Source: Planctomycetaceae bacterium
Lineage (GTDB): Bacteria; Planctomycetota; Planctomycetia; Pirellulales; Pirellulaceae
DNA: 64,000 nt
Direction of reading: 5' to 3'
Assembly (NCBI GenBank): GCA_002726515.1
Contig: PBTE01000055.1
Span: forward strand, 1-64,000
Below, one piece after another: positions 1 through 64,000 of the stretch (its first letter is position 1; each line of letters begins with the position of its first letter). The translations under genes were made by a program, and so were the position numbers. A model generated the notes under the pieces. The model was not told where the DNA came from. It saw only the letters and a program-made list of their open reading frames with translations, and made no database searches.

Positions 1-719
1 AAAAAAGTCATCGGTATGAAGAAGTAATTCCAGGCAGAGGCCAAAAAACCTTCTTCGTGGGCGGCCGGCATTTCCACCAGTCCAACTTCTGTCACATTAT
101 TGAATGTGGCCGGGAGTCCTCCGGGAATGTTCCAAACGACGACGATGAATGTCAACGTCAAGCCCGTAAACATCACACAAAACTGGGCCACGTCAATCCA
201 AATCACGGCCTTGATCCCACCCATCATCGTATATGCAGTCACGAGTAGGCCGAGGACAACAATCATCGGCTTCAGGAGTTGATCGTTGCCCGTGGCGGCC
301 GACAATGCCAGGCACGGCACGTAAAGCGCAGTCGCCATCCAGCCCAGACGCCACAATAAGAAAATTGTGGCGGTCAGAAGACGAACACTCGAATCAAAAC
401 GCCGCTCCAGGTACTCGTAGACAGAATACACTCCCAGACGACGGTAAAACGGGAGCGTGACGTAGAACACGTACGGGTAGAGAAAGAACCAGCTCAAATT
501 GCCGACCAGCAGCAGGATCCCGAATTTGATGGTGCCCGACGGCTGCGCGAGGTAATCCATACCACTGTTGAGCGCCGCCATCAGCGAAATCCCGAGCGGC
601 AGCCAGCGCATTGACTTGCTGGCGAGGAAGAAATCTTCGAGCGTTTTCTGTCCGCGTGAATGGTAGAATCCAATCAGCGCAATCGCGACCAAATAGGCCA
701 CGATGATCGAGCCATCCAC
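1..719 (-). CDS. Sodium:solute symporter (SSS/SLC5 family), N-terminal part, cut by window edge
   Basis: Reading the minus strand from about 719 to base 1 gives an uninterrupted hydrophobic protein of about 239 residues that runs off the window. It opens with a first membrane helix (DGSIIVAYLVAIALIGFY), then the family signature HSRGQKTLEDFFLASKSM, and later helices containing GGIKAVIWIDVAQ, all typical of sodium:solute symporters, which usually have about 500-550 residues. An in-frame TGA lies upstream and there is no ATG before the first helix, so I take the GTG at 719-717; a CTG just upstream is an alternative. It is divergent from the dehydrogenase at 950, with about 230 bases between. 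Such symporters often bring sugars or sugar acids into the cell, which would suit the catabolic genes next door; the substrate is inference. Confidence 0.85.
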   Translation of the reverse strand, partial: MDGSIIVAYLVAIALIGFYHSRGQKTLEDFFLASKSMRWLPLGISLMAALNSGMDYLAQPSGTIKFGILLLVGNLSWFFLYPYVFYVTLPFYRRLGVYSVYEYLERRFDSSVRLLTATIFLLWRLGWMATALYVPCLALSAATGNDQLLKPMIVVLGLLVTAYTMMGGIKAVIWIDVAQFCVMFTGLTLTFIVVVWNIPGGLPATFNNVTEVGLVEMPAAHEEGFLASAWNYFFIPMTF

Positions 720-949
720 GAGGTGCAGCGAAATCTGGTGTGGCGAATCCGGTATGATCGGGGCTCCTCGGCAATTTACATTCGATCAGAAGGGCGAGAA
801 TTTGAGTTCACGACGAAACGGCAGCCAACCGGATATCTTATGCGGCGACAGACATTACGCGCTGGCTACGTGAGAATTATATTATACTGAAACGCCCGTG
901 GAATATTACCCGTCACTGACCTGATCGATTAATCCCTGTTTGCAGAAAC

Positions 950-1957
950 ATGAAACGAGACTTGCCGCGAATTTTGATTCTCAATGGCAGCTGTTTGGAT
1001 GTCGTCGAGCGGCTCCGAGAATGGACCGCGGCACAAGCGGCCGACATCATTGCCGATGATTTGTTCCGATCATTGTCGGCCGACCAGCTAGACCGTGTGT
1101 TTCAAGGTGCCCACGCGGCGATCGTACCGTCCGCGGTTCCCCTATCCGGCGACCACATGAAGAAATTCCAAACATTGAAAACGATATCGTTTGCCTCCAG
1201 CGGATACGACTCGATCGATCTGGATGCTGCGACTCGCAACGGCATCGTCGTCACCAATGCCCCCGTGCCGGAACTCTTCGAGGCCGTTGCCGATATGACG
1301 TTCGGACTGATCTTGGCAGTGGCACGGGAAATTCCCCAACACCATCTGAAAATATCTGCAGGGAACTATTCACGTGGATTGGGCACCACGCCGTGGCGTC
1401 AGACGCTGGGCATTGTGGGATTGGGCAGTATCGGACGAGCCGTGGCACGTCGGGCGGCCGGCTACCAGATGCGGATTATCGCCACGGAACCGTTTCCGGA
1501 CCAGCAGTTTGTCGACAAGTACCAAATCGAACTGGTCGACTTGGATGATCTGCTTCGCAGCAGTGATTTCGTGTCGTTACACGTTCGACTCAACGCTGAA
1601 ACGGACGGCTTGATCGGTCGGCGCGAACTGGATCTGATGAAGTCGTCGGCTTTTCTTATTAACACCGCTCGACGTGATCTGATTGCTGCAGAGTCTTTGG
1701 TCGAAGCTATCCAAAATCGAAGTATTGCCGGAGCCGGACTGGACGATCCGCCGCATCGGCCGGACACACCGTTACTCCATTGTCCAAACGTTGTCTTTAC
1801 TCCACACCTTGGGAATCGAACTGTTCAAGCTTGTGACGCCGTATTTCGCCACGCCGTAACCAGCGCACTCACCGTTCTGAAAGGTCGTCGTCCGGCGACG
1901 GTGGTTAATCCAGAAGTTTATGAGGGTACACTGAGGGCACGCCTTGAGGATTACTGA
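950..1957 (+). CDS. D-isomer-specific 2-hydroxyacid dehydrogenase-like protein
   Basis: A 335-residue protein of the D-2-hydroxyacid dehydrogenase family, which normally interconverts 2-hydroxy and 2-keto acids with NAD(P). The Rossmann motif GLGSIG is at residues 157-162, the substrate-binding Arg in NTAR at 241, and the catalytic His in TPHLG at 286. The Glu expected in the LDVFE-type motif is not present: the segment reads GLDDPPHRPDTP (residues 263-274). Either the acid is supplied elsewhere or activity has changed. It is divergent from the symporter and lies 124 bases before the dehydratase-like gene, so sugar-acid metabolism is a reasonable inference. The family call is firm; the substrate is unknown. 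Confidence 0.85.
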   Translation: MKRDLPRILILNGSCLDVVERLREWTAAQAADIIADDLFRSLSADQLDRVFQGAHAAIVPSAVPLSGDHMKKFQTLKTISFASSGYDSIDLDAATRNGIVVTNAPVPELFEAVADMTFGLILAVAREIPQHHLKISAGNYSRGLGTTPWRQTLGIVGLGSIGRAVARRAAGYQMRIIATEPFPDQQFVDKYQIELVDLDDLLRSSDFVSLHVRLNAETDGLIGRRELDLMKSSAFLINTARRDLIAAESLVEAIQNRSIAGAGLDDPPHRPDTPLLHCPNVVFTPHLGNRTVQACDAVFRHAVTSALTVLKGRRPATVVNPEVYEGTLRARLEDY

Positions 1958-2080
1958 AGATGATGAAATACTCAGGTTGACTACCGAAGCCTCCCCGGGT
2001 TTGCCCTGGTGGGAAAAGCATTGGCGCGTTACAGCGTGAACAAAAGTCAGAGCAAATCTCAACTCAACTGGTTAACCAAC

Positions 2081-3271
2081 ATGAAGATTACCGACATTCA
2101 AGTACATCCGGTTCAGGCGCCTGGTCGCACCTTTGTCGTCGTGCTGGTCAGCACGGACGCTGGAATCAACGGAGTTGGAGAGGCCGGGCTGCAGCGTCGC
2201 TGGCGGGGAATCGAGGGGGTTGTCGAGCATTTACGGTGCTGGTTGGTAGGACAGGATCCGTTTCGCATCGAGTATCTCTGGCAACGGATGTCTCGGGGCG
2301 GATTTTATCCGGCCGATCGTTTGATCGGGTCCACCATATCGGGAATCGATATCGCGCTTTGGGACATCAAAGGTCAGGCGCTGGGGGTTCCCGTTTACGA
2401 GTTACTCGGCGGCCGCTGCCGGGACCATGTCGAGGTGTTTAGCAATCCGGGGAACTTAGATACTTCTGTGCAACCGGAGGACGAAGCGCTGTACCGCAAG
2501 CTGGTGCAAGACGCAGACCCGGACGCGACTGCGGAGATCGCTCGGCGTCAGTTGCAACGCGGCCAAAAATATTTCCGCATCGGGCCACCGACTCAGAGAG
2601 AATCCTTCGAATCCCGCCGATCGGTTCGACAGTTACTTGATCAACTGCGCGCCGTCCGACAGGTGGCCGGAGACGATGTGGAGTTGATGGTCGATCTCCA
2701 TACTCGGTTGACTCTGGACGAAGCGATTTGGTTCTGTCGCGAAGCGGAGCCGCTCGGTATATTTGCCGTGGAAGATCCGATTCGCAGCGAGCACAGCCAC
2801 GGCTATCAACAGATTCGTCAACGCACAGGCGTGCCTCTCGCTGCCGGGGAACAGTGGGCCAACAAGTGGGAATTTCGCGAAGCGATCGAAAACAAATGGA
2901 TCGACTATGCGCGAGTCGACCTTTGTATCGCCGGCGGGTTGACCGAAGGGAAAAAGATTGCCGCAATGGCCGAAACGCATTATGTGAAGATGTTGTTCCA
3001 TAATCCCTTGGGTCCGATATGCACCGCCGCGTCGCTTCACCTGGATCTGGCTTGTGAAAACGCTGGACCGCAGGAGGTGTTATTTCCACCGGGTGACGTA
3101 CTGCCAGACGTGTTTACATGCGACTTTCAAATGGACGGGGTTCGGTTGACGGTACCGACGAGTCCGGGGATTGGCGTGAAGTTTAACATCGAAGCGGCCC
3201 GCCAGTACCCCGCGGAGATGACCGAACCTCCACACTTTCACCGGCCGGATGGGTCGTTCACCAATTATTAA
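2081..3271 (+). CDS. Enolase-superfamily dehydratase, galactonate-dehydratase-like
   Basis: A 396-residue enzyme of the mandelate racemase/muconate lactonizing group in the enolase superfamily. The start chosen gives MKITDIQVHPV, the usual beginning of the family; an upstream ATG at 2009 would add 24 unusual residues. The N-terminal capping domain is followed by a barrel with the expected acid/base set: Asp205 and His207 (DLH), Glu231 (VEDP), Glu257 (GEQW), His307 (HNPLGP) and Glu332. The D-x-H and HNPLGP motifs resemble D-galactonate and related sugar-acid dehydratases, which make 2-keto-3-deoxy acids in the cytoplasm. It probably shares a transcript with the beta-helix gene, only 6 bases downstream. 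The exact sugar acid cannot be read from sequence. Confidence 0.88.
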   Translation: MKITDIQVHPVQAPGRTFVVVLVSTDAGINGVGEAGLQRRWRGIEGVVEHLRCWLVGQDPFRIEYLWQRMSRGGFYPADRLIGSTISGIDIALWDIKGQALGVPVYELLGGRCRDHVEVFSNPGNLDTSVQPEDEALYRKLVQDADPDATAEIARRQLQRGQKYFRIGPPTQRESFESRRSVRQLLDQLRAVRQVAGDDVELMVDLHTRLTLDEAIWFCREAEPLGIFAVEDPIRSEHSHGYQQIRQRTGVPLAAGEQWANKWEFREAIENKWIDYARVDLCIAGGLTEGKKIAAMAETHYVKMLFHNPLGPICTAASLHLDLACENAGPQEVLFPPGDVLPDVFTCDFQMDGVRLTVPTSPGIGVKFNIEAARQYPAEMTEPPHFHRPDGSFTNY

Positions 3272-3277
3272 GCGATC

Positions 3278-5212
3278 GTGCGCAATTTCCCAATGTGGTT
3301 TCAGTTTTTAGCCTGCTGCGGAAAATATGAACGCTGCCGTAGGATTCTCCTGTGGCCGAGCCTGCCAGAGTTTGGGAGTTTTCTCCGGTTTCCTCAACTC
3401 TGGTATCTTTGCGCTGTTGCCCTGCTCTTCATCGGGCTGTCTTCTCGCGCCGTTTGCGCCGGAGAAGCAGATTTTAAATGGGAGGTGGGTCCGCGCACCG
3501 AAGCCATCGAGTGGGACGCCTACCAGGAAACCCGTTACGTTAGCCAGGCCGGGGGTTCCGACTCGCAGGGCGACGGATCTCGCACACACCCCTGGCAGAG
3601 TTTGCAGTTTGCACTTCAGCAGATCGAATTCGCTACAGGTCGTCATCGTGTTGCATTGCTCATCGCCGAAGGTACCTACAGCGATTCGACAGTTGAGCTG
3701 CGCGAACATGTCGACTTATATGGCGGTTTCACAACAGCGGACTGGTCGCGAAACATCAACGAACACACGACGGTACTTTCAGGAGAAGGTCAACGTCGGG
3801 TAGTGCTCGGTGCTGACCATGCCAGGATCGATGGATTCATCGTGACCGGCGGTTCTTCGACCGAAATTGGGGCCGGAATACTGTGTCACCATTCGGCACC
3901 GATAATCAGCAACAACAGGATCGTGTCGAATGGGACGGTCCGTCCCGATGGGACACGAGATGACAGGACCGTGCATCAGATCGGGAACGGTGGAGGAGGC
4001 ATTTGTTGCATCGCGGCATCCCCCACAATTCGCCATAACCTCATCGCCCGGAACACGACCGAGTTTGGCAACGGCGCCGGCATTCTTTGCCTCCGGCATG
4101 CGGCGCCCACAGTCGAGAAAAACTTCTTTCATAAAAACGTCACCGGAATCAAAGATCCGGGAACACGTAGCAGCAATGGAGGTGCCGTTGCCTGTAGTCA
4201 TCATGCCTCGCCACTGGTTGGAACCAACGTTTTCCTTGAAAATCATGCCGGTGGCCGTGGAGATGGCGGCGCCATCTACGGTGAGTACTTTTGCTCACCA
4301 CGGGTCGTTGACAACCTGTTCATTCGGAACAATGCCGACGATGACGGCGCTGCGTTGTATGTCATGACAGGGTCGCGACCCAAACTGATCAAAAATCTCT
4401 TTACCGGCAACGGACACGTGGCAGGTGGTGCGACAATTCGTCTCAGCAAAAACGGGGCAGCTCGACTCGAGCGCAATGTGATCGTCGGGAATCCAGCGGG
4501 TGGTGTTGTATGTGGATCATCGATGCTTGAGTCAATGAATAATCTGATATGCCGGAACGCGTCCGCGGGAATGGGAGGCGTGCAGGCCGTCATCATTGCC
4601 TACAATGACACAATTTGCGATCAAGATGGAGTGGGTGTTGATGTTGAATCAGGATCAATCCGAATAGTCAATTGCATCCTGACCGGGAACCGCAAAGCTC
4701 CCTTCCGCTTGCCAGAAAGGGATGTTTCTCTGTCACATTGTGTAATTGAAGGAAACGGTTTTTTCGCCGGGCAACCATTCGGCGCATCGGATGGAGACCA
4801 AGTAACAAGGAATGACCGTGTCGAAAGCAGCCTCGACGTCGATCCCCTGTTTAAAGACGATTCATTTTCGGGAAAGGTACGCTTTTGGAAGTACGACGTG
4901 CAGAGCTCTTGTACTCGTTTCCAGTTGCTTTCTAAAGGTGCTCCTGCCAGGCAGTGGGTCGGCAGGCCGTTACAACTGAACGACACGTGGTCCGTCGTAT
5001 CACGGATCGACGAAGGGATCATCGACGTACTGGGTGATCTGAGATACGACGTGCCAGCAGGCCAAACGTTAGATTTGTCAAGTCCGAGAACATATCATTT
5101 GGCCGCTGATTCGCCGTGCGTCGACAGTGGCAAAACGCTGGGCGCGCCATCAGGCGACTTGGATGGGGACAGCCGTATGAAAGAGGTGGACATTGGCGCA
5201 GACGAATGGTGA
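3278..5212 (+). CDS. Secreted right-handed beta-helix repeat protein
   Basis: A 644-residue protein with a late N-terminal hydrophobic stretch (about residues 41-58) and a likely signal-peptidase site after AVCA near residue 60. The mature part has a DUF1565-like opening (YVSQAGGSDSQGDGSRTHPW) and then many short repeats with N-N-x-I/F and GGGI or GGAI turns (PIISNNRIVSN, PTIRHNLIARN, PTVEKNFFHKN), the pattern of a parallel beta-helix as in pectate-lyase-fold proteins. The C-terminus has a GDLDGDSR turn and ends DIGADEW. The listed start is GTG; ATG at 3293 is an alternative. Such proteins bind or cleave polysaccharides or act as surface proteins; no catalytic set can be assigned. It lies 6 bases after the dehydratase gene. 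Confidence 0.85.
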   Translation: MRNFPMWFQFLACCGKYERCRRILLWPSLPEFGSFLRFPQLWYLCAVALLFIGLSSRAVCAGEADFKWEVGPRTEAIEWDAYQETRYVSQAGGSDSQGDGSRTHPWQSLQFALQQIEFATGRHRVALLIAEGTYSDSTVELREHVDLYGGFTTADWSRNINEHTTVLSGEGQRRVVLGADHARIDGFIVTGGSSTEIGAGILCHHSAPIISNNRIVSNGTVRPDGTRDDRTVHQIGNGGGGICCIAASPTIRHNLIARNTTEFGNGAGILCLRHAAPTVEKNFFHKNVTGIKDPGTRSSNGGAVACSHHASPLVGTNVFLENHAGGRGDGGAIYGEYFCSPRVVDNLFIRNNADDDGAALYVMTGSRPKLIKNLFTGNGHVAGGATIRLSKNGAARLERNVIVGNPAGGVVCGSSMLESMNNLICRNASAGMGGVQAVIIAYNDTICDQDGVGVDVESGSIRIVNCILTGNRKAPFRLPERDVSLSHCVIEGNGFFAGQPFGASDGDQVTRNDRVESSLDVDPLFKDDSFSGKVRFWKYDVQSSCTRFQLLSKGAPARQWVGRPLQLNDTWSVVSRIDEGIIDVLGDLRYDVPAGQTLDLSSPRTYHLAADSPCVDSGKTLGAPSGDLDGDSRMKEVDIGADEW

Positions 5213-5229
5213 GACGGATAATTTCCACC

Positions 5230-5770
5230 TTATTCGAATGGCTGGCCGTCGTTTTGGCTTGGTCTGTGGTTCACGAGCAACCGCGGGCAGGTCAGTTCAT
5301 CTACGTATATCTCCACGTGATGACCGCCGGATTAAATGTTGAATAAGTCGAAGTGGTCAAGGGTCACGGTCATCCGTCCGCGCCCATCGGCCTCGTGGGG
5401 CTGATACCGGAGTGACCATGCATGCACCTTACCGTCCGGCCGAATCACCGATCGCGGTTTGTCAGTCACCGGATCGTTCAGAGGGCCGTCTCCTCAACCT
5501 CTTGCAGTAGGGTAGGCAGCACGAAAGTAATGTCCCGCACGGCTAGGACCTTCGATCATAACACCCACGTAATTCATCTGTCGCTCATCATGTTTCGCTG
5601 TCATCTCATTGTGCTTCGCAGCCGTGCTGAACCAGCCAATGACATCACCGCTGTCCTGGCTCAAGTGACTATGCTATACCAGTGGGATCTCAGGCAGATT
5701 CAATCGGAATACATCCCCGGAGAGGTGGCAGGCAGCGACACGATCACTATGATAAGTCTTCTCGTGTGCA
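5230..5770 (-). pseudogene. Decayed copy of the two-unit FDRFG family, C-terminal unit, reversed
   Basis: On the minus strand this gap between 5212 and 5868 translates into a clear but broken relative of the neighbouring secreted paralogues. It contains, in order, a DVIGWFSTA segment, NYVGVMIEGPSRAGHYF (compare FLGAAIEGPSRDGFYL in the 5868 gene), RPDGKVHAWSLRYQP, GRGRMTVTLDHFDLF and SGGHHVEIYVDEL, matching the C-terminal unit from its middle to its end. In-frame stops fall at 5674-5676, 5494-5496 and 5332-5334, so no long product is possible. There is no start or signal peptide. It is opposite in orientation to the intact copies, so a duplication with inversion or an independent insertion must have occurred. 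Confidence 0.75.
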
Positions 5771-5867
5771 GGCAGGGGCACACGTTCAAATCCTTCTCAG
5801 TGGAATGACTTTCGATGGAGTTGTTGCTTGGCGGGAGATACAACGCAGAAACTGAGTACTGATACCC

Positions 5868-7355
5868 ATGGGACAATCAATGAAAAGTGTAAAGTTTCGT
5901 AACGCCGTGCTGATTGTGTCGATTGCTTTATTACTTGCATCACGGGCAACGGCTGAAGAGCGGTATGAGCGCTTCGACCGTGATCTGCAATGGGACGGTC
6001 ACAACAACCGTAGTACCGCTTTCCCGTGCCGTATGACGCGGCAGGATTTCGGCTACAACCCCGATACGAGTCGTGCCGGTGGCGCAGCGGGTGAAGTCGG
6101 AGGAATCATCCAGAGTGCCGCCGATCCGGCATGGTATGCCAAATCGATTCCGGTTTGTGATTTCGACAAAGTACTCTCGGCCTCAGGCAAAATTCGCATA
6201 CCGGAGAACTTAAGCGACGGCCATTTTCTGGTCGGTTTTTTTAACTCCAAAACAGCACTCGGCTGGCGTACACCCAACTCAGTTACTCTACGGTTCCGGG
6301 GGCGCGGGGAAGACGGAAGAGAGATTTTTTTCGTCTTTGCCGACTACATGACTCAGAATTGGCGGGCGGGTGGATTAGCCATTGGAGGGCTCGATCCGCA
6401 AACCGGTCGCGAGCGGCCGGTTGGATTCAAGACCGGTAAGTCGGTTCATACCTGGTCAATCCGCTATGACCCTCGCGGTGCGGGTGGAAAAGGGACGCTT
6501 ACGGGAACCGTCGATGATCAGTCCATCACCATCCCGCTCGATTCTGGCCATAAAGTGGATGGCGCAACATTCGATCGGTTTGGCCTTCTCAATGTGATGA
6601 AATACGCCGAGTCACCAACACTCGCCTGGATCGATGACGTAACAATTAATGGTAAGACCGAAGACTTTTCGGTCGATCCAGGCTGGGAAGGACATGGTAA
6701 CCGACGAGGATATGAAGATTGCCTCGTCCGGCCGCGATTTGATTTCGGCTATAGTCCGACCAACTTTGCCGGCGGCGCGGCATCTGGCGAGCTGGGTGGT
6801 TTGGTTTTCCGGGGCGATTGTCGCTATGCCGATCGCCTCGCCTGCTACGGTGATCGACTCAACAAGTTAACCCTTGAGCGGCCTTTGAAAGCTTCCGGTA
6901 AGATTTGCTTGCGGCGGGGCATTAGCGACAGCACAACACTCATCGGGTTTTATCACTCGCTGGATAGCATGGTAGTCAATCCGTCACAGCAATACGGAAC
7001 TCCGGAAAACTTTCTTGGAGCCGCCATCGAGGGGCCATCTCGAGATGGTTTCTACCTTTACCCCATGTATCGCATTTTCGGGGATCAACAAAGCAACGGA
7101 CGTGGAAAGAATCCTCCTTCCCTTTTGCCCGATGGAAAATCCCACAATTGGACGCTGGAGTATACGCCGGAAACGCCTGACAGGAATGGACGCATCACCG
7201 TGTCTCTCGATGCTCAGTCTGGCAGTATCGATTTGCCTCGCGATCACAAAGCCGCCAATGCTTTTTTCGACCGATTTGGCATCGTCACCACATGGGTCGA
7301 TGGAAATGGTCAGCTGATCTACTTTGATGACCTGACCTACACAAGCAAACAATGA
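5868..7355 (+). CDS. Secreted two-unit protein of an unrecognised planctomycete family (copy A)
   Basis: A 495-residue protein with a signal peptide (hydrophobic VLIVSIALLLASRATA, cleavage about residue 30 of the long form). ATG at 5880 is an equally good start. The rest is two tandem units of about 230 residues. Each unit has the same order of landmarks: DxxWDGHNNR or PGWEGHGNR, FGYxxT/S, AGGAAGEVGG, a YxxR/K patch, ASGKI, IGFY or VGFF, PDGKSH-W, YDP-GxG-GxxT, and FDRFG, then a D-D-hT end. FDRFG occurs near residues 235 and 467. I do not recognise a named family. The alternation of short beta-strand-like segments suggests beta-sandwich, lectin- or LamG-like modules. It is one of three intact paralogues within 10 kb, with two decayed copies on either side. 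Confidence 0.85.
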   Translation: MGQSMKSVKFRNAVLIVSIALLLASRATAEERYERFDRDLQWDGHNNRSTAFPCRMTRQDFGYNPDTSRAGGAAGEVGGIIQSAADPAWYAKSIPVCDFDKVLSASGKIRIPENLSDGHFLVGFFNSKTALGWRTPNSVTLRFRGRGEDGREIFFVFADYMTQNWRAGGLAIGGLDPQTGRERPVGFKTGKSVHTWSIRYDPRGAGGKGTLTGTVDDQSITIPLDSGHKVDGATFDRFGLLNVMKYAESPTLAWIDDVTINGKTEDFSVDPGWEGHGNRRGYEDCLVRPRFDFGYSPTNFAGGAASGELGGLVFRGDCRYADRLACYGDRLNKLTLERPLKASGKICLRRGISDSTTLIGFYHSLDSMVVNPSQQYGTPENFLGAAIEGPSRDGFYLYPMYRIFGDQQSNGRGKNPPSLLPDGKSHNWTLEYTPETPDRNGRITVSLDAQSGSIDLPRDHKAANAFFDRFGIVTTWVDGNGQLIYFDDLTYTSKQ

Positions 7356-7499
7356 TGGACATCCGTGGAGTTAATTCTTGCGATCCACTGTCCAGGCCGG
7401 CTTGCCTTGATCACCTGGATTTGGTCGCGCCTCAGGAGTTTTCTAACGACCGGGTCCAACGGCTACAGCAAAGTTGAAGTGAGTCCGGACTGCTTGTAG

Positions 7500-7709
7500 A
7501 GATCGCCCCGTGCTCGCGAACTGGTGCAGGTCGATGAAGATTTCAGCAATGACCCTGTACCGGAAAGCGTTCAAAATCAGATCGTCGCGGAGGCGGTGAA
7601 CCACATTTTGTATCAAAACACGGTGCGGAAACAGGGAAGCACATCGACGGCGGTTCGCCAAATGTCTACACTGGCAATGTTCTTCATGTACTTTACCAGG
7701 ATCCGTTGA
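7500..7709 (+). pseudogene. Decayed N-terminal scrap of the two-unit FDRFG family
   Basis: The 355-base gap between 7355 and 7711 holds a broken N-terminal fragment of the same family. The segment LVQVDEDFSNDP followed by a Q-N-Q/R (SVQNQIV) matches LVQVHEDFSEDP and GFQNRMV at the mature N-terminus of the copy at 14174. After a frameshift near 7600 the next reading frame continues with HGAETGKHIDGG, resembling the T-x-H-x-G-x-x-x-G-E-I-G-G landmark, and then a YQDPLK patch. No signal peptide is left and the frame ends at TGA 7707-7709, just before the next gene. The similarity is short, but its order and position agree with the intact neighbours. Confidence 0.6.
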
Positions 7710-7710
7710 A

Positions 7711-8754
7711 ATGCCCAGAATCGAGGTTGGCTCGCTGCGCCAGTTTGTCACGGCAATCTTCGAGAAGCACGGCGCACCGCGTGACTCAGCCGAGTGTGTC
7801 AGCGATCATTTGGTTCGGTCGGATCGCGCGGGACATCCATCTCACGGTGTGATTCGTCTGCAACAGTACATCGACGAAATTCAGGAGGGCCGTCTGGTTC
7901 CCACGGCCAGGCCAGAAATCGCGCGGCAAACGGCCGTTAGCGCATTGATCGATGGACAGCATGGCTTCGGTCAGGTGACCGCGACCTATGCGTTGGACGT
8001 CGGCCTGCGGATTGCTCGCGAACAGGGTTTGGGAGCCGTGGCAACAACGCGGTCGCACCACATTGGCCGCGTGGGAGAGTTTCCGGAGCGAGCCGCCGAG
8101 CGCGGACTGATCGCCATGGTCTGGGTCAACGGCATGCGTTTGCCCGGCGCAGTTGCACCCTACGGAGGTCGCACGGGGCGACACGGAACCAATCCGATCG
8201 CCATGGCTGCGCCTCGCGGGCCGGATCAACCGCCGGTCGTCGCCGATTTCGCCACGTCCATCGTGGCGGAGGGAAAGCTGCGCGTGGCCCGCAATCGTGG
8301 CCAGGAGCTGCGCTCCCACCTGATCATGGACCGCGACGGTCAGCCGAGCACGGACCCCCAGGACTTTTACGATGGCGGATGTCTGCGGACCATCGGCGAA
8401 CACAAAGGATATTGTCTGAGCTTCATGTGTGATGTACTGGCCGGTGCCTTGACCGGCTCCCTGACGCCGTGCTTCCCCGATTATTCCGGTTCCAATTCGC
8501 TAATGATGATTCTGTTGGATCCGGATTGTTTTCGATCGACCGATGATTTTCAGAAAGACGTCGATCACCTCTGCGATATCGTGAAATCCACACCAACGGA
8601 GGACGGTTTTGAAGAGGTCTTTGTGCCAGGCGAGCTAGAGCATCGCCGTCTGGCAATCCACACGGACGCGGTACCTCTTGATGAACCCACCTGGCAAACG
8701 TTACGGAAAATTGCGGTTGAGCACGCGTTAAGCCTCCCGCAGATCGTGGAGTGA
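7711..8754 (+). CDS. Malate/L-lactate dehydrogenase family oxidoreductase (Ldh_2)
   Basis: A 347-residue NAD(P)-dependent oxidoreductase of the malate/L-lactate/ureidoglycolate dehydrogenase family (YbiC/MDG1 type), a fold unrelated to classical lactate dehydrogenase. Landmarks are an N-terminal SDHLVRSDRAGHPSHGV block, the RSHHIGRVG segment with the likely catalytic His, GRHGTNPIAMA, and the EHKGYCLSFMCD helix near the C-terminus. Length is normal. An AGGA sequence sits about ten bases before the ATG. It faces the hydrolase gene at 8777 tail to tail, with 22 bases between. In the setting of a symporter, a hydroxyacid dehydrogenase and a sugar-acid dehydratase, it probably oxidises a 2-hydroxy acid in the same catabolic route; that is inference. 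Confidence 0.88.
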   Translation: MPRIEVGSLRQFVTAIFEKHGAPRDSAECVSDHLVRSDRAGHPSHGVIRLQQYIDEIQEGRLVPTARPEIARQTAVSALIDGQHGFGQVTATYALDVGLRIAREQGLGAVATTRSHHIGRVGEFPERAAERGLIAMVWVNGMRLPGAVAPYGGRTGRHGTNPIAMAAPRGPDQPPVVADFATSIVAEGKLRVARNRGQELRSHLIMDRDGQPSTDPQDFYDGGCLRTIGEHKGYCLSFMCDVLAGALTGSLTPCFPDYSGSNSLMMILLDPDCFRSTDDFQKDVDHLCDIVKSTPTEDGFEEVFVPGELEHRRLAIHTDAVPLDEPTWQTLRKIAVEHALSLPQIVE

Positions 8755-8776
8755 ATCGTGTGTTCCCTTTTCTCGT

Positions 8777-10219
8777 CTACTTAACAATGGCGGCGACCCA
8801 ATTGCCGTTGTCCGGCGGGCTGACGGGCACCTCGTTCCCGCCGCTGATGTTGGCTTTGTCCGCCCACTGGCCGGTGTCAACACTGATCCAGTGAAGTTTG
8901 AACGTACCCGTGGCCTGTTTGAGATCAAGATTCACCGATCCGCCGCTGGTAAAGTACACGATGTATGCTTTGCCGGGCGCGGCAGCCAGAAAGGCTTCGT
9001 TCGTTTCACGGCCAGATAAGAGATAATTTGCAGGTTCGACATCCCAGAGCTTAATCAGGGTTTCCAGCTTCCGCGCCGCTTGCAGCGATGCAACGGCCAC
9101 GTTGGAGAGGCCTAACCCGGATTCAGGTCGATGGAAACGCACCGCCGCCGCACCCCCCAGGAGGTGTCGCCAAAATCGTTCGACACCGTCCTGATTCGAA
9201 TGCCCGAACTTGTTTCCGTCAGCTCCGTAGGTCTTGACCGTGTTGATCGGCCGTGGACTCTTTTTCAAATACGAGCGTACCCATTGAAAGTTATCCCAAT
9301 GCGTCTGCCCCTGCTGGTGGTTGTTTTGAGAAACGTCAACAAAGTCGTAGCGTTCCGGATGGTCGAGCGTACGGCGGTGTCGCCTGGCTCGTAAATTCCA
9401 ATTATCCCACATCTCGGTGATACAGACCGACATGCCCACCTCTTTGGCTCGACGACGAATGTATTTTTCCCAATACGTCGCCCAATCTTCTTCACCAGAT
9501 GTTTCATTGTCAATGCAATAAAGGACGTGTCCATATTTCAGGGACAGCGAAAGCATCTTGTCGACAAACCGCTGCTGGTATCGCAAAAGGGTTTGATTGT
9601 TTTGCTGGCGAGGCGTGGTGAAGAAAAAAGGCTGTTGGTTCTGCCCTGGATGGTCGGGGTAACGCGTGGCCAAACTCGTTTGATTCTCGTTGTAGTTGAC
9701 GTTGTTGCTCGGATTGTAGGGATGCGGCGGCCAATGGTCACCCGAGTAATCGAAACGATCCCAGACCTCGATCTGCACGACGATGTTGCTCTGGTACGTG
9801 CAGCGCAACATGTTTTCAAAGCGGGTCCAATATTCTGCGTTCCAGTGGTCGAGGTTGTATTTTCCGCTCGCTAATTTTTTGAACGGATAGACCTCGAAGC
9901 CCTGGTCGCGTCGGTCACTCATCGTGTTACGAATGTAGTTGCCACCAGCCGCCTGGATTTCATCGAGATGTTGCTCCAGGTTGAAAAGTTGGAACAAGTT
10001 ATCATCCACACTGCCGCCTACCAAGAGGACCGGCTCGCCCTTGTACTGCCAGTAGAAAGGATTGGCGGGATAGGGATGAATTCGCTGGTGATCGGCCGAG
10101 TCATCCGATCGACAGGGGCTTGTGACCAGGAGTACGGCGATGCACAGTGCTACAGAAAACACAACTTGGCAGACTCGAACTTGAGAGTTCCGTTTGGTGT
10201 AACCAGTCATAAGTGGCAC
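8777..10219 (-). CDS. Secreted TIM-barrel glycoside hydrolase-like protein
   Basis: A 480-residue protein with a signal peptide (hydrophobic VVFSVALCIAVLLVTSPC, then RSDDSADHQ). Its opening, RIHPYPANPFYWQYKGEPVLLVGGS, is the typical start of planctomycete DUF4038 or cellulase-like barrel hydrolases. It is followed by a helix-rich barrel with NYIRNTMS, a strand ending in CIDNETSGEEDW (an N-E pair at the place of an acid/base Glu in clan A hydrolases), ITEMWDNW and an RFHRP strand. The C-terminal 90 residues form a small beta domain (YIVYFTSGG) like a putative collagen-binding module. Substrate and activity are not established. It is transcribed toward the dehydrogenase at 7711. Confidence 0.78.
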   Translation of the reverse strand: MPLMTGYTKRNSQVRVCQVVFSVALCIAVLLVTSPCRSDDSADHQRIHPYPANPFYWQYKGEPVLLVGGSVDDNLFQLFNLEQHLDEIQAAGGNYIRNTMSDRRDQGFEVYPFKKLASGKYNLDHWNAEYWTRFENMLRCTYQSNIVVQIEVWDRFDYSGDHWPPHPYNPSNNVNYNENQTSLATRYPDHPGQNQQPFFFTTPRQQNNQTLLRYQQRFVDKMLSLSLKYGHVLYCIDNETSGEEDWATYWEKYIRRRAKEVGMSVCITEMWDNWNLRARRHRRTLDHPERYDFVDVSQNNHQQGQTHWDNFQWVRSYLKKSPRPINTVKTYGADGNKFGHSNQDGVERFWRHLLGGAAAVRFHRPESGLGLSNVAVASLQAARKLETLIKLWDVEPANYLLSGRETNEAFLAAAPGKAYIVYFTSGGSVNLDLKQATGTFKLHWISVDTGQWADKANISGGNEVPVSPPDNGNWVAAIVK

Positions 10220-10912
10220 TCACTGTCGCACAACGCGTGGACATGCATTTCGTTTCAATGAGGAGACCGTGACATCTTTTCTGTCAGATCGTTGGAACAA
10301 CTATTTACCGCCACACCACGCCAGTGTAAAGGCTACCAGCCGCGGGCCCGCTGTCACGAAGCCAGCGGTTGTCGTCATGATAGGGGTCTCCAGCAGCTTG
10401 AGAACAAACAAGCGGGAACCGACTCGGAGCACAACGTGGCGTGGCAATTCACTCAAGAGCAAGGGTCCGTTTCCCCCCCTGCTTCGATTAGAGCCGCCAG
10501 GTTCCCGCTGACCACCCCTTTTGGAGAGGTTATTGTCTACAATCCCGGCAGGCATGGGACCCCTTGGATTTCCCTTTTCTGTGCGGCATGGCGCCTGCCT
10601 TGCACCACAACTTCAGAATACGTCGGGACTTCAAACTTTACGACCGCTACTGTACACTTGGTCGGTGTGCCACCATACGGCCCGTCAGCAGCCTCACGAA
10701 ATGGTAGTCTGCTAAACGTTGTTCTGCAGAGTTCCACCCGATGTTGAACCTTGTAAATGGTGGGTGCACATCTCTCCCCATGACTGAAATCATGAAGTGC
10801 CAAGATTTGTATTCGGATTGTCCTCAATGAATAGACCGCCCACAAATTCCGGCTAAGTGGATGCCATGCTGGAGACCGTGAACGCTATTCTCGTGCCTGA
10901 TAGGAGTGACGG
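10220..10912 (+). other. Non-coding stretch between the hydrolase and copy B
   Basis: About 690 bases with divergent genes on both sides, so it should hold promoters for both. Reading frames here are short and show no family landmark in any frame I checked. AGGAG at 10902-10906 is the ribosome binding site of the gene at 10913. I see no remnant like those found in the other gaps of this cluster. Confidence 0.5.
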
Positions 10913-12394
10913 ATGCGTAGCTGGACGAAGCTTGGCGTCACTGTTCTGCTGTTGTCGGTGACTACGAGTAGTACGGTCGATTCAACGCCGCCAAGCAGAA
11001 CAAGGACGCAGACGGAAACGTTTGATCGTGATCCGCAGTGGGACGGCCACAACAATCGTCAAACACCGCATGATCCACCGACGGTGACGCGGGATTTCGG
11101 CTATTCTCGTACGAAGCACACGGGAAATCACGCCGGCGAGATCGGAGGACGTGTCTCCGCGTCACTCAGGCCGGCGTGGTATGGAAAAGTGATCGACCAA
11201 AAGTCGCTTGATGATGCGTTGAGCGCCTCCGGAACGTTGTGTGTCCTCGACGCGCAGTCGATTACCGGCTGGCAGACATCGGCCAATATTTTCGTCGGTT
11301 GGTTCACCGCCAACGACCGTGATCTGATCTGGCGGCCGCGGAACTTCATCGGTTTTCGTCTGCAATCCTCCAACGAACCGGACGGCTGCGTGGTGGAACT
11401 GAGCTATGGCACCAGCGAATGGCAGGCGGGTGGGGCATTTGTCAACGCCGTAGGAGGCGTCCAGCAGGAGAACGTGCGCGATCTTGAGACGGACCAAATG
11501 CTGCGAATTCCACCAGACGGATCAACACATCGCTGGTCATTCCGCTACGATCCCGCGGGCGCAGGGGAGATGGTGTTTACGTTCGACGGCAACGAGACGC
11601 GGCTTAAGCTTGGCGACGAGCACCGGAAAATCGGTGCGACCTTTGACCGCTTCGGTATTTTCCCTTCGCGCATCCCCGGGCGGCACATTGTCGCCTACTT
11701 CGGCGATTTGATGATTGCTGGAAAAGCAGAGGATTTGTCCAAGGAGCCGAGTTGGGAAGGCGTCGGTAACCGCGAACGCTTCCAGGACAGCGCGCAGTAT
11801 GCCTATAACAATTTCGGATTCAGCAAGACGAGCCACGCCGGTGGAACACCGGGAGAATTGGGGGGACGATTCTTCAGCTGCGATCCGGACGAGGATCAAT
11901 TCAAGGCCTACTATGGTGCGCCGGTTGGTAAGCTCACGTTGGAAAACCGCCTGACCGCGAGCGGCAAGTTCATCGCGCGGGAACATTGCATCGATGCCAC
12001 GTTTGCTCTCGGTTGGTTCAATTCACGAAAGCAAGATTGGCCCATCGAGAATTTTGTCGGGGTCTATTTCGACAGCTACTCTAAAGAGGGACGCATTATT
12101 GAGCCGCTGTATGGCACGTCGGACGGAACCAACCAGCGTGGCGGCGGGTATGTGACCTTCGAGCCGGGCAGGCCGTATACGTGGACCCTCGATTACCAAC
12201 CTGACGGGGCCAGCGGACGTGGCGAAATCACCTTTACCATCGGTGCCCAGCGCGTGACGAAAACGCTTGATGAAGGCGAGAAAGACAGGGGCGCTCTCTT
12301 CGACCGCTTCGGAGTTTTCAATATGCAATGGGCCAACAGCAAGTGGTGTGATGTTTATCTCGATGACCTGGCGTACACCGTCAGCACCAATTGA
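10913..12394 (+). CDS. Secreted two-unit protein of an unrecognised planctomycete family (copy B)
   Basis: A 493-residue paralogue of the 5868 gene. A short signal peptide (LGVTVLLLSVTTSSTVDS) is followed by the same two units of about 220-230 residues. Unit 1 starts FDRDPQWDGHNNR, unit 2 PSWEGVGNRERF. Both carry FGY/FGFS, HAG-x-PGE-GG, SASG or TASGK, VGWF/LGWF, YGTSEW or YGTSDG, HRWSFRYDP or TWTLDYQPDG, and FDRFG near residues 243 and 463, with a final YLDDLAYT. AGGAG lies 6 bases before the ATG. Conserved WYGK and YYG patches may mark a ligand site, but that is inference and no function is known. Separate transcription is likely, as long gaps lie on both sides. Confidence 0.85.
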   Translation: MRSWTKLGVTVLLLSVTTSSTVDSTPPSRTRTQTETFDRDPQWDGHNNRQTPHDPPTVTRDFGYSRTKHTGNHAGEIGGRVSASLRPAWYGKVIDQKSLDDALSASGTLCVLDAQSITGWQTSANIFVGWFTANDRDLIWRPRNFIGFRLQSSNEPDGCVVELSYGTSEWQAGGAFVNAVGGVQQENVRDLETDQMLRIPPDGSTHRWSFRYDPAGAGEMVFTFDGNETRLKLGDEHRKIGATFDRFGIFPSRIPGRHIVAYFGDLMIAGKAEDLSKEPSWEGVGNRERFQDSAQYAYNNFGFSKTSHAGGTPGELGGRFFSCDPDEDQFKAYYGAPVGKLTLENRLTASGKFIAREHCIDATFALGWFNSRKQDWPIENFVGVYFDSYSKEGRIIEPLYGTSDGTNQRGGGYVTFEPGRPYTWTLDYQPDGASGRGEITFTIGAQRVTKTLDEGEKDRGALFDRFGVFNMQWANSKWCDVYLDDLAYTVSTN

Positions 12395-12614
12395 GCGATG
12401 CGCAACATCATCCACAACAGCCTGGATCTCTGAGGTCGCCAATACGCCTGTGGTACAATCCATTGACAGGAAAAATCGCTACGCGGCAAGTATCGCTTTG
12501 TCCAATTCGTTCACCTTGGCTGACGCGGACGCCACCAGGTGATTTGTCCCACGACGGGAAAGAGCCTCGACGCACGGGAAAAAAACTACGTATCACTCAC
12601 AAGAGGTTAACACC

Positions 12615-13619
12615 ATGCGAATGAATCTGACGGTAGTTCGGCTCATAATTCTCTTGCTTCTTGGCACTGTACGTCACGTGCACTGTCAGGACGAAGATCC
12701 CAAGTTGCAAGTGCTGCAGGGGCACGGCGGATCGGTATTGGGACTTTCGTTCACCCCCGATGGGAGGACGCTTGCCAGCTCCAGCCGTGATGACATTATT
12801 TGCATGTGGGACATGGCCACCGGAAAGCTGAAACGCAAATTGATACACCATTCCGACGACATCTACGGGCTGGAGTTTTCGCCCGATGGGAGTCTTTTGG
12901 CATCAGGCAGTGCCGATACGACCATCTGTCTGTGGGATTTCCCGTCACTGGAACTGCGCCGCACACTTAACGGTCACGAGGATATTGTGCGAACTGTGGA
13001 TTTTTCGCCCGACGGCAAAAATCTCGCCAGCGGTGGCGTGGACACGACGGTCCGTCTGTGGGACGTAGGGACGGGAAAAATGAAACGGATACTCAAGGGT
13101 CACCAGGGTCGTATCCAATCGGTTGTCTACTCGGCCGATGGCCGCTTGCTGGCCAGTGGTGGTGAAAGCGTGCGCCTGTGGAATCCAAACACGGGCATTC
13201 AGCTTGCCGTACTGGAGAATCCTGTTGGCAATTTCGAGACGATTGCATTTTCGCCTGACAGTAAGCTGCTAGCCGGCAGCTCTTCGTCCGGTCCCGTCCT
13301 TGTCTGGGACACCGTGGCCGGTAAGTTGTTACGCACGCTGGAGGGACATGTTCTGGAGGCTGATTCGGTCGATTTCAGTCCCGATGGAAAGCAACTGGCC
13401 AGCGGTAGCAAGGACAAGACCATTCGGCTGTACGACACGCGTACCTGGACGTTGCTCCAAATCTTGACGGACAATAAGGGCCGGATCGAGTCTTTGGAAT
13501 TCTCTCCAGACGGCAGAATGCTGGTGCATGGCGGTGGCGGTGGTGACACATCTATCACCCTCTGGGATCTGAAGAAGGCCCGGACTTCCAAAGGCCCCGG
13601 CCAGGTACACGAGAATTAG
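12615..13619 (+). CDS. Secreted WD40-repeat beta-propeller protein
   Basis: A 334-residue protein with a signal peptide (VVRLIILLLLGTVRHVHC, then QDEDPKL) and seven WD40-type blades, enough for one closed propeller. Blades show GH-x-x-V, FSPDG and a closing W or Y-D: LQGHGGSVLGLSFTPDG, LEFSPDGSLLASGSADTTICLWD, GHEDIVRTVDFSPDG, GHQGRIQS, then a divergent blade (NPVGNFETIAFSPDS), GHVLEADSVDFSPDG, and DNKGRIESLEFSPDG. AGAGG precedes the ATG. WD40 propellers normally bind proteins and are less common outside the cytoplasm; here export seems likely. No partner is evident, and it sits among the secreted two-unit proteins. Confidence 0.88.
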   Translation: MRMNLTVVRLIILLLLGTVRHVHCQDEDPKLQVLQGHGGSVLGLSFTPDGRTLASSSRDDIICMWDMATGKLKRKLIHHSDDIYGLEFSPDGSLLASGSADTTICLWDFPSLELRRTLNGHEDIVRTVDFSPDGKNLASGGVDTTVRLWDVGTGKMKRILKGHQGRIQSVVYSADGRLLASGGESVRLWNPNTGIQLAVLENPVGNFETIAFSPDSKLLAGSSSSGPVLVWDTVAGKLLRTLEGHVLEADSVDFSPDGKQLASGSKDKTIRLYDTRTWTLLQILTDNKGRIESLEFSPDGRMLVHGGGGGDTSITLWDLKKARTSKGPGQVHEN

Positions 13620-13639
13620 GAAGATCCCGGCTGACGGGG

Positions 13640-14141
13640 CACCAGAATCACGTCGTGGCGAAATCTCAAAATGAAGAACCTCGTAAAATCGTTCATGGGA
13701 CAGATTGGTTAAGACTCCGCTGCCCCACCCGAAGATGGCCGATCCCTTGCCCCACAAATATCCGCGCGGTCACTGCGCCGACCGATGGGGATTGGCGAAC
13801 TGGCCGATAGGCTTCCAGATTGCGCCGGAATTGCCTGACGAGGGCCGTTTCACTACAATGACCTCTCTAGTGCCCGGCAAACCGCTGCGCATCAACGTGC
13901 TGCTAGACCGTACATTCGCGGTATTGCATACAGTCGTGGCGTTGATCGAAGCCGTGGATTTCAACAGGCAGCCCCTTTCTGGCCGTACCTTTGATGATGC
14001 TATCCTGACCATTGGGAACCAGTACAATACCTTGGTGTGGATGGGAAGAATATGGATGACCCGGGTGTCGATATGGCCGATCGAGTCGTACTGCGATTTT
14101 GCCTCCGAAAGGCCAAGATCGATTGCCCGGATTTCGAATAG
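13640..14141 (+). pseudogene. C-terminal remnant of a secreted hydrolase-like protein, frameshifted
   Basis: The gap before the 14174 gene contains a broken C-terminal domain. One frame reads GRFTTMTSLVPGKPLRINV, then a broken middle, then DFNRQPLSGRTFDDA, LTIGNQYNTLVW. Near 14038 the reading shifts by one frame and continues GKNMDDPGVDMADRVVLRFCLRKAKIDCPDFE to a stop at 14139-14141. In planctomycetes this order (FTTKPL, PLRIN, plus a G-x-x-DD-A/C, W-x-G-G-x-DL, G-x-PVRLRF, DA-x-L) is the usual small beta domain closing sialidase-like and other secreted hydrolases. The catalytic part is absent and no start is seen. The family assignment is from memory of that pattern. Confidence 0.55.
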
Positions 14142-14173
14142 CGAATGGCAATTCTGAACTTTGGCGAAGAGCT

Positions 14174-15946
14174 ATGAAATTTCCAACACTCTCTTGGGTA
14201 CTTCGCGGTCTCTGGTGGATTTTTTTCATCGTCATTTGCAGTATACACACCTCCGTCGATTCACTTGCCGAATCTCCACTGGTCCAGGTCCACGAAGATT
14301 TCTCGGAAGATCCCGGCTGGGATGGTTTCCAGAACCGGATGGTTTGCCGGAATTGCCCCACAGTCGTGCAGAATTTTGGCTGGACATTGTCGACCAACGC
14401 AGGCGACGTTCCCGGTGAAATCGGTGGTCGCGTCGATAACTCGCGGGTGCAGGCCTACTATGCGATGCCGATCGGTAAATCACTGAGTTTCAATGACAAG
14501 CTGTCGGCTTCGGGGAAGTTGGCAATCAAGCACATTGGACTGCGCGGCGTGGGCTACATTGGATTCTTCAACTCCGATCGCCATACGTGGCGAGTCTGGT
14601 CGTCGATGGCCTTCCGCGTCTGGGAAGAAGACGGATTGGGTCAGATCATGTTCGATTGGATGTCGAGCGACTGGAAAGCAAGGGGTGCCGAGACGGCAAT
14701 CCTGCTCCCGGACGACGGATCGATACATTCATGGCGTTTTCAATACGATCCCGATGTTCGTGCAGACCCTGTCTGGCACGAACAGACACTAAAACAACAC
14801 ATCACCGACCGCACTGGAAACGGCCAGCCGTACGAATTGCAGGGTGAGCCTTTCATTCTCAAAAGGGTTCGCAAGGACGTTCCGTCGCTGACGCCCGCGC
14901 AACTGCGCAGCCGCCTGATCAAGCTGCGCGACCAGGGACTCATCGATTATTTCCATCGTCACGGCCAACACCGTTGGTGGAAGCGGCCGCACCCCGGGGA
15001 CGGCCACGGCCGCATCACGTTCCAGTTCGATGGCAACGTGCCTTACGTTTTTTGGATGGACAAGAAAATCCGCAATGCGCCAGCCGAGCTGAACCGGTTT
15101 GGCCTGTTCAACATCAAGCGATTTGGTGAGTGGATGGAGTTGTATTTGTCTGATTTGACCGTCAACGGCCACAAAGTAGATCTGTCACAGGACCCGCAAT
15201 GGGAGGAAAAAAATAACCGCGCGAGCTGGACCGAGCCCAACTTTCAAGCGATGAACAACTACGGCTGGGGCCAGACGAATTGGGCTGGCCAGGCTCCGGG
15301 AGAAATCGGGGGGTTGTTTTGGCGCACCGAACCCGAGGATCCACACTTCTCGTATTATGGCGATGACATTGGCGAGCTTTCGCTCGAGGATCCCATTTCC
15401 TTTCGCGGTAGCATTTACTTCGATACGGGCATGACCGATGCCGCTGCCTATTTCGGATACTTTAACTCCAAGGAGCAGGTGAAGATTCTAACTAAAGGTG
15501 ATCCTGACGCAGGTTACCCCCGCAGGAGCATGCTGGGCATTGCTATCAGCGATTCGAGCGCCGTGGGTTACTACTTCGTCGGGTTGCTGAGGGCAAATAA
15601 CGACGATTCGACACGTTATCAGGGGAAGGTGTTTACGCCGAATCGGCAACGGCGACGTTTCACGTTTCGTTATGATCCTGAGGCCAATAGCGGCGTCGGG
15701 CGTGTCACGTACACGCTGGACGATGAAACGTTTGTTGTCAACGTCACGCCAGAGCAGCGTGCGGCCGGTGCGACGTTCGACCGCTTCGGTTTTGCAAACG
15801 TCCGCAGTGGCGGTCACTCCGTCGAGTTCTATCTTGACGACTTGACCTATACGGCGCGCCGCCAGAAGGGCGTTCGGCCCAGGCGATTCAAACAGAAAGT
15901 CATTGAGGTTGAATATCCTCATCAGCATGGTGGCCGAAGGTATTGA
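14174..15946 (+). CDS. Secreted two-unit protein of an unrecognised family, long variant (copy C)
   Basis: A 590-residue paralogue of the 5868 and 10913 genes. I start at ATG 14174, which puts the hydrophobic signal (RGLWWIFFIVICSIHTS) at the N-terminus; an upstream ATG at 14099 would add 25 residues that overlap the preceding remnant. Unit 1 begins LVQVHEDFSEDPGWDGFQNR and unit 2 DPQWEEKNNR, each with the AGD/AGQ-x-PGEIGG, YYAM or YYGDD, SASGK, IGFFNS or FGYFNS, and NRFG or FDRFG landmarks. It is longer than its relatives because unit 1 holds an insert of about 80 residues (roughly 195-275) with two charged helices, including SLTPAQLRSRLIKLRD, placed before the GHGRITFQFDG strand. It ends in a basic tail. 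Confidence 0.85.
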   Translation: MKFPTLSWVLRGLWWIFFIVICSIHTSVDSLAESPLVQVHEDFSEDPGWDGFQNRMVCRNCPTVVQNFGWTLSTNAGDVPGEIGGRVDNSRVQAYYAMPIGKSLSFNDKLSASGKLAIKHIGLRGVGYIGFFNSDRHTWRVWSSMAFRVWEEDGLGQIMFDWMSSDWKARGAETAILLPDDGSIHSWRFQYDPDVRADPVWHEQTLKQHITDRTGNGQPYELQGEPFILKRVRKDVPSLTPAQLRSRLIKLRDQGLIDYFHRHGQHRWWKRPHPGDGHGRITFQFDGNVPYVFWMDKKIRNAPAELNRFGLFNIKRFGEWMELYLSDLTVNGHKVDLSQDPQWEEKNNRASWTEPNFQAMNNYGWGQTNWAGQAPGEIGGLFWRTEPEDPHFSYYGDDIGELSLEDPISFRGSIYFDTGMTDAAAYFGYFNSKEQVKILTKGDPDAGYPRRSMLGIAISDSSAVGYYFVGLLRANNDDSTRYQGKVFTPNRQRRRFTFRYDPEANSGVGRVTYTLDDETFVVNVTPEQRAAGATFDRFGFANVRSGGHSVEFYLDDLTYTARRQKGVRPRRFKQKVIEVEYPHQHGGRRY

Positions 15947-16079
15947 ACGAATGACCGTACCCATGTCATGACGACAAAATCAGCGCGTGAAGACCGCACA
16001 TACGGCGACGTTCACATTCACGACCAACGGCACGTGGCGACGTCACCGTTCCTGTTTCGGACGTCCCGCCTTCTTCTTG

Positions 16080-18944
16080 TCATTTGAACGTCATGCGAAC
16101 ACGGTCGAGCACGGGCGAAATCGCGCCGTTTCCCGTGTCAAAGATCGCCCGATACTGGATCCAGTGGCCCTCCGGCAGTCCCTCAAGTCGTATGTTGGCG
16201 TTGTCATAGTAGCTTTCCGGTCCTTGCGGTCCCAACCACTCCGCCTTTGGCAACTCACGCTGTTGATGCGCCACGCGAAGTTGGAAACGGATCGCAGTGT
16301 GCGCCGGTGTTGTTGCTTGCCAGTCGAGATACGCCGGTTGCAAACGGAACTTATGAGGTGAAGATGTGTAGACAAATTCGAAGCCACGGTTCCGGATATG
16401 TCCCAAATCCACACCAACATCGTAGTGGACTCCCACCGTGGGTATCGGAGTATAGTTCCCTTTACCGAATCCGTGGACCCCACCCCAATAGAGTCGAGAA
16501 TTGGTGTGGTGGTCACCGAATTGCCGAGTCTTCTCGGGACTGCCATCCTGACGATGGCAAAAGAAAAAAACGTCCGTGTGACCATCAAAATTGAAATCGC
16601 TGACAATCGACCCGGTACCACCGTCGGTGAAAAGTCTGATCCGGCGATTGAGATCGAAGCCATCGGCGCCACCCAACAGAATTCCGGAATATAGAGAACG
16701 TCGACTGCGGTGCTTGTACAACGGGCAGACCAAATCCAACCAGCCGTCGTCGTTCACATCGCCGATCGTCATGGTTTTGGCCTCGATCTCATGGGTCACG
16801 GGCTGATCGTAGCTTGCCCGTTGATCGCCGTAATAGACACGCACTTTGTCACCGCCAAATACGATGTCAAAATACCCGTCCCGATTGAGGTCGGCGATCT
16901 CCGTTTGATGGTTCTGCGGGCCGGACGTCCCGGGGATGTGCTGACGTCGATGATCACCCCAGGCACGCGTTCCGTCTCCCCAAAAGATAGAAGCACCTTG
17001 TCCCGCAAAGACCATGTCGAGATGGCCGTCGCTATTGAGGTCTGCAATCGATGGCGACCGGCATTTAGCGATGTTCAACGGCGTACGTTGAGTCACCGCC
17101 CAGCCACCGGAATCGCCCCAATAGATGAATGAACCAGGCTTGGCCTCTGGGAACACGGATGCATTCGACGCTCGTTCCTTGTTGCGCTTATCAACTCCTT
17201 CATAGTTCCGACCGTTGGCGATAATGATGTCCAAGTAACCATCACGATCCAAATCCGCAACTTCCACACCCAGTCCCGCGTGGGCCGGCAAGCCTGTCAC
17301 CCGCCAGTTGTCGAATTGATTTTCGTCGTTCCAAAAAATGCAAAGCTCATTCTCGTAGCGCACCACTTCACCCTGGTTCTGCAACAGGATGTCGACTTGG
17401 CCATCGTCATCGAGGTCAGCCATGGCCTGCTCGTAGGGTTCCCGCCCAATTAACTCGATACGGTTGTCGGCAGTGTATTTTCCATCTCGTGTGCCAAAGT
17501 AAAGGTAGCTGGGATCGTAGTCACCGCGTGACGTGGCGATCATCGAAGTAATCAGAACGTCCAAGTGTCCGTCGCCGTTGAAATCAGCAATGGCATTACC
17601 CTGCGCACCGTGTTCGTAGAGCGGAGTGCGCCGCGTTATGTCGAATCCGTTTGGACCGTTCCAATAAATGAAGGAAGGTACCTCGTACGAATAATGTTCC
17701 TGAAAATTGCAGACCAGCAGGTCGATCCAACCATCTCCGTTCAAATCCGCTGCGTTAGCGCCCCAGGCTCCGATTGTCTGGAGGGCAATCCGGTTCTCAG
17801 TTTTGAATCCCTCCGCACCGCCGTAATAAAGAAAGGAGTCAATCATCCTGTTGCCAAAGCGCCGCTTTCCCGTGAAGCTGAACATGTGATTTGTAAAGAA
17901 GGCATCGTTGTGGCCATCCTTGTTGAAGTCGGCCACGACGACGTCTTTGGCGTACGTTGTTTCAAATTCGATTTGCCGCGCTGCTCGAAAATTTCCTTCT
18001 TCATTCAGATAGGCGAACGATCGACGGCCCTCCTCATTGGCGAACAGCACGTCTGACCAGCCATCACCGTTCAAATCCGCTGCCCGGCAGGCATGGGCCG
18101 AACGTGTCGGCAGGTCAATCCGGTGATTCGCAGAATAGCCCGACCGGCTACCAAAATAAATGAACGAATGGTTTCCTTCGCTATTGGAGAACACTAAATC
18201 CGGCCAGCCGTCCTGATTCAAATCCGCAATGTCGACGTCGGTCGCACCGCGAGTCCCGATCTCTGCGAATCGACTAGGATCAAATCCATCAGAGGAATTC
18301 CAGTAGATCCTGGACGGTGTTTCATCCTCGACCGATTCGCCGCGGTACTCCCAAAAACCTGCGGAGAAAGCAAAAACGATGTCCGTGTGTCCATCCCGGT
18401 TAAGGTCGCCGATCGCCACGCTTTGCGTGTTCTGCGCCGGCAACTCGGTTTTTCCCTTAAACGGATAAACTCCCCAAATGCCGGAGGCAAGGGCTTCGTT
18501 GGGCCTTTTCATTCCGCCCCAATAAACGGCTGAGTCCATGCTGGTCCACGTGCCGTTAGAATAGTTGGCCACGACGAGGTCCAAATTTCCGTCCCGATTC
18601 AGGTCACCCGGCGCCACCCACATGGGGCCGTCGGCTGGAATATAACTGTGACGCTTAATACTGAAGTCATGCCCATTGCCCCAGTAGATCGACATGTCGA
18701 GCATTTCGACGAGAGGATGGGAATTGGCACACAAGATGTCGATCGCTCCGTCACGATTTACATCCCAGCGGTTAATGGTTTGCATGCGTCCACCGGCCGA
18801 GACGTACATATTGGCCCCCGCGTCGTCGAAGGTCCCGTCCTGAAAATCGTTGAACGTTGTTTCTTCCCAGACTTCTTGTCCATTCAGTCCGCCGACCAAA
18901 TGAACAACCGTCGGCAAAGCAAGAAAAAATGCCAACCGCCACAT
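16080..18944 (-). CDS. Secreted FG-GAP/VCBS repeat protein
   Basis: A 954-residue exported protein with a short signal peptide (RLAFFLALPTVVHLVGGLNG). It contains at least 14 calcium-binding loops of the form D-x-N-x-DG-x-x-D (DVNRDGAID, DLNRDGNLD, DLNQDGWPD, DFNKDGHND, DLDDDGQVD, DVNDDGWLD and others) at about 55-65-residue intervals. Most are followed by a YWGG or YFG strand such as FIYWGDSGGW, so two seven-bladed integrin-like propellers are possible. The last 90 residues form a separate beta domain (AHTAIRFQLRVAHQ through SPVLDRVRMTF), probably fibronectin- or laminin-like. Such proteins usually work outside the cell in adhesion or glycan binding. It converges on the 14174 gene. Confidence 0.9.
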   Translation of the reverse strand: MWRLAFFLALPTVVHLVGGLNGQEVWEETTFNDFQDGTFDDAGANMYVSAGGRMQTINRWDVNRDGAIDILCANSHPLVEMLDMSIYWGNGHDFSIKRHSYIPADGPMWVAPGDLNRDGNLDLVVANYSNGTWTSMDSAVYWGGMKRPNEALASGIWGVYPFKGKTELPAQNTQSVAIGDLNRDGHTDIVFAFSAGFWEYRGESVEDETPSRIYWNSSDGFDPSRFAEIGTRGATDVDIADLNQDGWPDLVFSNSEGNHSFIYFGSRSGYSANHRIDLPTRSAHACRAADLNGDGWSDVLFANEEGRRSFAYLNEEGNFRAARQIEFETTYAKDVVVADFNKDGHNDAFFTNHMFSFTGKRRFGNRMIDSFLYYGGAEGFKTENRIALQTIGAWGANAADLNGDGWIDLLVCNFQEHYSYEVPSFIYWNGPNGFDITRRTPLYEHGAQGNAIADFNGDGHLDVLITSMIATSRGDYDPSYLYFGTRDGKYTADNRIELIGREPYEQAMADLDDDGQVDILLQNQGEVVRYENELCIFWNDENQFDNWRVTGLPAHAGLGVEVADLDRDGYLDIIIANGRNYEGVDKRNKERASNASVFPEAKPGSFIYWGDSGGWAVTQRTPLNIAKCRSPSIADLNSDGHLDMVFAGQGASIFWGDGTRAWGDHRRQHIPGTSGPQNHQTEIADLNRDGYFDIVFGGDKVRVYYGDQRASYDQPVTHEIEAKTMTIGDVNDDGWLDLVCPLYKHRSRRSLYSGILLGGADGFDLNRRIRLFTDGGTGSIVSDFNFDGHTDVFFFCHRQDGSPEKTRQFGDHHTNSRLYWGGVHGFGKGNYTPIPTVGVHYDVGVDLGHIRNRGFEFVYTSSPHKFRLQPAYLDWQATTPAHTAIRFQLRVAHQQRELPKAEWLGPQGPESYYDNANIRLEGLPEGHWIQYRAIFDTGNGAISPVLDRVRMTFK

Positions 18945-19456
18945 GATTCGCCTCCCTTAAAAACCATTGTCAGCTACGCCAGGTAAGTCAATTGACTCGG
19001 CTGAACTACTCGCATTCTAATTCATTTACGTGTACCCGACCACCAACGAACCGTCGAGGTCGCGAGACGATCTGAAGAGACCTTCTCTACGTCTGCGCTC
19101 GTGCGGCAGCCTGTTTGTGCGGCCTGCCGTGAAGATCCGGGAGGCCATGAAGTCCACTACCTTGTGCGGGGAAAAGGTCGCACGTACAGGCTCATGACAA
19201 GCGGGAAAACCGACGTGTTGAGGAAACCCGTCAGCAGAGGGCCACAATTGTGCCTGCGATGGGTCTCAAAAAAAGGGTGTTGCTGACGGGGCGTTTTTTT
19301 CAAAGAATGGAATCAACAAGGAACGGGTCCGAAAAGAATTCCGCCCTCTTCCTGCTGGCGCCACTCGCGGGCAGCCAGCACTGGAGAGTCGGCGTCGGAC
19401 TAGTGTGTGTCAATCAGAATCGCTCATTTAGAGCGTGCCGGTGTGTTCTACTCCTG
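18945..19456 (+). other. Non-coding stretch with a long inverted repeat
   Basis: About 510 bases between two minus-strand genes. No frame shows a recognisable family. The main feature is the inverted repeat at 19227-19290 described separately. The right part should lie downstream of the lipoprotein gene at 19457 and the left part upstream of the FG-GAP gene. Confidence 0.45.
19227..19300 (+). terminator. Possible plus-strand terminator: 10-base inverted repeat with T-run
   Basis: CCCGTCAGCA at 19227-19236 is perfectly complementary to TGCTGACGGG at 19281-19290, followed by GCG and seven T at 19294-19300. The loop is about 44 bases, long for a simple terminator. The T-run is on the plus strand, yet both flanking genes are on the minus strand, so either an unannotated plus-strand transcript ends here or the repeat has another role. 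Confidence 0.35.
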
Positions 19457-19909
19457 TCAAGAACCACCTCGCTTGACCTTAATCTCGAAATCGTTTGTTT
19501 TGACATCCCGCGAAACCGTGAATCGCAGTCCGGAAGTTTCGTAACGTCTGTACTGTGGATCGATGACCTGAGGAGGTACCCGTACTTCGTCCCGGTCTCC
19601 CTTGAAAAGAGGCGGAACCACCAATGCTTGATGCTCTCCCTCGACGGCACCATCGCCCGGTCGGAAGGTACCGAGTTGGAACTTACCATCCGGCTGGATC
19701 GATCCACGGGAACTGATGACGTGAGGATTGTCGACCGGCCGGAATTCAACCGTGCCACCCGCGAGTGGAGTGCCATCGACAAACGTAACCCGTCCTCCAG
19801 CGGGATAAGTGGGCAGCGGCCCCGCGCTACCGCACCCGGTGATCAAGGAACTGCCAAGCAGCAAGGCGTAAGCCAGTACGAACGCTGGAACAACTGGTCG
19901 AGGAGTCAT
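19457..19909 (-). CDS. Small planctomycete-type lipoprotein, carboxypeptidase-regulatory-like fold
   Basis: A 150-residue lipoprotein. The N-terminus has a hydrophobic stretch ending in the lipobox LITGC, so it should be lipid-anchored after cleavage. The mature part starts PLPTYPAGGRVTFVDGTPLAGGTVEFRP, then GSIQPDGKFQLGTFRPGDGAVEGEHQALVVPP, the transthyretin- or carboxypeptidase-regulatory-like beta domain very common in planctomycete genomes in about this length. It ends with a basic strand. These proteins are often found beside DUF1559 pilin-like genes, and here one lies 415 bases upstream on the same strand. Their function is unknown; the pairing is the main clue. Confidence 0.85.
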   Translation of the reverse strand: MTPRPVVPAFVLAYALLLGSSLITGCGSAGPLPTYPAGGRVTFVDGTPLAGGTVEFRPVDNPHVISSRGSIQPDGKFQLGTFRPGDGAVEGEHQALVVPPLFKGDRDEVRVPPQVIDPQYRRYETSGLRFTVSRDVKTNDFEIKVKRGGS

Positions 19910-20324
19910 TTTTTGGGGTCCCGAGTACGGAGTCGCTTACGGCACACGGGCTGCGTGTTACCACGAAGGAACAACTTAATCGGGTCATGTATCTTCTGTG
20001 CGCGGAAAATCCCATGAGGCCCGGAGGTCGGCAGTAATCCCAGCACGAGGTAGGGCATTGACAGATAATCTTGCTCGTGACGCGTGACCCAACTCACCAG
20101 TCTTTTCGCTATCGGCCTTCGGAAGTTCATGGCTCGTTAGTTGTGATTTACGGAACTTTTTCACCAGCCGACAAGGGTCTGAATCACCAGCTCAAACAGT
20201 CGAATTAATTCCCAGTTTGGGAAATGGATCCGTCCTCGACCGTGGCCGAATTCTTCAAACTTTGGTTTGAGTAGACCGGCAATTCCAAATTCTGCTGCGC
20301 AAAACTTGGAATTACTACGCCGCG
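19910..20324 (-). other. Gap between the DUF1559 and lipoprotein genes, with an inverted repeat
   Basis: About 415 bases on the same-strand path from the DUF1559 gene to the lipoprotein gene. AATTCCAA at 20281-20288 and TTGGAATT at 20306-20313 form an inverted repeat with a 17-base spacer just downstream of the DUF1559 stop; there is no T-run. No coding remnant is visible. Confidence 0.4.
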
Positions 20325-21353
20325 TTAATACGCGTTACTTGGAATCGCGAATCCGTCGTGCCGGTTTGCCAAATATCCGAGTATCGTGGTGTCGATCGAA
20401 ACCGTGATTGGTCGAACACCGCCGTCTCCGAAAACGAACTGGCAGATGTTCGGATGCCAGCTGCCAAAAATGTAATTGGTCGGGGTCTTCGGACCGTAGG
20501 CCAACGGAAAACCCGGCCCGGCAAAGCGTCCAACTATCTGCAAATTATCGGCGTTGTAAATGGAACAATCGAGCCCGCTTGTCATTCCGAAAGTGCCAAT
20601 GGGGATGTGTTTTTCACCCACAAACACCGTGTTGGAAGTGCCGTCTAATATCGACCTCAACCTCGTGTGAGACTTATATCCGTTAAACAAATAGTTGGGA
20701 TCGGATCCGCCACATGGTGGTTTGGCGAGTGACCCGATGATCGGACCGACGGGCATCGGTTTGCGGTCGATATAGTCCCACGGGATATCACTATCGCCCA
20801 CGACACCCGCATAGTCGCCGAGCGCACCAGCTCGATGTGGTACCCTCCGGCGCGCGTCACAGGGGGCGGCGCTCAGATTGTATCCTTCTCGCGATCCCCC
20901 CGCACCGCGGCGGGTGGGACAATAGTAAACGGGCACTTGTGCGCGAATGTTGACGTCCGGTTGAAAGTGGTACGCAAGTTTGGGGTCCCATTGCTGGTCA
21001 ACACTGCCTTGTTCAAGAAAGGGCCAGAGTTCAGTGAAAAGGGTACCGTGGTGGCAAGGCAGGCGGATCGGGGGCAAGTGTCTATAGTTGTCGTGAAAGA
21101 GAAGTATGGCCAGGCCAACCTGTTTCAAATGGTCGCTGCACTGGGCGCGGCGGGCAGCCTCGCGCGTGGCCTGAACAGCGGGCAATAACAAGGCTAGCAA
21201 GATGGCGATGATCAGAATGACGACAAGCAATTCGACGAGCGTAAACCCGAGAGACTGGTGACGATGCGTGATCCGGAGTTTTTCGTTCAGCAAAAGCCTC
21301 CGCGACGGCACAAAACAGCTGCCCAGCCTCTTACAACCTCGCATACTATCCAT
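20325..21353 (-). CDS. DUF1559 protein with type IV prepilin-like leader
   Basis: A 342-residue protein of the planctomycete DUF1559 family. A basic leader is followed by the prepilin signature [26 protein letters not shown], with processing expected between G and F, so a prepilin peptidase should remove the leader and leave an N-methylated membrane helix. After the helix come [19 protein letters not shown] and the large DUF1559 head with [16 protein letters not shown], a [13 protein letters not shown] segment and the C-terminal [21 protein letters not shown], all normal for the family. Genomes of this phylum hold dozens of copies; the role is thought to be pseudopilin-like but is not proven. 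The long start gives 36 residues before the helix; a later start is possible. Confidence 0.93.
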
Positions 21354-21528
21354 GCCTACCCTCAGAGTAAAAGTATCAATGTAAACGGCATTGCTCCATG
21401 GGCATGAAGCGTGGCATTTTCGTGCCCTTCCGTTTAAATAATTTTAATCTGTCTTTCCCCTGTTCTCAAGTGCCAACGCCTCGCAAGTGGTACAACATCG
21501 CAAGAATCACCGACGATTGTGTTGACCT

Positions 21529-22335
21529 CCCCCCCAAAAATGGTCCAGCAAGAGTGAGAGAATCCTGTCGGGCTGAAGGCCCGGAAAGGACTCTTTCAGA
21601 TGGCCCAGAAACGTCATCGTGTGGACCAGATTATCTCCAAGTTGCGTCGAGCGTGTCGTGTGCTCGATCCACCTCGCCGTACTCAGCGATACCAGTTGCG
21701 CAGGGTGGATGATGAACCACGTTGACTTCATGAGATGCGTGCTTTGACTAGACAACGTCCACGCTTCGGGGCCGAACGCATTCACCGGGTGCTCGTGGAA
21801 CGTCATTGGCAGGTAAACCACAAGCTGTTCACCGTCTCTGGAAGGGAGGAAACATACTAGCCCCTGGAAAACAGCATCGCAGACGACGTTTTTCAGGCGG
21901 TAGCGAGAATAGGTGCGTGCGACGTCGGTCACAGCACAAGAGTCACGTTTGGTCGTGATCGACGGGACCACTGGCGAATGTTTGGCGATCGAAGTGATAC
22001 GTTCGTTCCCAGCTCGGGACGTGATCGGTGTTCTGCAGTACCTGTTTGCGGTGCGTGGCACGCCACAGCACGTCCGCTCTGATAACGGTCCGGAGTTCGT
22101 GACAAAGACTGTTCGTCGCTGGCTCCAGCGAGCTGATGTGGGTACACTGTTGTTCGCCAAGGGCAGCCCTTGGGACAATGGCTATGTCGAGTCGGCGGGC
22201 CGGACACTGCGTCGAAAGGGCTATCGAACCCGCTCTACCTTCTCAGTTGTGCTCCCTCGTGTCGGATCGGCTCTTGACGGAGGCGAATCTAGGGACGAGA
22301 CTTCCTATCCGCGGGAGAGAACTTTTTTTCAGTGA
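21529..22335 (+). mobile_element. IS3-family insertion sequence remnant, several frameshifts and deletions
   Basis: The plus strand holds broken OrfA and OrfB parts of an IS3-type transposase. ATG 21600 begins OrfA-like MAQKRHRVDQIISKLRRA, which runs straight into OrfB-like PPRRTQRYQLRRVDDE; so the OrfA end and OrfB start have been deleted. In other frames follow LHEMRALTRQRPRFGAERIHRVLVE, RLWKGGNILAPGKQ and NRCVRRRSQHKSHVWS, then a further loss of the first catalytic-Asp region, then TGECLAIEVIRSFPARDVIGVL, HVRSDNGPEFV (second Asp) and SPWDNGYVES (catalytic Glu). The C-terminal DYNHHRPHSAL part is missing. It cannot be active. No intact terminal repeats were found. Confidence 0.85.
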
Positions 22336-22471
22336 CCATCCGGATGATGCCGTGGTCAATGTTCGGATAACGTTGTACACCCGAGAGAACCGTGCATTTG
22401 AAACGGGGGGCTGAACGAACCCTGTCCGGCTCGCTCGCATGTCAAACGGGAGATGTCAGTTCTGATTTGAT

Positions 22472-22476
22472 GGAGG
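22472..22476 (+). promoter_or_regulatory. Ribosome binding site GGAGG that decides the start of the methyltransferase gene
   Basis: GGAGG touches the first ATG (22477) directly, too close for initiation, but is nine bases before the second in-frame ATG at 22486. I therefore prefer 22486 as the start. Confidence 0.6.
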
Positions 22477-22485
22477 ATGGCGACA

Positions 22486-23631
22486 ATGGCAGTTCCGCAC
22501 TCGGTGCAGAGGGCCCTCGAGGCGAAAGGCGACAGAAAGCCAGACTTTGAGCGTCTCAGAGCTGCCCTGAATCACCAGGAGCCAGACTACGTTCCCCTTT
22601 TTGAAATGGGCGTCGAGCCGGAGATCAAGCAGCAGATCATGGGACGGTCGCTCAACGGACACGCCGACGAGATCGAGTTCTTCCGGGTGGCCGGTTTCGA
22701 CGTCTATCCTGTTTCGCTGAGCGTGATCGGCGTCAACACAAGGTCGGTTGAGGGCACCCGGCCGAGTGCAAAAAAGACGACCGACGTGCAGGTCCTCAGC
22801 CACACTGTCAGCACCTACAAGGCTGAGCTCGAGGCGTATTCGGAGCGGTACTGGGCCGAGATGCACAAGGGAATGATCACCACCGAAGAGGAGTTTGAAG
22901 CGTATCCCTGGCCAGACCCTGACGATCTGGACTTCTCCATACTTGATGAGGTCGGCGCTCTGCTGCCGCCCGGTATGAAGATCGGTGTCGTCATCGGCAA
23001 GGTGTTCACCGGTGTTTGGTTCATGATGGGCATGGAAACCTTCATGTTGTCTTACGTGGATGCCCCAGAACTCATCGAGATGCTGTACAGCAAGATAATC
23101 CCACTGCAACAACGTGTCATGGAAGCCGCGATGGAGCACCCCGCCGTCGGACTGAGCTTTCACGCCGACGACTTGTCAGGCACGAATGGACCCCTTGTCC
23201 ATCCCGACCATTATCGAAAGTACGCCTTCCCCTGCTACAGGACGATGTGCGACATGGCTAAGGCTGTGGATAAGCCGTTCATCTACCACACAGACGGCGA
23301 CATTTCGATGTTGATCGAAGATCTCATTGACCTGGGCATCACCGGTTGGCATCCGATCGAAAAACAGGCACACGATATCAACGAGGTGAAAGCGAAGTAC
23401 GGTGATCGAATCGCACTGCTGGGCAACATAGATCTCCAATATACGCTGACCAGGGGGACCCCTCAGGAGGTCGACGACGAGGTTCGTACCCGGATCCGTG
23501 ATTTGGCGCCCGGCGGGGGCTACTGCGTCTCCTCCGGCAACTCGGTCCCCGAGTACGTGCTGATCGACAACTACGCCATGATGCTCGAAGCCACCTTCAA
23601 ATATGGCAAGTACCCGATAGCTTTGGACTGA
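22486..23631 (+). CDS. Corrinoid-dependent methyltransferase of the uroporphyrinogen decarboxylase family
   Basis: A protein of about 381 residues (384 from ATG 22477) of the URO-D superfamily, in the group that moves methyl groups to or from a corrinoid protein (MtaA/MtbA/CmuA-like) and not the heme-pathway enzyme. Landmarks are an N-terminal RLRAALNHQEPDYVPLFE, GVVIGKVFTGVW, a FHADDLSG segment, YHTDGD (His271 and Asp273 counted from 22477), LLGNIDL and SSGNSVPEYV. Canonical MtaA has His-x-Cys and a later Cys as zinc ligands; here the first pair is His-x-Asp and SSGNS has no Cys, so metal binding differs. The corrinoid protein gene starts 28 bases downstream, which strongly supports methyl transfer. 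Methyl donor and acceptor are unknown. Confidence 0.85.
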   Translation: MAVPHSVQRALEAKGDRKPDFERLRAALNHQEPDYVPLFEMGVEPEIKQQIMGRSLNGHADEIEFFRVAGFDVYPVSLSVIGVNTRSVEGTRPSAKKTTDVQVLSHTVSTYKAELEAYSERYWAEMHKGMITTEEEFEAYPWPDPDDLDFSILDEVGALLPPGMKIGVVIGKVFTGVWFMMGMETFMLSYVDAPELIEMLYSKIIPLQQRVMEAAMEHPAVGLSFHADDLSGTNGPLVHPDHYRKYAFPCYRTMCDMAKAVDKPFIYHTDGDISMLIEDLIDLGITGWHPIEKQAHDINEVKAKYGDRIALLGNIDLQYTLTRGTPQEVDDEVRTRIRDLAPGGGYCVSSGNSVPEYVLIDNYAMMLEATFKYGKYPIALD

Positions 23632-23659
23632 GGTTCATTCGAAAAGCAGAGGATTCCCA

Positions 23660-24421
23660 ATGTCGATTCTCAACAAAGGCCTGGAAGAGGAACTGAATTG
23701 GTTGACGAGACCTGACGAGAAGAGTCGGATCCGTGAAATCCTGGCAAATGCGGACGCTCTCATGCAGGATATCTCCTACAACTTGATCGTGGGAGGGCAG
23801 GACGAGGTTGACCGGTTGACCAAACAGGCTCTCGACAAGGGTACCCCCGCGAGCACTATTCTGGACGATGGACTTATCTCCGGTATGTCGATCGTGGGCG
23901 CCAAGTTTCGCGACAACGTCATCTTCGTCCCCGAAGTTCTTGTTGCCGCCCGCGCTATGAAGGCCGGCATGGCACGTCTGGAACCGATCCTCGTGGCGTC
24001 GGGAATCAAGCCGACTGGCACGGTGATCATGGGCACCGTCAAAGGAGATCTTCACGACATCGGCAAGAATCTCTGTAACATGATGCTGTCCGGCGCCGGC
24101 TTTTCTGTCCACGACATCGGCGTGGACACCAAGCCGGAGGAGTTCGTCGCGGCGGCGCGGGAGCATGACGCCCAGATCGTGGGCATGTCGGCGCTGCTCA
24201 CCACCACCATGGTGAATATTGAAACGACTATCCAGGCGTTTGAGAGGGCAGGGCTGCGGAGAAAAATCAAGTTTATGGCTGGTGGCGCGGCACTGACGCA
24301 AGCCTTAGCTGAAGAGATGGGGGCCGACGGATACGGGAAGGATGCAATCACCTGTGTCGAGAAGGCCAAGGAGTTTCTGGGCATCGACGACGCCGGACCC
24401 ACGACACCCGCTGACCGGTAG
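23660..24421 (+). CDS. Corrinoid (cobalamin-binding) methyltransfer protein
   Basis: A 253-residue cytoplasmic protein with the two domains of methyltransferase corrinoid proteins. The N-terminal four-helix cap domain (about residues 25-105) is followed by a B12-binding Rossmann domain with the base-off ligand motif D130-x-H132-x-x-G135 (GDLHDIGKN), the S-A-L-L segment (VGMSALLTTTM) and the GG segment MAGGAA with GADGYGKDA near the C-terminus. It should carry a methyl-cobalt intermediate between a substrate methyltransferase and a second protein. It is most likely co-transcribed with the upstream URO-D-type gene. No reductive activator of the RamA/RACE type is in the window, so reactivation must come from elsewhere. 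Confidence 0.92.
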   Translation: MSILNKGLEEELNWLTRPDEKSRIREILANADALMQDISYNLIVGGQDEVDRLTKQALDKGTPASTILDDGLISGMSIVGAKFRDNVIFVPEVLVAARAMKAGMARLEPILVASGIKPTGTVIMGTVKGDLHDIGKNLCNMMLSGAGFSVHDIGVDTKPEEFVAAAREHDAQIVGMSALLTTTMVNIETTIQAFERAGLRRKIKFMAGGAALTQALAEEMGADGYGKDAITCVEKAKEFLGIDDAGPTTPADR

Positions 24422-25570
24422 AAGCTGGCAGGCTGCAAGAGTCGGATCCGCTGTAACGCGCCAGCGTCAAGTTCTGCTCGTTCCCAAGAACGTGGTTAAT
24501 ACCCATCGATACGCTGCGTACTTTTCAGAAGCGGAAGGCAAGGACGCGGCGACAGACGAACGGGCAAAAGAGGACCGCGAAGAAAGAACGCCTGATTGTG
24601 GTGACCAGGTGACGAGGTGTGACACAACAAGGCTTGGTAGTTCCCTTTGGTGTGTCGCCCTCGTTGTTTTCCTGCTCAACGTCATTTGTTGTTTGGTGTC
24701 AGTTGTCCAGTTCGGGGGCAAATGAGCCATTAGCCAATGTGCCGCACCAACGCCTCCTCAGTGATCGATGATTCACCGTGCTCTTTTCCAAACAACGAGA
24801 GAGCGTTTTCACGTACCGTCGCGGCGATTGAAGAATTGCTAATGGAGACCTGAGAGTTGAATTAAGGTCCGATTTCAATCTCTATCGAGAGGAATTGTCG
24901 TGAATAGTGACAACTTAAATACCGTTTTGTCCTTAACGAAGGAAGGAAGGTTTGACGAGGCGATCCCGCTTTGTCGGCACCTCGTATTCGCGCCCGGCGC
25001 GGTTGGCCAACTGGATCAACACAACATGAGGCCGCATTCCCGGCTGGAGCGCGTCGCAGGCAAGTTTCGCACACCAACGTAATTGGGACGCTACTTACGG
25101 AACTCGTTGGAGAGAGCCCGGACGAACCGGGTCGAAGGCCACCTGTAAGAAGATGTGACTGCGGCACTGATCGGCTTGTCCGGGTCGGGAAAGGATAACC
25201 GGCAATCGAGGAATTCAACGCGCTGGCCAAGTGTTTCATGACCTGGCCGAAGGACCAATTGCCCAACACGCGGCCAGAGCGAGGCCCACGGCGTGCCCGG
25301 TTTTCTTCAGGAAGCTGCGTCGGCCGGTTTTTCCCTGTTATCGACCTGTGCGACAAACATGGCCGTTCCCAAAAGATCTTGAAAACGTGCGAAAAACTCG
25401 CCCTTGATCTCGAATATGTTCGAGGCGAAGAAGTAGCTCAGTAGGGCAGTTGTTGTCATGCGCGGGGGAAGTGAATATTCCCATCACGTCATCAATTATA
25501 TAGAATAACCCAGTGTTCCGGAAAGAGTCGTCGGCGGGTCGGTTTCTGCTGTGAAGAGGAGGGATGAGCG
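24422..25570 (+). other. Long gap with little coding content
   Basis: About 1,150 bases between the corrinoid protein and the DUF1501 gene. Short frames on both strands show no family pattern except the DUF1569 scrap at 25180-25305. GAGGAGGG just before 25571 is the ribosome binding site of the next gene. Confidence 0.5.
25180..25305 (-). pseudogene. Scrap of a DUF1569 gene
   Basis: The minus strand reads GNWSFGQVMKHLASALNSSI followed by AGYPFP, close to the conserved block of planctomycete DUF1569 proteins (GNWSLGQIxxHLAxxxNxSIDG). The lead-in, ending GPRSGRVL, fits less well, and after the block the reading frame degrades into low-similarity sequence. The normal protein has about 160-200 residues; only about 30 are recognisable here. 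The family call is from memory and needs a profile search. Confidence 0.5.
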
Positions 25571-27007
25571 ATGCTCACCATTGCAGGTTGTCACCAACGT
25601 GTCTGTAACGGCCTAACCCGCCGCGAGTTGTTGCAAGCGGCAGGGATGGGCTTGTTTGGCGTGAGTTTACCGAAGGTACTGGCGGCAGAAGACGTCGCGA
25701 CGCCATTCGAAAACGGGCGGGCGAAGTCGGTCCTTTTTATCTTGCTGTTCGGTGGGCCGAGCCAGCTGGAAACGTTCGACATGAAGCCCGAGGCGCCGGA
25801 CTTGATACGCGGGCCGTTCAAGCCGATCGCGTCGCGCACCCCGGGCCTCCGTATTTGCGAGCATCTTCCGCAATGCGCCAAGATCTCGGATAAGTACGCG
25901 GTGATTCGTTCGATGACGCACCCGTACAACGACCACGGTGCCGTTCACTACATTCAAACCGGTCACCCGCACCCGAGCCGATTCGGGTCTAACCCGGATG
26001 AAGCACCAGTCGGGCCCAACGAATGGCCCGCCATGGGATCGGTTGTGGAGTACCTTTCGCAGCGTTACGACCGGGGCACGCGACCGCTGCCGGACTACAT
26101 TTACTTGCCGAATCGCCTGGGCGCGTTGCAAGGCGGGGATCGCCCGGGCCAATACGCGGGCTGGCTGGGCAGGGCCTACAACGCACTGGCAACGGACATC
26201 CGCAAACGGGGGGAGGACGACAATCCGTACTTCCGCGACTGCACTGACGAAGAACTCGACTTCCATATCAAGGGGATTGTTCTCGGGGATGAGATGCAAC
26301 TGGACCACTTCAACCGGCGCAGGACGCTGCTGGAGCAGTTCGACACCCAGCGGCGACTGCTCGAAGCCGGCGACGCCGTCCACACGTTTGACTCGATTCG
26401 TCAGCGAGCGGTGAAGTTGGTCACGTCCGGGAAGATGCGCACAGCGTTGGACATCCGCCGCGAGCCGGGTAAGGTGCGCGATCGTTACGGTCGTCATCTT
26501 TTCGGCCAGTCGGTGCTCATGGGCCGCCGATTGATCGAAGCCGGGTCACGGTTTGTGACGGTGACCTGGGACGTTCCGTCCGGCTATGGCTGGGATTCGC
26601 ATCGCGATAGTCACGACTTGAAAAACCACTTGTTGCCCGGGTTTGACCAGACCTTTTCGGCCTTGATCGGCGACCTTGAGGACCGCGGCCTGTTGGACGA
26701 GACGCTGGTGGTTGCGATCGGCGAGATGGGTCGTACTCCGAAGGCGAATTCGCAATGGGGCCGTGGCCACTGGACTCACTGCTTCCCGGCTGTGCTGGCC
26801 GGCGCCGGAATCCGCGGAGGCATGCTCTACGGTAGCTCCGACGAGAACGCCGCTTACCCGGCCGAGGATCCGACACGTCCAGAAGACCTTGCGGCAACCA
26901 TCTTCCAGGCTCTCGGTCTCGACCCGCAGACGCCCTTCACCCAGCGAGAGGGACGACCTGTTCCTCTGGTCGAAAAAGGCAGGCCACTGACGCAACTGTT
27001 TATCTAG
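25571..27007 (+). CDS. DUF1501 protein with Tat-type signal
   Basis: A 478-residue protein of the DUF1501 family, distantly related to sulfatases and alkaline phosphatases and found in very many copies in planctomycetes. The N-terminus has TRRELLQAAGMGLFGVSLPKVLA, a twin-arginine-type export signal. Family landmarks follow in order: SVLFILLFGGPSQLETFDMKP, PGLRICEHLPQCAKI, SMTHPYNDHGAVHYIQTG, GWDSHRDSHDLKNHLLPGFDQ, VAIGEMGRTPK and GRGHWTHCFPAVLAGAGI, with the conserved Asp, His and Glu residues of the presumed metal site. The gene has a strong GAGGAGGG ribosome binding site. Usual DUF1549/DUF1553 cytochrome partners are not next to it. Substrate unknown. Confidence 0.93.
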   Translation: MLTIAGCHQRVCNGLTRRELLQAAGMGLFGVSLPKVLAAEDVATPFENGRAKSVLFILLFGGPSQLETFDMKPEAPDLIRGPFKPIASRTPGLRICEHLPQCAKISDKYAVIRSMTHPYNDHGAVHYIQTGHPHPSRFGSNPDEAPVGPNEWPAMGSVVEYLSQRYDRGTRPLPDYIYLPNRLGALQGGDRPGQYAGWLGRAYNALATDIRKRGEDDNPYFRDCTDEELDFHIKGIVLGDEMQLDHFNRRRTLLEQFDTQRRLLEAGDAVHTFDSIRQRAVKLVTSGKMRTALDIRREPGKVRDRYGRHLFGQSVLMGRRLIEAGSRFVTVTWDVPSGYGWDSHRDSHDLKNHLLPGFDQTFSALIGDLEDRGLLDETLVVAIGEMGRTPKANSQWGRGHWTHCFPAVLAGAGIRGGMLYGSSDENAAYPAEDPTRPEDLAATIFQALGLDPQTPFTQREGRPVPLVEKGRPLTQLFI

Positions 27008-27161
27008 TCCTGTGCCGAAAAGGGTGCTCCGGGAGTCTGATCGCGGCGGTCTGGACGCTGTGAGGTCCGCTTACGACAGCCGTGTGCCGGCCTTCACCGA
27101 AGTTTAGGTAAGCGGCTTTGATCCGGCTATTGTCCAAAAAAACCAAGCTGACCGAGGACTC

Positions 27162-28334
27162 ATGTCTCAACTTCTTTCCGTCGCTTCGTTACTGACGCTA
27201 CTGAGCGTCAGTGCGGAGCCTTCCTATCAGGCCGAACTGGTCTTTCCACTCGATGAGCAGCACAACCATGCTCCTGGCATTGTGGAATGCCCTCACGGTG
27301 AGCTATTGGTCTCCTGGTATCGCGGATCTGGAGAAAGAACCGCGGACGACGTGGCGGTGTACGGTGCTCGACTCCGCCGCGGCGACACCCGTTGGAGCGC
27401 TCCCTTTGTGATGGCCGACCGGCCAGGCTTTCCTGACTGCAACACGGCAATGTTCATCGACCCACAGGAACGCTTGTGGCTCTTCTGGCCAACCATCATC
27501 GCCAATTCCTGGGAATCCTGCCTGACGAATTACAAAGTATCGTCGGACTACGCCGGAGCAGGTGCACCAACGTGGCAACGATCCGATATGATCCTGCTCA
27601 AGCCGGATGATTTTCAGGCGGAAGCGGAACGGTTGCTGGAGGAGCGGCTGAGTCGCCTGGAGCAACCGCTGGACGAGGAAGATAAAAAGGAGATTGATTC
27701 GATTCGGCAGCGACTGGGAGACAAGCTCTACCAACGACTGGGTTGGCAGCCACGCTGCAAACCGACGATCCTGCCAAGCGGCCGGATCTTGCTGCCCCTT
27801 TATTCGGACACCTACTCCTTTTCGATCATGGCCATCAGCGACGATCAGGGCGAGACTTGGTATGCAAGTCAGCCGCTGATGGGCTTCGGCAGCATCCAAC
27901 CCGCCGTACTACGTCGCGGTGACGGTACCCTGGTCGCTTATATGCGTGAGAACGGTCCCCTGGATCGCGTTCGTGTCTCGGAATCCAGGGACAATGGAAC
28001 CACGTGGGGGCCGGTCGGCGTGAGCGAATTGCCGAATCCCGGCTCCGGGCTGGATGCCGTCAGACTGGAAAACGGCCACTGGTTGTTGGTTTACAATGAC
28101 ACGGCGCGAGGGCGGAGACGTCTGGCCGTCTCCTTGTCCACCGACGAGGGGAAATCGTGGACGCGGACAAGGTATCTTGAAAACCACGAGCAGGGAGCAT
28201 ACCACTACCCGGCCGTCATCCAGAGTCGCGACGGTCTCATCCACGTGGTTTATAGCTACTTTGTCGAAGGTGGCAAAAGCATGAAGCACGCCAGCTTCAA
28301 CGAATCCTGGCTAAGGCGAGAGGTGGCGGACTAA
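27162..28334 (+). CDS. Secreted exo-alpha-sialidase-like BNR-repeat protein (first)
   Basis: A 390-residue beta-propeller protein of the sialidase superfamily (BNR_2 type). A short signal peptide (LLSVASLLTLLSVSA) precedes the mature part. Asp-box motifs are SDDQGETW, SRDNGTTW and STDEGKSW, and the early strand ECPHGELLVSWYRGSGE carries the Arg typical of this group. A helical insert of about 60 residues (AEAERLLEERLSRLEQ to DEEDKKEIDSIRQRLG) interrupts the propeller. Homologues hydrolyse terminal sialic acids or related uronic sugars; activity here is inference. GAGGA lies just before the ATG. Its last four bases overlap the 3' end of the opposite-strand fragment at 28331. Confidence 0.9.
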   Translation: MSQLLSVASLLTLLSVSAEPSYQAELVFPLDEQHNHAPGIVECPHGELLVSWYRGSGERTADDVAVYGARLRRGDTRWSAPFVMADRPGFPDCNTAMFIDPQERLWLFWPTIIANSWESCLTNYKVSSDYAGAGAPTWQRSDMILLKPDDFQAEAERLLEERLSRLEQPLDEEDKKEIDSIRQRLGDKLYQRLGWQPRCKPTILPSGRILLPLYSDTYSFSIMAISDDQGETWYASQPLMGFGSIQPAVLRRGDGTLVAYMRENGPLDRVRVSESRDNGTTWGPVGVSELPNPGSGLDAVRLENGHWLLVYNDTARGRRRLAVSLSTDEGKSWTRTRYLENHEQGAYHYPAVIQSRDGLIHVVYSYFVEGGKSMKHASFNESWLRREVAD

Positions 28335-29098
28335 GGTCCTCCTTGCCTCCTCTCTACTTTGATCCTGTCTTTCTCGCGATCCAAGTAGTATGTGGTGCCC
28401 GTCGGAGTCGCTACCAATTCGAGTGTCGGGCCCTGGTCCCAGGGAGCGATGGTGAACTTCACCGGGTGCTCGGCCTGTGTGAAAGCGCGGACCACCGCTT
28501 CCTTCTCGAGCCGCAGGCCGGACCAGACGGGGCCATCGTGGCGTATACCCGGAACGTCAGTGTTCATGATCCAGCCCTCCTCGAGAAACCTGCGGTAGGC
28601 AAGCATCTCGTCGTAAATCGCGACTGCGTCTTCCACCTCTTCCGTGGCGATGGTCCCCTGTGGCCAGGCCAGGGCATTGAATATCTGCATCGAATCGGCC
28701 CCGCGCAACCATACGTGGCGCAGAATCTCACGGTAGCGCTGGCGCGAAAGAATGGGCACCTCCTTGTTCCCCGCCTCGGGCAGGTAGCGGGCGACCCAGG
28801 GCACTGACTGCACCTCCGGCGCCAAGCGTTGCCTGTTGTCGGCATCCTGTGACATGCCCGCGAGCATGGCATGGGTGTAGACGCGGTCCATGTGTTTCTC
28901 GTCGAGCGGCCAGCCCCAACTCTCGTCCCAGTGGTGGGCCTTCCGATCTCCTGTTGCTGCGGCGTTTCCCCGCGTCAAATCGCACGACCGTGTGAAGACA
29001 TCGATTGATGCGCTCTTGGTGAGTCGCTGCAACAGCTCAGCAATGCTACCATTGCCTGAAGTGGCGCTGCCAATGGGACTCCCAGTTGAAACGTTTCA
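28331..29098 (-). pseudogene. Headless C-terminal part of a hydrolase-like protein
   Basis: An open stretch of about 233-255 residues with no ATG at its front: it is open from a stop at about 29098 and the best start is TTG at 29032. The protein lacks a signal peptide and begins in mid-domain (GNGSIAELLQRLTKSASIDVF). Landmarks include HHWDESWGWPLDEKHMD, AMLAGMSQDADNR, a WLRGADSMQIFNALAWP strand and a C-terminal beta domain (KFTIAPWDQGPTLELVATPTG). This looks like the end of a TIM-barrel glycosidase-like secreted protein with an accessory domain, from which the front has been lost. It is convergent with the first sialidase gene. I cannot name the family. Confidence 0.55.
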
Positions 29099-29110
29099 TG
29101 GAAACTCGAA

Positions 29111-30433
29111 ATGAATACATTCCTCTATCGTTCATTGATAATGGCGCTGATGGCGCCGGGATGGATGTCGTCGGCATTCGCCGAGCCGGCGCTCCCCATG
29201 GAGTTGATCGCGAAACCCACAGTCATGACGGACCAGATGGGTGGAGTGCCACATCCGTCGAAGAACGACCTGGTGAGGATGCACCAATCGGGTTATATCT
29301 TGCGTGCTCGAAACGGCAAGCTATCCCGTTTGAATGTCGAAAAGACGCTCTTGCCGCATGACTTCCCCATGACTCCTCAGGGAGTTCAAGTTGACCTAGG
29401 AGCAGACAACACGCTGTTCGTGCGGTTGACCAACAAATTGTGCAAATCCAAGGACGGTGGACGTACCTGGACCTCACACCTCATCAACGCGCCGGGGGGG
29501 TACGCAATTTCCCAAACAGGGCGGTGGAAGGTGATGAGCGACGGCACCTTGATCTGCGTGTCCGTCATCTCGGGCGAGGACGAAAGAGCGGCCGCGAGGG
29601 TGTGGGAGTCGAAAGACGAAGCGCGCTCCTGGAAGCCACGATCAAAGATCCCGCTGAATCTGAACGTGCCGCAGACGGGTCATCCCTACGATGCGCGCTA
29701 TTGTCATCGCGGACTGGAGCGGCTGCAGGACGATACCTTGTTGTGGTTCATCGAGCTCCGGGAGTTTTCGCGCGAGCGTACCGAGCAGGAACAAAAGGTC
29801 TTGAAACATCACGCCCTTTTCTATTTTCGTTCGAAAGATGGTGGCAAGAGCTGGCAAGGTCCCTCGCTCATGGGAGATTGGCTCAACGAGGGGGCTGCGA
29901 CGCTGCTCCCATCCGGAAGAATCCTGGCCACAGTCCGTTACCAGCGAGATAGAATCTCACAGGATTCACCGGACCTGGTGAAGCACATGGGGGCCTATTT
30001 CAAGACACCCGATCGACCAGGGTTTAAGAATGTGTTCCTCATGAACTCCAATGACGGTGGGTCAAGCTGGACGCCACCGCGCATGCTCACAACGGTCTAT
30101 GGCCAGACCTTTGGTTATCCGGCGGCGTTGGGTGATGGTACCGTCGTCGTGGTCCATGATACCCGGTATGGTCCGGGGCCTCCTGGCAGTCGGGCATTGA
30201 TAAGTCGCGATCAAGGTCAGACCTGGGAGGATGAAGTCTATTATCTCGATTCCACGAACTTTCCCGGAAGCTACACTGCTAGTGTGGTGCTGGCTGACGA
30301 CACGATCCTCACCATCGCCGGTTCGTGTACCGATCCCTCGATAAGCGGATTTGATTGGGAAAACGTGCAGGATAAGACCGACTTGTATTCCATCCGCTGG
30401 AAGCCGGTCACGGAACTACACGGGCCCACGTAG
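29111..30433 (+). CDS. Secreted exo-alpha-sialidase-like BNR-repeat protein (second)
   Basis: A 440-residue sialidase-superfamily protein with a signal peptide (SLIMALMAPGWMSSAFA, then EPALPM). Four Asp-boxes are clear: SKDGGRTW, SKDGGKSW, SNDGGSSW and SRDQGQTW, as expected of a six-bladed propeller. A YCHRGLERLQDDTLLWFIE strand and NEGAATLLPSGRILATVRYQRD supply conserved Arg and acid residues. The sequence is clearly diverged from the sialidase at 27162, so the two likely have different substrates. It is divergent from the broken gene at 28331. Activity on sialic acid is not proven; many planctomycete relatives may act on other acidic sugars. Confidence 0.9.
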   Translation: MNTFLYRSLIMALMAPGWMSSAFAEPALPMELIAKPTVMTDQMGGVPHPSKNDLVRMHQSGYILRARNGKLSRLNVEKTLLPHDFPMTPQGVQVDLGADNTLFVRLTNKLCKSKDGGRTWTSHLINAPGGYAISQTGRWKVMSDGTLICVSVISGEDERAAARVWESKDEARSWKPRSKIPLNLNVPQTGHPYDARYCHRGLERLQDDTLLWFIELREFSRERTEQEQKVLKHHALFYFRSKDGGKSWQGPSLMGDWLNEGAATLLPSGRILATVRYQRDRISQDSPDLVKHMGAYFKTPDRPGFKNVFLMNSNDGGSSWTPPRMLTTVYGQTFGYPAALGDGTVVVVHDTRYGPGPPGSRALISRDQGQTWEDEVYYLDSTNFPGSYTASVVLADDTILTIAGSCTDPSISGFDWENVQDKTDLYSIRWKPVTELHGPT

Positions 30434-31098
30434 CGCGAAGGTGTATAAGTATGCCAATGACAAAAGTTTCTCAGTCAACTTGCAATTCCTCTGGAGGGTC
30501 TCCCTCCAAACCCCCCACGTGTATCTCCTTTCCAACCGTTTGTTGCCATTAGCAAACACAGAACACTGAACGCTCAAATACCGGAGCGCCCGCATGTCAC
30601 GCCCGAGCATCGCCGCTATCGGCACTCTCTGCCCGGATGATCATCCACTGTTCAATTGAAATCGGGTTCGTTTCAGAAAACAGCCGGGTACGGTGAAGAA
30701 GTCAATAGCTGCCGTTTCCTTCATGTGGTTTAGTAAAAAGGTGCACCAGGTCTGTGATGACCACTGGTTTTTGCTTGCCGGAACCCGCGCCCGCAAGGCC
30801 CCGGGGTGGGGCACAAGGTGCTGGTTTTTGTGTTCGCTGAATTGTGGCCAACGGCAACCTGAACTCCGGTGATACAGAGACTTTCACCGCCACATCGGTT
30901 GAGTACAATTCTAGAAATCTGGATCCGTGCATTGAGATAATCACAAGTCAGGCAGCCATCTTTAGGGGGAGATCCATGTCAGCGCCGTCGCCGACCAGAC
31001 CGGCTCATCCGCCTCCATCCAGCTGCGTCCGGGCCTCAGGCAGCTGTTCCCAGATGAAGTTGTGATCGAAAGTCTCACCGGTGTGGAGCGGGCCGGCT
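30434..31098 (+). other. Non-coding gap between convergent genes
   Basis: About 660 bases between the second sialidase and the kinase gene, which point at each other. A hairpin TGGAGGG-TCT-CCCTCCA lies at 30492-30508, 60 bases after the sialidase stop, without a T-run. Just beyond the kinase stop another frame on the minus strand stays open for about 40 residues (GPLHTGETFDHNFIWEQLPE), possibly a former C-terminal tail. Nothing else is recognisable. Confidence 0.45.
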
Positions 31099-32091
31099 TC
31101 AGTCGGGCTGGGGGCGAGTGGCTTCAACGCTTCGCTCGGTCCAATCCTGCTGCAAGTCACGAACGAGTTCTGCGGCGCTCTGGATCCGTCGTTCAGGGTC
31201 CTTCTGCAGACAGTCCATCGTCAATTCCTCAAGTTGCCTGGGGACCCTTCGGCGAGTCACGGTTGAGGGTCTTTCAGGAGAGGAATGCAGGATCTTGTCG
31301 ATGACCTGATCGGCCGTCGTTCCCTTGGCGGGTAATTCGCCACAGAGAATTTCGTAGAGGATGACGCCCAGGCTGTAGAGATCCGTTCGTCCGTCGATTT
31401 CGGGACTTCTCTCGACCTGTTCCGGTGACATGAAGGCGACGGTTCCCTGTAGTTTTCCGTGTTGAGTGATCGAGAGTTCATCGATCGGGTCTTCGGTCCC
31501 CTTGCCCACGAGTGGTTCTGTGGATCTTCCCTCCCGATTCCAGACCTTGGCGAGGCCCCAGTCCAGCAGGAGAACTTCGCCAAAGGGGCCGACGAGGATG
31601 TTCTCCGGTTTGATGTCCCGGTGGATGACTCCGTGGGCATGAGAGTATTCCAGAGCACGGCCGACCTGAATGACGACCCCGATCAACTGTACCAAGTCAT
31701 ATCGATCTCGGTACTGCGGATTGAGAAGCTCCCGCATCGTGTAGCCGTGCACAAGTTTCATCGTGAAATAGAGGTGTCCCCGGTTGTCTCGGCCTAGTTC
31801 GTAAACCGGAACGGTATTCGGGTGCTGTAGCATCGCCGTGACTCTCGCCTCCCGCAGAAAGCGTTGTTGTTCAATCGGGTCGTCGGCGATCTCCCGATGG
31901 AGCGATTTGTAACAGATGGTCCGCGACAGGTGGAGATCCTTGCACCCCTGGATCAAACATTTTCCGCCGCGCGCGATGGTCTTGAAGAACACGTAGCGCA
32001 TCCGGACATCGATCCGATCGGGCAGTTTTCGATCGGTATCCTCCAGGTACAATTGTGCGAGCGGATCCGTTGGGGAGTCGGGAAACTGCAT
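31099..32091 (-). CDS. Soluble Ser/Thr protein kinase (planctomycete ARGGK subfamily)
   Basis: A 330-residue cytoplasmic protein that is almost only a kinase domain. The catalytic Lys is in CYKSLH (62), the C-helix Glu at 81, HRDIKPEN at 157-164 and the metal Asp in DWG (177-179) in place of DFG, a common variant in planctomycete kinases. MSPEQ marks the activation-segment end. The nucleotide loop reads ARGGKCLIQG and not the standard G-x-G-x-x-G; this fits a subfamily I recall in this phylum. There is no membrane helix or sensor domain. A palindrome lies upstream at 32214. Targets are unknown. Confidence 0.9.
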   Translation of the reverse strand: MQFPDSPTDPLAQLYLEDTDRKLPDRIDVRMRYVFFKTIARGGKCLIQGCKDLHLSRTICYKSLHREIADDPIEQQRFLREARVTAMLQHPNTVPVYELGRDNRGHLYFTMKLVHGYTMRELLNPQYRDRYDLVQLIGVVIQVGRALEYSHAHGVIHRDIKPENILVGPFGEVLLLDWGLAKVWNREGRSTEPLVGKGTEDPIDELSITQHGKLQGTVAFMSPEQVERSPEIDGRTDLYSLGVILYEILCGELPAKGTTADQVIDKILHSSPERPSTVTRRRVPRQLEELTMDCLQKDPERRIQSAAELVRDLQQDWTERSVEATRPQPD

Positions 32092-32213
32092 GTTGTCACA
32101 TCCCTTCCGTCCTGAGAACTGATAGGAAATTTGATTTCCACCGACAGATCTGGAGCCTACAAGGAGGGCATAGTGAATTCAAGGGAGAAAGTGCTTGGAG
32201 CGATTGGGTGAGG

Positions 32214-32234
32214 TTGCGGCCTGTCAGGCCGCAA
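32214..32234. repeat. Palindrome with 10-base arms upstream of the kinase gene
   Basis: TTGCGGCCTG, one T, then CAGGCCGCAA forms a perfect 21-base palindrome about 120 bases before the kinase start (on its upstream side) and 100 bases before an IS3 fragment. It could be an operator or a residue of the insertion. Confidence 0.4.
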
Positions 32235-32329
32235 GATACGGGTGGACCTCGCCGCCCAGACGCAACGTCTCCAGCCGACGTGCGTCGGTGATGATTATAA
32301 GATGTCCAGGAACGTGTCCATGTCCAGGT

Positions 32330-32630
32330 AGGTCAGTTCTTAGAGTTGGCGGAAGTCCGCTGGGTGATCGACCGCTGGCGACTGGACTACAACCACCACC
32401 GCATGCACAGTGCATTGAACTACCAGATCCCTGCCGCGTATGCGGCCGGCTGTATTCTTCCGGCTTCGGCTACGGAACACAGCCGATTTACCAACCCTGA
32501 TTCTCTCACCCAGGCTTGTACAAAGATGGGGGGTGGTTATGAGAAAGACCCCGCAACTGGACACTGGCGAATGCCGGGACATGAGTACGAACGGCTCGGT
32601 CGGGGTGGAAAACCAAGATCGACCCGATAG
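32330..32630 (+). mobile_element. IS3-family OrfB C-terminal fragment
   Basis: The plus strand reads LAEVRWVIDRWRLDYNHHRMHSAL, NYQIPAAYAAGCILPASAT, then a degraded tail to a stop at 32628-32630. This is the extreme C-terminus of an IS3-type transposase, the part after the catalytic Glu. Nothing of the OrfA or the rest of OrfB is present upstream. It is the very part missing from the remnant at 21529-22335, though the two need not come from one element. It is inactive and abuts the 3' side of tRNA-Leu. Confidence 0.8.
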
Positions 32631-32751
32631 GCTAGCCGCCAGCCGCAGGTGCATCGTCGTGACAACGACCTGTCGGCCAACGAAGGGGCATTTGAAGTTG
32701 TAAGCTTTAGAGTCAGCCAACAGGAAATCGAGAAAACCCCATAAAAACCAG

Positions 32752-32836
32752 TGGGCCTGAGAGGACTCGAACCTCCACGGGGTTAACCCCCACTAGAACC
32801 TGAATCTAGCGCGTCTGCCAATTTCGCCACAGGCCC
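32752..32836 (-). tRNA. tRNA-Leu (anticodon CAG)
   Basis: An 85-base class II tRNA on the minus strand. Acceptor arms GGGCCTG and CAGGCCC pair perfectly, followed by discriminator A; CCA is not encoded. The anticodon stem CTAGA/TCTAG encloses TTCAGGT, giving anticodon CAG. A long variable arm (GGGGGTTAACCCC region) and the T-arm GGTTCGAGTCC fit tRNA-Leu. Its 3' end faces the accessory region to the left. Confidence 0.95.
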
Positions 32837-33016
32837 AATACGGATGAAACGTGGTAACAGTTTCGATCACCGGTCCGAGAAAGTCAAGCGGAACTCGCTT
32901 TGTCACAGGAGCCTGTCAGCCAGCCAGCTTGGTTTCCAGGGGCGATGATCCGAAGTGTCGATTCAAGAATACCTGCAGGCAAAGTGGAGCAGACTGACAC
33001 TCGATGTGTCAGTGGA

Positions 33017-33700
33017 TCATTCCTTGCCGGGATCGCTGATCAAACGAAGGTATCCCCCGACCCGCGCTTGAAAGTCAATCAAATCCTGCCAGGGACGCAC
33101 TTCTAATTCCACCATCTCCTCGTCCTCATTGGTGTGAGCCGAATGGAGTACGTTACGTACGCGGATGTGCAGGTATTCCAGCAGTTCAGACAACTGAGCT
33201 GCCTGGGCCGGGGAGAGACGTTCGGGTAACTCGGGAGGTTCGAGCAGATGCAGGGTGGCTTGAAGGTCTGCGTCATCCGACCAGTTTAACTCGTAATCCA
33301 ACGGGTCTCCTTGATTTTCACCTTCCAATAATTCCGACTTCTCGTCGACCGTGGGGTTTTTGGGAGTGCCATTTTTGCGCAAGTTGGCCAGTCGTTCGGC
33401 AATCTCCTCGCGAGACCCGAAGACCAGCACCGAACGTCCGATCGTCAGCAGGTCACCGAAACGAAGGATACATAGCTGAATGTCTTCACCATTGACCCTG
33501 GTGCCGTTTGTACTTTCCAGGTCGGTCAGGACTAACTTCTCGTTGTCCTCCTGAATTTTGACGTGATAACGACTGACACGCTCGTCATTCAACTGAATGG
33601 TATTTCCTTCCTCCCTGCCAATCGTGATTGGAGGTTCCAGGTTCTCATAGACGCGACCGCGGTCGGCCCCATCTAACAGACGTAACGTGAGCATCGGCAT
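33017..33700 (-). CDS. FHA-domain protein
   Basis: A 227-residue cytoplasmic protein. Residues 1-95 are a forkhead-associated domain that binds phosphothreonine: Gly28-Arg29, Ser43-Arg44 and His46 (SRYH), and the STNGTRVNG turn (63-71) are all present. The C-terminal part (about 105-227) is acidic and helical, with LPERLSPAQAAQLSELLEYLHIRVRNVL, and has no family I know. It lacks a membrane segment. Such proteins read the output of Ser/Thr kinases; kinases in the window at 31099 and 54817 are candidate partners but not adjacent. It is likely a single-gene unit. Confidence 0.9.
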   Translation of the reverse strand: MPMLTLRLLDGADRGRVYENLEPPITIGREEGNTIQLNDERVSRYHVKIQEDNEKLVLTDLESTNGTRVNGEDIQLCILRFGDLLTIGRSVLVFGSREEIAERLANLRKNGTPKNPTVDEKSELLEGENQGDPLDYELNWSDDADLQATLHLLEPPELPERLSPAQAAQLSELLEYLHIRVRNVLHSAHTNEDEEMVELEVRPWQDLIDFQARVGGYLRLISDPGKE

Positions 33701-34249
33701 CGATCGTATTGTGAGCTTCGACTGGCAACTTCTTCCTGGACTGCCAGACTTCTATTGCGGTACGTGTTCTTCTACGGAAACGAACTCCATAGCCGGGTAA
33801 AATCAATCATCTCAACCATTCGGGGCTCATCCAGTGTACCCCGGTGAAAGATGGCCTACGGAGCCAACTAACAAATTCTAACCCCGCGGCGCATTCCGAT
33901 CACCCCCGAATCCTACGGGTTGAGACTGCCCAACCCAATGGCAGATGCCGTACAACCGTCAGGACCGGTGAAGAAATCTCCCGTCGGCCCCTCTAGCCGA
34001 GCCGCTCAGTCTGGTCAGAATCTCCGCGAGGGAAATCGGACTTCAGGTGTCCTCCGGCGATAAAACGATCTCCTGTTCGAGAGATTTTCGGAGGCGGGAG
34101 GCACGTTGTGTCAATCAGCCCCGTCGCTGCACCGGGAGCGGTTCCCACTGACAGGTTTCGCATTTTCTCTCGACTCGATTCGTTCTCGCCCGGTACGTGG
34201 CGTTGAAACCTGGGCGCCGAAAGTTTATGCTGCGCCAGAGGCTTTGCGA
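33701..34249 (+). other. Gap between the FHA gene and tRNA-Arg
   Basis: About 550 bases, divergent from the FHA gene, which should have its promoter here, as should the tRNA. Frames are short and show no protein family. I see no repeat or remnant. Confidence 0.5.
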
Positions 34250-34323
34250 GCGCCCGTGGCGCAATTGGATAGCGCATCGGTCTTCGGAACCGAGGGTTGT
34301 AGGTTCGAATCCTACCGGGCGTG
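34250..34323 (+). tRNA. tRNA-Arg (anticodon TCG)
   Basis: A 74-base tRNA. Acceptor GCGCCCG pairs with CGGGCGT (one G-U pair at the end), D-arm GCGC/GCGC, anticodon stem TCGGT/ACCGA around loop CTTCGGA gives anticodon TCG, and T-arm GTAGG/CCTAC holds TTCGAAT. Discriminator is G and CCA is not encoded. Confidence 0.93.
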
Positions 34324-34466
34324 CTGCCTTCTCGTATTGATCTCAATCTTTGGCCACATCCTGAAACCGGACAGTTAGTAAAATTGAAGTCCAGGCCAAC
34401 CCGCGGGTAGCCTGCAGACATATTTCCGGAGGCTTTGGCAACTTCCTACTCAGCCCCCAGAGAATC

Positions 34467-35777
34467 TTGCCTCAAATATCCTCCCTGCCTCGTGTTGCTT
34501 TGATCACAGCCGGTGCGGCCGGCATGTACTGCGGAAGTTGCTTGCGGGACAGTGCGCTCGCCAACTCCTTATTGAAGCGGGGTGTCGACCTTCAGTTGAT
34601 ACCCACGTACACCCCCTTGCGAACGGAAGAGGACGATGTCAGCATCGACCGCATTTTTTTCGGGGGTATCAACGTCTATCTACAACAGCGGTTCCGCTGC
34701 TATCGCTACCTTCCAAGGTGGGTGCACTCGATGTTGGATCATCCGCGGCTCCTCCACTGGGCAGCGCGGCGGAACCTACCGACCCGGGCGCAAGAAGTTG
34801 GTGACATAACCCTGTCGATGTTGCGCGGGACAGAGGGTAATCAGAGTCGCGAGGTTCGCAAACTAGTCCGTTGGCTGGCCACTTCCGCGCGGCCTGATGT
34901 GATCAACCTCAGCAACATGTTGCTGGCAGGATGTTTGCCCGAAATCAGACGGACACTTGACGTTCCCATCGTGGTCACTCTTCAAGGGGACGATTTGTTT
35001 ATCGAGGAGTTGCCGGAAAGTTATCGTCGTCAGGCATTGGAAGAGATTCGGCGTCTGGTTGGCTGTGTCGATACGTTTATCGTGTTTACGGAATATTACG
35101 CGAGTTTTATGAGCGAGTATTTTGGCATTCCCACCGACAAAATTCGTGTCGTTCCCCTGGGTATCAGTCTGGAGGGATTTCCTGCGAAACTACCGGTCCG
35201 GCCGGACCGGTATCCCACGATCGGCTACATGGCAAGACTTTGCCCCGCCAAGGGGTTGCACCATCTGGTGGATGCATTTGTGCGGCTACGAGAAATGGCT
35301 CCCCGGGAATCGGTTCAACTTCGAATAGCAGGCTGGCTTTCCGAACACGACCGTCCTTATGTCGAATCACAGTTTGAAAAAATCCGCGCAGCCGGCTTCA
35401 GCGACGATTTCGAATACTTGGGATCGGTTGACCGACACTCGAAGCTGGAATTTCTCAGGTCACTGGATGTCTTAAGTGTCCCCACGGTCTACCGCGAACC
35501 GAAAGGGTTGTACGTATTGGAAGCACTGGCTAGCGGTACGCCCGTGGTCCAGCCGCGGCATGGGGCATTTCCGGAGCTTCTGGCGGGTGGCGGAGGTCGT
35601 TTGTTCCGGCCGGGTGATGTGGAGGGGCTCGCCAGGAATTTGCACGAAGTCTTGACCGATCATCAACAAATGGAAGACTTGCGCCGTAGTGGCCACCAGA
35701 GTGTGCACCAGAAAAGCCATATCAATGGGATGGCAGATGCAACCCTGGAAGTCTTTCTCGGCGTTCTACCCCGGTAA
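34467..35777 (+). CDS. Glycosyltransferase family 4 (GT-B fold)
   Basis: A 436-residue cytoplasmic glycosyltransferase. The N-terminal half starts RVALITAGAAGMYCGSCLRD, a conserved opening of a planctomycete GT4 subgroup. The C-terminal half holds the donor-binding motifs: GYMARLCPAKGLHHLVDAF, YLGSVDRHSKLEFLRSLDVLSVP and the E-x7-E pair within EPKGLYVLEALASGTPVVQP. It should transfer a sugar from a nucleotide donor to a lipid or surface glycan; acceptor unknown. The only start with normal domain length is TTG at 34467; no ATG lies upstream in frame near it, so the start is less sure. It is not linked to other glycan genes here. Confidence 0.9.
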   Translation: MPQISSLPRVALITAGAAGMYCGSCLRDSALANSLLKRGVDLQLIPTYTPLRTEEDDVSIDRIFFGGINVYLQQRFRCYRYLPRWVHSMLDHPRLLHWAARRNLPTRAQEVGDITLSMLRGTEGNQSREVRKLVRWLATSARPDVINLSNMLLAGCLPEIRRTLDVPIVVTLQGDDLFIEELPESYRRQALEEIRRLVGCVDTFIVFTEYYASFMSEYFGIPTDKIRVVPLGISLEGFPAKLPVRPDRYPTIGYMARLCPAKGLHHLVDAFVRLREMAPRESVQLRIAGWLSEHDRPYVESQFEKIRAAGFSDDFEYLGSVDRHSKLEFLRSLDVLSVPTVYREPKGLYVLEALASGTPVVQPRHGAFPELLAGGGGRLFRPGDVEGLARNLHEVLTDHQQMEDLRRSGHQSVHQKSHINGMADATLEVFLGVLPR

Positions 35778-35949
35778 AGGTATCGTGGAGTCATGCACCG
35801 TTCGCCTCGGATTTCTCACGCTTGCCAAGTTGCGCATGTGTGATGTCTAATAGCCGGAGAGTATCGACGGGGCAATCTTGCGTTTTGGACCGCTGTGAGT
35901 TTCAGACGCTTGTCACGATTTCCACGTCCAACAGTTTAGTGGACCAACC

Positions 35950-36933
35950 ATGATTACACCGCGTCGATCTTTGAAACTCCCAATCACTCTTGCCATCCTG
36001 ATGATTGTGATGTTGGTCGCCCTGATGGTTGGTTGGGTGTTGTTGGCTGTTATCAGGGCTGGTGAAACAGATTATGCGGCCCTCTACTGGACTCTCTTGT
36101 CCGTGGGAACTACGTTTCTGGTATTGATACTTGGCGGAACGATTTTTTATCTGGTACTCACGATTAAGACATTCAACCTGAATCGGCGCCAAACAAATTT
36201 CATTGCAAGTGTGACTCACGAATTGAAATCCCCCATTGCTTCTTTGAAGCTCTATCTGCAAACGCTCGATCGCCACCAGGTCAACGAAGAACAGCGCTCA
36301 GAATTCCGGCAATACATGCTGGAAGATGTTGAACGCCTGGATCATTTGATCAATCACTTGTTGGACGCGGCCAGCCTGGAGAAATCACGTGTTGAGGGCG
36401 AGGTGGAAAATGTCGATTTAGCCGCGATCCTGAGGGAATGTGGAGAGGCGGTCTGTCTGCGTTACCGGGTGCCAGCGACCACCATTCAGTTTGATCTCGA
36501 ACCATGTCAAGTTCGGTCTACCAGAATGGATGTTGACATGATCTTTCGCAACCTGCTGGACAACGCGGTTAAATACGCTGGGAACCCTCCTCGGGTGGTA
36601 GTGACATTATATTTTCATGACGACCAGAAAAAGACTGCAGTGACGCAGATAAAAGACAACGGTCGAGGAATTCCAGTTCCCATGCGTCGCAAGATTTTTG
36701 GGCGTTTTGAACGATTGGGACTTGAACTTGAACGCGAAAAACCGGGAACCGGGTTGGGCCTTTATATTGTGCGTACGCTCGTGCGCCGGCTGTCGGGCCG
36801 TGTCAGGGTCATGGATGCGGTGCCCGAACCGGGAACGGTGTTTGAGATTCGGCTGCCTGGTATTCAGAACCTGACCGAGGATGCAGGCTTGCAATCAGAA
36901 GATACTCCCCCTCATGTAGCACGTGTCGGATGA
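35950..36933 (+). CDS. Membrane sensor histidine kinase
   Basis: A 327-residue kinase with two N-terminal membrane helices (about 11-34 and 46-70) and only a short external loop, so it may sense the membrane or a partner protein. The dimerisation helix contains the phospho-acceptor His90 in SVTHELKSPIASLKL. The ATPase domain has the N-box (IFRNLLDNAVKYA), G1 DNGRGI, the F-box region FGRFERL and G2 GTGLGLYIV. There is no HAMP or PAS domain. Its stop overlaps the start of the response regulator by four bases (ATGA), so the two form one operon and one phosphorelay. The signal is unknown. Confidence 0.95.
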   Translation: MITPRRSLKLPITLAILMIVMLVALMVGWVLLAVIRAGETDYAALYWTLLSVGTTFLVLILGGTIFYLVLTIKTFNLNRRQTNFIASVTHELKSPIASLKLYLQTLDRHQVNEEQRSEFRQYMLEDVERLDHLINHLLDAASLEKSRVEGEVENVDLAAILRECGEAVCLRYRVPATTIQFDLEPCQVRSTRMDVDMIFRNLLDNAVKYAGNPPRVVVTLYFHDDQKKTAVTQIKDNGRGIPVPMRRKIFGRFERLGLELEREKPGTGLGLYIVRTLVRRLSGRVRVMDAVPEPGTVFEIRLPGIQNLTEDAGLQSEDTPPHVARVG

Positions 36934-37661
36934 CAAACAATCAAAAACACATTCTCGTCGTCGAAGATGAGGTTCACCTGGCCAAGGGGATTCAGTACAA
37001 CCTGGAGCAGGAAGGATACCACGTCACCCGGGTGCTGGATGGTGCGAGTGCGTTGAAACTGCTGCAAGATTTAGACAGCTCGATCCACCTGGTGATTCTG
37101 GATCTGATGTTACCGGGCATGAGCGGTTACGTTGTCTGTGAAACACTACGTGAGGTAGGAAATCACGTCCCCGTTTTAATTCTCAGTGCACGCACCTTGA
37201 CCGAAGACCGGACTCGGGGATTCGACGTAGGAGCCAATCAGTATCTGACCAAGCCATTTGAGCTTGAAGAACTGCTGAGCCGCGTCGGGAATCTTCTCAG
37301 TCTGTCTAACCAGCGGCAATCGACTTTCGATCAACCCGTTGAAACCGAAAGTTTTGAATTTTCCAGTGCCAAGATTGATTTTGAGACCCATGACGTGTGT
37401 GTGGACGGGAAACCTCTTCGGCTGACTCATCTCGAGTTAAAGTTGTTGCGATATTTCGTGGCGAACGCAGGTCGCGTGATCACGCGAAAAGAACTGCTGG
37501 AGAATGTCTGGGAGATGCCTGGCAATGTGACCACCCGTGCTCCAGATCAATTCATTCGTCGCTTGCGAAAGTACTTTGAGCCCGACCCGACAGTTCCGCG
37601 TTATTTTCTTACGCTTCGCGACTCTGGATACAGATTTGTGAGTGATGGCAAGGACGACTGA
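36930..37661 (+). CDS. OmpR/PhoB-family response regulator
   Basis: A 243-residue transcription regulator. The receiver domain (about 6-120) has the acidic pair Glu12-Asp13, phospho-acceptor Asp58 (LVILDLMLPG), Ser/Thr in LSARTLT and Lys in YLTKPFELEELL. The C-terminal winged-helix DNA-binding domain (about 140-240) carries LRLTHLELKLLRYFVANAGRVITRKELLENVW and ends in YFLTLRDSGYRFV. It is translationally coupled to the histidine kinase at 35950 and should be phosphorylated by it. Targets are unknown; no repeated operator half-sites were noticed at the promoter. Confidence 0.96.
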   Translation: MTNNQKHILVVEDEVHLAKGIQYNLEQEGYHVTRVLDGASALKLLQDLDSSIHLVILDLMLPGMSGYVVCETLREVGNHVPVLILSARTLTEDRTRGFDVGANQYLTKPFELEELLSRVGNLLSLSNQRQSTFDQPVETESFEFSSAKIDFETHDVCVDGKPLRLTHLELKLLRYFVANAGRVITRKELLENVWEMPGNVTTRAPDQFIRRLRKYFEPDPTVPRYFLTLRDSGYRFVSDGKDD

Positions 37662-37865
37662 TAGGGTTGTTACGGGACTTGGTGAAGGCTGTCACTTCGT
37701 CCTGTCACCTACCTTCTACTTGCCCTTCACTCCGAGACGATGAGTAAGCGATCAGCGCTGGGGTTGTTCCGGTGACCTCAGCCCGGTGGAACCGCTCACT
37801 TGTCAGCTCAGGGTGACAAGTCCCCGGCAACGAGCAGGGGGATTCTCCAACAGGGGTGCCCGGCA

Positions 37866-38465
37866 CTAGGGAGATCCCTGCTTGCCCGAACGCCGATCCG
37901 ATTTCTTGCGACGAAATTTGAAATCGAGGGCGGCCGAGTTGATACAGTAGCGCAGTCCCGTGGGTTCCGGACCGTCTTCGAAAACATGTCCCAGGTGAGC
38001 GTCGCAGCGACGACATTTGACTTCGGTCCTCACGCTGAAGAAAAGTGATCGATCTTCTTCCAGTAACACATGTTGCTGCTGAAACGGTTCCCAAAAACTG
38101 GGCCAGCCAGTACCGGATTTGAATTTTGTGGTGGAATCGAACAAAGGCAATCCACAACAGATGCATTGGTAAATGCCATTCCGTTTATTATCCCAGTACC
38201 TTCCCGTAAAAGCCCGCTCGGTACCCTTTTTTCGAGTGACGTGAAATTGTTCTTCCGTCAGCAGACTTTTCCATTCTTTTTCCGGTTTCACAACGGGTTT
38301 CAGGCTCTCCTGCGCGGGAGACAAATCCTGTGCGATTTTGTCTGCGGAGTTTTCCTCGCTAAGGGTAGTGCGCGTGGCAAAGATTACGGCGACACCCAGA
38401 ATCAGGAACAAGGGAAGACCAGTGACCATTACCCGCGTCCAAACTCGGTCTTGTCGTGAGTTCAT
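37866..38465 (-). CDS. msrB: Peptide-methionine (R)-S-oxide reductase, membrane-anchored or exported
   Basis: A 199-residue MsrB, which reduces the R form of methionine sulfoxide in proteins. An N-terminal hydrophobic segment (about 12-30, [19 protein letters not shown]) makes it exported or membrane-anchored, unlike the usual cytoplasmic enzyme of about 130-150 residues. The catalytic domain shows zinc ligands C101-x-x-C104 and C151-x-x-C154, [16 protein letters not shown] and the active-site Cys174 in [10 protein letters not shown] charged linker (about 35-62) joins anchor and enzyme. The gene is convergent with the response regulator. A likely role is repair of oxidised envelope proteins. 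Confidence 0.94.
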
Positions 38466-38925
38466 CGGAACCTCCGGAAAACTACAGTAACGATGTGTTC
38501 CATTTAACAGTGTTCTATTTACTATTTAACAGGGGAAACCATTTCAATTTTAGCACAAATCAGTTCAGTGTGGTGTGCCAGATGTCGGATCCAGATTCAT
38601 TTGACTCGTCTTTCAGGGGGGACTTCCAGCAGGTCATCCAGCGGCATGGTGCCAGTCAGCCTGGCCAGACGCCCGGTCGGGTGTCCCGGAGGCAACTTAG
38701 TTAAGTAGCACTACATTCACCATGAAACAAGATCAATACGTTATCAACGGACCATCGAAAACTGACCGGGATACGGGTATTGCTTTTCCGCGTCAGCATT
38801 TCTTCGGATCCCTTCGGCAGACCGGAAAAGGAAATGTTTCTGAAAAACTCTTGAACGAGTGTTGTTTCGCGGTGGGGAAAATTTATTGTTGGCGACTGAA
38901 CGAAACATGGGCGGCACCGGTCGCG
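38466..38925 (+). other. Gap before msrB with one doubtful 40-codon frame
   Basis: About 460 bases between msrB and the oxidoreductase gene. It includes AT-rich sequence near 38500-38560, a plausible promoter area for msrB. A plus-strand frame at 38582-38704 would encode a 40-residue basic polar peptide (MSDPDSFDSSFRGDF start) with no family I know; I do not call it a gene. Confidence 0.4.
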
Positions 38926-40440
38926 TCAGCGAGTCCAAGAGAGCCACTGTTTGAACAGGGACTTGACCACGGGTGTCAGGCGGGTGCGATTGTGCTGGTC
39001 TCCAATTTTCCGAATCGCTTCGGCTTGAGTCGGGTAAGGATGAATCGTGCGGGCGATTCCCCGCAGTCCAATTCGATGTTTCATGGCCAGGGCAATTTCG
39101 GAAATCATATCTCCAGCGTTGTCGGCCACGATGGTCGCCCCCAGGATGCGGTCGGTGTTCTTGGCGACATGGACTTTGACAAAGCCCGCATCACTGCCTT
39201 CGAGAATTGCCCGGTCGATATCTTGAAACTCTTGCACGTAGGTAACGATTTCAACATTTTGATCGCGCGCCTCGGTTTCGTTCAGTCCTATTCGACCTAT
39301 TTCGGGTGACGTGTAGGTGCACCATGGAACGGTCAGATCACTCACTTGCGCCCGGCCTGCAAACAGAGCGTTCTGAATCACAATGCGTGCCATGAAGTCG
39401 GCCGCATGGGTGAACTTGTGATGGGAACAAACGTCTCCGGCGGCATAGATTCGAGGGTTGGTGGTTTGGAGACGGGCGTTGACTTGCACGCCGTGCTGGT
39501 CGTGTTGCACACCTGCCACCTGGAGATTCAGGTGCTCAACGTTTGCGGTTCGCCCCACTGTAACCAGCAAACGGTCGACCACAAGTTCATGCCTTTTTTC
39601 ACCCGTGGCCTTCACTCCGATGGATGTACCCCGTTTCTGCAGTTCCAAACACTTGCCTGTCGGGTAGATATGCACACGGTCTTTCTCCAACTCCTTGCTG
39701 AGGATGGCGGACGCCTGTCGGTCCTCGCGAGGCAGGATGCCGCGTTCGCTGGTGAACAGGTGAACTTCGGATCCCAGGCGAGCGAACGACTGGGCCAATT
39801 CACAGCCCATGGGGCCGGCCCCGATGACTGCCAGGCGAGGTGGCAGTTCTGTCAAAGAGAAAACAGATTCATTGGTCAAATAGTCAACCTGGTCCAGACC
39901 GCGAAGAGGCGGCGCCGCAGCACGTCCGCCGCTGGCTATCACGGCGCGACGAAAAACTAAACGAGTCGAATTTACCTCAATGCAGTCGGAGTCGCAAAAT
40001 TTTCCTTCACCAAAAAACACGTCGACCCCCAGGTCTTTGAAACGGGTTGCAGAATCGTTGATACTGATTTGGGATCGAAGGCGACGAATGCGTTGCATCA
40101 CTTCGGCGAAATCCACGTGGGTTCCCTGCGGGACACGGATGCCGAATTCCTGAGCGTCTCGGACCGCGCGTGCAGCCCGGGCCGCACTGATGAGCCCCTT
40201 GGACGGCACACAGCCGACATTCAAGCAGTCACCTCCCATCAGGTTCCGCTCGACCAGCGCCACCTTGGCACCCAGTCCAGCAGCTCCGGCTGCCGTTACC
40301 AGGCCGGCGGTTCCGGCCCCAATCACCACCAGGTTGTAGCGACCCTCGGGAGTCGGATTTGTCCAGTTGTTCGGATGAACGTTGGCTTCCAGCTGCTGGT
40401 TGTATTTGTCCTTTGGAAGTAACGGACCTGGTTCACTCAT
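38926..40440 (-). CDS. FAD-dependent disulfide oxidoreductase, mercuric-reductase-like
   Basis: A 504-residue flavoprotein of the class I pyridine nucleotide-disulfide oxidoreductases. After an N-terminal extension of about 33 residues comes the FAD motif VVIGAGTAGLVTA, the redox disulfide C72-x4-C77 in GGDCLNVGCVPSK, a second nucleotide site (VIGAGPMGCELAQSFARLG) for NAD(P)H, TVGRTANVEHL, IYAAGDV and the C-terminal dimer motif HPYPTQAEAI. It lacks the N-terminal metal-binding domain and the C-terminal Cys pair of true MerA, so mercury reduction is unlikely. It follows the TVP38-type membrane protein gene by 78 bases on the same strand, a pairing I recall from other bacteria. Substrate unknown. 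Confidence 0.9.
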   Translation of the reverse strand: MSEPGPLLPKDKYNQQLEANVHPNNWTNPTPEGRYNLVVIGAGTAGLVTAAGAAGLGAKVALVERNLMGGDCLNVGCVPSKGLISAARAARAVRDAQEFGIRVPQGTHVDFAEVMQRIRRLRSQISINDSATRFKDLGVDVFFGEGKFCDSDCIEVNSTRLVFRRAVIASGGRAAAPPLRGLDQVDYLTNESVFSLTELPPRLAVIGAGPMGCELAQSFARLGSEVHLFTSERGILPREDRQASAILSKELEKDRVHIYPTGKCLELQKRGTSIGVKATGEKRHELVVDRLLVTVGRTANVEHLNLQVAGVQHDQHGVQVNARLQTTNPRIYAAGDVCSHHKFTHAADFMARIVIQNALFAGRAQVSDLTVPWCTYTSPEIGRIGLNETEARDQNVEIVTYVQEFQDIDRAILEGSDAGFVKVHVAKNTDRILGATIVADNAGDMISEIALAMKHRIGLRGIARTIHPYPTQAEAIRKIGDQHNRTRLTPVVKSLFKQWLSWTR

Positions 40441-40518
40441 CGAATTTTTCCTGCCTGTCTGGTAGTGGTCACACTTATTGGAAAACGGGGACGCTGTTGT
40501 GGCTGGGATCTGTTGGAA

Positions 40519-41745
40519 TCATGCAGGTCGCAGGCGTGCCATGACTTTCTTTACTGCGAGGGGAAACACTCCCAACGCAACGAAGGCCCCGATGAGCTGC
40601 CAATTCAATATTGCGCGAGGAGGTCGTACGTGCCGGGGAAAAACTGCGATCATTGCTTCACGATTGATTCGTGTCACGTTTTTTTGCCACTTCCTGAGTT
40701 CCCTTGGCTCCATGGCCGCATCCGTGCCGGGACGATTCCTGATGAGTTGCTGTAAATTTTCTCGTGATTCGGCACCAAGAACAGATTGGATTTCATCGGG
40801 AACCAGATTGGGATCGTGAAGCAATCGGTTCAGCACCTGTACAAGTTGCATTTCCATTTGCGGATTTCGATTTGCTTGCAGAAATTTTTCCGAAGACTTT
40901 CCCGAATCCTCCGGCGGCGAGAGGTGTGGCTCTCCGACGCGGCTGCGAGGTGCAGTAAATGGGAGTTGATAGGTTCGTAACAAACGCTTCTCGTGATCAG
41001 TTAAATGTTTGTCGATCTCCCTGTTCATCGCATAGGATTGGCTGTCGCTGTCCGACAAGTTTTGGAGCTGTACTGCAAACCCGGGCCAATCGCGGATTTC
41101 ATCAGCTCGCAATTGCGAAGGATCGACCAGTTGAGACAGGCTGGGAATGGTCGATCCAGCGTAAACGTAAACACAAGTTCCGGCCAGCATTCCTAATTGG
41201 CTGACCCACCAAAAGGTTGTGGTTCGGATTCTGGTTAAACCCATGACCACGTTGATCACAAAAAATGGAACCGCAGGAATCAGCCGTAGAGTAAACAAGT
41301 AAAACGCCCCTTCACGATCCAGGGACTCGTTGAATGTCTTCAGACGTTCACCAAATTTGAATTGAATTATGTCACGCAGCAAATAACGGCTCAGTAGAAA
41401 CGCAAGGGTTGCCCCAAAGGTCGACGCAAAGCTGACCAATACCAATCCTTTCCAGAATCCGAAATACCACGCCACAACAAGTGTCATGAAGGTGGCTCCG
41501 GGCAGAGAAAGGCTTGTTGCCAGAACATAGATTAAAAAGGCACCTGCCATGATCAGAACAGGATGGCGGTCCCGTAATTGTTCGAGTTCTGTTTCCTTCG
41601 TTACCAGATGGTCGAGGGAAAGAATCTCGCCAAAAGCAAAGTATGCAACTGTGACAACCGTTGCCACGACGGCCAAAGTCGACAACGGTTTCCAGTGACC
41701 CCTGAAGCGTGAAACTGCTTGGTCACGAGTACTTGGGTTCACCAT
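40519..41745 (-). CDS. TVP38/TMEM64 (DedA superfamily) membrane protein with long C-terminal extension
   Basis: A 408-residue membrane protein. Residues about 18-230 are the TVP38/TMEM64 domain with helices and the re-entrant signature LPGATFMTLVVAWYFGFWKGLVLVSFASTFGATLAFLLSRYLLRD and the RLIPAVPFFVINVVMG segment with its conserved Arg and Pro. A normal family member has about 220-250 residues; here a hydrophilic part of about 130 residues follows, then one more membrane helix near the end (WQLIGAFVALGVFPLAVKKV). DedA-superfamily proteins move lipids between membrane leaflets. Co-transcription with the downstream FAD oxidoreductase is likely. The extension is unrecognised. Confidence 0.9.
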   Translation of the reverse strand: MVNPSTRDQAVSRFRGHWKPLSTLAVVATVVTVAYFAFGEILSLDHLVTKETELEQLRDRHPVLIMAGAFLIYVLATSLSLPGATFMTLVVAWYFGFWKGLVLVSFASTFGATLAFLLSRYLLRDIIQFKFGERLKTFNESLDREGAFYLFTLRLIPAVPFFVINVVMGLTRIRTTTFWWVSQLGMLAGTCVYVYAGSTIPSLSQLVDPSQLRADEIRDWPGFAVQLQNLSDSDSQSYAMNREIDKHLTDHEKRLLRTYQLPFTAPRSRVGEPHLSPPEDSGKSSEKFLQANRNPQMEMQLVQVLNRLLHDPNLVPDEIQSVLGAESRENLQQLIRNRPGTDAAMEPRELRKWQKNVTRINREAMIAVFPRHVRPPRAILNWQLIGAFVALGVFPLAVKKVMARLRPA

Positions 41746-42355
41746 GCGTTGTTCCAGTCGGTCAAATTCGTTTCACACGTGGAGTGCGTCGAGCACGTTT
41801 TATTCCCGTCAGTCGGATCGCAGTTTGCCGCCAGCTTAACAAATGAGTCCAATGAATCGGTTGGGGCCAATGACCGTCCGACCAGAGTGGCCGTTGACTA
41901 CAGGCGCAGGTAAGAGATGTTGATCCGTGTCCCTTTGACATGCCGAGATTGGGGAATGCCAGATCCTCCGGAAAAATGTCGCCTAATTGCCGGGTTGGCA
42001 CCACAGTTGACACGGACACGATCGTACTTGATCGGTTTTCGAATTTGTCCCCGGCAAGACCGAAAACAAAAGCTTCGGGCACAGGCTCAGACAGTAGTTT
42101 GTTGTTTTCCTGGGATCGATTGCGACGTATTCCGGTGAATTTATGGGTGTGCGGGACATCATCATGCAACGACAGTGCGGAGGAAACCCGCCAGAGTTCG
42201 AGCCTTTGCGGCCGACGCTCGGCCTTGCAGAACACCGTCCGGGTACCAGCACCGCAGATAACTCCACTGGCGGAGTCACGAACCGCTCTTTGGCTGTTGA
42301 ACATGAAGATTCAACGATTGCAGGGCATGTGCCGTAGTTGGCGGCCAGTCGGTAA
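41746..42355 (+). other. Gap with only unsupported reading frames
   Basis: About 610 bases between the TVP38 gene and the TPR gene, both on the minus strand. A 180-codon minus-strand frame (41762-42304) is composition-poor, rich in Arg, Ser and Thr, and shows no domain; frames on the plus strand are similar. No family landmark or repeat was recognised, so I leave it as non-coding. Confidence 0.45.
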
Positions 42356-43534
42356 TTATCTTCTTGTTGTTCGACGAGGCCTGGAGGCCTGCCGGTATGG
42401 TTTCTTTTCCTGGTAGAGCTTAAGACGATCTCTCAGTTTACCAGTTTCGTTCTCGGGCGCTAACTCAATCGCTTGTTCGATTTCCGAGATGGCTTCTTCA
42501 TAATTATCATTGGCAGCCTGAGCGGCAGCCAATGTATCAAGATAATGATGGTCCTCATCGCCATCCAATTCGATAGCTTTATGGGCCGCTTGGAGTGCCC
42601 GTTCATGATTGCGATAACGTTTGTCCGGACATGTTGCCATCAGCCAGGCGGCGCCTTGATAGGCTCGGCCCAGGCCTTCATCCAGTTTGATAGCTCGACG
42701 GTAATCCGAAGCGGCGCGCTGCCAGTGTCCCAAGCGGTGATGGGCATCACCCCGGTCGGTATACGCCAGGGCATCTTTTTCTCCAAATTCAAGTGCTTGA
42801 TCATAGTCTGCTAACGCCTCACGATATCTGCCCATACGGTAGTGCGAATGAGCTCGACCGCTGTAAGCACCAGGATCTTCAGGGTTCAAGCGAATGGATT
42901 CCGTGTAGTCATGAACTGCTCCCTCGAAATCTTTTTGTTCATAACCGACTTCCCCGCGATTGAACCATGCCTTGGAGAAGTTTGGTCTGAGTTCAATTGT
43001 CCGGTCGAAATCTTCGGTAGCCTGGTCAAATTTTCCCAGAATCGCGTAACTCACTCCGCGATTGTGAATGGCTCTCCATCGCCTGCCATCCAACGAAATT
43101 GAAGTCTCAAAATCTTTCATGGCCCGGGAGTCCATATCCACCGCTGTTTCCAAGTTTCCCTGTTCGGCCGCATCGTTGGCCTGGCGGGCGTAGATCTCGC
43201 CGCGCTTATTGTGAGTCCACGACAACAAATCCTTCGTGTACTGCAACAATTTCTTCGGCAGTTCGCCGAGCATGGCTTGTTCGCAAAGACTGATCACGTT
43301 ATCGAAGTCATCTGCGGTTTGCGCATCCTGCGTTGCTTTGTAGGCTTGCGTTACGAGGTGCCGGTTCTGGGTCAAGAGTTTTCGGGCATCCGGGTCGGGA
43401 GAACGTTTATTCGGAGCAGTCTGAGGTTCGGCTGTTTTTGCATGGATCAGCAAGACAAATAGCAACAAACTTCCCACACGGCACGAACGCGCAATAGTTT
43501 CCCGCCATTTGCATGGCAATGTTTGGAGTAACAT
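42356..43534 (-). CDS. Secreted TPR-repeat protein
   Basis: A 392-residue protein with an N-terminal hydrophobic signal (VGSLLLFVLLIHAKTA). From about residue 60 it is helical with at least six tetratricopeptide repeats, such as WRAIHNRGVSYAILGKFDQATEDFDRTIELRPN, KAWFNRGEVGYEQKDFEGAVHDYTESIRLNPE and LAYTDRGDAHHRLGHWQRAASDYRRAIKLD (each given in part below 35 residues by landmark only: W-x-x-G/N-Y/H-F-A-P pattern). The C-terminus is basic. TPR solenoids bind other proteins; no partner can be named. Its start lies 15 bases after the end of the fumC remnant, so its original promoter or upstream partner may have been lost. Confidence 0.88.
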   Translation of the reverse strand: MLLQTLPCKWRETIARSCRVGSLLLFVLLIHAKTAEPQTAPNKRSPDPDARKLLTQNRHLVTQAYKATQDAQTADDFDNVISLCEQAMLGELPKKLLQYTKDLLSWTHNKRGEIYARQANDAAEQGNLETAVDMDSRAMKDFETSISLDGRRWRAIHNRGVSYAILGKFDQATEDFDRTIELRPNFSKAWFNRGEVGYEQKDFEGAVHDYTESIRLNPEDPGAYSGRAHSHYRMGRYREALADYDQALEFGEKDALAYTDRGDAHHRLGHWQRAASDYRRAIKLDEGLGRAYQGAAWLMATCPDKRYRNHERALQAAHKAIELDGDEDHHYLDTLAAAQAANDNYEEAISEIEQAIELAPENETGKLRDRLKLYQEKKPYRQASRPRRTTRR

Positions 43535-43549
43535 AAAATCCCTTTCGAG

Positions 43550-43815
43550 TTACACTTGTGGATTGGTCATGCTCTGAGGATCGAGCGTTTCCTGCGACGT
43601 TGTTTCTGGTAAAACTCCTTCTCCCCAGGCACAGTTGACCAGTGGTCTTGCCTGTTCGAAATGGTTTCTTCGAAAGTAACGCAGCTTTCTTATAACCGAT
43701 CAAAGGATTGAGACTCGTTGCCATCGAGAGACTCTCCTCCACTGCCGCATCGCAAGCCTGTACGGGGGTCGCGAACTTCACTGATGGAGTCACGTTCCAC
43801 ACGGTACTCTGACAT
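43550..43815 (-). pseudogene. fumC: fumC remnant: N- and C-terminal ends joined by a large internal deletion
   Basis: On the minus strand ATG 43815 begins MSEYRVERDSISEVR, the standard start of class II fumarase (MxxYRxExDSxGEV). Within about 35 bases the reading frame switches to AVEESLSMATSLNPLIGYKKAA, the standard C-terminal block that is normally near residue 410. A further frameshift leads to GVLPETTSQETLDPQSMTNP and the stop at 43550-43552, again matching the normal end of the protein (LDPxxMTxP). A full gene would need about 1,400 bases; 266 remain, so about 1.1 kb of the middle, with all catalytic residues, is gone. It cannot make fumarase. Confidence 0.8.
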
Positions 43816-44030
43816 GACAGCATTCCTTCGAAAATCTCCCAAGCTGCGAGGGAATATCATAACGGGGGTGCGGGTGAACACCAAGACGAACCACGGAGTT
43901 TTGGACCACGGAGAGGGTGGTGGGGAGAAGAAGGTGAATGCAAAGGGAGAAAACAGGGTTGCCAGTTGGGAGTTTGGAAGGAGTCGTGGAGAAGTTTTCC
44001 GCCTGGCAATTTGAAGTCCCGGGTTTTGTA

Positions 44031-44624
44031 CTAAAAGATCCCGGCGCCGAAACCGCCGTTTCGGTCTTCGGCCGCTGGTTTGCCCAGCGTTGGTGTTTTA
44101 GATGGCACGTTATGCGGAGGCCTTGGTTCGCTCGTCGCCGAATCGATGTGAATGATGGGGCCGGACTCTGAAGACTTCTGCTCAACGGCAGCACCTGCGA
44201 CACGCTCTTCCTCGCGATGACCGTCGTGTCCTGATGGATAACCCGGATGCCTGGACCGTTCGACTTCGTTGTGAAACTCCTCAATCACTTGCTCTTGAAT
44301 CATTTCCCGGCAATCCGAGTTGATTGGATGAGCTATGTCAGCGTAGAGTTTGGTGCGGCCCTCCTGTTCGTGCACGTTCTGTTCCGAGTCCAGCTGTACA
44401 CCACATTGATTGCAGTAACTCGCGCGAAGATGGTTTTTCGAGTTGCATTGAGGGCAGTGCGCGGCAATCTTTCGGCTGGGCATTGCAACAAAGGGGCCAT
44501 TGCTTCCTTCAATAATTTTCAGGTCTCGAATAACGAAGCAATCGTCGAAAGTAATCGAACAGAACGCCTGTAACCGTTCTCCCGGTTCTTCTGTCAACTT
44601 GATGTTCACTTCGGTAATGTTCAC
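44031..44624 (-). CDS. spoVG: SpoVG-family regulator with zinc-ribbon insert
   Basis: A 197-residue SpoVG-family protein. The core starts MNITEVNIKLTEEPGERLQAFCSITFDDCFVIRDLKIIEG and has FVAMPSRKI, then a zinc-ribbon-like C-x-x-C-x(10-12)-C-x-x-C segment (CPQCNSKNHLRASYCNQC, about 57-74). The core then resumes with TKLYADIAHPINSDCREMIQE. SpoVG proteins bind RNA or DNA and act as global regulators. Classical SpoVG has about 85-97 residues and no ribbon. A low-complexity tail of about 75 residues follows, ending in GGFGAGIF. The gene lies 35 bases downstream of ispE, the same pairing known in many bacteria. Confidence 0.92.
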   Translation of the reverse strand: MNITEVNIKLTEEPGERLQAFCSITFDDCFVIRDLKIIEGSNGPFVAMPSRKIAAHCPQCNSKNHLRASYCNQCGVQLDSEQNVHEQEGRTKLYADIAHPINSDCREMIQEQVIEEFHNEVERSRHPGYPSGHDGHREEERVAGAAVEQKSSESGPIIHIDSATSEPRPPHNVPSKTPTLGKPAAEDRNGGFGAGIF

Positions 44625-44659
44625 AGCGATTCTCCTTCGCCGTTAGAAAAATAGGCAAA

Positions 44660-45637
44660 CTAGTTCAAAGGAATGTGGACGCTTGTCGCGTGAAAAACCT
44701 GACCCAAGCGTTGTGCTCGCAACCGACTTGCCGTGTTCTGTGCATGTCGCGCATTGCGACAAATTGCAAAATAACTCGAACCACTTCCCGTCATCTGGTG
44801 TCCCGGCACCTCCAATCGTTCCATTTCGTTTCGCAGACGATCGACCCAGGAGCACATCATCGCAGCCGGTTCCTGCAACCGGTTCATCAGCGTGCTACCC
44901 AGGCGATAAGGGCAACCACTGCGCCAGGCTTCCAGAAGCGGCCCGATGGGAACAGGGATTTGCGCTGGTTCGCAGTTGCGATACACCTCCCGAGTCGAAA
45001 GGCCTTGGGGGGGCCGCACTACAACAAAGTGAAAATACTGGCCATTTGGCAGAGATTCGAGCCGGTCACCCCGACCGCGGCAAATGGCCGCCCCGCCCGT
45101 AAAATAAAACGGTACGTCGCTTCCCAGATCTGCTGCCAATGCGGCCAACCTTTCTTGCGACCAGCCTAAATTCCAGGCAAGATTGGCTGCTACCAGAGCT
45201 GCCGCTGCATCACTGGAACCACCACCCAGTCCAGCAGAGGAGGGTATTCGTTTGAGCAAGCGGACAACGGCCGATTTTTCAGTTCCCGCCTGCTTGCTCA
45301 GCAACTCGATGGCCTTAACGACGATGTTTTCCCGCGGCTCTGGAAGATCGCCTAACGCAGTCTGTAAGTCTCCGGTTGAATCACCGGCACGGGAATGAAA
45401 ATAGCCCCGCACCCCGGGGGCCCAGTCACCTGCGAAATCAACAGTACGCTGAAGCGCAGCTTGCTCGGTCTGTGGCGAAGAGTGGAAAAACGCAAGCGTA
45501 TCAAACAGGCTTATCGCCGTGATAAACGTCTCGACTTCATGGAACCCATCCGGGCGACGGGCCAACACCTCGAAATGCAGGTTCAACTTTGCAGGTGCCT
45601 GTACAACGAATGCCGAAGGTGAGCGGCGCACGTACAT
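44660..45637 (-). CDS. ispE: 4-diphosphocytidyl-2-C-methyl-D-erythritol kinase
   Basis: A 325-residue GHMP-family kinase, the fourth step of the non-mevalonate isoprenoid pathway (phosphorylates CDP-methylerythritol with ATP in the cytoplasm). Landmarks are the opening QAPAKLNLHFEVLARRPDGFHEVET with the catalytic Lys, the ATP motif PSSAGLGGGSSDAAAAL, DVPFYFTGGAA with the catalytic Asp, and the C-terminal MTGSGSSYFAIC. An insert of about 25 residues (GDWAPGVRGYFHSRAGD) follows the first part. It is upstream of spoVG and probably co-transcribed. Confidence 0.95.
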   Translation of the reverse strand: MYVRRSPSAFVVQAPAKLNLHFEVLARRPDGFHEVETFITAISLFDTLAFFHSSPQTEQAALQRTVDFAGDWAPGVRGYFHSRAGDSTGDLQTALGDLPEPRENIVVKAIELLSKQAGTEKSAVVRLLKRIPSSAGLGGGSSDAAAALVAANLAWNLGWSQERLAALAADLGSDVPFYFTGGAAICRGRGDRLESLPNGQYFHFVVVRPPQGLSTREVYRNCEPAQIPVPIGPLLEAWRSGCPYRLGSTLMNRLQEPAAMMCSWVDRLRNEMERLEVPGHQMTGSGSSYFAICRNARHAQNTASRLRAQRLGQVFHATSVHIPLN

Positions 45638-46090
45638 GCGTTCAGCAGACTACCCCTTTCGAACGGCCCTCTTGCAATTGCGTATGCAATGTGACGCGGT
45701 TCCCACAAGAGGCTCAATCAAATTCTATGAAGCTCCCAGCATTGGTCAACCTCAGCCCTTGTTCGACAAGCGCCAATTCGAGGGGGCGAGTACTTTTTGA
45801 TCACCTGTTGACCGTTGGTTTGTGGGGCGTTCGGCGAACTTTCTCCACAGGTTTTATATAAGCGATCCACTGGCAATTCGCTTGGCGAATTGTACAAACC
45901 AATTTGTGCAAAGGATTGCGACGAGAATCTTTCCGGAAATAAAAATAGGGGAGAGGGACAGTCTGGGAAACTGTGGAGCCGGCAAGAGATCGATGCTTTC
46001 AATCGCCGTTGCAAACAGGTTCGACGGACCGTACGGTGTGCCCAACAACGGTCGCCAATCCCCTGAGAAACCACTACGGAGAAAAGATAA
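45638..46090 (+). other. Divergent promoter region between ispE and the DUF368 gene
   Basis: About 450 bases between divergent genes. GGAG at 46079-46082 is the ribosome binding site of the 46091 gene. The region includes an AT-rich part near 45840-45960 that could hold promoters. No gene, repeat or remnant was recognised. Confidence 0.5.
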
Positions 46091-47044
46091 ATGCGACACG
46101 ATTTTTTCAATTTTGGGCGCGGCTTGCTCATGGGTGGAGCGGACATCATTCCTGGTGTTTCGGGAGGCACTGTGGCGCTGGTCTTGGGTATCTATGAACG
46201 CTTAGTGACGGCCATCAGCCATTTCGATTTGCAGTTTCTCAAACACTTGTCTCAGCGTCAGTGGAGATCGGCTGCATCACGTGTGGACCTGAGATTTCTG
46301 CTTGCACTCGCTGTGGGAATCCTCCTGGGGATTTTGACGTTTGGCAGCCTCATGAACCATCTGCTCACCACCGAGGCGACTCGTTCATCAACTCTGGCCG
46401 GATTCTTTGGAGCGATTCTGGCGTCATGTGTGATCGTTTTCCGCATTGTTGACTGGAAATCTTCTAGGGAACTCGGGTTCTATTTAATTTTGGAAATCAT
46501 TGCGATCGCGATCGCGTTCGGTCTGACGAGAATTCCGGTAAGAACCGGTGAGGACCCAGCTCTGTGGTACATTTTTGTGTGTGGAATGGTCGCTATTTGC
46601 GCAATGATTCTGCCGGGTATCAGTGGCGCGTTCATCCTGCTGATTCTGGGCGTCTACGTTCACCTTACAGATTATATCAGGGGAATTCCTCGGGGTGAGA
46701 TTTCTCCGGAAGCAGTCAGCACGGTTGCCGTTTTTGCAATCGGTTGCGCCATCGGCCTGATCAGCTTCAGCAAGGTGTTGCGTTGGCTACTGAGTGATCA
46801 CCAATCAGCGACCATGGCTGTGATGTGCGGACTGATGCTGGGCGCCCTTAACAAGATTTGGCCGTTTCAAAATGATCTGACTCCCGAGCTCCACGACCTC
46901 AAGCATAAAGCATATGCGAACTATATTCCTCATGTCATCGATGCAGAAGTCGTCCGATGTTTTATCATTGCCGTACTGGCGGGTGGCGCAATCTTGGCCC
47001 TGGACCGTTTTGTGAAACAGTCTGCAGCAGAAAGTCCAAATTAA
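46091..47044 (+). CDS. DUF368 family polyprenyl-phosphate transporter
   Basis: A 317-residue integral membrane protein with about eight to ten helices. It starts with the family signature GRGLLMGGADIIPGVSGGTVALVLGIYERLV and repeats a related PGISGAFILLILGVY loop in the second half, an inverted-repeat transporter arrangement. DUF368 proteins (PopT) were reported to return undecaprenyl phosphate across the membrane for re-use in cell-wall synthesis, alongside DedA proteins (UptA). Length and motifs are normal. A DedA-superfamily member (TVP38 type) is encoded 5 kb away. The link to wall or glycan synthesis is knowledge of the family; it is not shown here. Confidence 0.93.
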   Translation: MRHDFFNFGRGLLMGGADIIPGVSGGTVALVLGIYERLVTAISHFDLQFLKHLSQRQWRSAASRVDLRFLLALAVGILLGILTFGSLMNHLLTTEATRSSTLAGFFGAILASCVIVFRIVDWKSSRELGFYLILEIIAIAIAFGLTRIPVRTGEDPALWYIFVCGMVAICAMILPGISGAFILLILGVYVHLTDYIRGIPRGEISPEAVSTVAVFAIGCAIGLISFSKVLRWLLSDHQSATMAVMCGLMLGALNKIWPFQNDLTPELHDLKHKAYANYIPHVIDAEVVRCFIIAVLAGGAILALDRFVKQSAAESPN

Positions 47045-47173
47045 CCCATTGCAGAAAAACCGGCCCGCACAGTGCACGTGCCAAAGCAGATCATGTCGAC
47101 TGCACAGCCAGGGGGTATTGTTGGATCCTTTGAAAGCTGAAGATCGGATTTCGGGCTGGTTTTTCTCACCAGT

Positions 47174-48481
47174 CTATTTGTGTTTTTCCAGGCTGACACA
47201 GATCAGTTCCTGATCATTACGGGCAAATACGTGTCGCTGAGCAAACGCTGGGTGGGACCAGCACACGCCGTTGCGCTGTCCCAATTGAATTTCTGTTGGA
47301 TCAATCAGGTGTGCACGACTGATTTCGAGAAACCCTTGAGGTGAGAGTTCCGAGATGATGAGTTCACCCCGTTCGTTAAACATCCAGACTTGTTCTTCGT
47401 GCTTGACAAAATGAATGGTGCTCCAGCGGGCACGAGGCGTTGCCGTCTGATCCTCCCAGATACGTTCCCCGGTGCGTGCATCCAGACAACGCAATTCTCC
47501 GTAGCTGTCAACGCCATAAATATGGTTTCCGATAAAAAGAGGGGTACTGATGATCGAGTGCAACGCCTCGGTCTGCTTTTCATCCGGTCCGCAAAACTTC
47601 CAGAGTTCATCAGCGTCCAGCGATTGGCTGTCGAGTTGCAACATGAGAGATCCATCATAAAAGTTGGTCAGGAACACCCGGTTCCTGTTCCAGATGGGTG
47701 TCGCCGTGCCAATCACTAGACGGGTTGGCGGGAACGGATAGGTCCAATGGACTTCACCGGATTGTGGATCCAGGCCAGCGACGTTGTCGCCGGTGTAACA
47801 GATCACGACTTCCCGGCCGGCTTGCTGGATCAGAATGGGTGCAGAATAGGAGGCTTGGTCCGACAACGAACGCCAGATTTCTTCACCCGTTTGTTTATTG
47901 ATGGCTACCACACACGCACTGTTGCTGCCACCGATTTGAAGGATAAGCACCTGATCGACAATCAAGGGGGCCGCTGCAATACCCCAGATTGGCATACGGA
48001 TCTCATATTCACTGTTTAAATCGCGCTGCCACTGAATGGTTCCTCGAGCCGCATCAAAACAGATCAGATTTCCCATGGTACCCAGGGAATAGGCTTTACC
48101 ATCGTTGATGGTTACCGCTGCGCGCGGTCCTGCCGTGTAGCTGATGTTGACATACGGGCAGTCGTAGCTGTGAGACCAGATTAACGTGCCCGATTTCCTG
48201 TCGAAACAAAGGACTCGCTCTGTCTGAGTCGGGTCTTCCAGGCGGTCGGTAACATAAACTTTGCCGTCAGCAATTGTGGGTCCGCTGTATCCGGCACCGA
48301 TTTTCACTCGCCAGCGAGGTTCCAAGCGGGGCTGCGGGAACCGCTTGATGATTCCTGTTTCTCTCCACACACCGTCGCGCTGTGGCCCGCGCCATTGCGG
48401 CCAGTCGTCACCTTGAGTGGTCGAACTGTCCTGAAAAAGAATCCAACAAATTGCAAAAAGAAACGTCCAATGCTGTTTCAT
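47174..48481 (-). CDS. Secreted PQQ-like beta-propeller protein
   Basis: A 435-residue exported protein with a signal peptide (FLFAICWILFQDSSTT). The mature protein starts DDWPQWRGPQRDGVWRETGI, the standard opening of planctomycete PQQ-binding-like (YVTN/BamB-type) propellers. Blades carry the W-motif pattern: GPTIADGKVYVTDRL, VLCFDRKSGTLIWSH, NLICFDAARGTIQWQ, CVVAINKQTGEEIWR, GLDPQSGEVHWTYPF and LRCLDARTGERIWED. No quinoprotein dehydrogenase residues are evident, so it is more likely a binding or scaffold propeller than an enzyme. It is a single gene, convergent with the DUF368 gene. Confidence 0.9.
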   Translation of the reverse strand: MKQHWTFLFAICWILFQDSSTTQGDDWPQWRGPQRDGVWRETGIIKRFPQPRLEPRWRVKIGAGYSGPTIADGKVYVTDRLEDPTQTERVLCFDRKSGTLIWSHSYDCPYVNISYTAGPRAAVTINDGKAYSLGTMGNLICFDAARGTIQWQRDLNSEYEIRMPIWGIAAAPLIVDQVLILQIGGSNSACVVAINKQTGEEIWRSLSDQASYSAPILIQQAGREVVICYTGDNVAGLDPQSGEVHWTYPFPPTRLVIGTATPIWNRNRVFLTNFYDGSLMLQLDSQSLDADELWKFCGPDEKQTEALHSIISTPLFIGNHIYGVDSYGELRCLDARTGERIWEDQTATPRARWSTIHFVKHEEQVWMFNERGELIISELSPQGFLEISRAHLIDPTEIQLGQRNGVCWSHPAFAQRHVFARNDQELICVSLEKHK

Positions 48482-48605
48482 GTTCAGAGGTTCCTATCGA
48501 GCAGCCGGTATAGAAATTGCAACGGCCCGCAGTATACCACAGTTCTTCGGCTGCGCCTGGCAAACAAGGGGTAAACCGTTGCAGACAAAAAGTCCACAGG
48601 AGAAA

Positions 48606-49463
48606 TTATTCGCGGGTGAGCTGATGGAAACGTTGTTTCAGATCACAAGTAACGAGTCCCGGTTTCCCGTCGCCAATTTGGTGGCTATCGACTTGTACCA
48701 CGGGAACCACTTCGGCTGCACTTCCTGTTAGAAAACATTCGTCTGCAGAATAAACATCTTGTTGGGTGAGTGGGGGTTGGTGAACTTTCAAGCCTGCCAC
48801 GGCAGCCAAGTCGATCACCACCTGGCGGGTGATTCCTTTCAGGATTCCCGCCTCGACCGGGGGTGTGAAGAGATCGCCGTCACGCACTAGAAACACGTTG
48901 TCTCCTGTACATTCGGTGATCTCGCCCTCATGGTTGAGCATCAGGGCTTCAACACATCCAGCTTCCAATCCTTCAATTTTGGCAAGGATGTTATTCAGGT
49001 AGTTCAACGATTTGATCTGCGGGTTGAGAGCTGCGGGGTGATTGCGAATTGTTTTTACCGTCACGATTCTCAGGCCGTTTTCGTAATACTCATCGGGATA
49101 AAGTGTGATACGGTCTGCAATAATGATGATCTGGGGACGACTGGTTCTGTTGGGGTCGAGCCCCAGGGTGCCCTCTCCACGAGTCACTAACAGACGCACG
49201 TAGCCATCGTCGATCTTATTGAGCTGCAATGTTTCAATCACGTCCTGGCCCAGGGCCTGGGGTGTCGTGGGGATCTCGAGACAAATGGCCTTGGCAGAAT
49301 CCCAGAGACGTTGCAAATGGTCTTCCAGACGGAAGACCTTTCCACCATAGCTGCGCATTCCCTCGAACACACCATCACCGTACAGCACCCCGTGATCGTA
49401 AACGCTGATTTTGGCGTCTTCTTTGTTGTGGAAGGTGCCGTTGATATAGATTTGGAGCGACAT
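48606..49463 (-). CDS. ilvE: Class IV PLP aminotransferase, branched-chain type
   Basis: A 285-residue fold-type IV transaminase. Features are IYINGTFHNKEDAKISVYDHG near the start, GDGVFEGMRSYGG, the PLP Lys151 in IKSLNYLNNILAK, EALMLNHEGEITECTGDNVFLV with the conserved Glu, and GITRQVVIDLA. This fits IlvE-type branched-chain amino acid aminotransferase, which makes leucine, isoleucine and valine from their keto acids. D-amino-acid and aminodeoxychorismate-lyase relatives share the fold, but the SxNYLNN and EGMR motifs favour IlvE. It stands alone on the minus strand with a gap of about 120 bases to the PQQ-propeller gene. Confidence 0.87.
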   Translation of the reverse strand: MSLQIYINGTFHNKEDAKISVYDHGVLYGDGVFEGMRSYGGKVFRLEDHLQRLWDSAKAICLEIPTTPQALGQDVIETLQLNKIDDGYVRLLVTRGEGTLGLDPNRTSRPQIIIIADRITLYPDEYYENGLRIVTVKTIRNHPAALNPQIKSLNYLNNILAKIEGLEAGCVEALMLNHEGEITECTGDNVFLVRDGDLFTPPVEAGILKGITRQVVIDLAAVAGLKVHQPPLTQQDVYSADECFLTGSAAEVVPVVQVDSHQIGDGKPGLVTCDLKQRFHQLTRE

Positions 49464-49627
49464 GGAACGCTTAGATTGTAAACGGATAGGTTGCAGTGAT
49501 GGTAAAGGTTGAGAATGTATGCCGAGTTTGGAGCGGATGATTCAGAGTCGAGCATTCAACTGGACAGGAGATGTCGCTAGCCGACCAGCGAATTCTCCGC
49601 TGACCAATCCATTCTCGGTTCTTTATC

Positions 49628-50359
49628 CTACTCTGATTTTGCAACGACGTCAGGCTGTCGACTGCCAGCTACCGTCCCCGCTTCCTCGACTCGACCCTCC
49701 ACCAACTGCACCAAGCGGTCTGCCTGGCGGGCAATTTCAAGGTCGTGGGTCACCATGACTATAGTGAGATTTTCTTGCTCGTTCAAGGTGCGCAAGATGT
49801 CTAATATTTCATTGCCAGTTTGCCGGTCAAGATTTCCAGTAGGCTCATCGGCAAGTAGGAGTTGAGGAGAACGGATCAGGGACCTTGCAATTGCTGCTCG
49901 CTGCATTTCGCCGCCTGACAACTCCCGTGGCTTGTGCTCCAATCGATGGGAGAGTCCCACCAGGTCCAGGAGTGTTTTGGCCCGTTCCAGGTTGACGCGC
50001 CAGTTTTTCCAATATTTCATCACCGACTGGCCAATCATCACCGGTGTCAGCACGTTTTCCAGAGTCGTTAACTCAGGCAGGAGGTGATAGAACTGAAAAA
50101 TCATTCCCAATGTTTCATTACGTAATCGATCACGAGCTTGGGTGGGCAGATTATCGATTCGTTTGCCATGCAGGTGAATTTCTCCCTGGTCAGGTGAGTC
50201 CAACGTCGCCAGTAAGTGTAACAGCGTAGTTTTTCCGGATCCGCTCTGGCCGGCAATTGCGGTTATTTGTCCAGCGGAAACGGAAAAGTCCACGTCTCGC
50301 AACACCGGTATCGTTACTTGTGCCTTGCGATAACTTTTTTTCAAGCCGGAAGTCGACAT
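49628..50359 (-). CDS. lolD: ABC transporter ATPase, LolD/MacB-type
   Basis: An ATPase of about 243 residues from the chosen start (GLKKSYRKAQ). It has Walker A GQSGSGKTT, the Q-loop IFQFYHLLPELTT, signature LSGGEMQRAAIARSL, Walker B LLLADEPTGNLD and the H-loop THD, as in the LolD/FtsE group that powers extraction of lipoproteins or other peptides from the inner membrane. An open frame continues upstream to 50572 and would add a His-rich, unconserved 71-residue N-terminus (HHTTNQPHHHSKQNGPH); that form is the alternative. It is 48 bases or more after the permease gene and forms an operon with it. Confidence 0.9.
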   Translation of the reverse strand: MSTSGLKKSYRKAQVTIPVLRDVDFSVSAGQITAIAGQSGSGKTTLLHLLATLDSPDQGEIHLHGKRIDNLPTQARDRLRNETLGMIFQFYHLLPELTTLENVLTPVMIGQSVMKYWKNWRVNLERAKTLLDLVGLSHRLEHKPRELSGGEMQRAAIARSLIRSPQLLLADEPTGNLDRQTGNEILDILRTLNEQENLTIVMVTHDLEIARQADRLVQLVEGRVEEAGTVAGSRQPDVVAKSE

Positions 50360-50619
50360 GATGATTGGCGGCGCCGACCCGACGGCCTGCGCCGGCTTGG
50401 GGGCAATGCGGAAGTGGGGTCCGTTTTGTTTCGAATGGTGATGTGGCTGGTTGGTGGTGTGGTGCGTCACCGCGTTGGAAGTTTGCATCTCGGTACTCGG
50501 TTGTGGGTTCTCAGGTGAGAGTTGTAAATGAAGCAAAAGTTTATACGGTTCTGCTTCGCAACACTCTTTCATCGGCCGTCATCCATCGGTCCCAATCCTT
50601 CCCCCTGTCCTACATGAAT

Positions 50620-52203
50620 TTACTCGTATCGTAACGCTTCCACGGGATGTAACTTCGCAGCGCGCAGGGCGGGCATCACACTGGCGGTCATTGCGATGGC
50701 AACTGCACCGGCCACGATCCAACTTACGGTCCATGGATTAATAATCGTGGGAATTTCCTGGAAGTAATAGACCGTGGGATCAAACACTTCACGACCTGAG
50801 ACCCACTCCAAGCCCGTGGCTATCTGATTGATGAAGTGCACAAACAATAATCCTAAAACCATGCCTACACCGGATCCCACGGCACCCAAGGAAAGTCCGT
50901 AGCTCAGGAAGATGCTCATCACTCCGCGGCCGGGTGCTCCCAAGGACTTTAAAATCCCGATGTCACGTGTTTTTTCTACGACGATCATGAAGAACGTGGC
51001 CAGAATCCCGAATCCAGCTACGGCGATAATCATGAATAGCAGGAGATTCAGAATCACGGTTTCCATTCGGACCGCCGCCAGCAGGGGCCCCTGCATTTCC
51101 TGCCAGGTGCGAATCCGGTAGGGAAACTCGCGGGCTGGAAAACGTTTCCGCAATCGTTCACAGGCAGCTTGTAGATTGGTGCCTTCGTGGAGCTTGATCT
51201 GAATCGAAGTGACCGCAGCCAATCCGGTCGCCGGGTCAATCATCCCACGCAGTTTTTGAAGTTGGTGCAGGGGAACGAAGGCAAAGGTGGAGTCATATTC
51301 ATTCATCTTGCTTTCATAAAAATCGACGACTGTGAACTGCCCGGTGCCAAAATCGGGCGGAGTGCCGGCTGTTGGAAACGAGATGTTAACGTCGTCCCCT
51401 GGCAGACAGAGGAAGTAGTCTTCCACCTGTCCCTGAGTCGAGCGATGTCGCACGCTGGCAATGGAAATACCGAGAATGACACCCGCATGCTGCTCTTTCA
51501 AGGGATCAAAAAAGCTTTCTTCCGTCGTGGAGGCAGCCAGGTAAGGATTCTCCGGAATGTCGGCTGTCGTGTCGGATGATGTTTCATGTCGTTCAGGATT
51601 TTCGAACAAGGCGGGGTTTTGACTTTCGCTTTGTCGAGTTTGCTGTGACTGCTTCTGGTGCCGCTCATGCACTGCTCGATGACGACGGTAGACCCATCCC
51701 GCGTCTTTCAGTTGGGGACGTCGGGCAACTTCTCTGCCGCTTTCGACATCGTGGGTGTCATATCCGTTTTCGTGAAGTGCAAATGACAGCTTCTGACGGT
51801 TCTTGGGGTGCAACAGGAAACGACTGAAATCACTTACTTCGGCGTGCGTTTTCGCATCAACGCCTATCAGGTTGATTTGGTGCGGCACGTATTCCCCTCG
51901 CACCTTATACGAAAGCATGGCAGGAATATGAACGACGGTTGTCAGGCCTTTTAATTCGTCTCCGAGAATATCACGCACCTCTGCCTGCAGAATCTCGTGG
52001 TCATAAATGCCGTCCAGTCCCATGGATTCTATGACAAGATCTGACAGGATACCGTGCAGACGCTGATGCATTTCATGCGAGAAACCCGCCATGACCGAGT
52101 TGACAACGATCATGGTGGCCACGCCCAGGGTGACACTGATAATCGAAGCGAGAGCTATATAGCGTGTGCGGAGATACCGCCAGCTGAGAATCAGTTTGTA
52201 CAT
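50620..52203 (-). CDS. lolC: ABC transporter permease, LolC/LolE (FtsX) family
   Basis: A 527-residue permease with one N-terminal helix (IALASIISVTLGVATMIVVNSVMAGF), a large extracytoplasmic MacB-like domain and three C-terminal helices with the FtsX signature (NLLLFMIIAVAGFGILATFFMIVVEKTRDIGILKSLGA, given as landmark GILKSLGAPGRGVMSIF). The end has the LHPVEALRYE motif usual for FtsX permeases. It is about 110 residues longer than LolC, mainly due to a Gln/Arg-rich hydrophilic insert (about 165-220). With the downstream ATPase it should make a LolCDE-like machine. LysS is upstream by 102 bases on the same strand. Confidence 0.9.
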   Translation of the reverse strand: MYKLILSWRYLRTRYIALASIISVTLGVATMIVVNSVMAGFSHEMHQRLHGILSDLVIESMGLDGIYDHEILQAEVRDILGDELKGLTTVVHIPAMLSYKVRGEYVPHQINLIGVDAKTHAEVSDFSRFLLHPKNRQKLSFALHENGYDTHDVESGREVARRPQLKDAGWVYRRHRAVHERHQKQSQQTRQSESQNPALFENPERHETSSDTTADIPENPYLAASTTEESFFDPLKEQHAGVILGISIASVRHRSTQGQVEDYFLCLPGDDVNISFPTAGTPPDFGTGQFTVVDFYESKMNEYDSTFAFVPLHQLQKLRGMIDPATGLAAVTSIQIKLHEGTNLQAACERLRKRFPAREFPYRIRTWQEMQGPLLAAVRMETVILNLLLFMIIAVAGFGILATFFMIVVEKTRDIGILKSLGAPGRGVMSIFLSYGLSLGAVGSGVGMVLGLLFVHFINQIATGLEWVSGREVFDPTVYYFQEIPTIINPWTVSWIVAGAVAIAMTASVMPALRAAKLHPVEALRYE

Positions 52204-52305
52204 GGCCAGTCCTTTGGCACAGGAAGAGTCGAGAGTCCGCAGGAGAGAGTTTTGTAAAAAGCTTCTGGCCGGAACTGCGAAGCCTCTACTCCGGACTCTT
52301 GACTT

Positions 52306-53901
52306 TTATTCTGGTCTTAATAACGGGAACAAAATTACCTCGCGTATTGTTTGTGTGTTCGTCAGCAACATGACCAGGCGGTCGATGCCAATCCCCAAGC
52401 CTCCTGCGGGTGGCATGCCATGTCGCAATGCCCGTACAAAGTCGTGATCCATTTTGGCCATGGAATCTTCTTCGGATAAACCTGCCAGTTGAGTGCGGAA
52501 CAACTCCTCTTGCAGGTCCGGATCGTTAAGTTCGGTGTAGGCGTTTGCCACCTCCATGCCCTGGATAAAAAGTTCAAACCTTTCGGCGACGGCCGGTTGG
52601 TCTTTTTTTCGTTTTGTCAGGGGGCAGATGCTGGCCGGATAGTCGGTCACAAAAACAGGACCTACCAGGCTGTCTTCGACTTTTTCTTCGAATAACTCGT
52701 TCTTGATTACGTCGGGATGTTTTCCGTCGGTTGCAATACCTAGTTTTTCGGCTAGATGTTTTACAGCCTGCTCGTCATGTGGTTCGACATGTGTGTGTTC
52801 CGCAAAGAGTTCGTCATAAGTTTTGCGCAGAAAAGGAGCGGTGAAATCAATGTGACGGTCTTCCCAGGGAAGTTGATTATCGCCTCCAATCGCAGCAATG
52901 GCATTTACGATGATTGCTTCTGTCAGGTCCATCATCGTGCCGTAGTCCCCATAAGCTTCGTAGACTTCAAGCATCGTGAATTCGGGATTGTGCTTGGGGC
53001 TGATTCCTTCATTGCGATAGACTCGCCCCAGTTCATACACCCGTTCCATTCCACCAACGAGGAGTCGCTTCAAGTGCAATTCGAGAGCAATGCGTAAAAA
53101 GAGGTCGATGTCGAGAGCGTTGTGGTGAGTGGTGAAAGGACGTGCCGCAGCTCCTCCGGCAATGGAGTGAAGCGTTGGGCCTTCAATTTCGCAAAACTTT
53201 TTCCCGCTCAGCGTCTCGCGAATGGACTGAACAATTTGGGTTCGCTTCAGAAAGCGATCAAGCACACCGTCAGTGTAAGTCAGGTCGAGGTAGCGCATGC
53301 GATACCGCAACTCAGGGTCGGACAGACCGTGGTATTTTTCGGGAGGAGGCTCGACGGACTTGCAAAGGATGTGTAACTGTTTGACGAAGACCGTGATTTC
53401 GCCCATTTTGGTGCGACGGAGTTCTCCATCGACCCCGATAATATCCCCCAGGTCAAAACAGTCGGCCAGGTCCCAGTTTTGCTGGCCGACCTGATTTTTT
53501 CCGATGAATAACTGCACCTGACCAGTTTGGTCGCGAACATCAATGAATTTCAATTTTCCTTTGTCGCGAGACAGCACAATCCGTCCGGCAATGCGCACCC
53601 TGGGACCGGTCATTTCAGTCTTGCCATGCTGACTTAACCAGGTTCGGAAATCGAAATCTTCGGCTCCCGCCTCGGGGGGAAGATCCAGCGTTTCTCCTGC
53701 TTCGGTCTTCAATTTGACCTCGTCGACCCGAGCGCGAATTGCGCCAATCGAATCACGGTCGTCAAACCGCCCGCCCCATGGGTCATGACCCAACTCGATC
53801 AGGCGAGCCAATTTTTTTCGTCGGGGGTCTTCGGGACCAGCAGTCAGCTCGCTACCAGGTTCTTCTTTTGCGGAGTCCATCTTGGCTGTTGTGCTCATCA
53901 A
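52306..53901 (-). CDS. lysS: Lysyl-tRNA synthetase, class II
   Basis: A 531-residue enzyme that charges tRNA-Lys in the cytoplasm. The OB-fold anticodon-binding domain (about 85-215) has RVRIAGRIVLSRDKGKLKF and GQVQLFIGK. The class II core shows motif 1 (KFCEIEGPTLHSIAGGAAARPFTTHHNALD as landmark only), motif 2 RVYRNEGISPKHNPEFTMLE and motif 3 GLGIGIDRLVMLL, all intact. The N-terminal 25 residues are acidic and poorly conserved. Length is normal to slightly long. It leads the lysS-lolC-lolD group on the minus strand. Confidence 0.97.
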   Translation of the reverse strand: MMSTTAKMDSAKEEPGSELTAGPEDPRRKKLARLIELGHDPWGGRFDDRDSIGAIRARVDEVKLKTEAGETLDLPPEAGAEDFDFRTWLSQHGKTEMTGPRVRIAGRIVLSRDKGKLKFIDVRDQTGQVQLFIGKNQVGQQNWDLADCFDLGDIIGVDGELRRTKMGEITVFVKQLHILCKSVEPPPEKYHGLSDPELRYRMRYLDLTYTDGVLDRFLKRTQIVQSIRETLSGKKFCEIEGPTLHSIAGGAAARPFTTHHNALDIDLFLRIALELHLKRLLVGGMERVYELGRVYRNEGISPKHNPEFTMLEVYEAYGDYGTMMDLTEAIIVNAIAAIGGDNQLPWEDRHIDFTAPFLRKTYDELFAEHTHVEPHDEQAVKHLAEKLGIATDGKHPDVIKNELFEEKVEDSLVGPVFVTDYPASICPLTKRKKDQPAVAERFELFIQGMEVANAYTELNDPDLQEELFRTQLAGLSEEDSMAKMDHDFVRALRHGMPPAGGLGIGIDRLVMLLTNTQTIREVILFPLLRPE

Positions 53902-54816
53902 GCTCCCAAGTCGTAGGGTATTGCCTGCCTATTGTAAGGGCAAGGGGCGCAGCATTTTAGTGGAAATGTAACGAGCGTCAATGTCAGACAGAAGATTCGG
54001 TCGCACGTTGTTAATGCCGTCCTGACCACGGTTCGTGCTGGACTGGAAAACCGGAAGCTAGCAACTGGCTAGTATTCACGTGTAGCTGGACGGGCCGAAT
54101 GAAGAAACCGTACGAGACGTTTGTTGGCAATACTGGAAGTCGAACAGGTCACAGGTCAGACGAAATTCCAGCAGCGCAAGTTGTGCACTCCACCTCCGGG
54201 GCGGGAAAATCGTCCCTACTTCCGCTCCAACGCCCAACAGACGACATTGGCCGCGCAGGGCTGCGGTGCCAATGTTGTGGCTGCGCCAGCCAGCTACCCC
54301 TTGGACCTGGCAGGCCCAAATCCCTCCCCGGGGTGAGCCTCACTTGGCCGTTGTAGCCTGATCGTTCCTCACGGGGATCCTCCTCCCTCGGTTGCCACGC
54401 TGGAGCCGATGAGGATGCGTCTGTCTTGCATCGCCTCAGCATCCGAGGCAATAGGCAGGGTGGGCCCCCTTGTCTGGTCCATGAGATTTGCAGAGCCCCG
54501 GGGACTGCCACTTGGAAGAAGATCGTCCTGCGTGTGTTTTCACCCTGGCGTCGCTTCCTTGCAGCAAGTCTCTCTTTTTCTGCTACCCCCGGAACGTCGA
54601 AGGCTGCACCACAATCCGGGACAAGTATCATCCGTACCTGCGTCACCAAGTGGCCGGAAGGATGCTTCCGCCCGGGTAATTCAAGTTGGACCAACTAGAC
54701 GGCATCCCATACGGTTGCGATACTAGGGTTTGGTGGAAAACTCCAAACGCACGCTACGCGACCTGTTCTTTTGTTTTCTAACCAAGCCTTGCAAAAGCAA
54801 GGGCTGGGGATTTTGA
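53902..54816 (+). other. Divergent gap before the kinase-cyclase cluster
   Basis: About 915 bases between lysS and the kinase gene, transcribed in opposite directions. Frames on both strands (one of 181 codons on the minus strand at 54149-54694) look random, with no domain or remnant that I can name. The last part carries a small hairpin at 54787-54802, described separately. Confidence 0.45.
54787..54802 (+). promoter_or_regulatory. Small hairpin just before the kinase start
   Basis: CCTTGC, AAAA, GCAAGG forms a 6-base stem that ends about 14 bases before ATG 54817, next to the presumed ribosome binding site GGGGA (54806-54810). It might influence translation; with no T-run after it, it is not a terminator. 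Confidence 0.3.
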
Positions 54817-57024
54817 ATGTCGCTGGACCGCACACAACAACAATCCTCCAAGGATCGAAAACTGGCCCAGGAGTTGAGCCAGCAGCGCACCAGGCCGCCC
54901 GCCGAGGTTCAGGGTTATGATACACGGGTATTCATCGGTTCGGGTGCCTATGGCGAAGTGTGGCGCGGTATTGATTGCAATACCGGTCGCGAAGTGGCGA
55001 TTAAATTCTACACGCACCGCGGAGGTCTTGACTGGTCTCTACTGTCAGGTGAAGTAGAAAAACTACGGTTTCTATCGGCCGACCGATATGTGGTCCAGCT
55101 CTTGGACGTAGGATGGGATTCTGATCCACCCTACTACGTTATGGAATACGTGGAGAATGGATCGTTGGACGATCTACTTCAACGGTATGGACGACTGCCC
55201 GTTGAGGCGGCTGTGGAACTGTTTAGCGAGTTGGCAGTCGGCCTGGTCCACGCGCACGGAAAAGGTGTGCTGCACTGCGACTTAAAACCCGCCAACGTCC
55301 TGCTGGATCAGGATAACAAGCCACGGCTTGCCGACTTCGGTCAGTCCCGGCTCTCCGATGAGCAGACGCCTGCCCTGGGAACGCTGTTTTACATGGCGCC
55401 CGAGCAGGCTGATCTGGAGGCGGTCCCCGATGTGTGTTGGGACGTTTACGCGCTGGGCGCGATCCTTTATTGCATGCTGACCGGCGCCCCTCCCCATCGA
55501 AGCGAACAGGCATTGCAGGAACTGGACGAACGAGTCGATTTAAACAACCGTCTAGGTCATTATCGCCAGACGATTCGCAACGGGCCGTTACTGGTTCAGC
55601 ATCGTTCCGTGCCGGGGATTGATCGAGCACTGGTTGAGATCATCGACCGTTGTTTGGCAATCGATGTCAAAGCTCGCTTTGCCAATGTGTCAGCGCTGCT
55701 CAATGCCCTGCGAGCGAGGAGTGAAGCTCGGGCACGTCGTCCCCTGGTGATGCTGGGTTTTGTCGGTCCAATCCTGATACTTCTGATGATGATTCTTTTC
55801 GCCTGGCGAGGTTATGATCAGGCTATCAGTAATTATAAGTCGGCCGTCGAAGAAACGACTCTGCAGCACAATCGTACCGCTGCAATCAACGTTGCGGCCA
55901 ATGTCTCTAATGAAATCGAGAGCTATTTTCGCAGGGTGGAGCAACTTGCGTCAGACCCTGTTTTTGTGCAGGAATTGGCCGAGGTTGTGATCGAAGATGA
56001 GAGGTTGTCGAAGATTCTGGAAAGATTGAGCGACCCGGGAATTTCCCCGGGTGACCAGGAAAGTTTCATCGAGATTTTTGGACATCACGAAAAACGAAAA
56101 TTTCTCCAGGACCGCATGGAGAACCTGATTAAGAATCAACAGCCTCGCGCGGCAAGTTGGTTTGTCACCAGTCCGGACGGGACACACGTTGCCGCTGCGT
56201 TTGACACAGACAGCCGCCCAGTGGTGGGAAAAAATTATGCCTACCGAACCTACTTTCACGGAGGCCAGGACGACGTGGAGGATCACTCATTACGTCCACC
56301 TCAAATTCCTCGAATTCGAAAGACCCACTTGTCGACTACACTGGAGAGCACCGCTACCGACGAATATAAAGTTGCGATTTCCACACCGGTATTTCGAGGC
56401 GACCAATTAATCGGCCTGGTGGCGATGAGCATTGAGATTGGTCGATTGGTCCAATTTGTGGGGAGTAGCGAGGATCATTTTGCAGTTTTGGTGGAGGGGC
56501 GTGGGGCAGCATTCAAAGGCGTTATTCTCCAGCACCCCCTGTACGACGAGGTTCTGAAGGAGTTGAACAAGCTGCCACCCCAATTTAAATCCAAGGAATA
56601 TCGAGTGAAGCTTGACGATTGGGAATCGCCTCAGTTGACTGAATATTTTGATCCACTGAGTCAGTATGAACCCCATGGTCAAGTTTACCGTCGTTCCTGG
56701 CTGGCATCTGGAGCGCCGGTCACATTCAGTAGTGCGATGGGTACTCGGCCTGATCGAAAGGAGCGGATGGCACCGGGATTGCTGGTTTTGATTCAGCAGG
56801 ATCAGGCTGCTGCCATAACGCCCATTACCGATCTGACATCAGATTTGTTACATTTAGGGGTAGTGGCACTGAGTTTGTTCTTGGTAGTTGTAGGCAGTTC
56901 GTATTATTTTGTAGTACGGGGATTTTGGCAACAAAATCGAGGTAGCATGACGAGAAACGGAGAACTCTCCGTGCTCACATCCTTTTCCAGTATGACCACA
57001 AGACGTATCACAGAAAAGAATTGA
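54817..57024 (+). CDS. Transmembrane Ser/Thr protein kinase with Cache-like sensor ectodomain
   Basis: A 735-residue protein. The cytoplasmic kinase domain (about 34-300) has an intact glycine loop GSGAYGEV (41-48), Lys63, HCD in LHCDLKPAN (153-160), DFG (173-175) and MAPEQ. HCD in place of HRD makes it a non-RD kinase, which usually needs no activation-loop phosphorylation. A membrane helix follows (about 309-330), then about 345 extracytoplasmic residues beginning with a long helix and including SWFVTSPDGTHVAA, VGKNYAYRTYF and AISTPVFRGDQLIGLVAMSIEI, landmarks of double-Cache sensor domains (VGKxYxxRxYF; P-hxxxx-hhGhhxxxI). A second helix (about 678-700) returns to a short basic tail. It starts the cluster with the small membrane protein and the cyclase. 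Confidence 0.9.
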   Translation: MSLDRTQQQSSKDRKLAQELSQQRTRPPAEVQGYDTRVFIGSGAYGEVWRGIDCNTGREVAIKFYTHRGGLDWSLLSGEVEKLRFLSADRYVVQLLDVGWDSDPPYYVMEYVENGSLDDLLQRYGRLPVEAAVELFSELAVGLVHAHGKGVLHCDLKPANVLLDQDNKPRLADFGQSRLSDEQTPALGTLFYMAPEQADLEAVPDVCWDVYALGAILYCMLTGAPPHRSEQALQELDERVDLNNRLGHYRQTIRNGPLLVQHRSVPGIDRALVEIIDRCLAIDVKARFANVSALLNALRARSEARARRPLVMLGFVGPILILLMMILFAWRGYDQAISNYKSAVEETTLQHNRTAAINVAANVSNEIESYFRRVEQLASDPVFVQELAEVVIEDERLSKILERLSDPGISPGDQESFIEIFGHHEKRKFLQDRMENLIKNQQPRAASWFVTSPDGTHVAAAFDTDSRPVVGKNYAYRTYFHGGQDDVEDHSLRPPQIPRIRKTHLSTTLESTATDEYKVAISTPVFRGDQLIGLVAMSIEIGRLVQFVGSSEDHFAVLVEGRGAAFKGVILQHPLYDEVLKELNKLPPQFKSKEYRVKLDDWESPQLTEYFDPLSQYEPHGQVYRRSWLASGAPVTFSSAMGTRPDRKERMAPGLLVLIQQDQAAAITPITDLTSDLLHLGVVALSLFLVVVGSSYYFVVRGFWQQNRGSMTRNGELSVLTSFSSMTTRRITEKN

Positions 57025-57035
57025 GAGTAGATGCA

Positions 57036-57158
57036 ATGATGTTTTTATCTCACATAACAAACTACGAAGCTGGCCCCTTGTTCATTGTTTTTCTGTTGGG
57101 TGTGCTGGTGGGAGTTGGTTTGGCCCGAACGTATGTTACATTTCGCTCATCAAGATAA
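57036..57158 (+). CDS. 40-residue membrane protein between kinase and cyclase
   Basis: A short frame starting ATG ATG 11 bases after the kinase stop. The peptide is MMFLSHITNYEAGPLFIVFL, then LGVLVGVGLARTYVTFRSSR: a short polar N-terminus, one membrane helix of about 20 residues (PLFIVFLLGVLVGVGLA) and a basic cytoplasmic end, a clear single-pass topology. It ends at TAA 57156-57158, 51 bases before the cyclase. I know no family for it. Placement between a membrane kinase and a cyclase suggests a helper or regulator of the kinase. It could be chance, since it is short; the hydrophobic pattern and tight spacing favour a real gene. Confidence 0.55.
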   Translation: MMFLSHITNYEAGPLFIVFLLGVLVGVGLARTYVTFRSSR

Positions 57159-57209
57159 CTGTGAGCAACGGCCAATCAGTCGCATTGTCCCACGCAACCA
57201 CTCTGCGGT

Positions 57210-58979
57210 ATGCCTGATCTGACTGCACAAGGTGCCCAATCACAACATCGCTGGAGACGTCCTGTCCCGATGGGACAGGTGATCGTGTTGGGACGTGGTT
57301 CGGGGGCCTGGTCGGTACCCTGGGACAATCAAGTTTCGCGTCAGCACGTCGAACTGGTCTGCAATGGCGATAAGGCTCAGGTCCGCAGGCTGCCGACTGC
57401 CGGCAACCCCATTTTCGTCAACGGTCAAAGTGTTGAGTCTTTCAGCATGCAGGCCGGAGATCACTTCGTGGTCGGTACCACGACGTTCTCGCTGGTGGAT
57501 GAGCAAATTCAAGTGAGTTCGGATGAACCGCGACCGGTAACCGAACAAACATTTAGTCCCGAGTACTTGCGTCAGGTTGCTTTTCGAAATGCGGACCAGC
57601 GAATTCAGGTGTTGTCGCGTTTACCTGAAATCATTGGGGGTGCGTCGACCGACGGCGAACTTTTTGCCCGTCTGGTGAATGTTTTACTTTCGGGTATTTC
57701 GCGGGCTGGTGCGGCTGCTATTGTTCGAGTTGACGATGATTTTTCCGGCCCGCAATCGCGAATTCTGCACTGGGACCGCCGCATCACTCCGCATCGCGAA
57801 TTTCGTCCCAGCGAAAAACTGATTCGCCAGGCACTCGGGCAGCGTGAAAGCGTGGTGCATGTCTGGAACCGGAAGGCAACTGCTGGCGCAGCCAAATTCA
57901 CGGCCAGTGAAAATGTCGATTGGGCCTATGCCACCCCTGTTTCGGGCGATGCTTGTCGAGACTGGGTCCTTTACATCGCCGGTAGTTTCGACGCTGTAGT
58001 CACTGCCGATGCTCGTGTTTCTGACCCGCTGGACTTGCGGGATGATGTGAAGTTCACTGAATTGGCGGCCACAACTCTGGGAAGCTTGCTCGATGTTCGG
58101 CGACTTGCCGGTTTATCGCAGTTCTTATCTCCCATTGTGTTGGAAGCATTGGCGGGCAAGGATCCCGAAGTCGTTCTGGCCCCGCGCGAGACGGATGTAT
58201 CGGTTTTGTTCTGCGATCTGCGTGGATTTTCCCAACAAAGTGAACAACAGGCCGACAACCTGCTGGGATTGCTCGAACGGGTCAGTCAAGCAATGGGCGT
58301 CATGACTCAGGAGATTTTACAACAGGGCGGCGTTGTCGGGGACTTTCACGGAGATGCAGCCATGGGTTTTTGGGGATGGCCGTTTCCGCAAGAAGACGCC
58401 ATTCTGCGAGTTTGCACCGCGGCACTGGCGATCCGCAGCGAATTCGAGATGGCGGCAAGGCAAGCCAGTCATCCGCTTGCCGATTTTCGAATTGGACTGG
58501 GGTTGGCCACCGGGCGCGCCGTTGCCGGTAAGCTGGGTTCGATCGACCAGGTCAAGGTCAGTGTGTTTGGTCCTGTCGTGAACCTGGCGTCGCGTCTTGA
58601 AAATATGACCAAAGCCTTAGGGGTGGGGATTTTGCTCGATCAGTGCACCGCCGACTACGTACGCAATCATGTCCCTGAAAACGTGGCCCGTGTTCGACGC
58701 CTGGCGGTAGTACGGCCTTACGGCATGCAGCAGGGCGTTGAAGTCAGCGAATTGCTTCCACCGGAGGAAGATTTTCCGCAACTGACCGACCAGCACATTG
58801 AAATTTACGAAGAGGCTGTGGAAGCTTTTTTGCAGGGTGATTGGGCAACCACCCTGGAACAACTGCACCGTGTTCCAGCAATCGATCGTGCGAAGGATTT
58901 TCTCACTGTCTACATCGCGCAACAGAATCGTACGCCGCCAGATCATTGGGATGGAGTGATACCGCTGACGTCCAAGTGA
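57210..58979 (+). CDS. FHA-GAF-class III adenylate/guanylate cyclase
   Basis: A 589-residue cytoplasmic protein of three parts. The FHA domain (about 20-97) has Gly28-Arg29, Ser43-Arg44-x-His46 and the NPIFVNG turn, so it should bind phosphothreonine. Residues about 125-315 look like a GAF domain (ELFARLVNVLLSGISRAGAAAIVRV). A class III cyclase domain (about 330-500) has both metal Asp residues, Asp336 in VLFCDLRGFS and Asp382 in GDFHGDAAMGFW, and the FGPVVNLASRLENMTK segment with the transition-state Asn and Arg. It should make cAMP or cGMP from ATP or GTP; substrate choice is not clear. The last 80 residues are helical. It follows the kinase and small membrane protein in one likely operon. 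Confidence 0.93.
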   Translation: MPDLTAQGAQSQHRWRRPVPMGQVIVLGRGSGAWSVPWDNQVSRQHVELVCNGDKAQVRRLPTAGNPIFVNGQSVESFSMQAGDHFVVGTTTFSLVDEQIQVSSDEPRPVTEQTFSPEYLRQVAFRNADQRIQVLSRLPEIIGGASTDGELFARLVNVLLSGISRAGAAAIVRVDDDFSGPQSRILHWDRRITPHREFRPSEKLIRQALGQRESVVHVWNRKATAGAAKFTASENVDWAYATPVSGDACRDWVLYIAGSFDAVVTADARVSDPLDLRDDVKFTELAATTLGSLLDVRRLAGLSQFLSPIVLEALAGKDPEVVLAPRETDVSVLFCDLRGFSQQSEQQADNLLGLLERVSQAMGVMTQEILQQGGVVGDFHGDAAMGFWGWPFPQEDAILRVCTAALAIRSEFEMAARQASHPLADFRIGLGLATGRAVAGKLGSIDQVKVSVFGPVVNLASRLENMTKALGVGILLDQCTADYVRNHVPENVARVRRLAVVRPYGMQQGVEVSELLPPEEDFPQLTDQHIEIYEEAVEAFLQGDWATTLEQLHRVPAIDRAKDFLTVYIAQQNRTPPDHWDGVIPLTSK

Positions 58980-59438
58980 GATCGTAACGGTCTGCCGCCA
59001 CCGCCTGGTTCAACTGTTACTCCCACTCCACCGGTCGGTGCCCGGGCCCAGATTTTTCTAAGGCCGTAGCATGCAGCGTGGCCGCTTTCTCGAATCCTTC
59101 TTACGGGGTTCGGCCAGGAGGCCGGCAAATCCGTCACAAACTGAAGAATCTCTAGTACACAGGACGATAAACGCTGTAATAGAACCAATGTTGACTTTGA
59201 TGACTAAGATAGTTATGATTAGCTAGGTAACGGACAGATGCCCGGACCAGGTAAACGTTTCACACCAGTGGTACCACCGCGTAAAGAGCAAAGCCCGACG
59301 TCCTCCCCCCCGGTGGCGGCAGCCTCCGGGACGGTACGTCGAACGGAGACGCCAGGTATGTCACTAGCAGGGCAAGGCGCCGGATTGCCGGGAGTGCTGC
59401 ACAGGGCAACGAGCAAGCAGCCGGCTGGCGCGAAAAAA
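58980..59438 (+). other. Gap before the APS reductase core, possible N-terminal extension
   Basis: About 460 bases. A frame in phase with the APS reductase gene is open from ATG 59238 and would add 67 Pro/Ala/Gly-rich residues without family similarity; whether it is translated is unclear. Before that no gene is seen. The promoter for the sulfur genes should be here. Confidence 0.5.
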
Positions 59439-60206
59439 ATGGCAGCAGAAAAACCGTTACTAGAGGGGGCCCTGGCGGCGGACCCACCTTTGCAGCCCAC
59501 GCCTCGGCTTCTGGAAGAATTGAAGGCGGAGAGTGCAAACCTGGAGACAGCCACACCCGCGCAAATTCTCCAGTGGGCGGTCGAGCGTTTTGGCTCCAAG
59601 TTGACAATGGCGACAGCCTTCGGGCCCGAGGGATGCGTGGTCCTGCATCTGCTGGCGGATATCGCACCACAGACTTACATCTTTAATCTGGAGACTGGAT
59701 ACCAGTTTCCAGAGACGCTTGAGCTGCGCGACCGATTTGCGAAACGGTATGGCATCGAGGTTGATTTGGCGAAACCAAATCTGACGGTCGAGGAATTTGA
59801 AACGCAGCATGGTGGCCCTATTTATAAGTCGGATCCCGATCGTTGCTGCTTCGAACGTAAAATAGTCGTCCTTCGCAAAGCAATTCGGGGCAAACATGCC
59901 TGGATCAGCGCGATACGTCGCGACCAGAGCCCCGACCGTGCCACAGCACCGATTGTCAACTGGGACGATCGCTTTCAGCTTGTCAAAATTAATCCTCTTG
60001 CCAATTGCACCACGGGTGACATCTGGAAGATGATCGTCGACCAGGAGATCCCTTACAATCCGTTGCACGACCAGGGTTTTACCAGCATTGGCTGCCGACC
60101 CTGTACACGTGCGGTGTTGTTTGGTGAAGACGAACGGGCTGGACGTTGGAGCGGGACGGAGAAGACGGAGTGTGGACTACACTCGCTTGGCCAGTTCAAG
60201 AAGTAG
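59439..60206 (+). CDS. cysH: Assimilatory adenylyl-sulfate (APS) reductase, iron-sulfur type
   Basis: A reductase of about 255 residues in the PAPS/APS reductase family, which reduces activated sulfate to sulfite with thioredoxin-like donors. The PP-loop-type nucleotide domain has MATAFGPEGCVVLHLL and YIFNLETGYQFPET. Two Cys pairs, Cys136-Cys137 (DRCCFERK) and Cys219-x-x-Cys222 (GCRPCTRAV), are the ligands of the [4Fe-4S] cluster of APS-specific enzymes and are absent from PAPS reductases of the E. coli type. The redox-active Cys245 is in ECGLH. An in-frame start at 59238 would add a nonconserved extension. The Rrf2 gene follows by about 56 bases. Confidence 0.92.
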   Translation: MAAEKPLLEGALAADPPLQPTPRLLEELKAESANLETATPAQILQWAVERFGSKLTMATAFGPEGCVVLHLLADIAPQTYIFNLETGYQFPETLELRDRFAKRYGIEVDLAKPNLTVEEFETQHGGPIYKSDPDRCCFERKIVVLRKAIRGKHAWISAIRRDQSPDRATAPIVNWDDRFQLVKINPLANCTTGDIWKMIVDQEIPYNPLHDQGFTSIGCRPCTRAVLFGEDERAGRWSGTEKTECGLHSLGQFKK

Positions 60207-60262
60207 CCGGAGAAGCAAAGAACACTTCAGTTATTGTCAAACGTCGCAATTCCCAACTCACT

Positions 60263-60691
60263 ATGAACGTTTCAGCCCGCACGGAATACGCCTGTATCGC
60301 AGTCATGGATTTGGCGACCAGTTACGGTTCGGGCGATCCGGTACGCATTGGCCGGATTGCAGAGACGCATGGGATCCCGGCTCGATTTCTGGTACAGATT
60401 CTTTTGCAGCTCAAGAGTGCTGGCATGGTATCCAGTACACGCGGCGCAACCGGTGGATATAAATTGATTCGCGATCCCAAGGAGGTCACCTTGGGTGAAG
60501 TCATGTCCGTAGTAGAAGGTTCTCGGGGTCCCATTGAAACCAGCGCCACCATCAAAACTCCCATATCAGACTCTTTGACGCAGGCCTGGACGGAAGTCGC
60601 CACGACGGAAAAGGACATGCTTGACGCGATCACCCTGGCTGATTTACTGGAAGACGCAATTGGTCAAACCGAAGACATGTATTACATCTAG
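60263..60691 (+). CDS. Rrf2-family transcription regulator, no iron-sulfur cysteines
   Basis: A 142-residue DNA-binding protein from ATG 60263, the start that gives the usual N-terminus (MNVSARTEYACIAVMDLA); an earlier frame start at 60146 overlaps cysH and is not family-like. The winged helix (about 5-75) has RIAETHGIPARFLVQILLQLKSAGMVSSTRGATGGYKL as landmark segments RFLVQILLQLKSAG and SSTRGATGGYKL. The Cys triad that binds Fe-S in IscR or NsrR is absent, as in CymR, the Rrf2-type regulator of cysteine metabolism. Location between cysH and cysDNC suggests it controls sulfur assimilation, perhaps by sensing a cysteine precursor. That is inference from CymR. Confidence 0.9.
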   Translation: MNVSARTEYACIAVMDLATSYGSGDPVRIGRIAETHGIPARFLVQILLQLKSAGMVSSTRGATGGYKLIRDPKEVTLGEVMSVVEGSRGPIETSATIKTPISDSLTQAWTEVATTEKDMLDAITLADLLEDAIGQTEDMYYI

Positions 60692-60760
60692 AGACGCGCA
60701 GCCAAAGTGCTGACGGACGAAGATTGATGCGGAATGCGGCTCGACAACCACAAATCGCCA

Positions 60761-62698
60761 CTAGCCGACAATTACCCCTTTTTCCACCAGTAGAGACATT
60801 AGTTTGTCCACGCACTGCTCAGCAGACAATTCATGGGTAGCCAGCACGAGATCCGGCGACTGGGGTGCTTCGTACGTGGCTGAAACACCCGGGAAATTGG
60901 CGATGTCGCCGGAATCAGCTTGAGGGTACAGTCCCTCCTGGTCGCGCTTGCGGCAGACTTCCAGCGGTGCGTTCAGGTGTACGACCAGGAATTGTTCCGG
61001 TCCAATGACTTCGGCCGCTTTCAGACGTACCTCCTCTTGTGGTGACACAAAGGCGCACAGGCAAATGAGGCCCGCATCGTTCATCAGGCGTGCCACTTCG
61101 GCACTGCGTCGTAGATTTTCACTGCGATCCTGAGCAGTGAACCCCAGATCTTTACTGATGCCACGCCGCATGTTCTCTCCATCCAGTACGGTAGCAACTC
61201 GTCCCAGATCGAAGAGCCTGCGTTCTGTCGCGTAGGCGAGGGTGCTTTTTCCGGCACCGGACAGTCCTGTTAGCAGCACGGTGACAGGCTTCTGGCCGAA
61301 ACGGGCACTGCGTTGATCGGTCGTAACGATACTGTCTTGTTGATGCAAACTCTCAGAGTACTGATCTTCCCAGTGATCACGGTGTTCATCGCTTGTTGTG
61401 CGATTCAGAATCATTCCCGCACCGACCGTTACATTGCTCAGGCGATCGACCACGATGAAGGCACCGGAGGCACGGTTTCTCCGATAACCGTCGTGTGCTA
61501 TCGGTTCGTCGAGAGAAATTGAACAGCGTCCGATTTCGTTCAATTGGAGAGCAGGAGCGTCTTCCCGATGCAGGGTGTTGACATCAATTCTGTAACGAAG
61601 AGTTTCAATCGTTCCCGTAACCATTTTTGTTGTGTGTTTGAACAGGTACTGCTTGCCCGCGACCAGAGATTGTTCGGCCATCCACACCACCGTGGCATCG
61701 AAACTATGTGCCAGGCGAGGTATGTTTCCCGGTCGGCAAATCATATCACCCCGGCTGATGTCAATTTCGTCTTCCAATGTCAGGGTAACTGCCTGAGGCG
61801 AGAAAGCTTCTTCCAATTCATCTTCAAAGGTGACGATCGACTTCACGTGACTGGTCTTCCGTGAAGGGAGCACGATCACTTCGTCACCTCGACGAATGAT
61901 TCCAGAAGCGACGGTGCCACAGAAACCGCGAAAGTCGAGGTGGGGCCGGTTGACAAACTGAACCGGGAAGCGGAAGTCTTCCAGGTTTCTGTCCGAGCCG
62001 ACATAGACGGTCTCGATGAAACCCATAAACGTCTTGCCTTCGTACCAGGGCATGTTCTCGCCGGCATTGACCACATTGTCTCCCTTCAGTGCGGACAGTG
62101 GCATGAAGTGCAAGTCGGGAACATCAAGTCGCGAAGCAAAATCTTTGTAGTCAGAGCAGATACGGTCAAAAACCTCCTCCTGGTAGTCCACCAGGTCCAT
62201 TTTGTTGACCGCTACCAGAATGTGCCGGATTCCCAGCAGGGAGGTGATGAAAGTGTGGCGTTTCGTTTGTGTTGCGACTCCATGGCGGGCATCAATCAAG
62301 ATCACAGCCAAGTCGGCCGTAGAACCGCCTGTTGCCATGTTACGCGTGTACTGCACGTGGCCGGGCGTGTCGGCGATGATGAATTTTCGTTTGGCGGTAG
62401 AAAAGTAACGATAAGCGACGTCGATCGTAATTCCTTGCTCTCTCTCGGCTCGCAAACCGTCTGTCAGAAGTGCGGGATCGAAGTCGTCACCGGTCGTGCC
62501 ATGTACGGCTGAATCCTTGCGGATAGTTGCCAGCGTATCTTCATAAATCATTTTTGAGTCGTAGAGCAGTTTTCCGATCAACGTGCTCTTGCCATCATCG
62601 ACGCTTCCACAAGTGATGAAACGCAGCAGTTCCTTGTTCTCGTGTTGTTCGAGATAGGCGTGAATATCAGTTGCAATGAGATCCGATTGGTGACTCAA
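60761..62698 (-). CDS. cysNC: Bifunctional sulfate adenylyltransferase GTPase subunit / APS kinase
   Basis: A 645-residue fusion protein. The N-terminal EF-Tu-like GTPase (CysN, about 23-445) has GSVDDGKST (31-39), DTPGH (110-114) and NKMD (165-168) and drives sulfate activation by CysD. The C-terminal APS kinase (CysC, about 470-645) has P-loop GLSGAGKST (478-486) and [16 protein letters not shown], and would phosphorylate APS to PAPS. The linker is polar. Its ATG overlaps the stop of cysD by four bases, so translation is coupled. It is convergent with the cysH-Rrf2 pair, 70 bases apart. Confidence 0.96.
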
Positions 62699-63603
62699 AA
62701 ATACCCTTCCTTTTTCTTGTCTTCCATCGTACCCTCGTCGTCGTTATCAATCACCCGACCCTGTCGTTCGCTGGTCGTGGTCAGTAGCATCTCTTGAATG
62801 ATGTCAGGCAAAGTTGCAGCATCTGATTCGACTGCCCCGGTCAGTGGATAACAGCCGAGAGTACGAAATCGGACCATTTTTTCGACGGGTTTTTCACCCG
62901 GATCCAGTTTCAAACGATCATCATCCACCAGGACCATGATGCCATTACGTTGAATCACTGGACGCTGTGCAGCGTAGTAAAGGGGCACAATCGGAATTTT
63001 CTCGAGGTGGATGTACAGCCAGATGTCAAGCTCCGTCCAGTTGGAAAGGGGGAAAACGCGAATGCTTTCACCTTTGTTCACTCGGCTGTTATACAGGTTC
63101 CATAGTTCTGGCCGCTGATTCTTAGGATCCCAGCGATGGTGCTGATCACGGAACGAATAGACGCGTTCCTTTGCCCGTGATTTTTCCTCGTCACGCCGGG
63201 CTCCACCAAAGGCGGCATCAAACCCCCATTGGTCCAGCGCCTTCTTCAAGCCTTCGGTCTTCATGAGTGTTGTGTGTTTGCCACTGTGCTCCAGCGGATG
63301 AATGCCTTCCTTCAAACCTTCTTCATTGATGTAGGTCATCACCTCCAGGCCCAACTCCTTTTTTGCATAGTTCTCGCGAAAAGCATACATCTCGCTGAAC
63401 TTCCAAGTCGTGTCGACATGCAACAGAGGAAAAGGAGGTTTGGCAGGGGCAAAGGCCTTCAGCGCTAACTGCACCATCACGGAGGAATCTTTGCCCACGG
63501 AATAGAGCATGACGGGATTCTTGAATTCCGCCGCTACTTCCCGAATGATGTGAATGCTCTCCGCCTCCAGCAGTTTCAAGTGAGTGAGGTGAAAACTGGA
63601 CAT
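62695..63603 (-). CDS. cysD: Sulfate adenylyltransferase subunit 2
   Basis: A 302-residue ATP-pyrophosphatase-family subunit that makes APS from ATP and sulfate, with CysN as GTPase partner. It has the PP-loop [25 protein letters not shown], the [25 protein letters not shown] block and [18 protein letters not shown], as in normal CysD of about 300 residues, and ends EGYF. The first gene of the cysD-cysNC operon; stop and next start overlap (ATGA). A regulator of the Rrf2 type is encoded nearby. Confidence 0.97.
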
Positions 63604-64000
63604 CGGGTAGGGGCTCGTGACAACAGGCTGGCAAGAAATTGAAGGAGATTGTCAGTCTAAGCCAACAACCTGATTCGCTCAACCTGAATCACTTGGAGAT
63701 GTGAGGCGACTGATGGCCAATTCCCCAAAAGATGTGATCGCAAAACGGATTTGTTTTTCGGATTGGTCCATCCCGGACAGCAGTTCCCGCAGCTGAACGT
63801 GCCCGTCCAGGGTCACACAATCCCTGGCACACCTTCCCGAAAACAAGTCCTTCCCTGTCCCAGGTTTCAGGGTCCCCTGCGGAGCGGGGCGGTTGACATC
63901 CTGGGCTGCCAAGTCACCCCGTGACGTTCCGACCAGTCAGAGGATGGCAGGGGGTTCTCGTTTGGTGAAAGGACGTTCCGGAGTGGAATGAATTCATCCG
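63604..64000 (-). other. Upstream region of cysD
   Basis: About 400 bases to the window edge. It should hold the cysD promoter. A minus-strand frame of 77 codons (63679-63912) has no family pattern. I looked for and did not recognise a S-box or other sulfur-related riboswitch. Confidence 0.45.

Follow-up and report, generated by a model that had tools for sequence, protein, structure and literature searches.

A sensor kinase and an FHA-cyclase encoded side by side across Planctomycetia, with a candidate phosphothreonine tag on the kinase

Neighbouring genes for a membrane Ser/Thr kinase and for a nucleotide cyclase with an FHA domain raise the question of whether their products form one signalling system and how they might be connected. 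The locus lies in a 64,000-nucleotide stretch from a Planctomycetaceae bacterium (contig PBTE01000055.1; the window). Three ORFs, all on the + strand, code for a transmembrane Ser/Thr kinase of 735 aa with a Cache-like ectodomain (54817..57024; based on Pkinase, and on dCache_1 in orthologues), a single-TM protein of 40 aa (57036..57158) and an FHA - GAF-like - class III nucleotide cyclase of 589 aa (57210..58979; based on Pfam and on an AlphaFold model with a mean pLDDT of 83). The ORF positions agree with the initial annotation, which reported the same strand and gaps of 11 and 51 bases, and which took all three products as components of the system. For the small membrane protein, this did not hold. 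It is clearly hydrophobic, and a TM-like ORF arises in just 0.6% of spacer shuffles. Despite this rarity, it was dropped as a third component because it is not conserved: tblastn of the other loci gave no convincing relative (best E 0.13), and a profile search assigned no family. This ORF is lineage-specific or spurious and is outside the conserved module.

The kinase gene is followed by the cyclase gene at 59 loci (about 57 of them distinct) across the class Planctomycetia. The paired orthologues keep gene order and strand. The gap between them is mostly 0-150 bp, and eight pairs overlap (seven by 8 bp, one by 23 bp). The pair is present in Pirellulales and in three more family-level groups (f21, f111 and f112), Gemmatales among them; pair-bearing members of f112 include Zavarzinella formosa. 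Given its recurrence in about 57 other distinct loci, the adjacency exceeds chance, and the kinase and the FHA-cyclase are an ancient two-gene module of the class. The initial annotation had regarded a lack of linkage in related genomes as fatal to its model; the class-wide conservation of the pair is decisive on this point. Of the three-family adjacency that it had proposed, the kinase-cyclase part is retained and the 40-aa protein is not. No third conserved neighbour gene was found around the pair among the loci compared, nor did neighbour genes in these loci link it to sulfate assimilation. Among the Pirellulales loci, about half have the cyclase away from the kinase. No full-length cyclase was detected in 29 genomes, and the kinase is missing from 26 of these as well.

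The protein kinase domain (residues 36-289, 54922..55683, + strand; Pfam E 2.8e-42) has all residues of an active Ser/Thr kinase, namely the Lys, the catalytic Asp and the DFG Asp (K63, D155 and D173). K63, H153, C154, D155 and D173 are each found in 70 of 70 kinases. The kinase is not of the RD type, as Cys154 precedes the catalytic Asp in all 70 (HCD, residues 153-155), and no further conserved activation-loop Thr was found in the alignment. Between two TM helices predicted from the sequence lies a dCache-like ectodomain (55813..56820, + strand). Its dCache_1 match (residues 343-549; E 2e-7) scores 31.2 bits, which is under the Pfam gathering score of 45. The same model matches with E <0.001 in 22 of 32 kinase orthologues (best 1.8e-15). 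Assignment as a PASTA kinase (PknB/Stk1) was rejected, the match being confined to the kinase domain and scoring 149 bits against an NCBIfam equivalog cut-off of 450. A kinase-cyclase fusion (Pkn2, TOMM_kin_cyc) was likewise rejected: there are two ORFs with their own stops, and the TOMM model scores 57.6 rather than 705.75 bits. The structure model of the kinase (pLDDT 48) is too low in confidence for use.

The FHA - GAF - class III architecture given in the initial annotation is supported by Pfam for the two outer domains, while the middle one is GAF-like in its predicted fold only. The FHA domain (residues 25-98, 57282..57503, + strand) scores 25.1 bits (E 2.5e-5) against a cut-off of 20.7. 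All five residues of the phosphothreonine pocket are intact, so that it is a predicted phosphothreonine binder; among 114 cyclases, they are kept in 112 (G28), 110 (R29), 105 (S43), 112 (H46) and 112 (N66). Eight members from the Gemmatales group have Ala or Gly in place of S43, and FHA binding may therefore differ there. The middle domain (residues 128-260, 57591..57989, + strand) is an alpha/beta domain with a GAF-like order of elements in the AlphaFold model; with the E limit relaxed to 10, Pfam GAF still matched neither the window cyclase nor any of eight homologues.

The class III catalytic domain (58182..58622, + strand) is supported by Pfam (Guanylate_cyc, E 3.8e-11), by conservation and by fold. 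The predicted fold aligns to solved cyclases with Z of about 17-21, the alignments mostly spanning residues 297-527. Both catalytic Asp residues mentioned in the initial annotation, the metal-binding D336 and D382, are present and are conserved in 113 of 114 members each, as are the transition-state Asn (N458, 113 of 114) and Arg (R462, 114 of 114). The closest solved sequence is Cya2 of Synechocystis (2w01, 1.1e-14). Cyclases have Lys at the first base-recognition position when they are adenylyl cyclases, and Cya2, a guanylyl cyclase, has Glu488; changing E488 to Lys turns Cya2 into an adenylyl cyclase. The canonical Lys is found in none of the 114 cyclases. At this position (Asp378 in the window, 58341..58343, + strand), 111 have Asp, 2 have Glu and 1 has Ser. 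The position is thus acidic but nearly always Asp, with the Glu of known guanylyl cyclases in only 2. The second base-recognition residue (position 451) is mostly Thr, which occurs in both adenylyl and guanylyl cyclases; this position replaced K449 upon comparison with the Glu-Gly pair of Cya2 (PMC4215837). Because the metal-binding Asp residues are kept and Asp378 stands where adenylyl cyclases have Lys and Cya2 has Glu488, the enzyme is probably a guanylyl cyclase, which refines the generic cyclase assignment made earlier. Cya2 shares the acidic residue (Glu there, Asp here) and differs by having a CHASE2 membrane sensor and lacking an FHA domain.

FHA domains read phosphothreonine and select on the +3 residue (PMC5549992; PMC3953482). 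A candidate site is found in the N-terminal tail of the kinase, the motif Thr6-x-x-Gln9 (54832..54843, + strand), which was recognized by orthologue conservation. Of 78 orthologues, 77 have Thr at position 6, which requires 1 parsimony change on the tree, and Gln9 is kept in 64 of 78 (7 changes). The residues between them are variable, and the flanking columns require 25-47 changes; the tail alignment is less certain for the most divergent kinases. Across the entire kinase, the only conserved Thr columns are T6, T56 and T189. Two of these belong to the catalytic core, T56 as part of the NTG loop and T189 as part of the P+1 loop, which leaves T6 as the sole near-invariant Thr beyond it. The near-invariant tag looks made for FHA reading once phosphorylated. 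There is a precedent for this arrangement, as an FHA protein docks at the N-terminal pThr14 of the membrane protein TssL (PMC3953482). Where the +3 residue is Met, it is paired with an aromatic residue at FHA position 41 (8 of 8). This co-variation ranks 4th of 589 columns, and unrelated columns that mark the same clade rank alongside; for this reason, it was not taken as proof.

On balance, we favor the following mechanism. The Cache-like ectodomain would sense something outside the cytoplasm, and the kinase would autophosphorylate Thr6 in the cytosolic tail at its own N-terminus. The resulting pThr6-x-x-Gln9 would then be the docking site for the partner cyclase, through its FHA domain. Docking would recruit the cyclase to the kinase and switch, most likely favor, formation of the active dimer, with a changed output of cyclic nucleotide, most likely cGMP. 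Thr6 phosphorylation, FHA binding to Thr6, the direction of control and GTP as the substrate are what we infer here. The initial annotation had left it between the kinase itself, the small protein and another partner which of them carries the phosphothreonine; the near-invariant Thr-x-x-Gln tail and the intact FHA pocket favor the kinase, and the small protein, being unconserved, falls away. More tentatively, this may be a class-wide relay, in which the Cache kinase tags itself for a separate FHA guanylyl cyclase and thus directly drives cGMP production, with at least some genomes devoid of any canonical cyclic-nucleotide-binding receptor (PF00027).

The alternative that survives best, although we consider it unlikely, is that the two proteins cooperate but that the phosphothreonine recognized by the FHA domain sits elsewhere: in the C-terminal tail of the kinase, in a third protein or, with self-binding of the GarA/OdhI type, in the cyclase. 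The linkage and the FHA pocket support some phospho-link, and many kinases have Thr-rich C-terminal tails. These tails, however, differ greatly between kinases and all but disappear in linked kinases such as L076, L099 and L104, so that the C-terminal tail was rejected as the main FHA ligand. GarA-style self-binding was rejected because the cyclase N-terminus and the FHA-GAF linker lack an invariant Thr. Against this alternative as a whole, T6 alone is near-invariant among the Thr residues beyond the catalytic core. Less probable still is docking with the opposite effect, with the FHA protein restraining the kinase or docking turning the cyclase off. MupFHA, for example, suppresses the autophosphorylation of PknQ when bound to it (PMC4238996), and the evidence here is compatible with either sign of regulation. 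Strict conservation of the catalytic residues, however, means that cyclase output is under selection, even if inhibition by docking is compatible with that. Improbable above all is mere co-expression without phospho-dependent contact, the tail motif serving another reader: this would fit the about half of Pirellulales loci with the cyclase apart and two genomes, G564 and G060, that have a Thr-x-x-Gln kinase and no detected cyclase (both assemblies consist of many contigs), but genomes with separated genes still encode a T6-x-x-Q kinase elsewhere, and the sole exception at T6 is the kinase of G110, a genome in which no cyclase was found and where the motif is lost.

The proposed phospho-relay from kinase to cyclase has known counterparts. 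Ser/Thr kinases that make a phosphothreonine read by an FHA protein are often encoded near it (PMC3953482, PMC4238996). This applies to PpkA-Fha/TssL of type VI secretion, PknQ-MupFHA and PknH-EmbR. The locus departs from these in three respects: a nucleotide cyclase carries the FHA domain, a Cache-like sensor is part of the kinase, and the site proposed for reading is an N-terminal Thr-x-x-Gln that recurs class-wide on the kinase. As such partnering is already known, what appears to be new is the cyclase as FHA protein together with a Cache sensor kinase; the near-invariant Thr6-x-x-Gln9 on the kinase of such a pair is a new observation. Pkn2 of Myxococcus xanthus and the TOMM kinase/cyclase fusions also combine a Ser/Thr kinase with a class III cyclase, and the base positions of Pkn2 (Glu-Thr; PMC1262709) are close to the Asp-Thr found here. 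They are, however, single polypeptides, whereas here two proteins would be joined, if at all, via the FHA domain. Animal receptor guanylyl cyclases unite an extracellular sensor, a TM segment, a kinase-like domain and a guanylyl cyclase in one pathway. Their kinase-like domain lacks the catalytic residues (PMC1262709), whereas the kinase described here is catalytically intact by its residues and separate from the cyclase. The comparison gave no evidence for common descent of the two arrangements.

Planctomycetes carry dozens of Ser/Thr kinases, with 59 counted in Pirellula sp. (PMC1262709). A literature search returned no paper that links a planctomycete Ser/Thr kinase to a second messenger, and none on an FHA-cyclase with kinases in Planctomycetes. 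To our knowledge, cGMP signalling has not been described in the class Planctomycetia, and the module points toward it. One of these kinases would be assigned a partner, a site (Thr6), a reader (the FHA domain) and an output (a cyclic nucleotide). If true, phosphothreonine and cyclic-nucleotide signalling, which are usually studied separately, would be linked, and the pair would offer a clean natural example of how a sensor kinase is wired to a cyclase by an FHA domain. The strict Thr, combined with a +3 residue that varies between lineages, would then be a ready data set for FHA specificity.

The kinase and the FHA-cyclase form a conserved gene pair. Full-length orthologues of the cyclase are common among the 146 genomes sampled from the order Pirellulales. 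When all ORFs in neighbourhoods of about 14 kb around 70 of these orthologues were clustered, an orthologue of the kinase was found directly upstream on the same strand in half of the loci. The kinase cluster was represented in 36 loci, the next largest cluster in nine, and this clustering revealed no conserved neighbour other than the kinase. The same arrangement recurs in three other groups of family rank within the class Planctomycetia: f112, which includes Zavarzinella formosa (Gemmatales), and f21 and f111, which we infer to be Planctomycetales and Isosphaerales. In total, the pair is present in 59 loci (57 distinct), so that the proposed linkage holds in related genomes. The nearer named relatives are MAGs of Pirellulaceae, Rhodopirellula and Rubripirellula; Z. 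formosa is more distant. The two genes are mostly separated by 0-150 bases, in several cases by 195-1433, and in eight cases they overlap (seven times by 8 bases, once by 23), as in translationally coupled genes. Where the cyclase is unpaired, the kinase is usually encoded elsewhere in the same genome. In 29 genomes a full-length cyclase was not detected, and 26 of these also lack the kinase. The kinase and the cyclase are an ancient module. In one locus (L168), the kinase frame upstream of the cyclase stops at 374 codons, with similarity spanning residues 1-703, due to either an assembly error or a pseudogene. In f21, a second, more distant FHA-cyclase (L225-L229, 35-36% identity) is unlinked to the kinase and mostly found in genomes that also carry the linked pair.

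In the window, the kinase (54817-57024), a 40-residue ORF (57036-57158) and the cyclase (57210-58979) are all encoded on the forward strand, 11 and 51 bases apart, as the initial annotation had it. The kinase matches the Pfam protein kinase domain (2.8e-42) and, below threshold, dCache_1 (2e-7). Because 22 of 32 orthologues match dCache_1 (best 1.8e-15), the label of a Cache-like sensor is sound for the family. The cyclase matches FHA (2.5e-5) and Guanylate_cyc (3.8e-11). The GAF domain also attributed to it has no Pfam match in this protein or eight homologues (E up to 10); the label is based on an AlphaFold model (16 sequences, mean pLDDT 83) in which the secondary-structure elements of residues 128-260 follow one another as in a GAF domain. 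The adjoining sulfate assimilation genes (59238-63603), encoding a PAPS reductase-type protein (forward strand), a CysNC-like protein and a CysD-like PAPS_reduct protein (both reverse strand), are not a conserved neighbourhood.

The small ORF, initially annotated as a membrane protein of the system, cannot be a core component: the spacers are mostly too short for it, and a tblastn search across 80 loci brought up nothing convincingly related (best E 0.13). It has no Pfam match. Dinucleotide shuffling of the spacer yields a TM-like ORF of this size just 0.6% of the time, so that the ORF may still be a genuine gene specific to this lineage. In another locus (L104), the 419-base gap between kinase and cyclase is filled by an unrelated ORF of 132 residues with two TM segments.

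The phosphothreonine pocket of FHA domains consists of Gly, Arg, Ser, His and Asn (PMC5549992). These residues are kept in most of 114 cyclases (G28 in 112, R29 in 110, S43 in 105, H46 in 112 and N66 in 112), so that the domain appears equipped for phosphothreonine binding. Ser43 is replaced by Ala or Gly in eight cyclases of the Gemmatales group (L249, L251-L257, a sub-clade of f112); where a kinase is linked, its +3 residue is Met, not Gln.

A candidate ligand is found on the kinase. Its N-terminal tail is short and mostly variable, yet carries Thr6-x-x-Gln9. The tails of 78 kinases were aligned, with start codons extended where needed, and changes were counted on the kinase-domain tree. Column 6 is Thr in 77 kinases (one change), and column 9 is Gln in 64 (7 changes) and Met in 8, mainly from the Gemmatales group; columns 5, 7, 8, 10 and 11 changed 39, 25, 45, 29 and 47 times. 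The sole kinase without Thr6 is from a genome (G110) in which no cyclase was found. Another retained residue is Ser21 (72 of 75). Over the full length of the kinase, Thr is conserved in just three columns: Thr6, and T56 (NTG loop) and T189 (P+1 loop), which both lie within the catalytic core. With HCD in 70 of 70 sequences, the kinase is of the non-RD type, and therefore activation-loop phosphorylation is not expected as the switch. The motif is absent from the other readable kinases of this genome, which are mostly HRD. FHA domains bind pThr, and the +3 residue gives selectivity (PMC5549992, PMC3953482); a strict Thr and a selected +3 residue, with the intervening positions left unconstrained, look like the signature of an FHA ligand. 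At FHA position 41, which precedes Ser43 by two residues, 37 of the 46 pairs with Gln at +3 have a polar residue and 10 of the 12 others a hydrophobic one; this is not counted as proof because other columns marking the same clade track the +3 residue equally well. Elsewhere in this genome, another kinase (L146, contig C8) has SLGDxxTFxGG three times in its N-terminal tail, repeats that may serve as successive sites for phosphorylation or FHA binding, and a single protein (L002, contig C193) carries an FHA domain followed by a probable GAF domain and histidine kinase.

Both catalytic Asp residues are present, as annotated, and the metal Asp residues and the Asn/Arg pair are kept in 113-114 of 114 cyclases. 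The enzyme is thus predicted to be catalytically intact, though not a typical adenylyl cyclase. Adenylyl cyclases have Lys at the first base-recognition position, which is Asp378 in 111 of these proteins (Glu in two, Ser in one). Among proteins of solved structure, the guanylyl cyclase Cya2 is closest in sequence; its Glu488 corresponds to Asp378 in the alignment, and the E488K variant produces cAMP (PMC5995499). Thr predominates at the second base position, 451 (95 proteins, against 16 with Gly); Gly is found in Cya2, and Thr in both adenylyl and guanylyl cyclases (PMC4215837). On these grounds, GTP is the more likely substrate, though not proven. No cyclic-nucleotide-binding domain (PF00027) was found on any contig of this genome (5.27 Mb, 236 contigs, 95% complete), whereas the domain is present in 133 of 142 genomes from the order. 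The receptor in this genome is either noncanonical or encoded in the 5% that the assembly lacks.

An ectodomain signal may trigger autophosphorylation at Thr6, upon which the FHA domain would dock and change the activity of the cyclase dimer, with cGMP (or cAMP) as output. Of this scheme, the analysis establishes the conserved pairing and the tail motif; each step of catalysis or binding, like the direction of control, we infer from conserved residues. Docking has a precedent in Agrobacterium, where Fha binds the N-terminal pThr14 of the membrane protein TssL (PMC3953482), and the reversed sign has one in PknQ, which is suppressed by MupFHA (PMC4238996). Both kinase-FHA pairs and fusions of a kinase with a cyclase (Pkn2, PMC1262709) are already known. 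The open-licence papers searched contained no account of a conserved pairing between a kinase and an FHA-cyclase with a dedicated tail motif, which may have been described elsewhere. In the Pirellulales family f7 (L270-L279), the two-gene pair has a fused equivalent: long HRD-type kinases (about 900-1000 residues) carry a class III cyclase-like region before the kinase domain in one chain.
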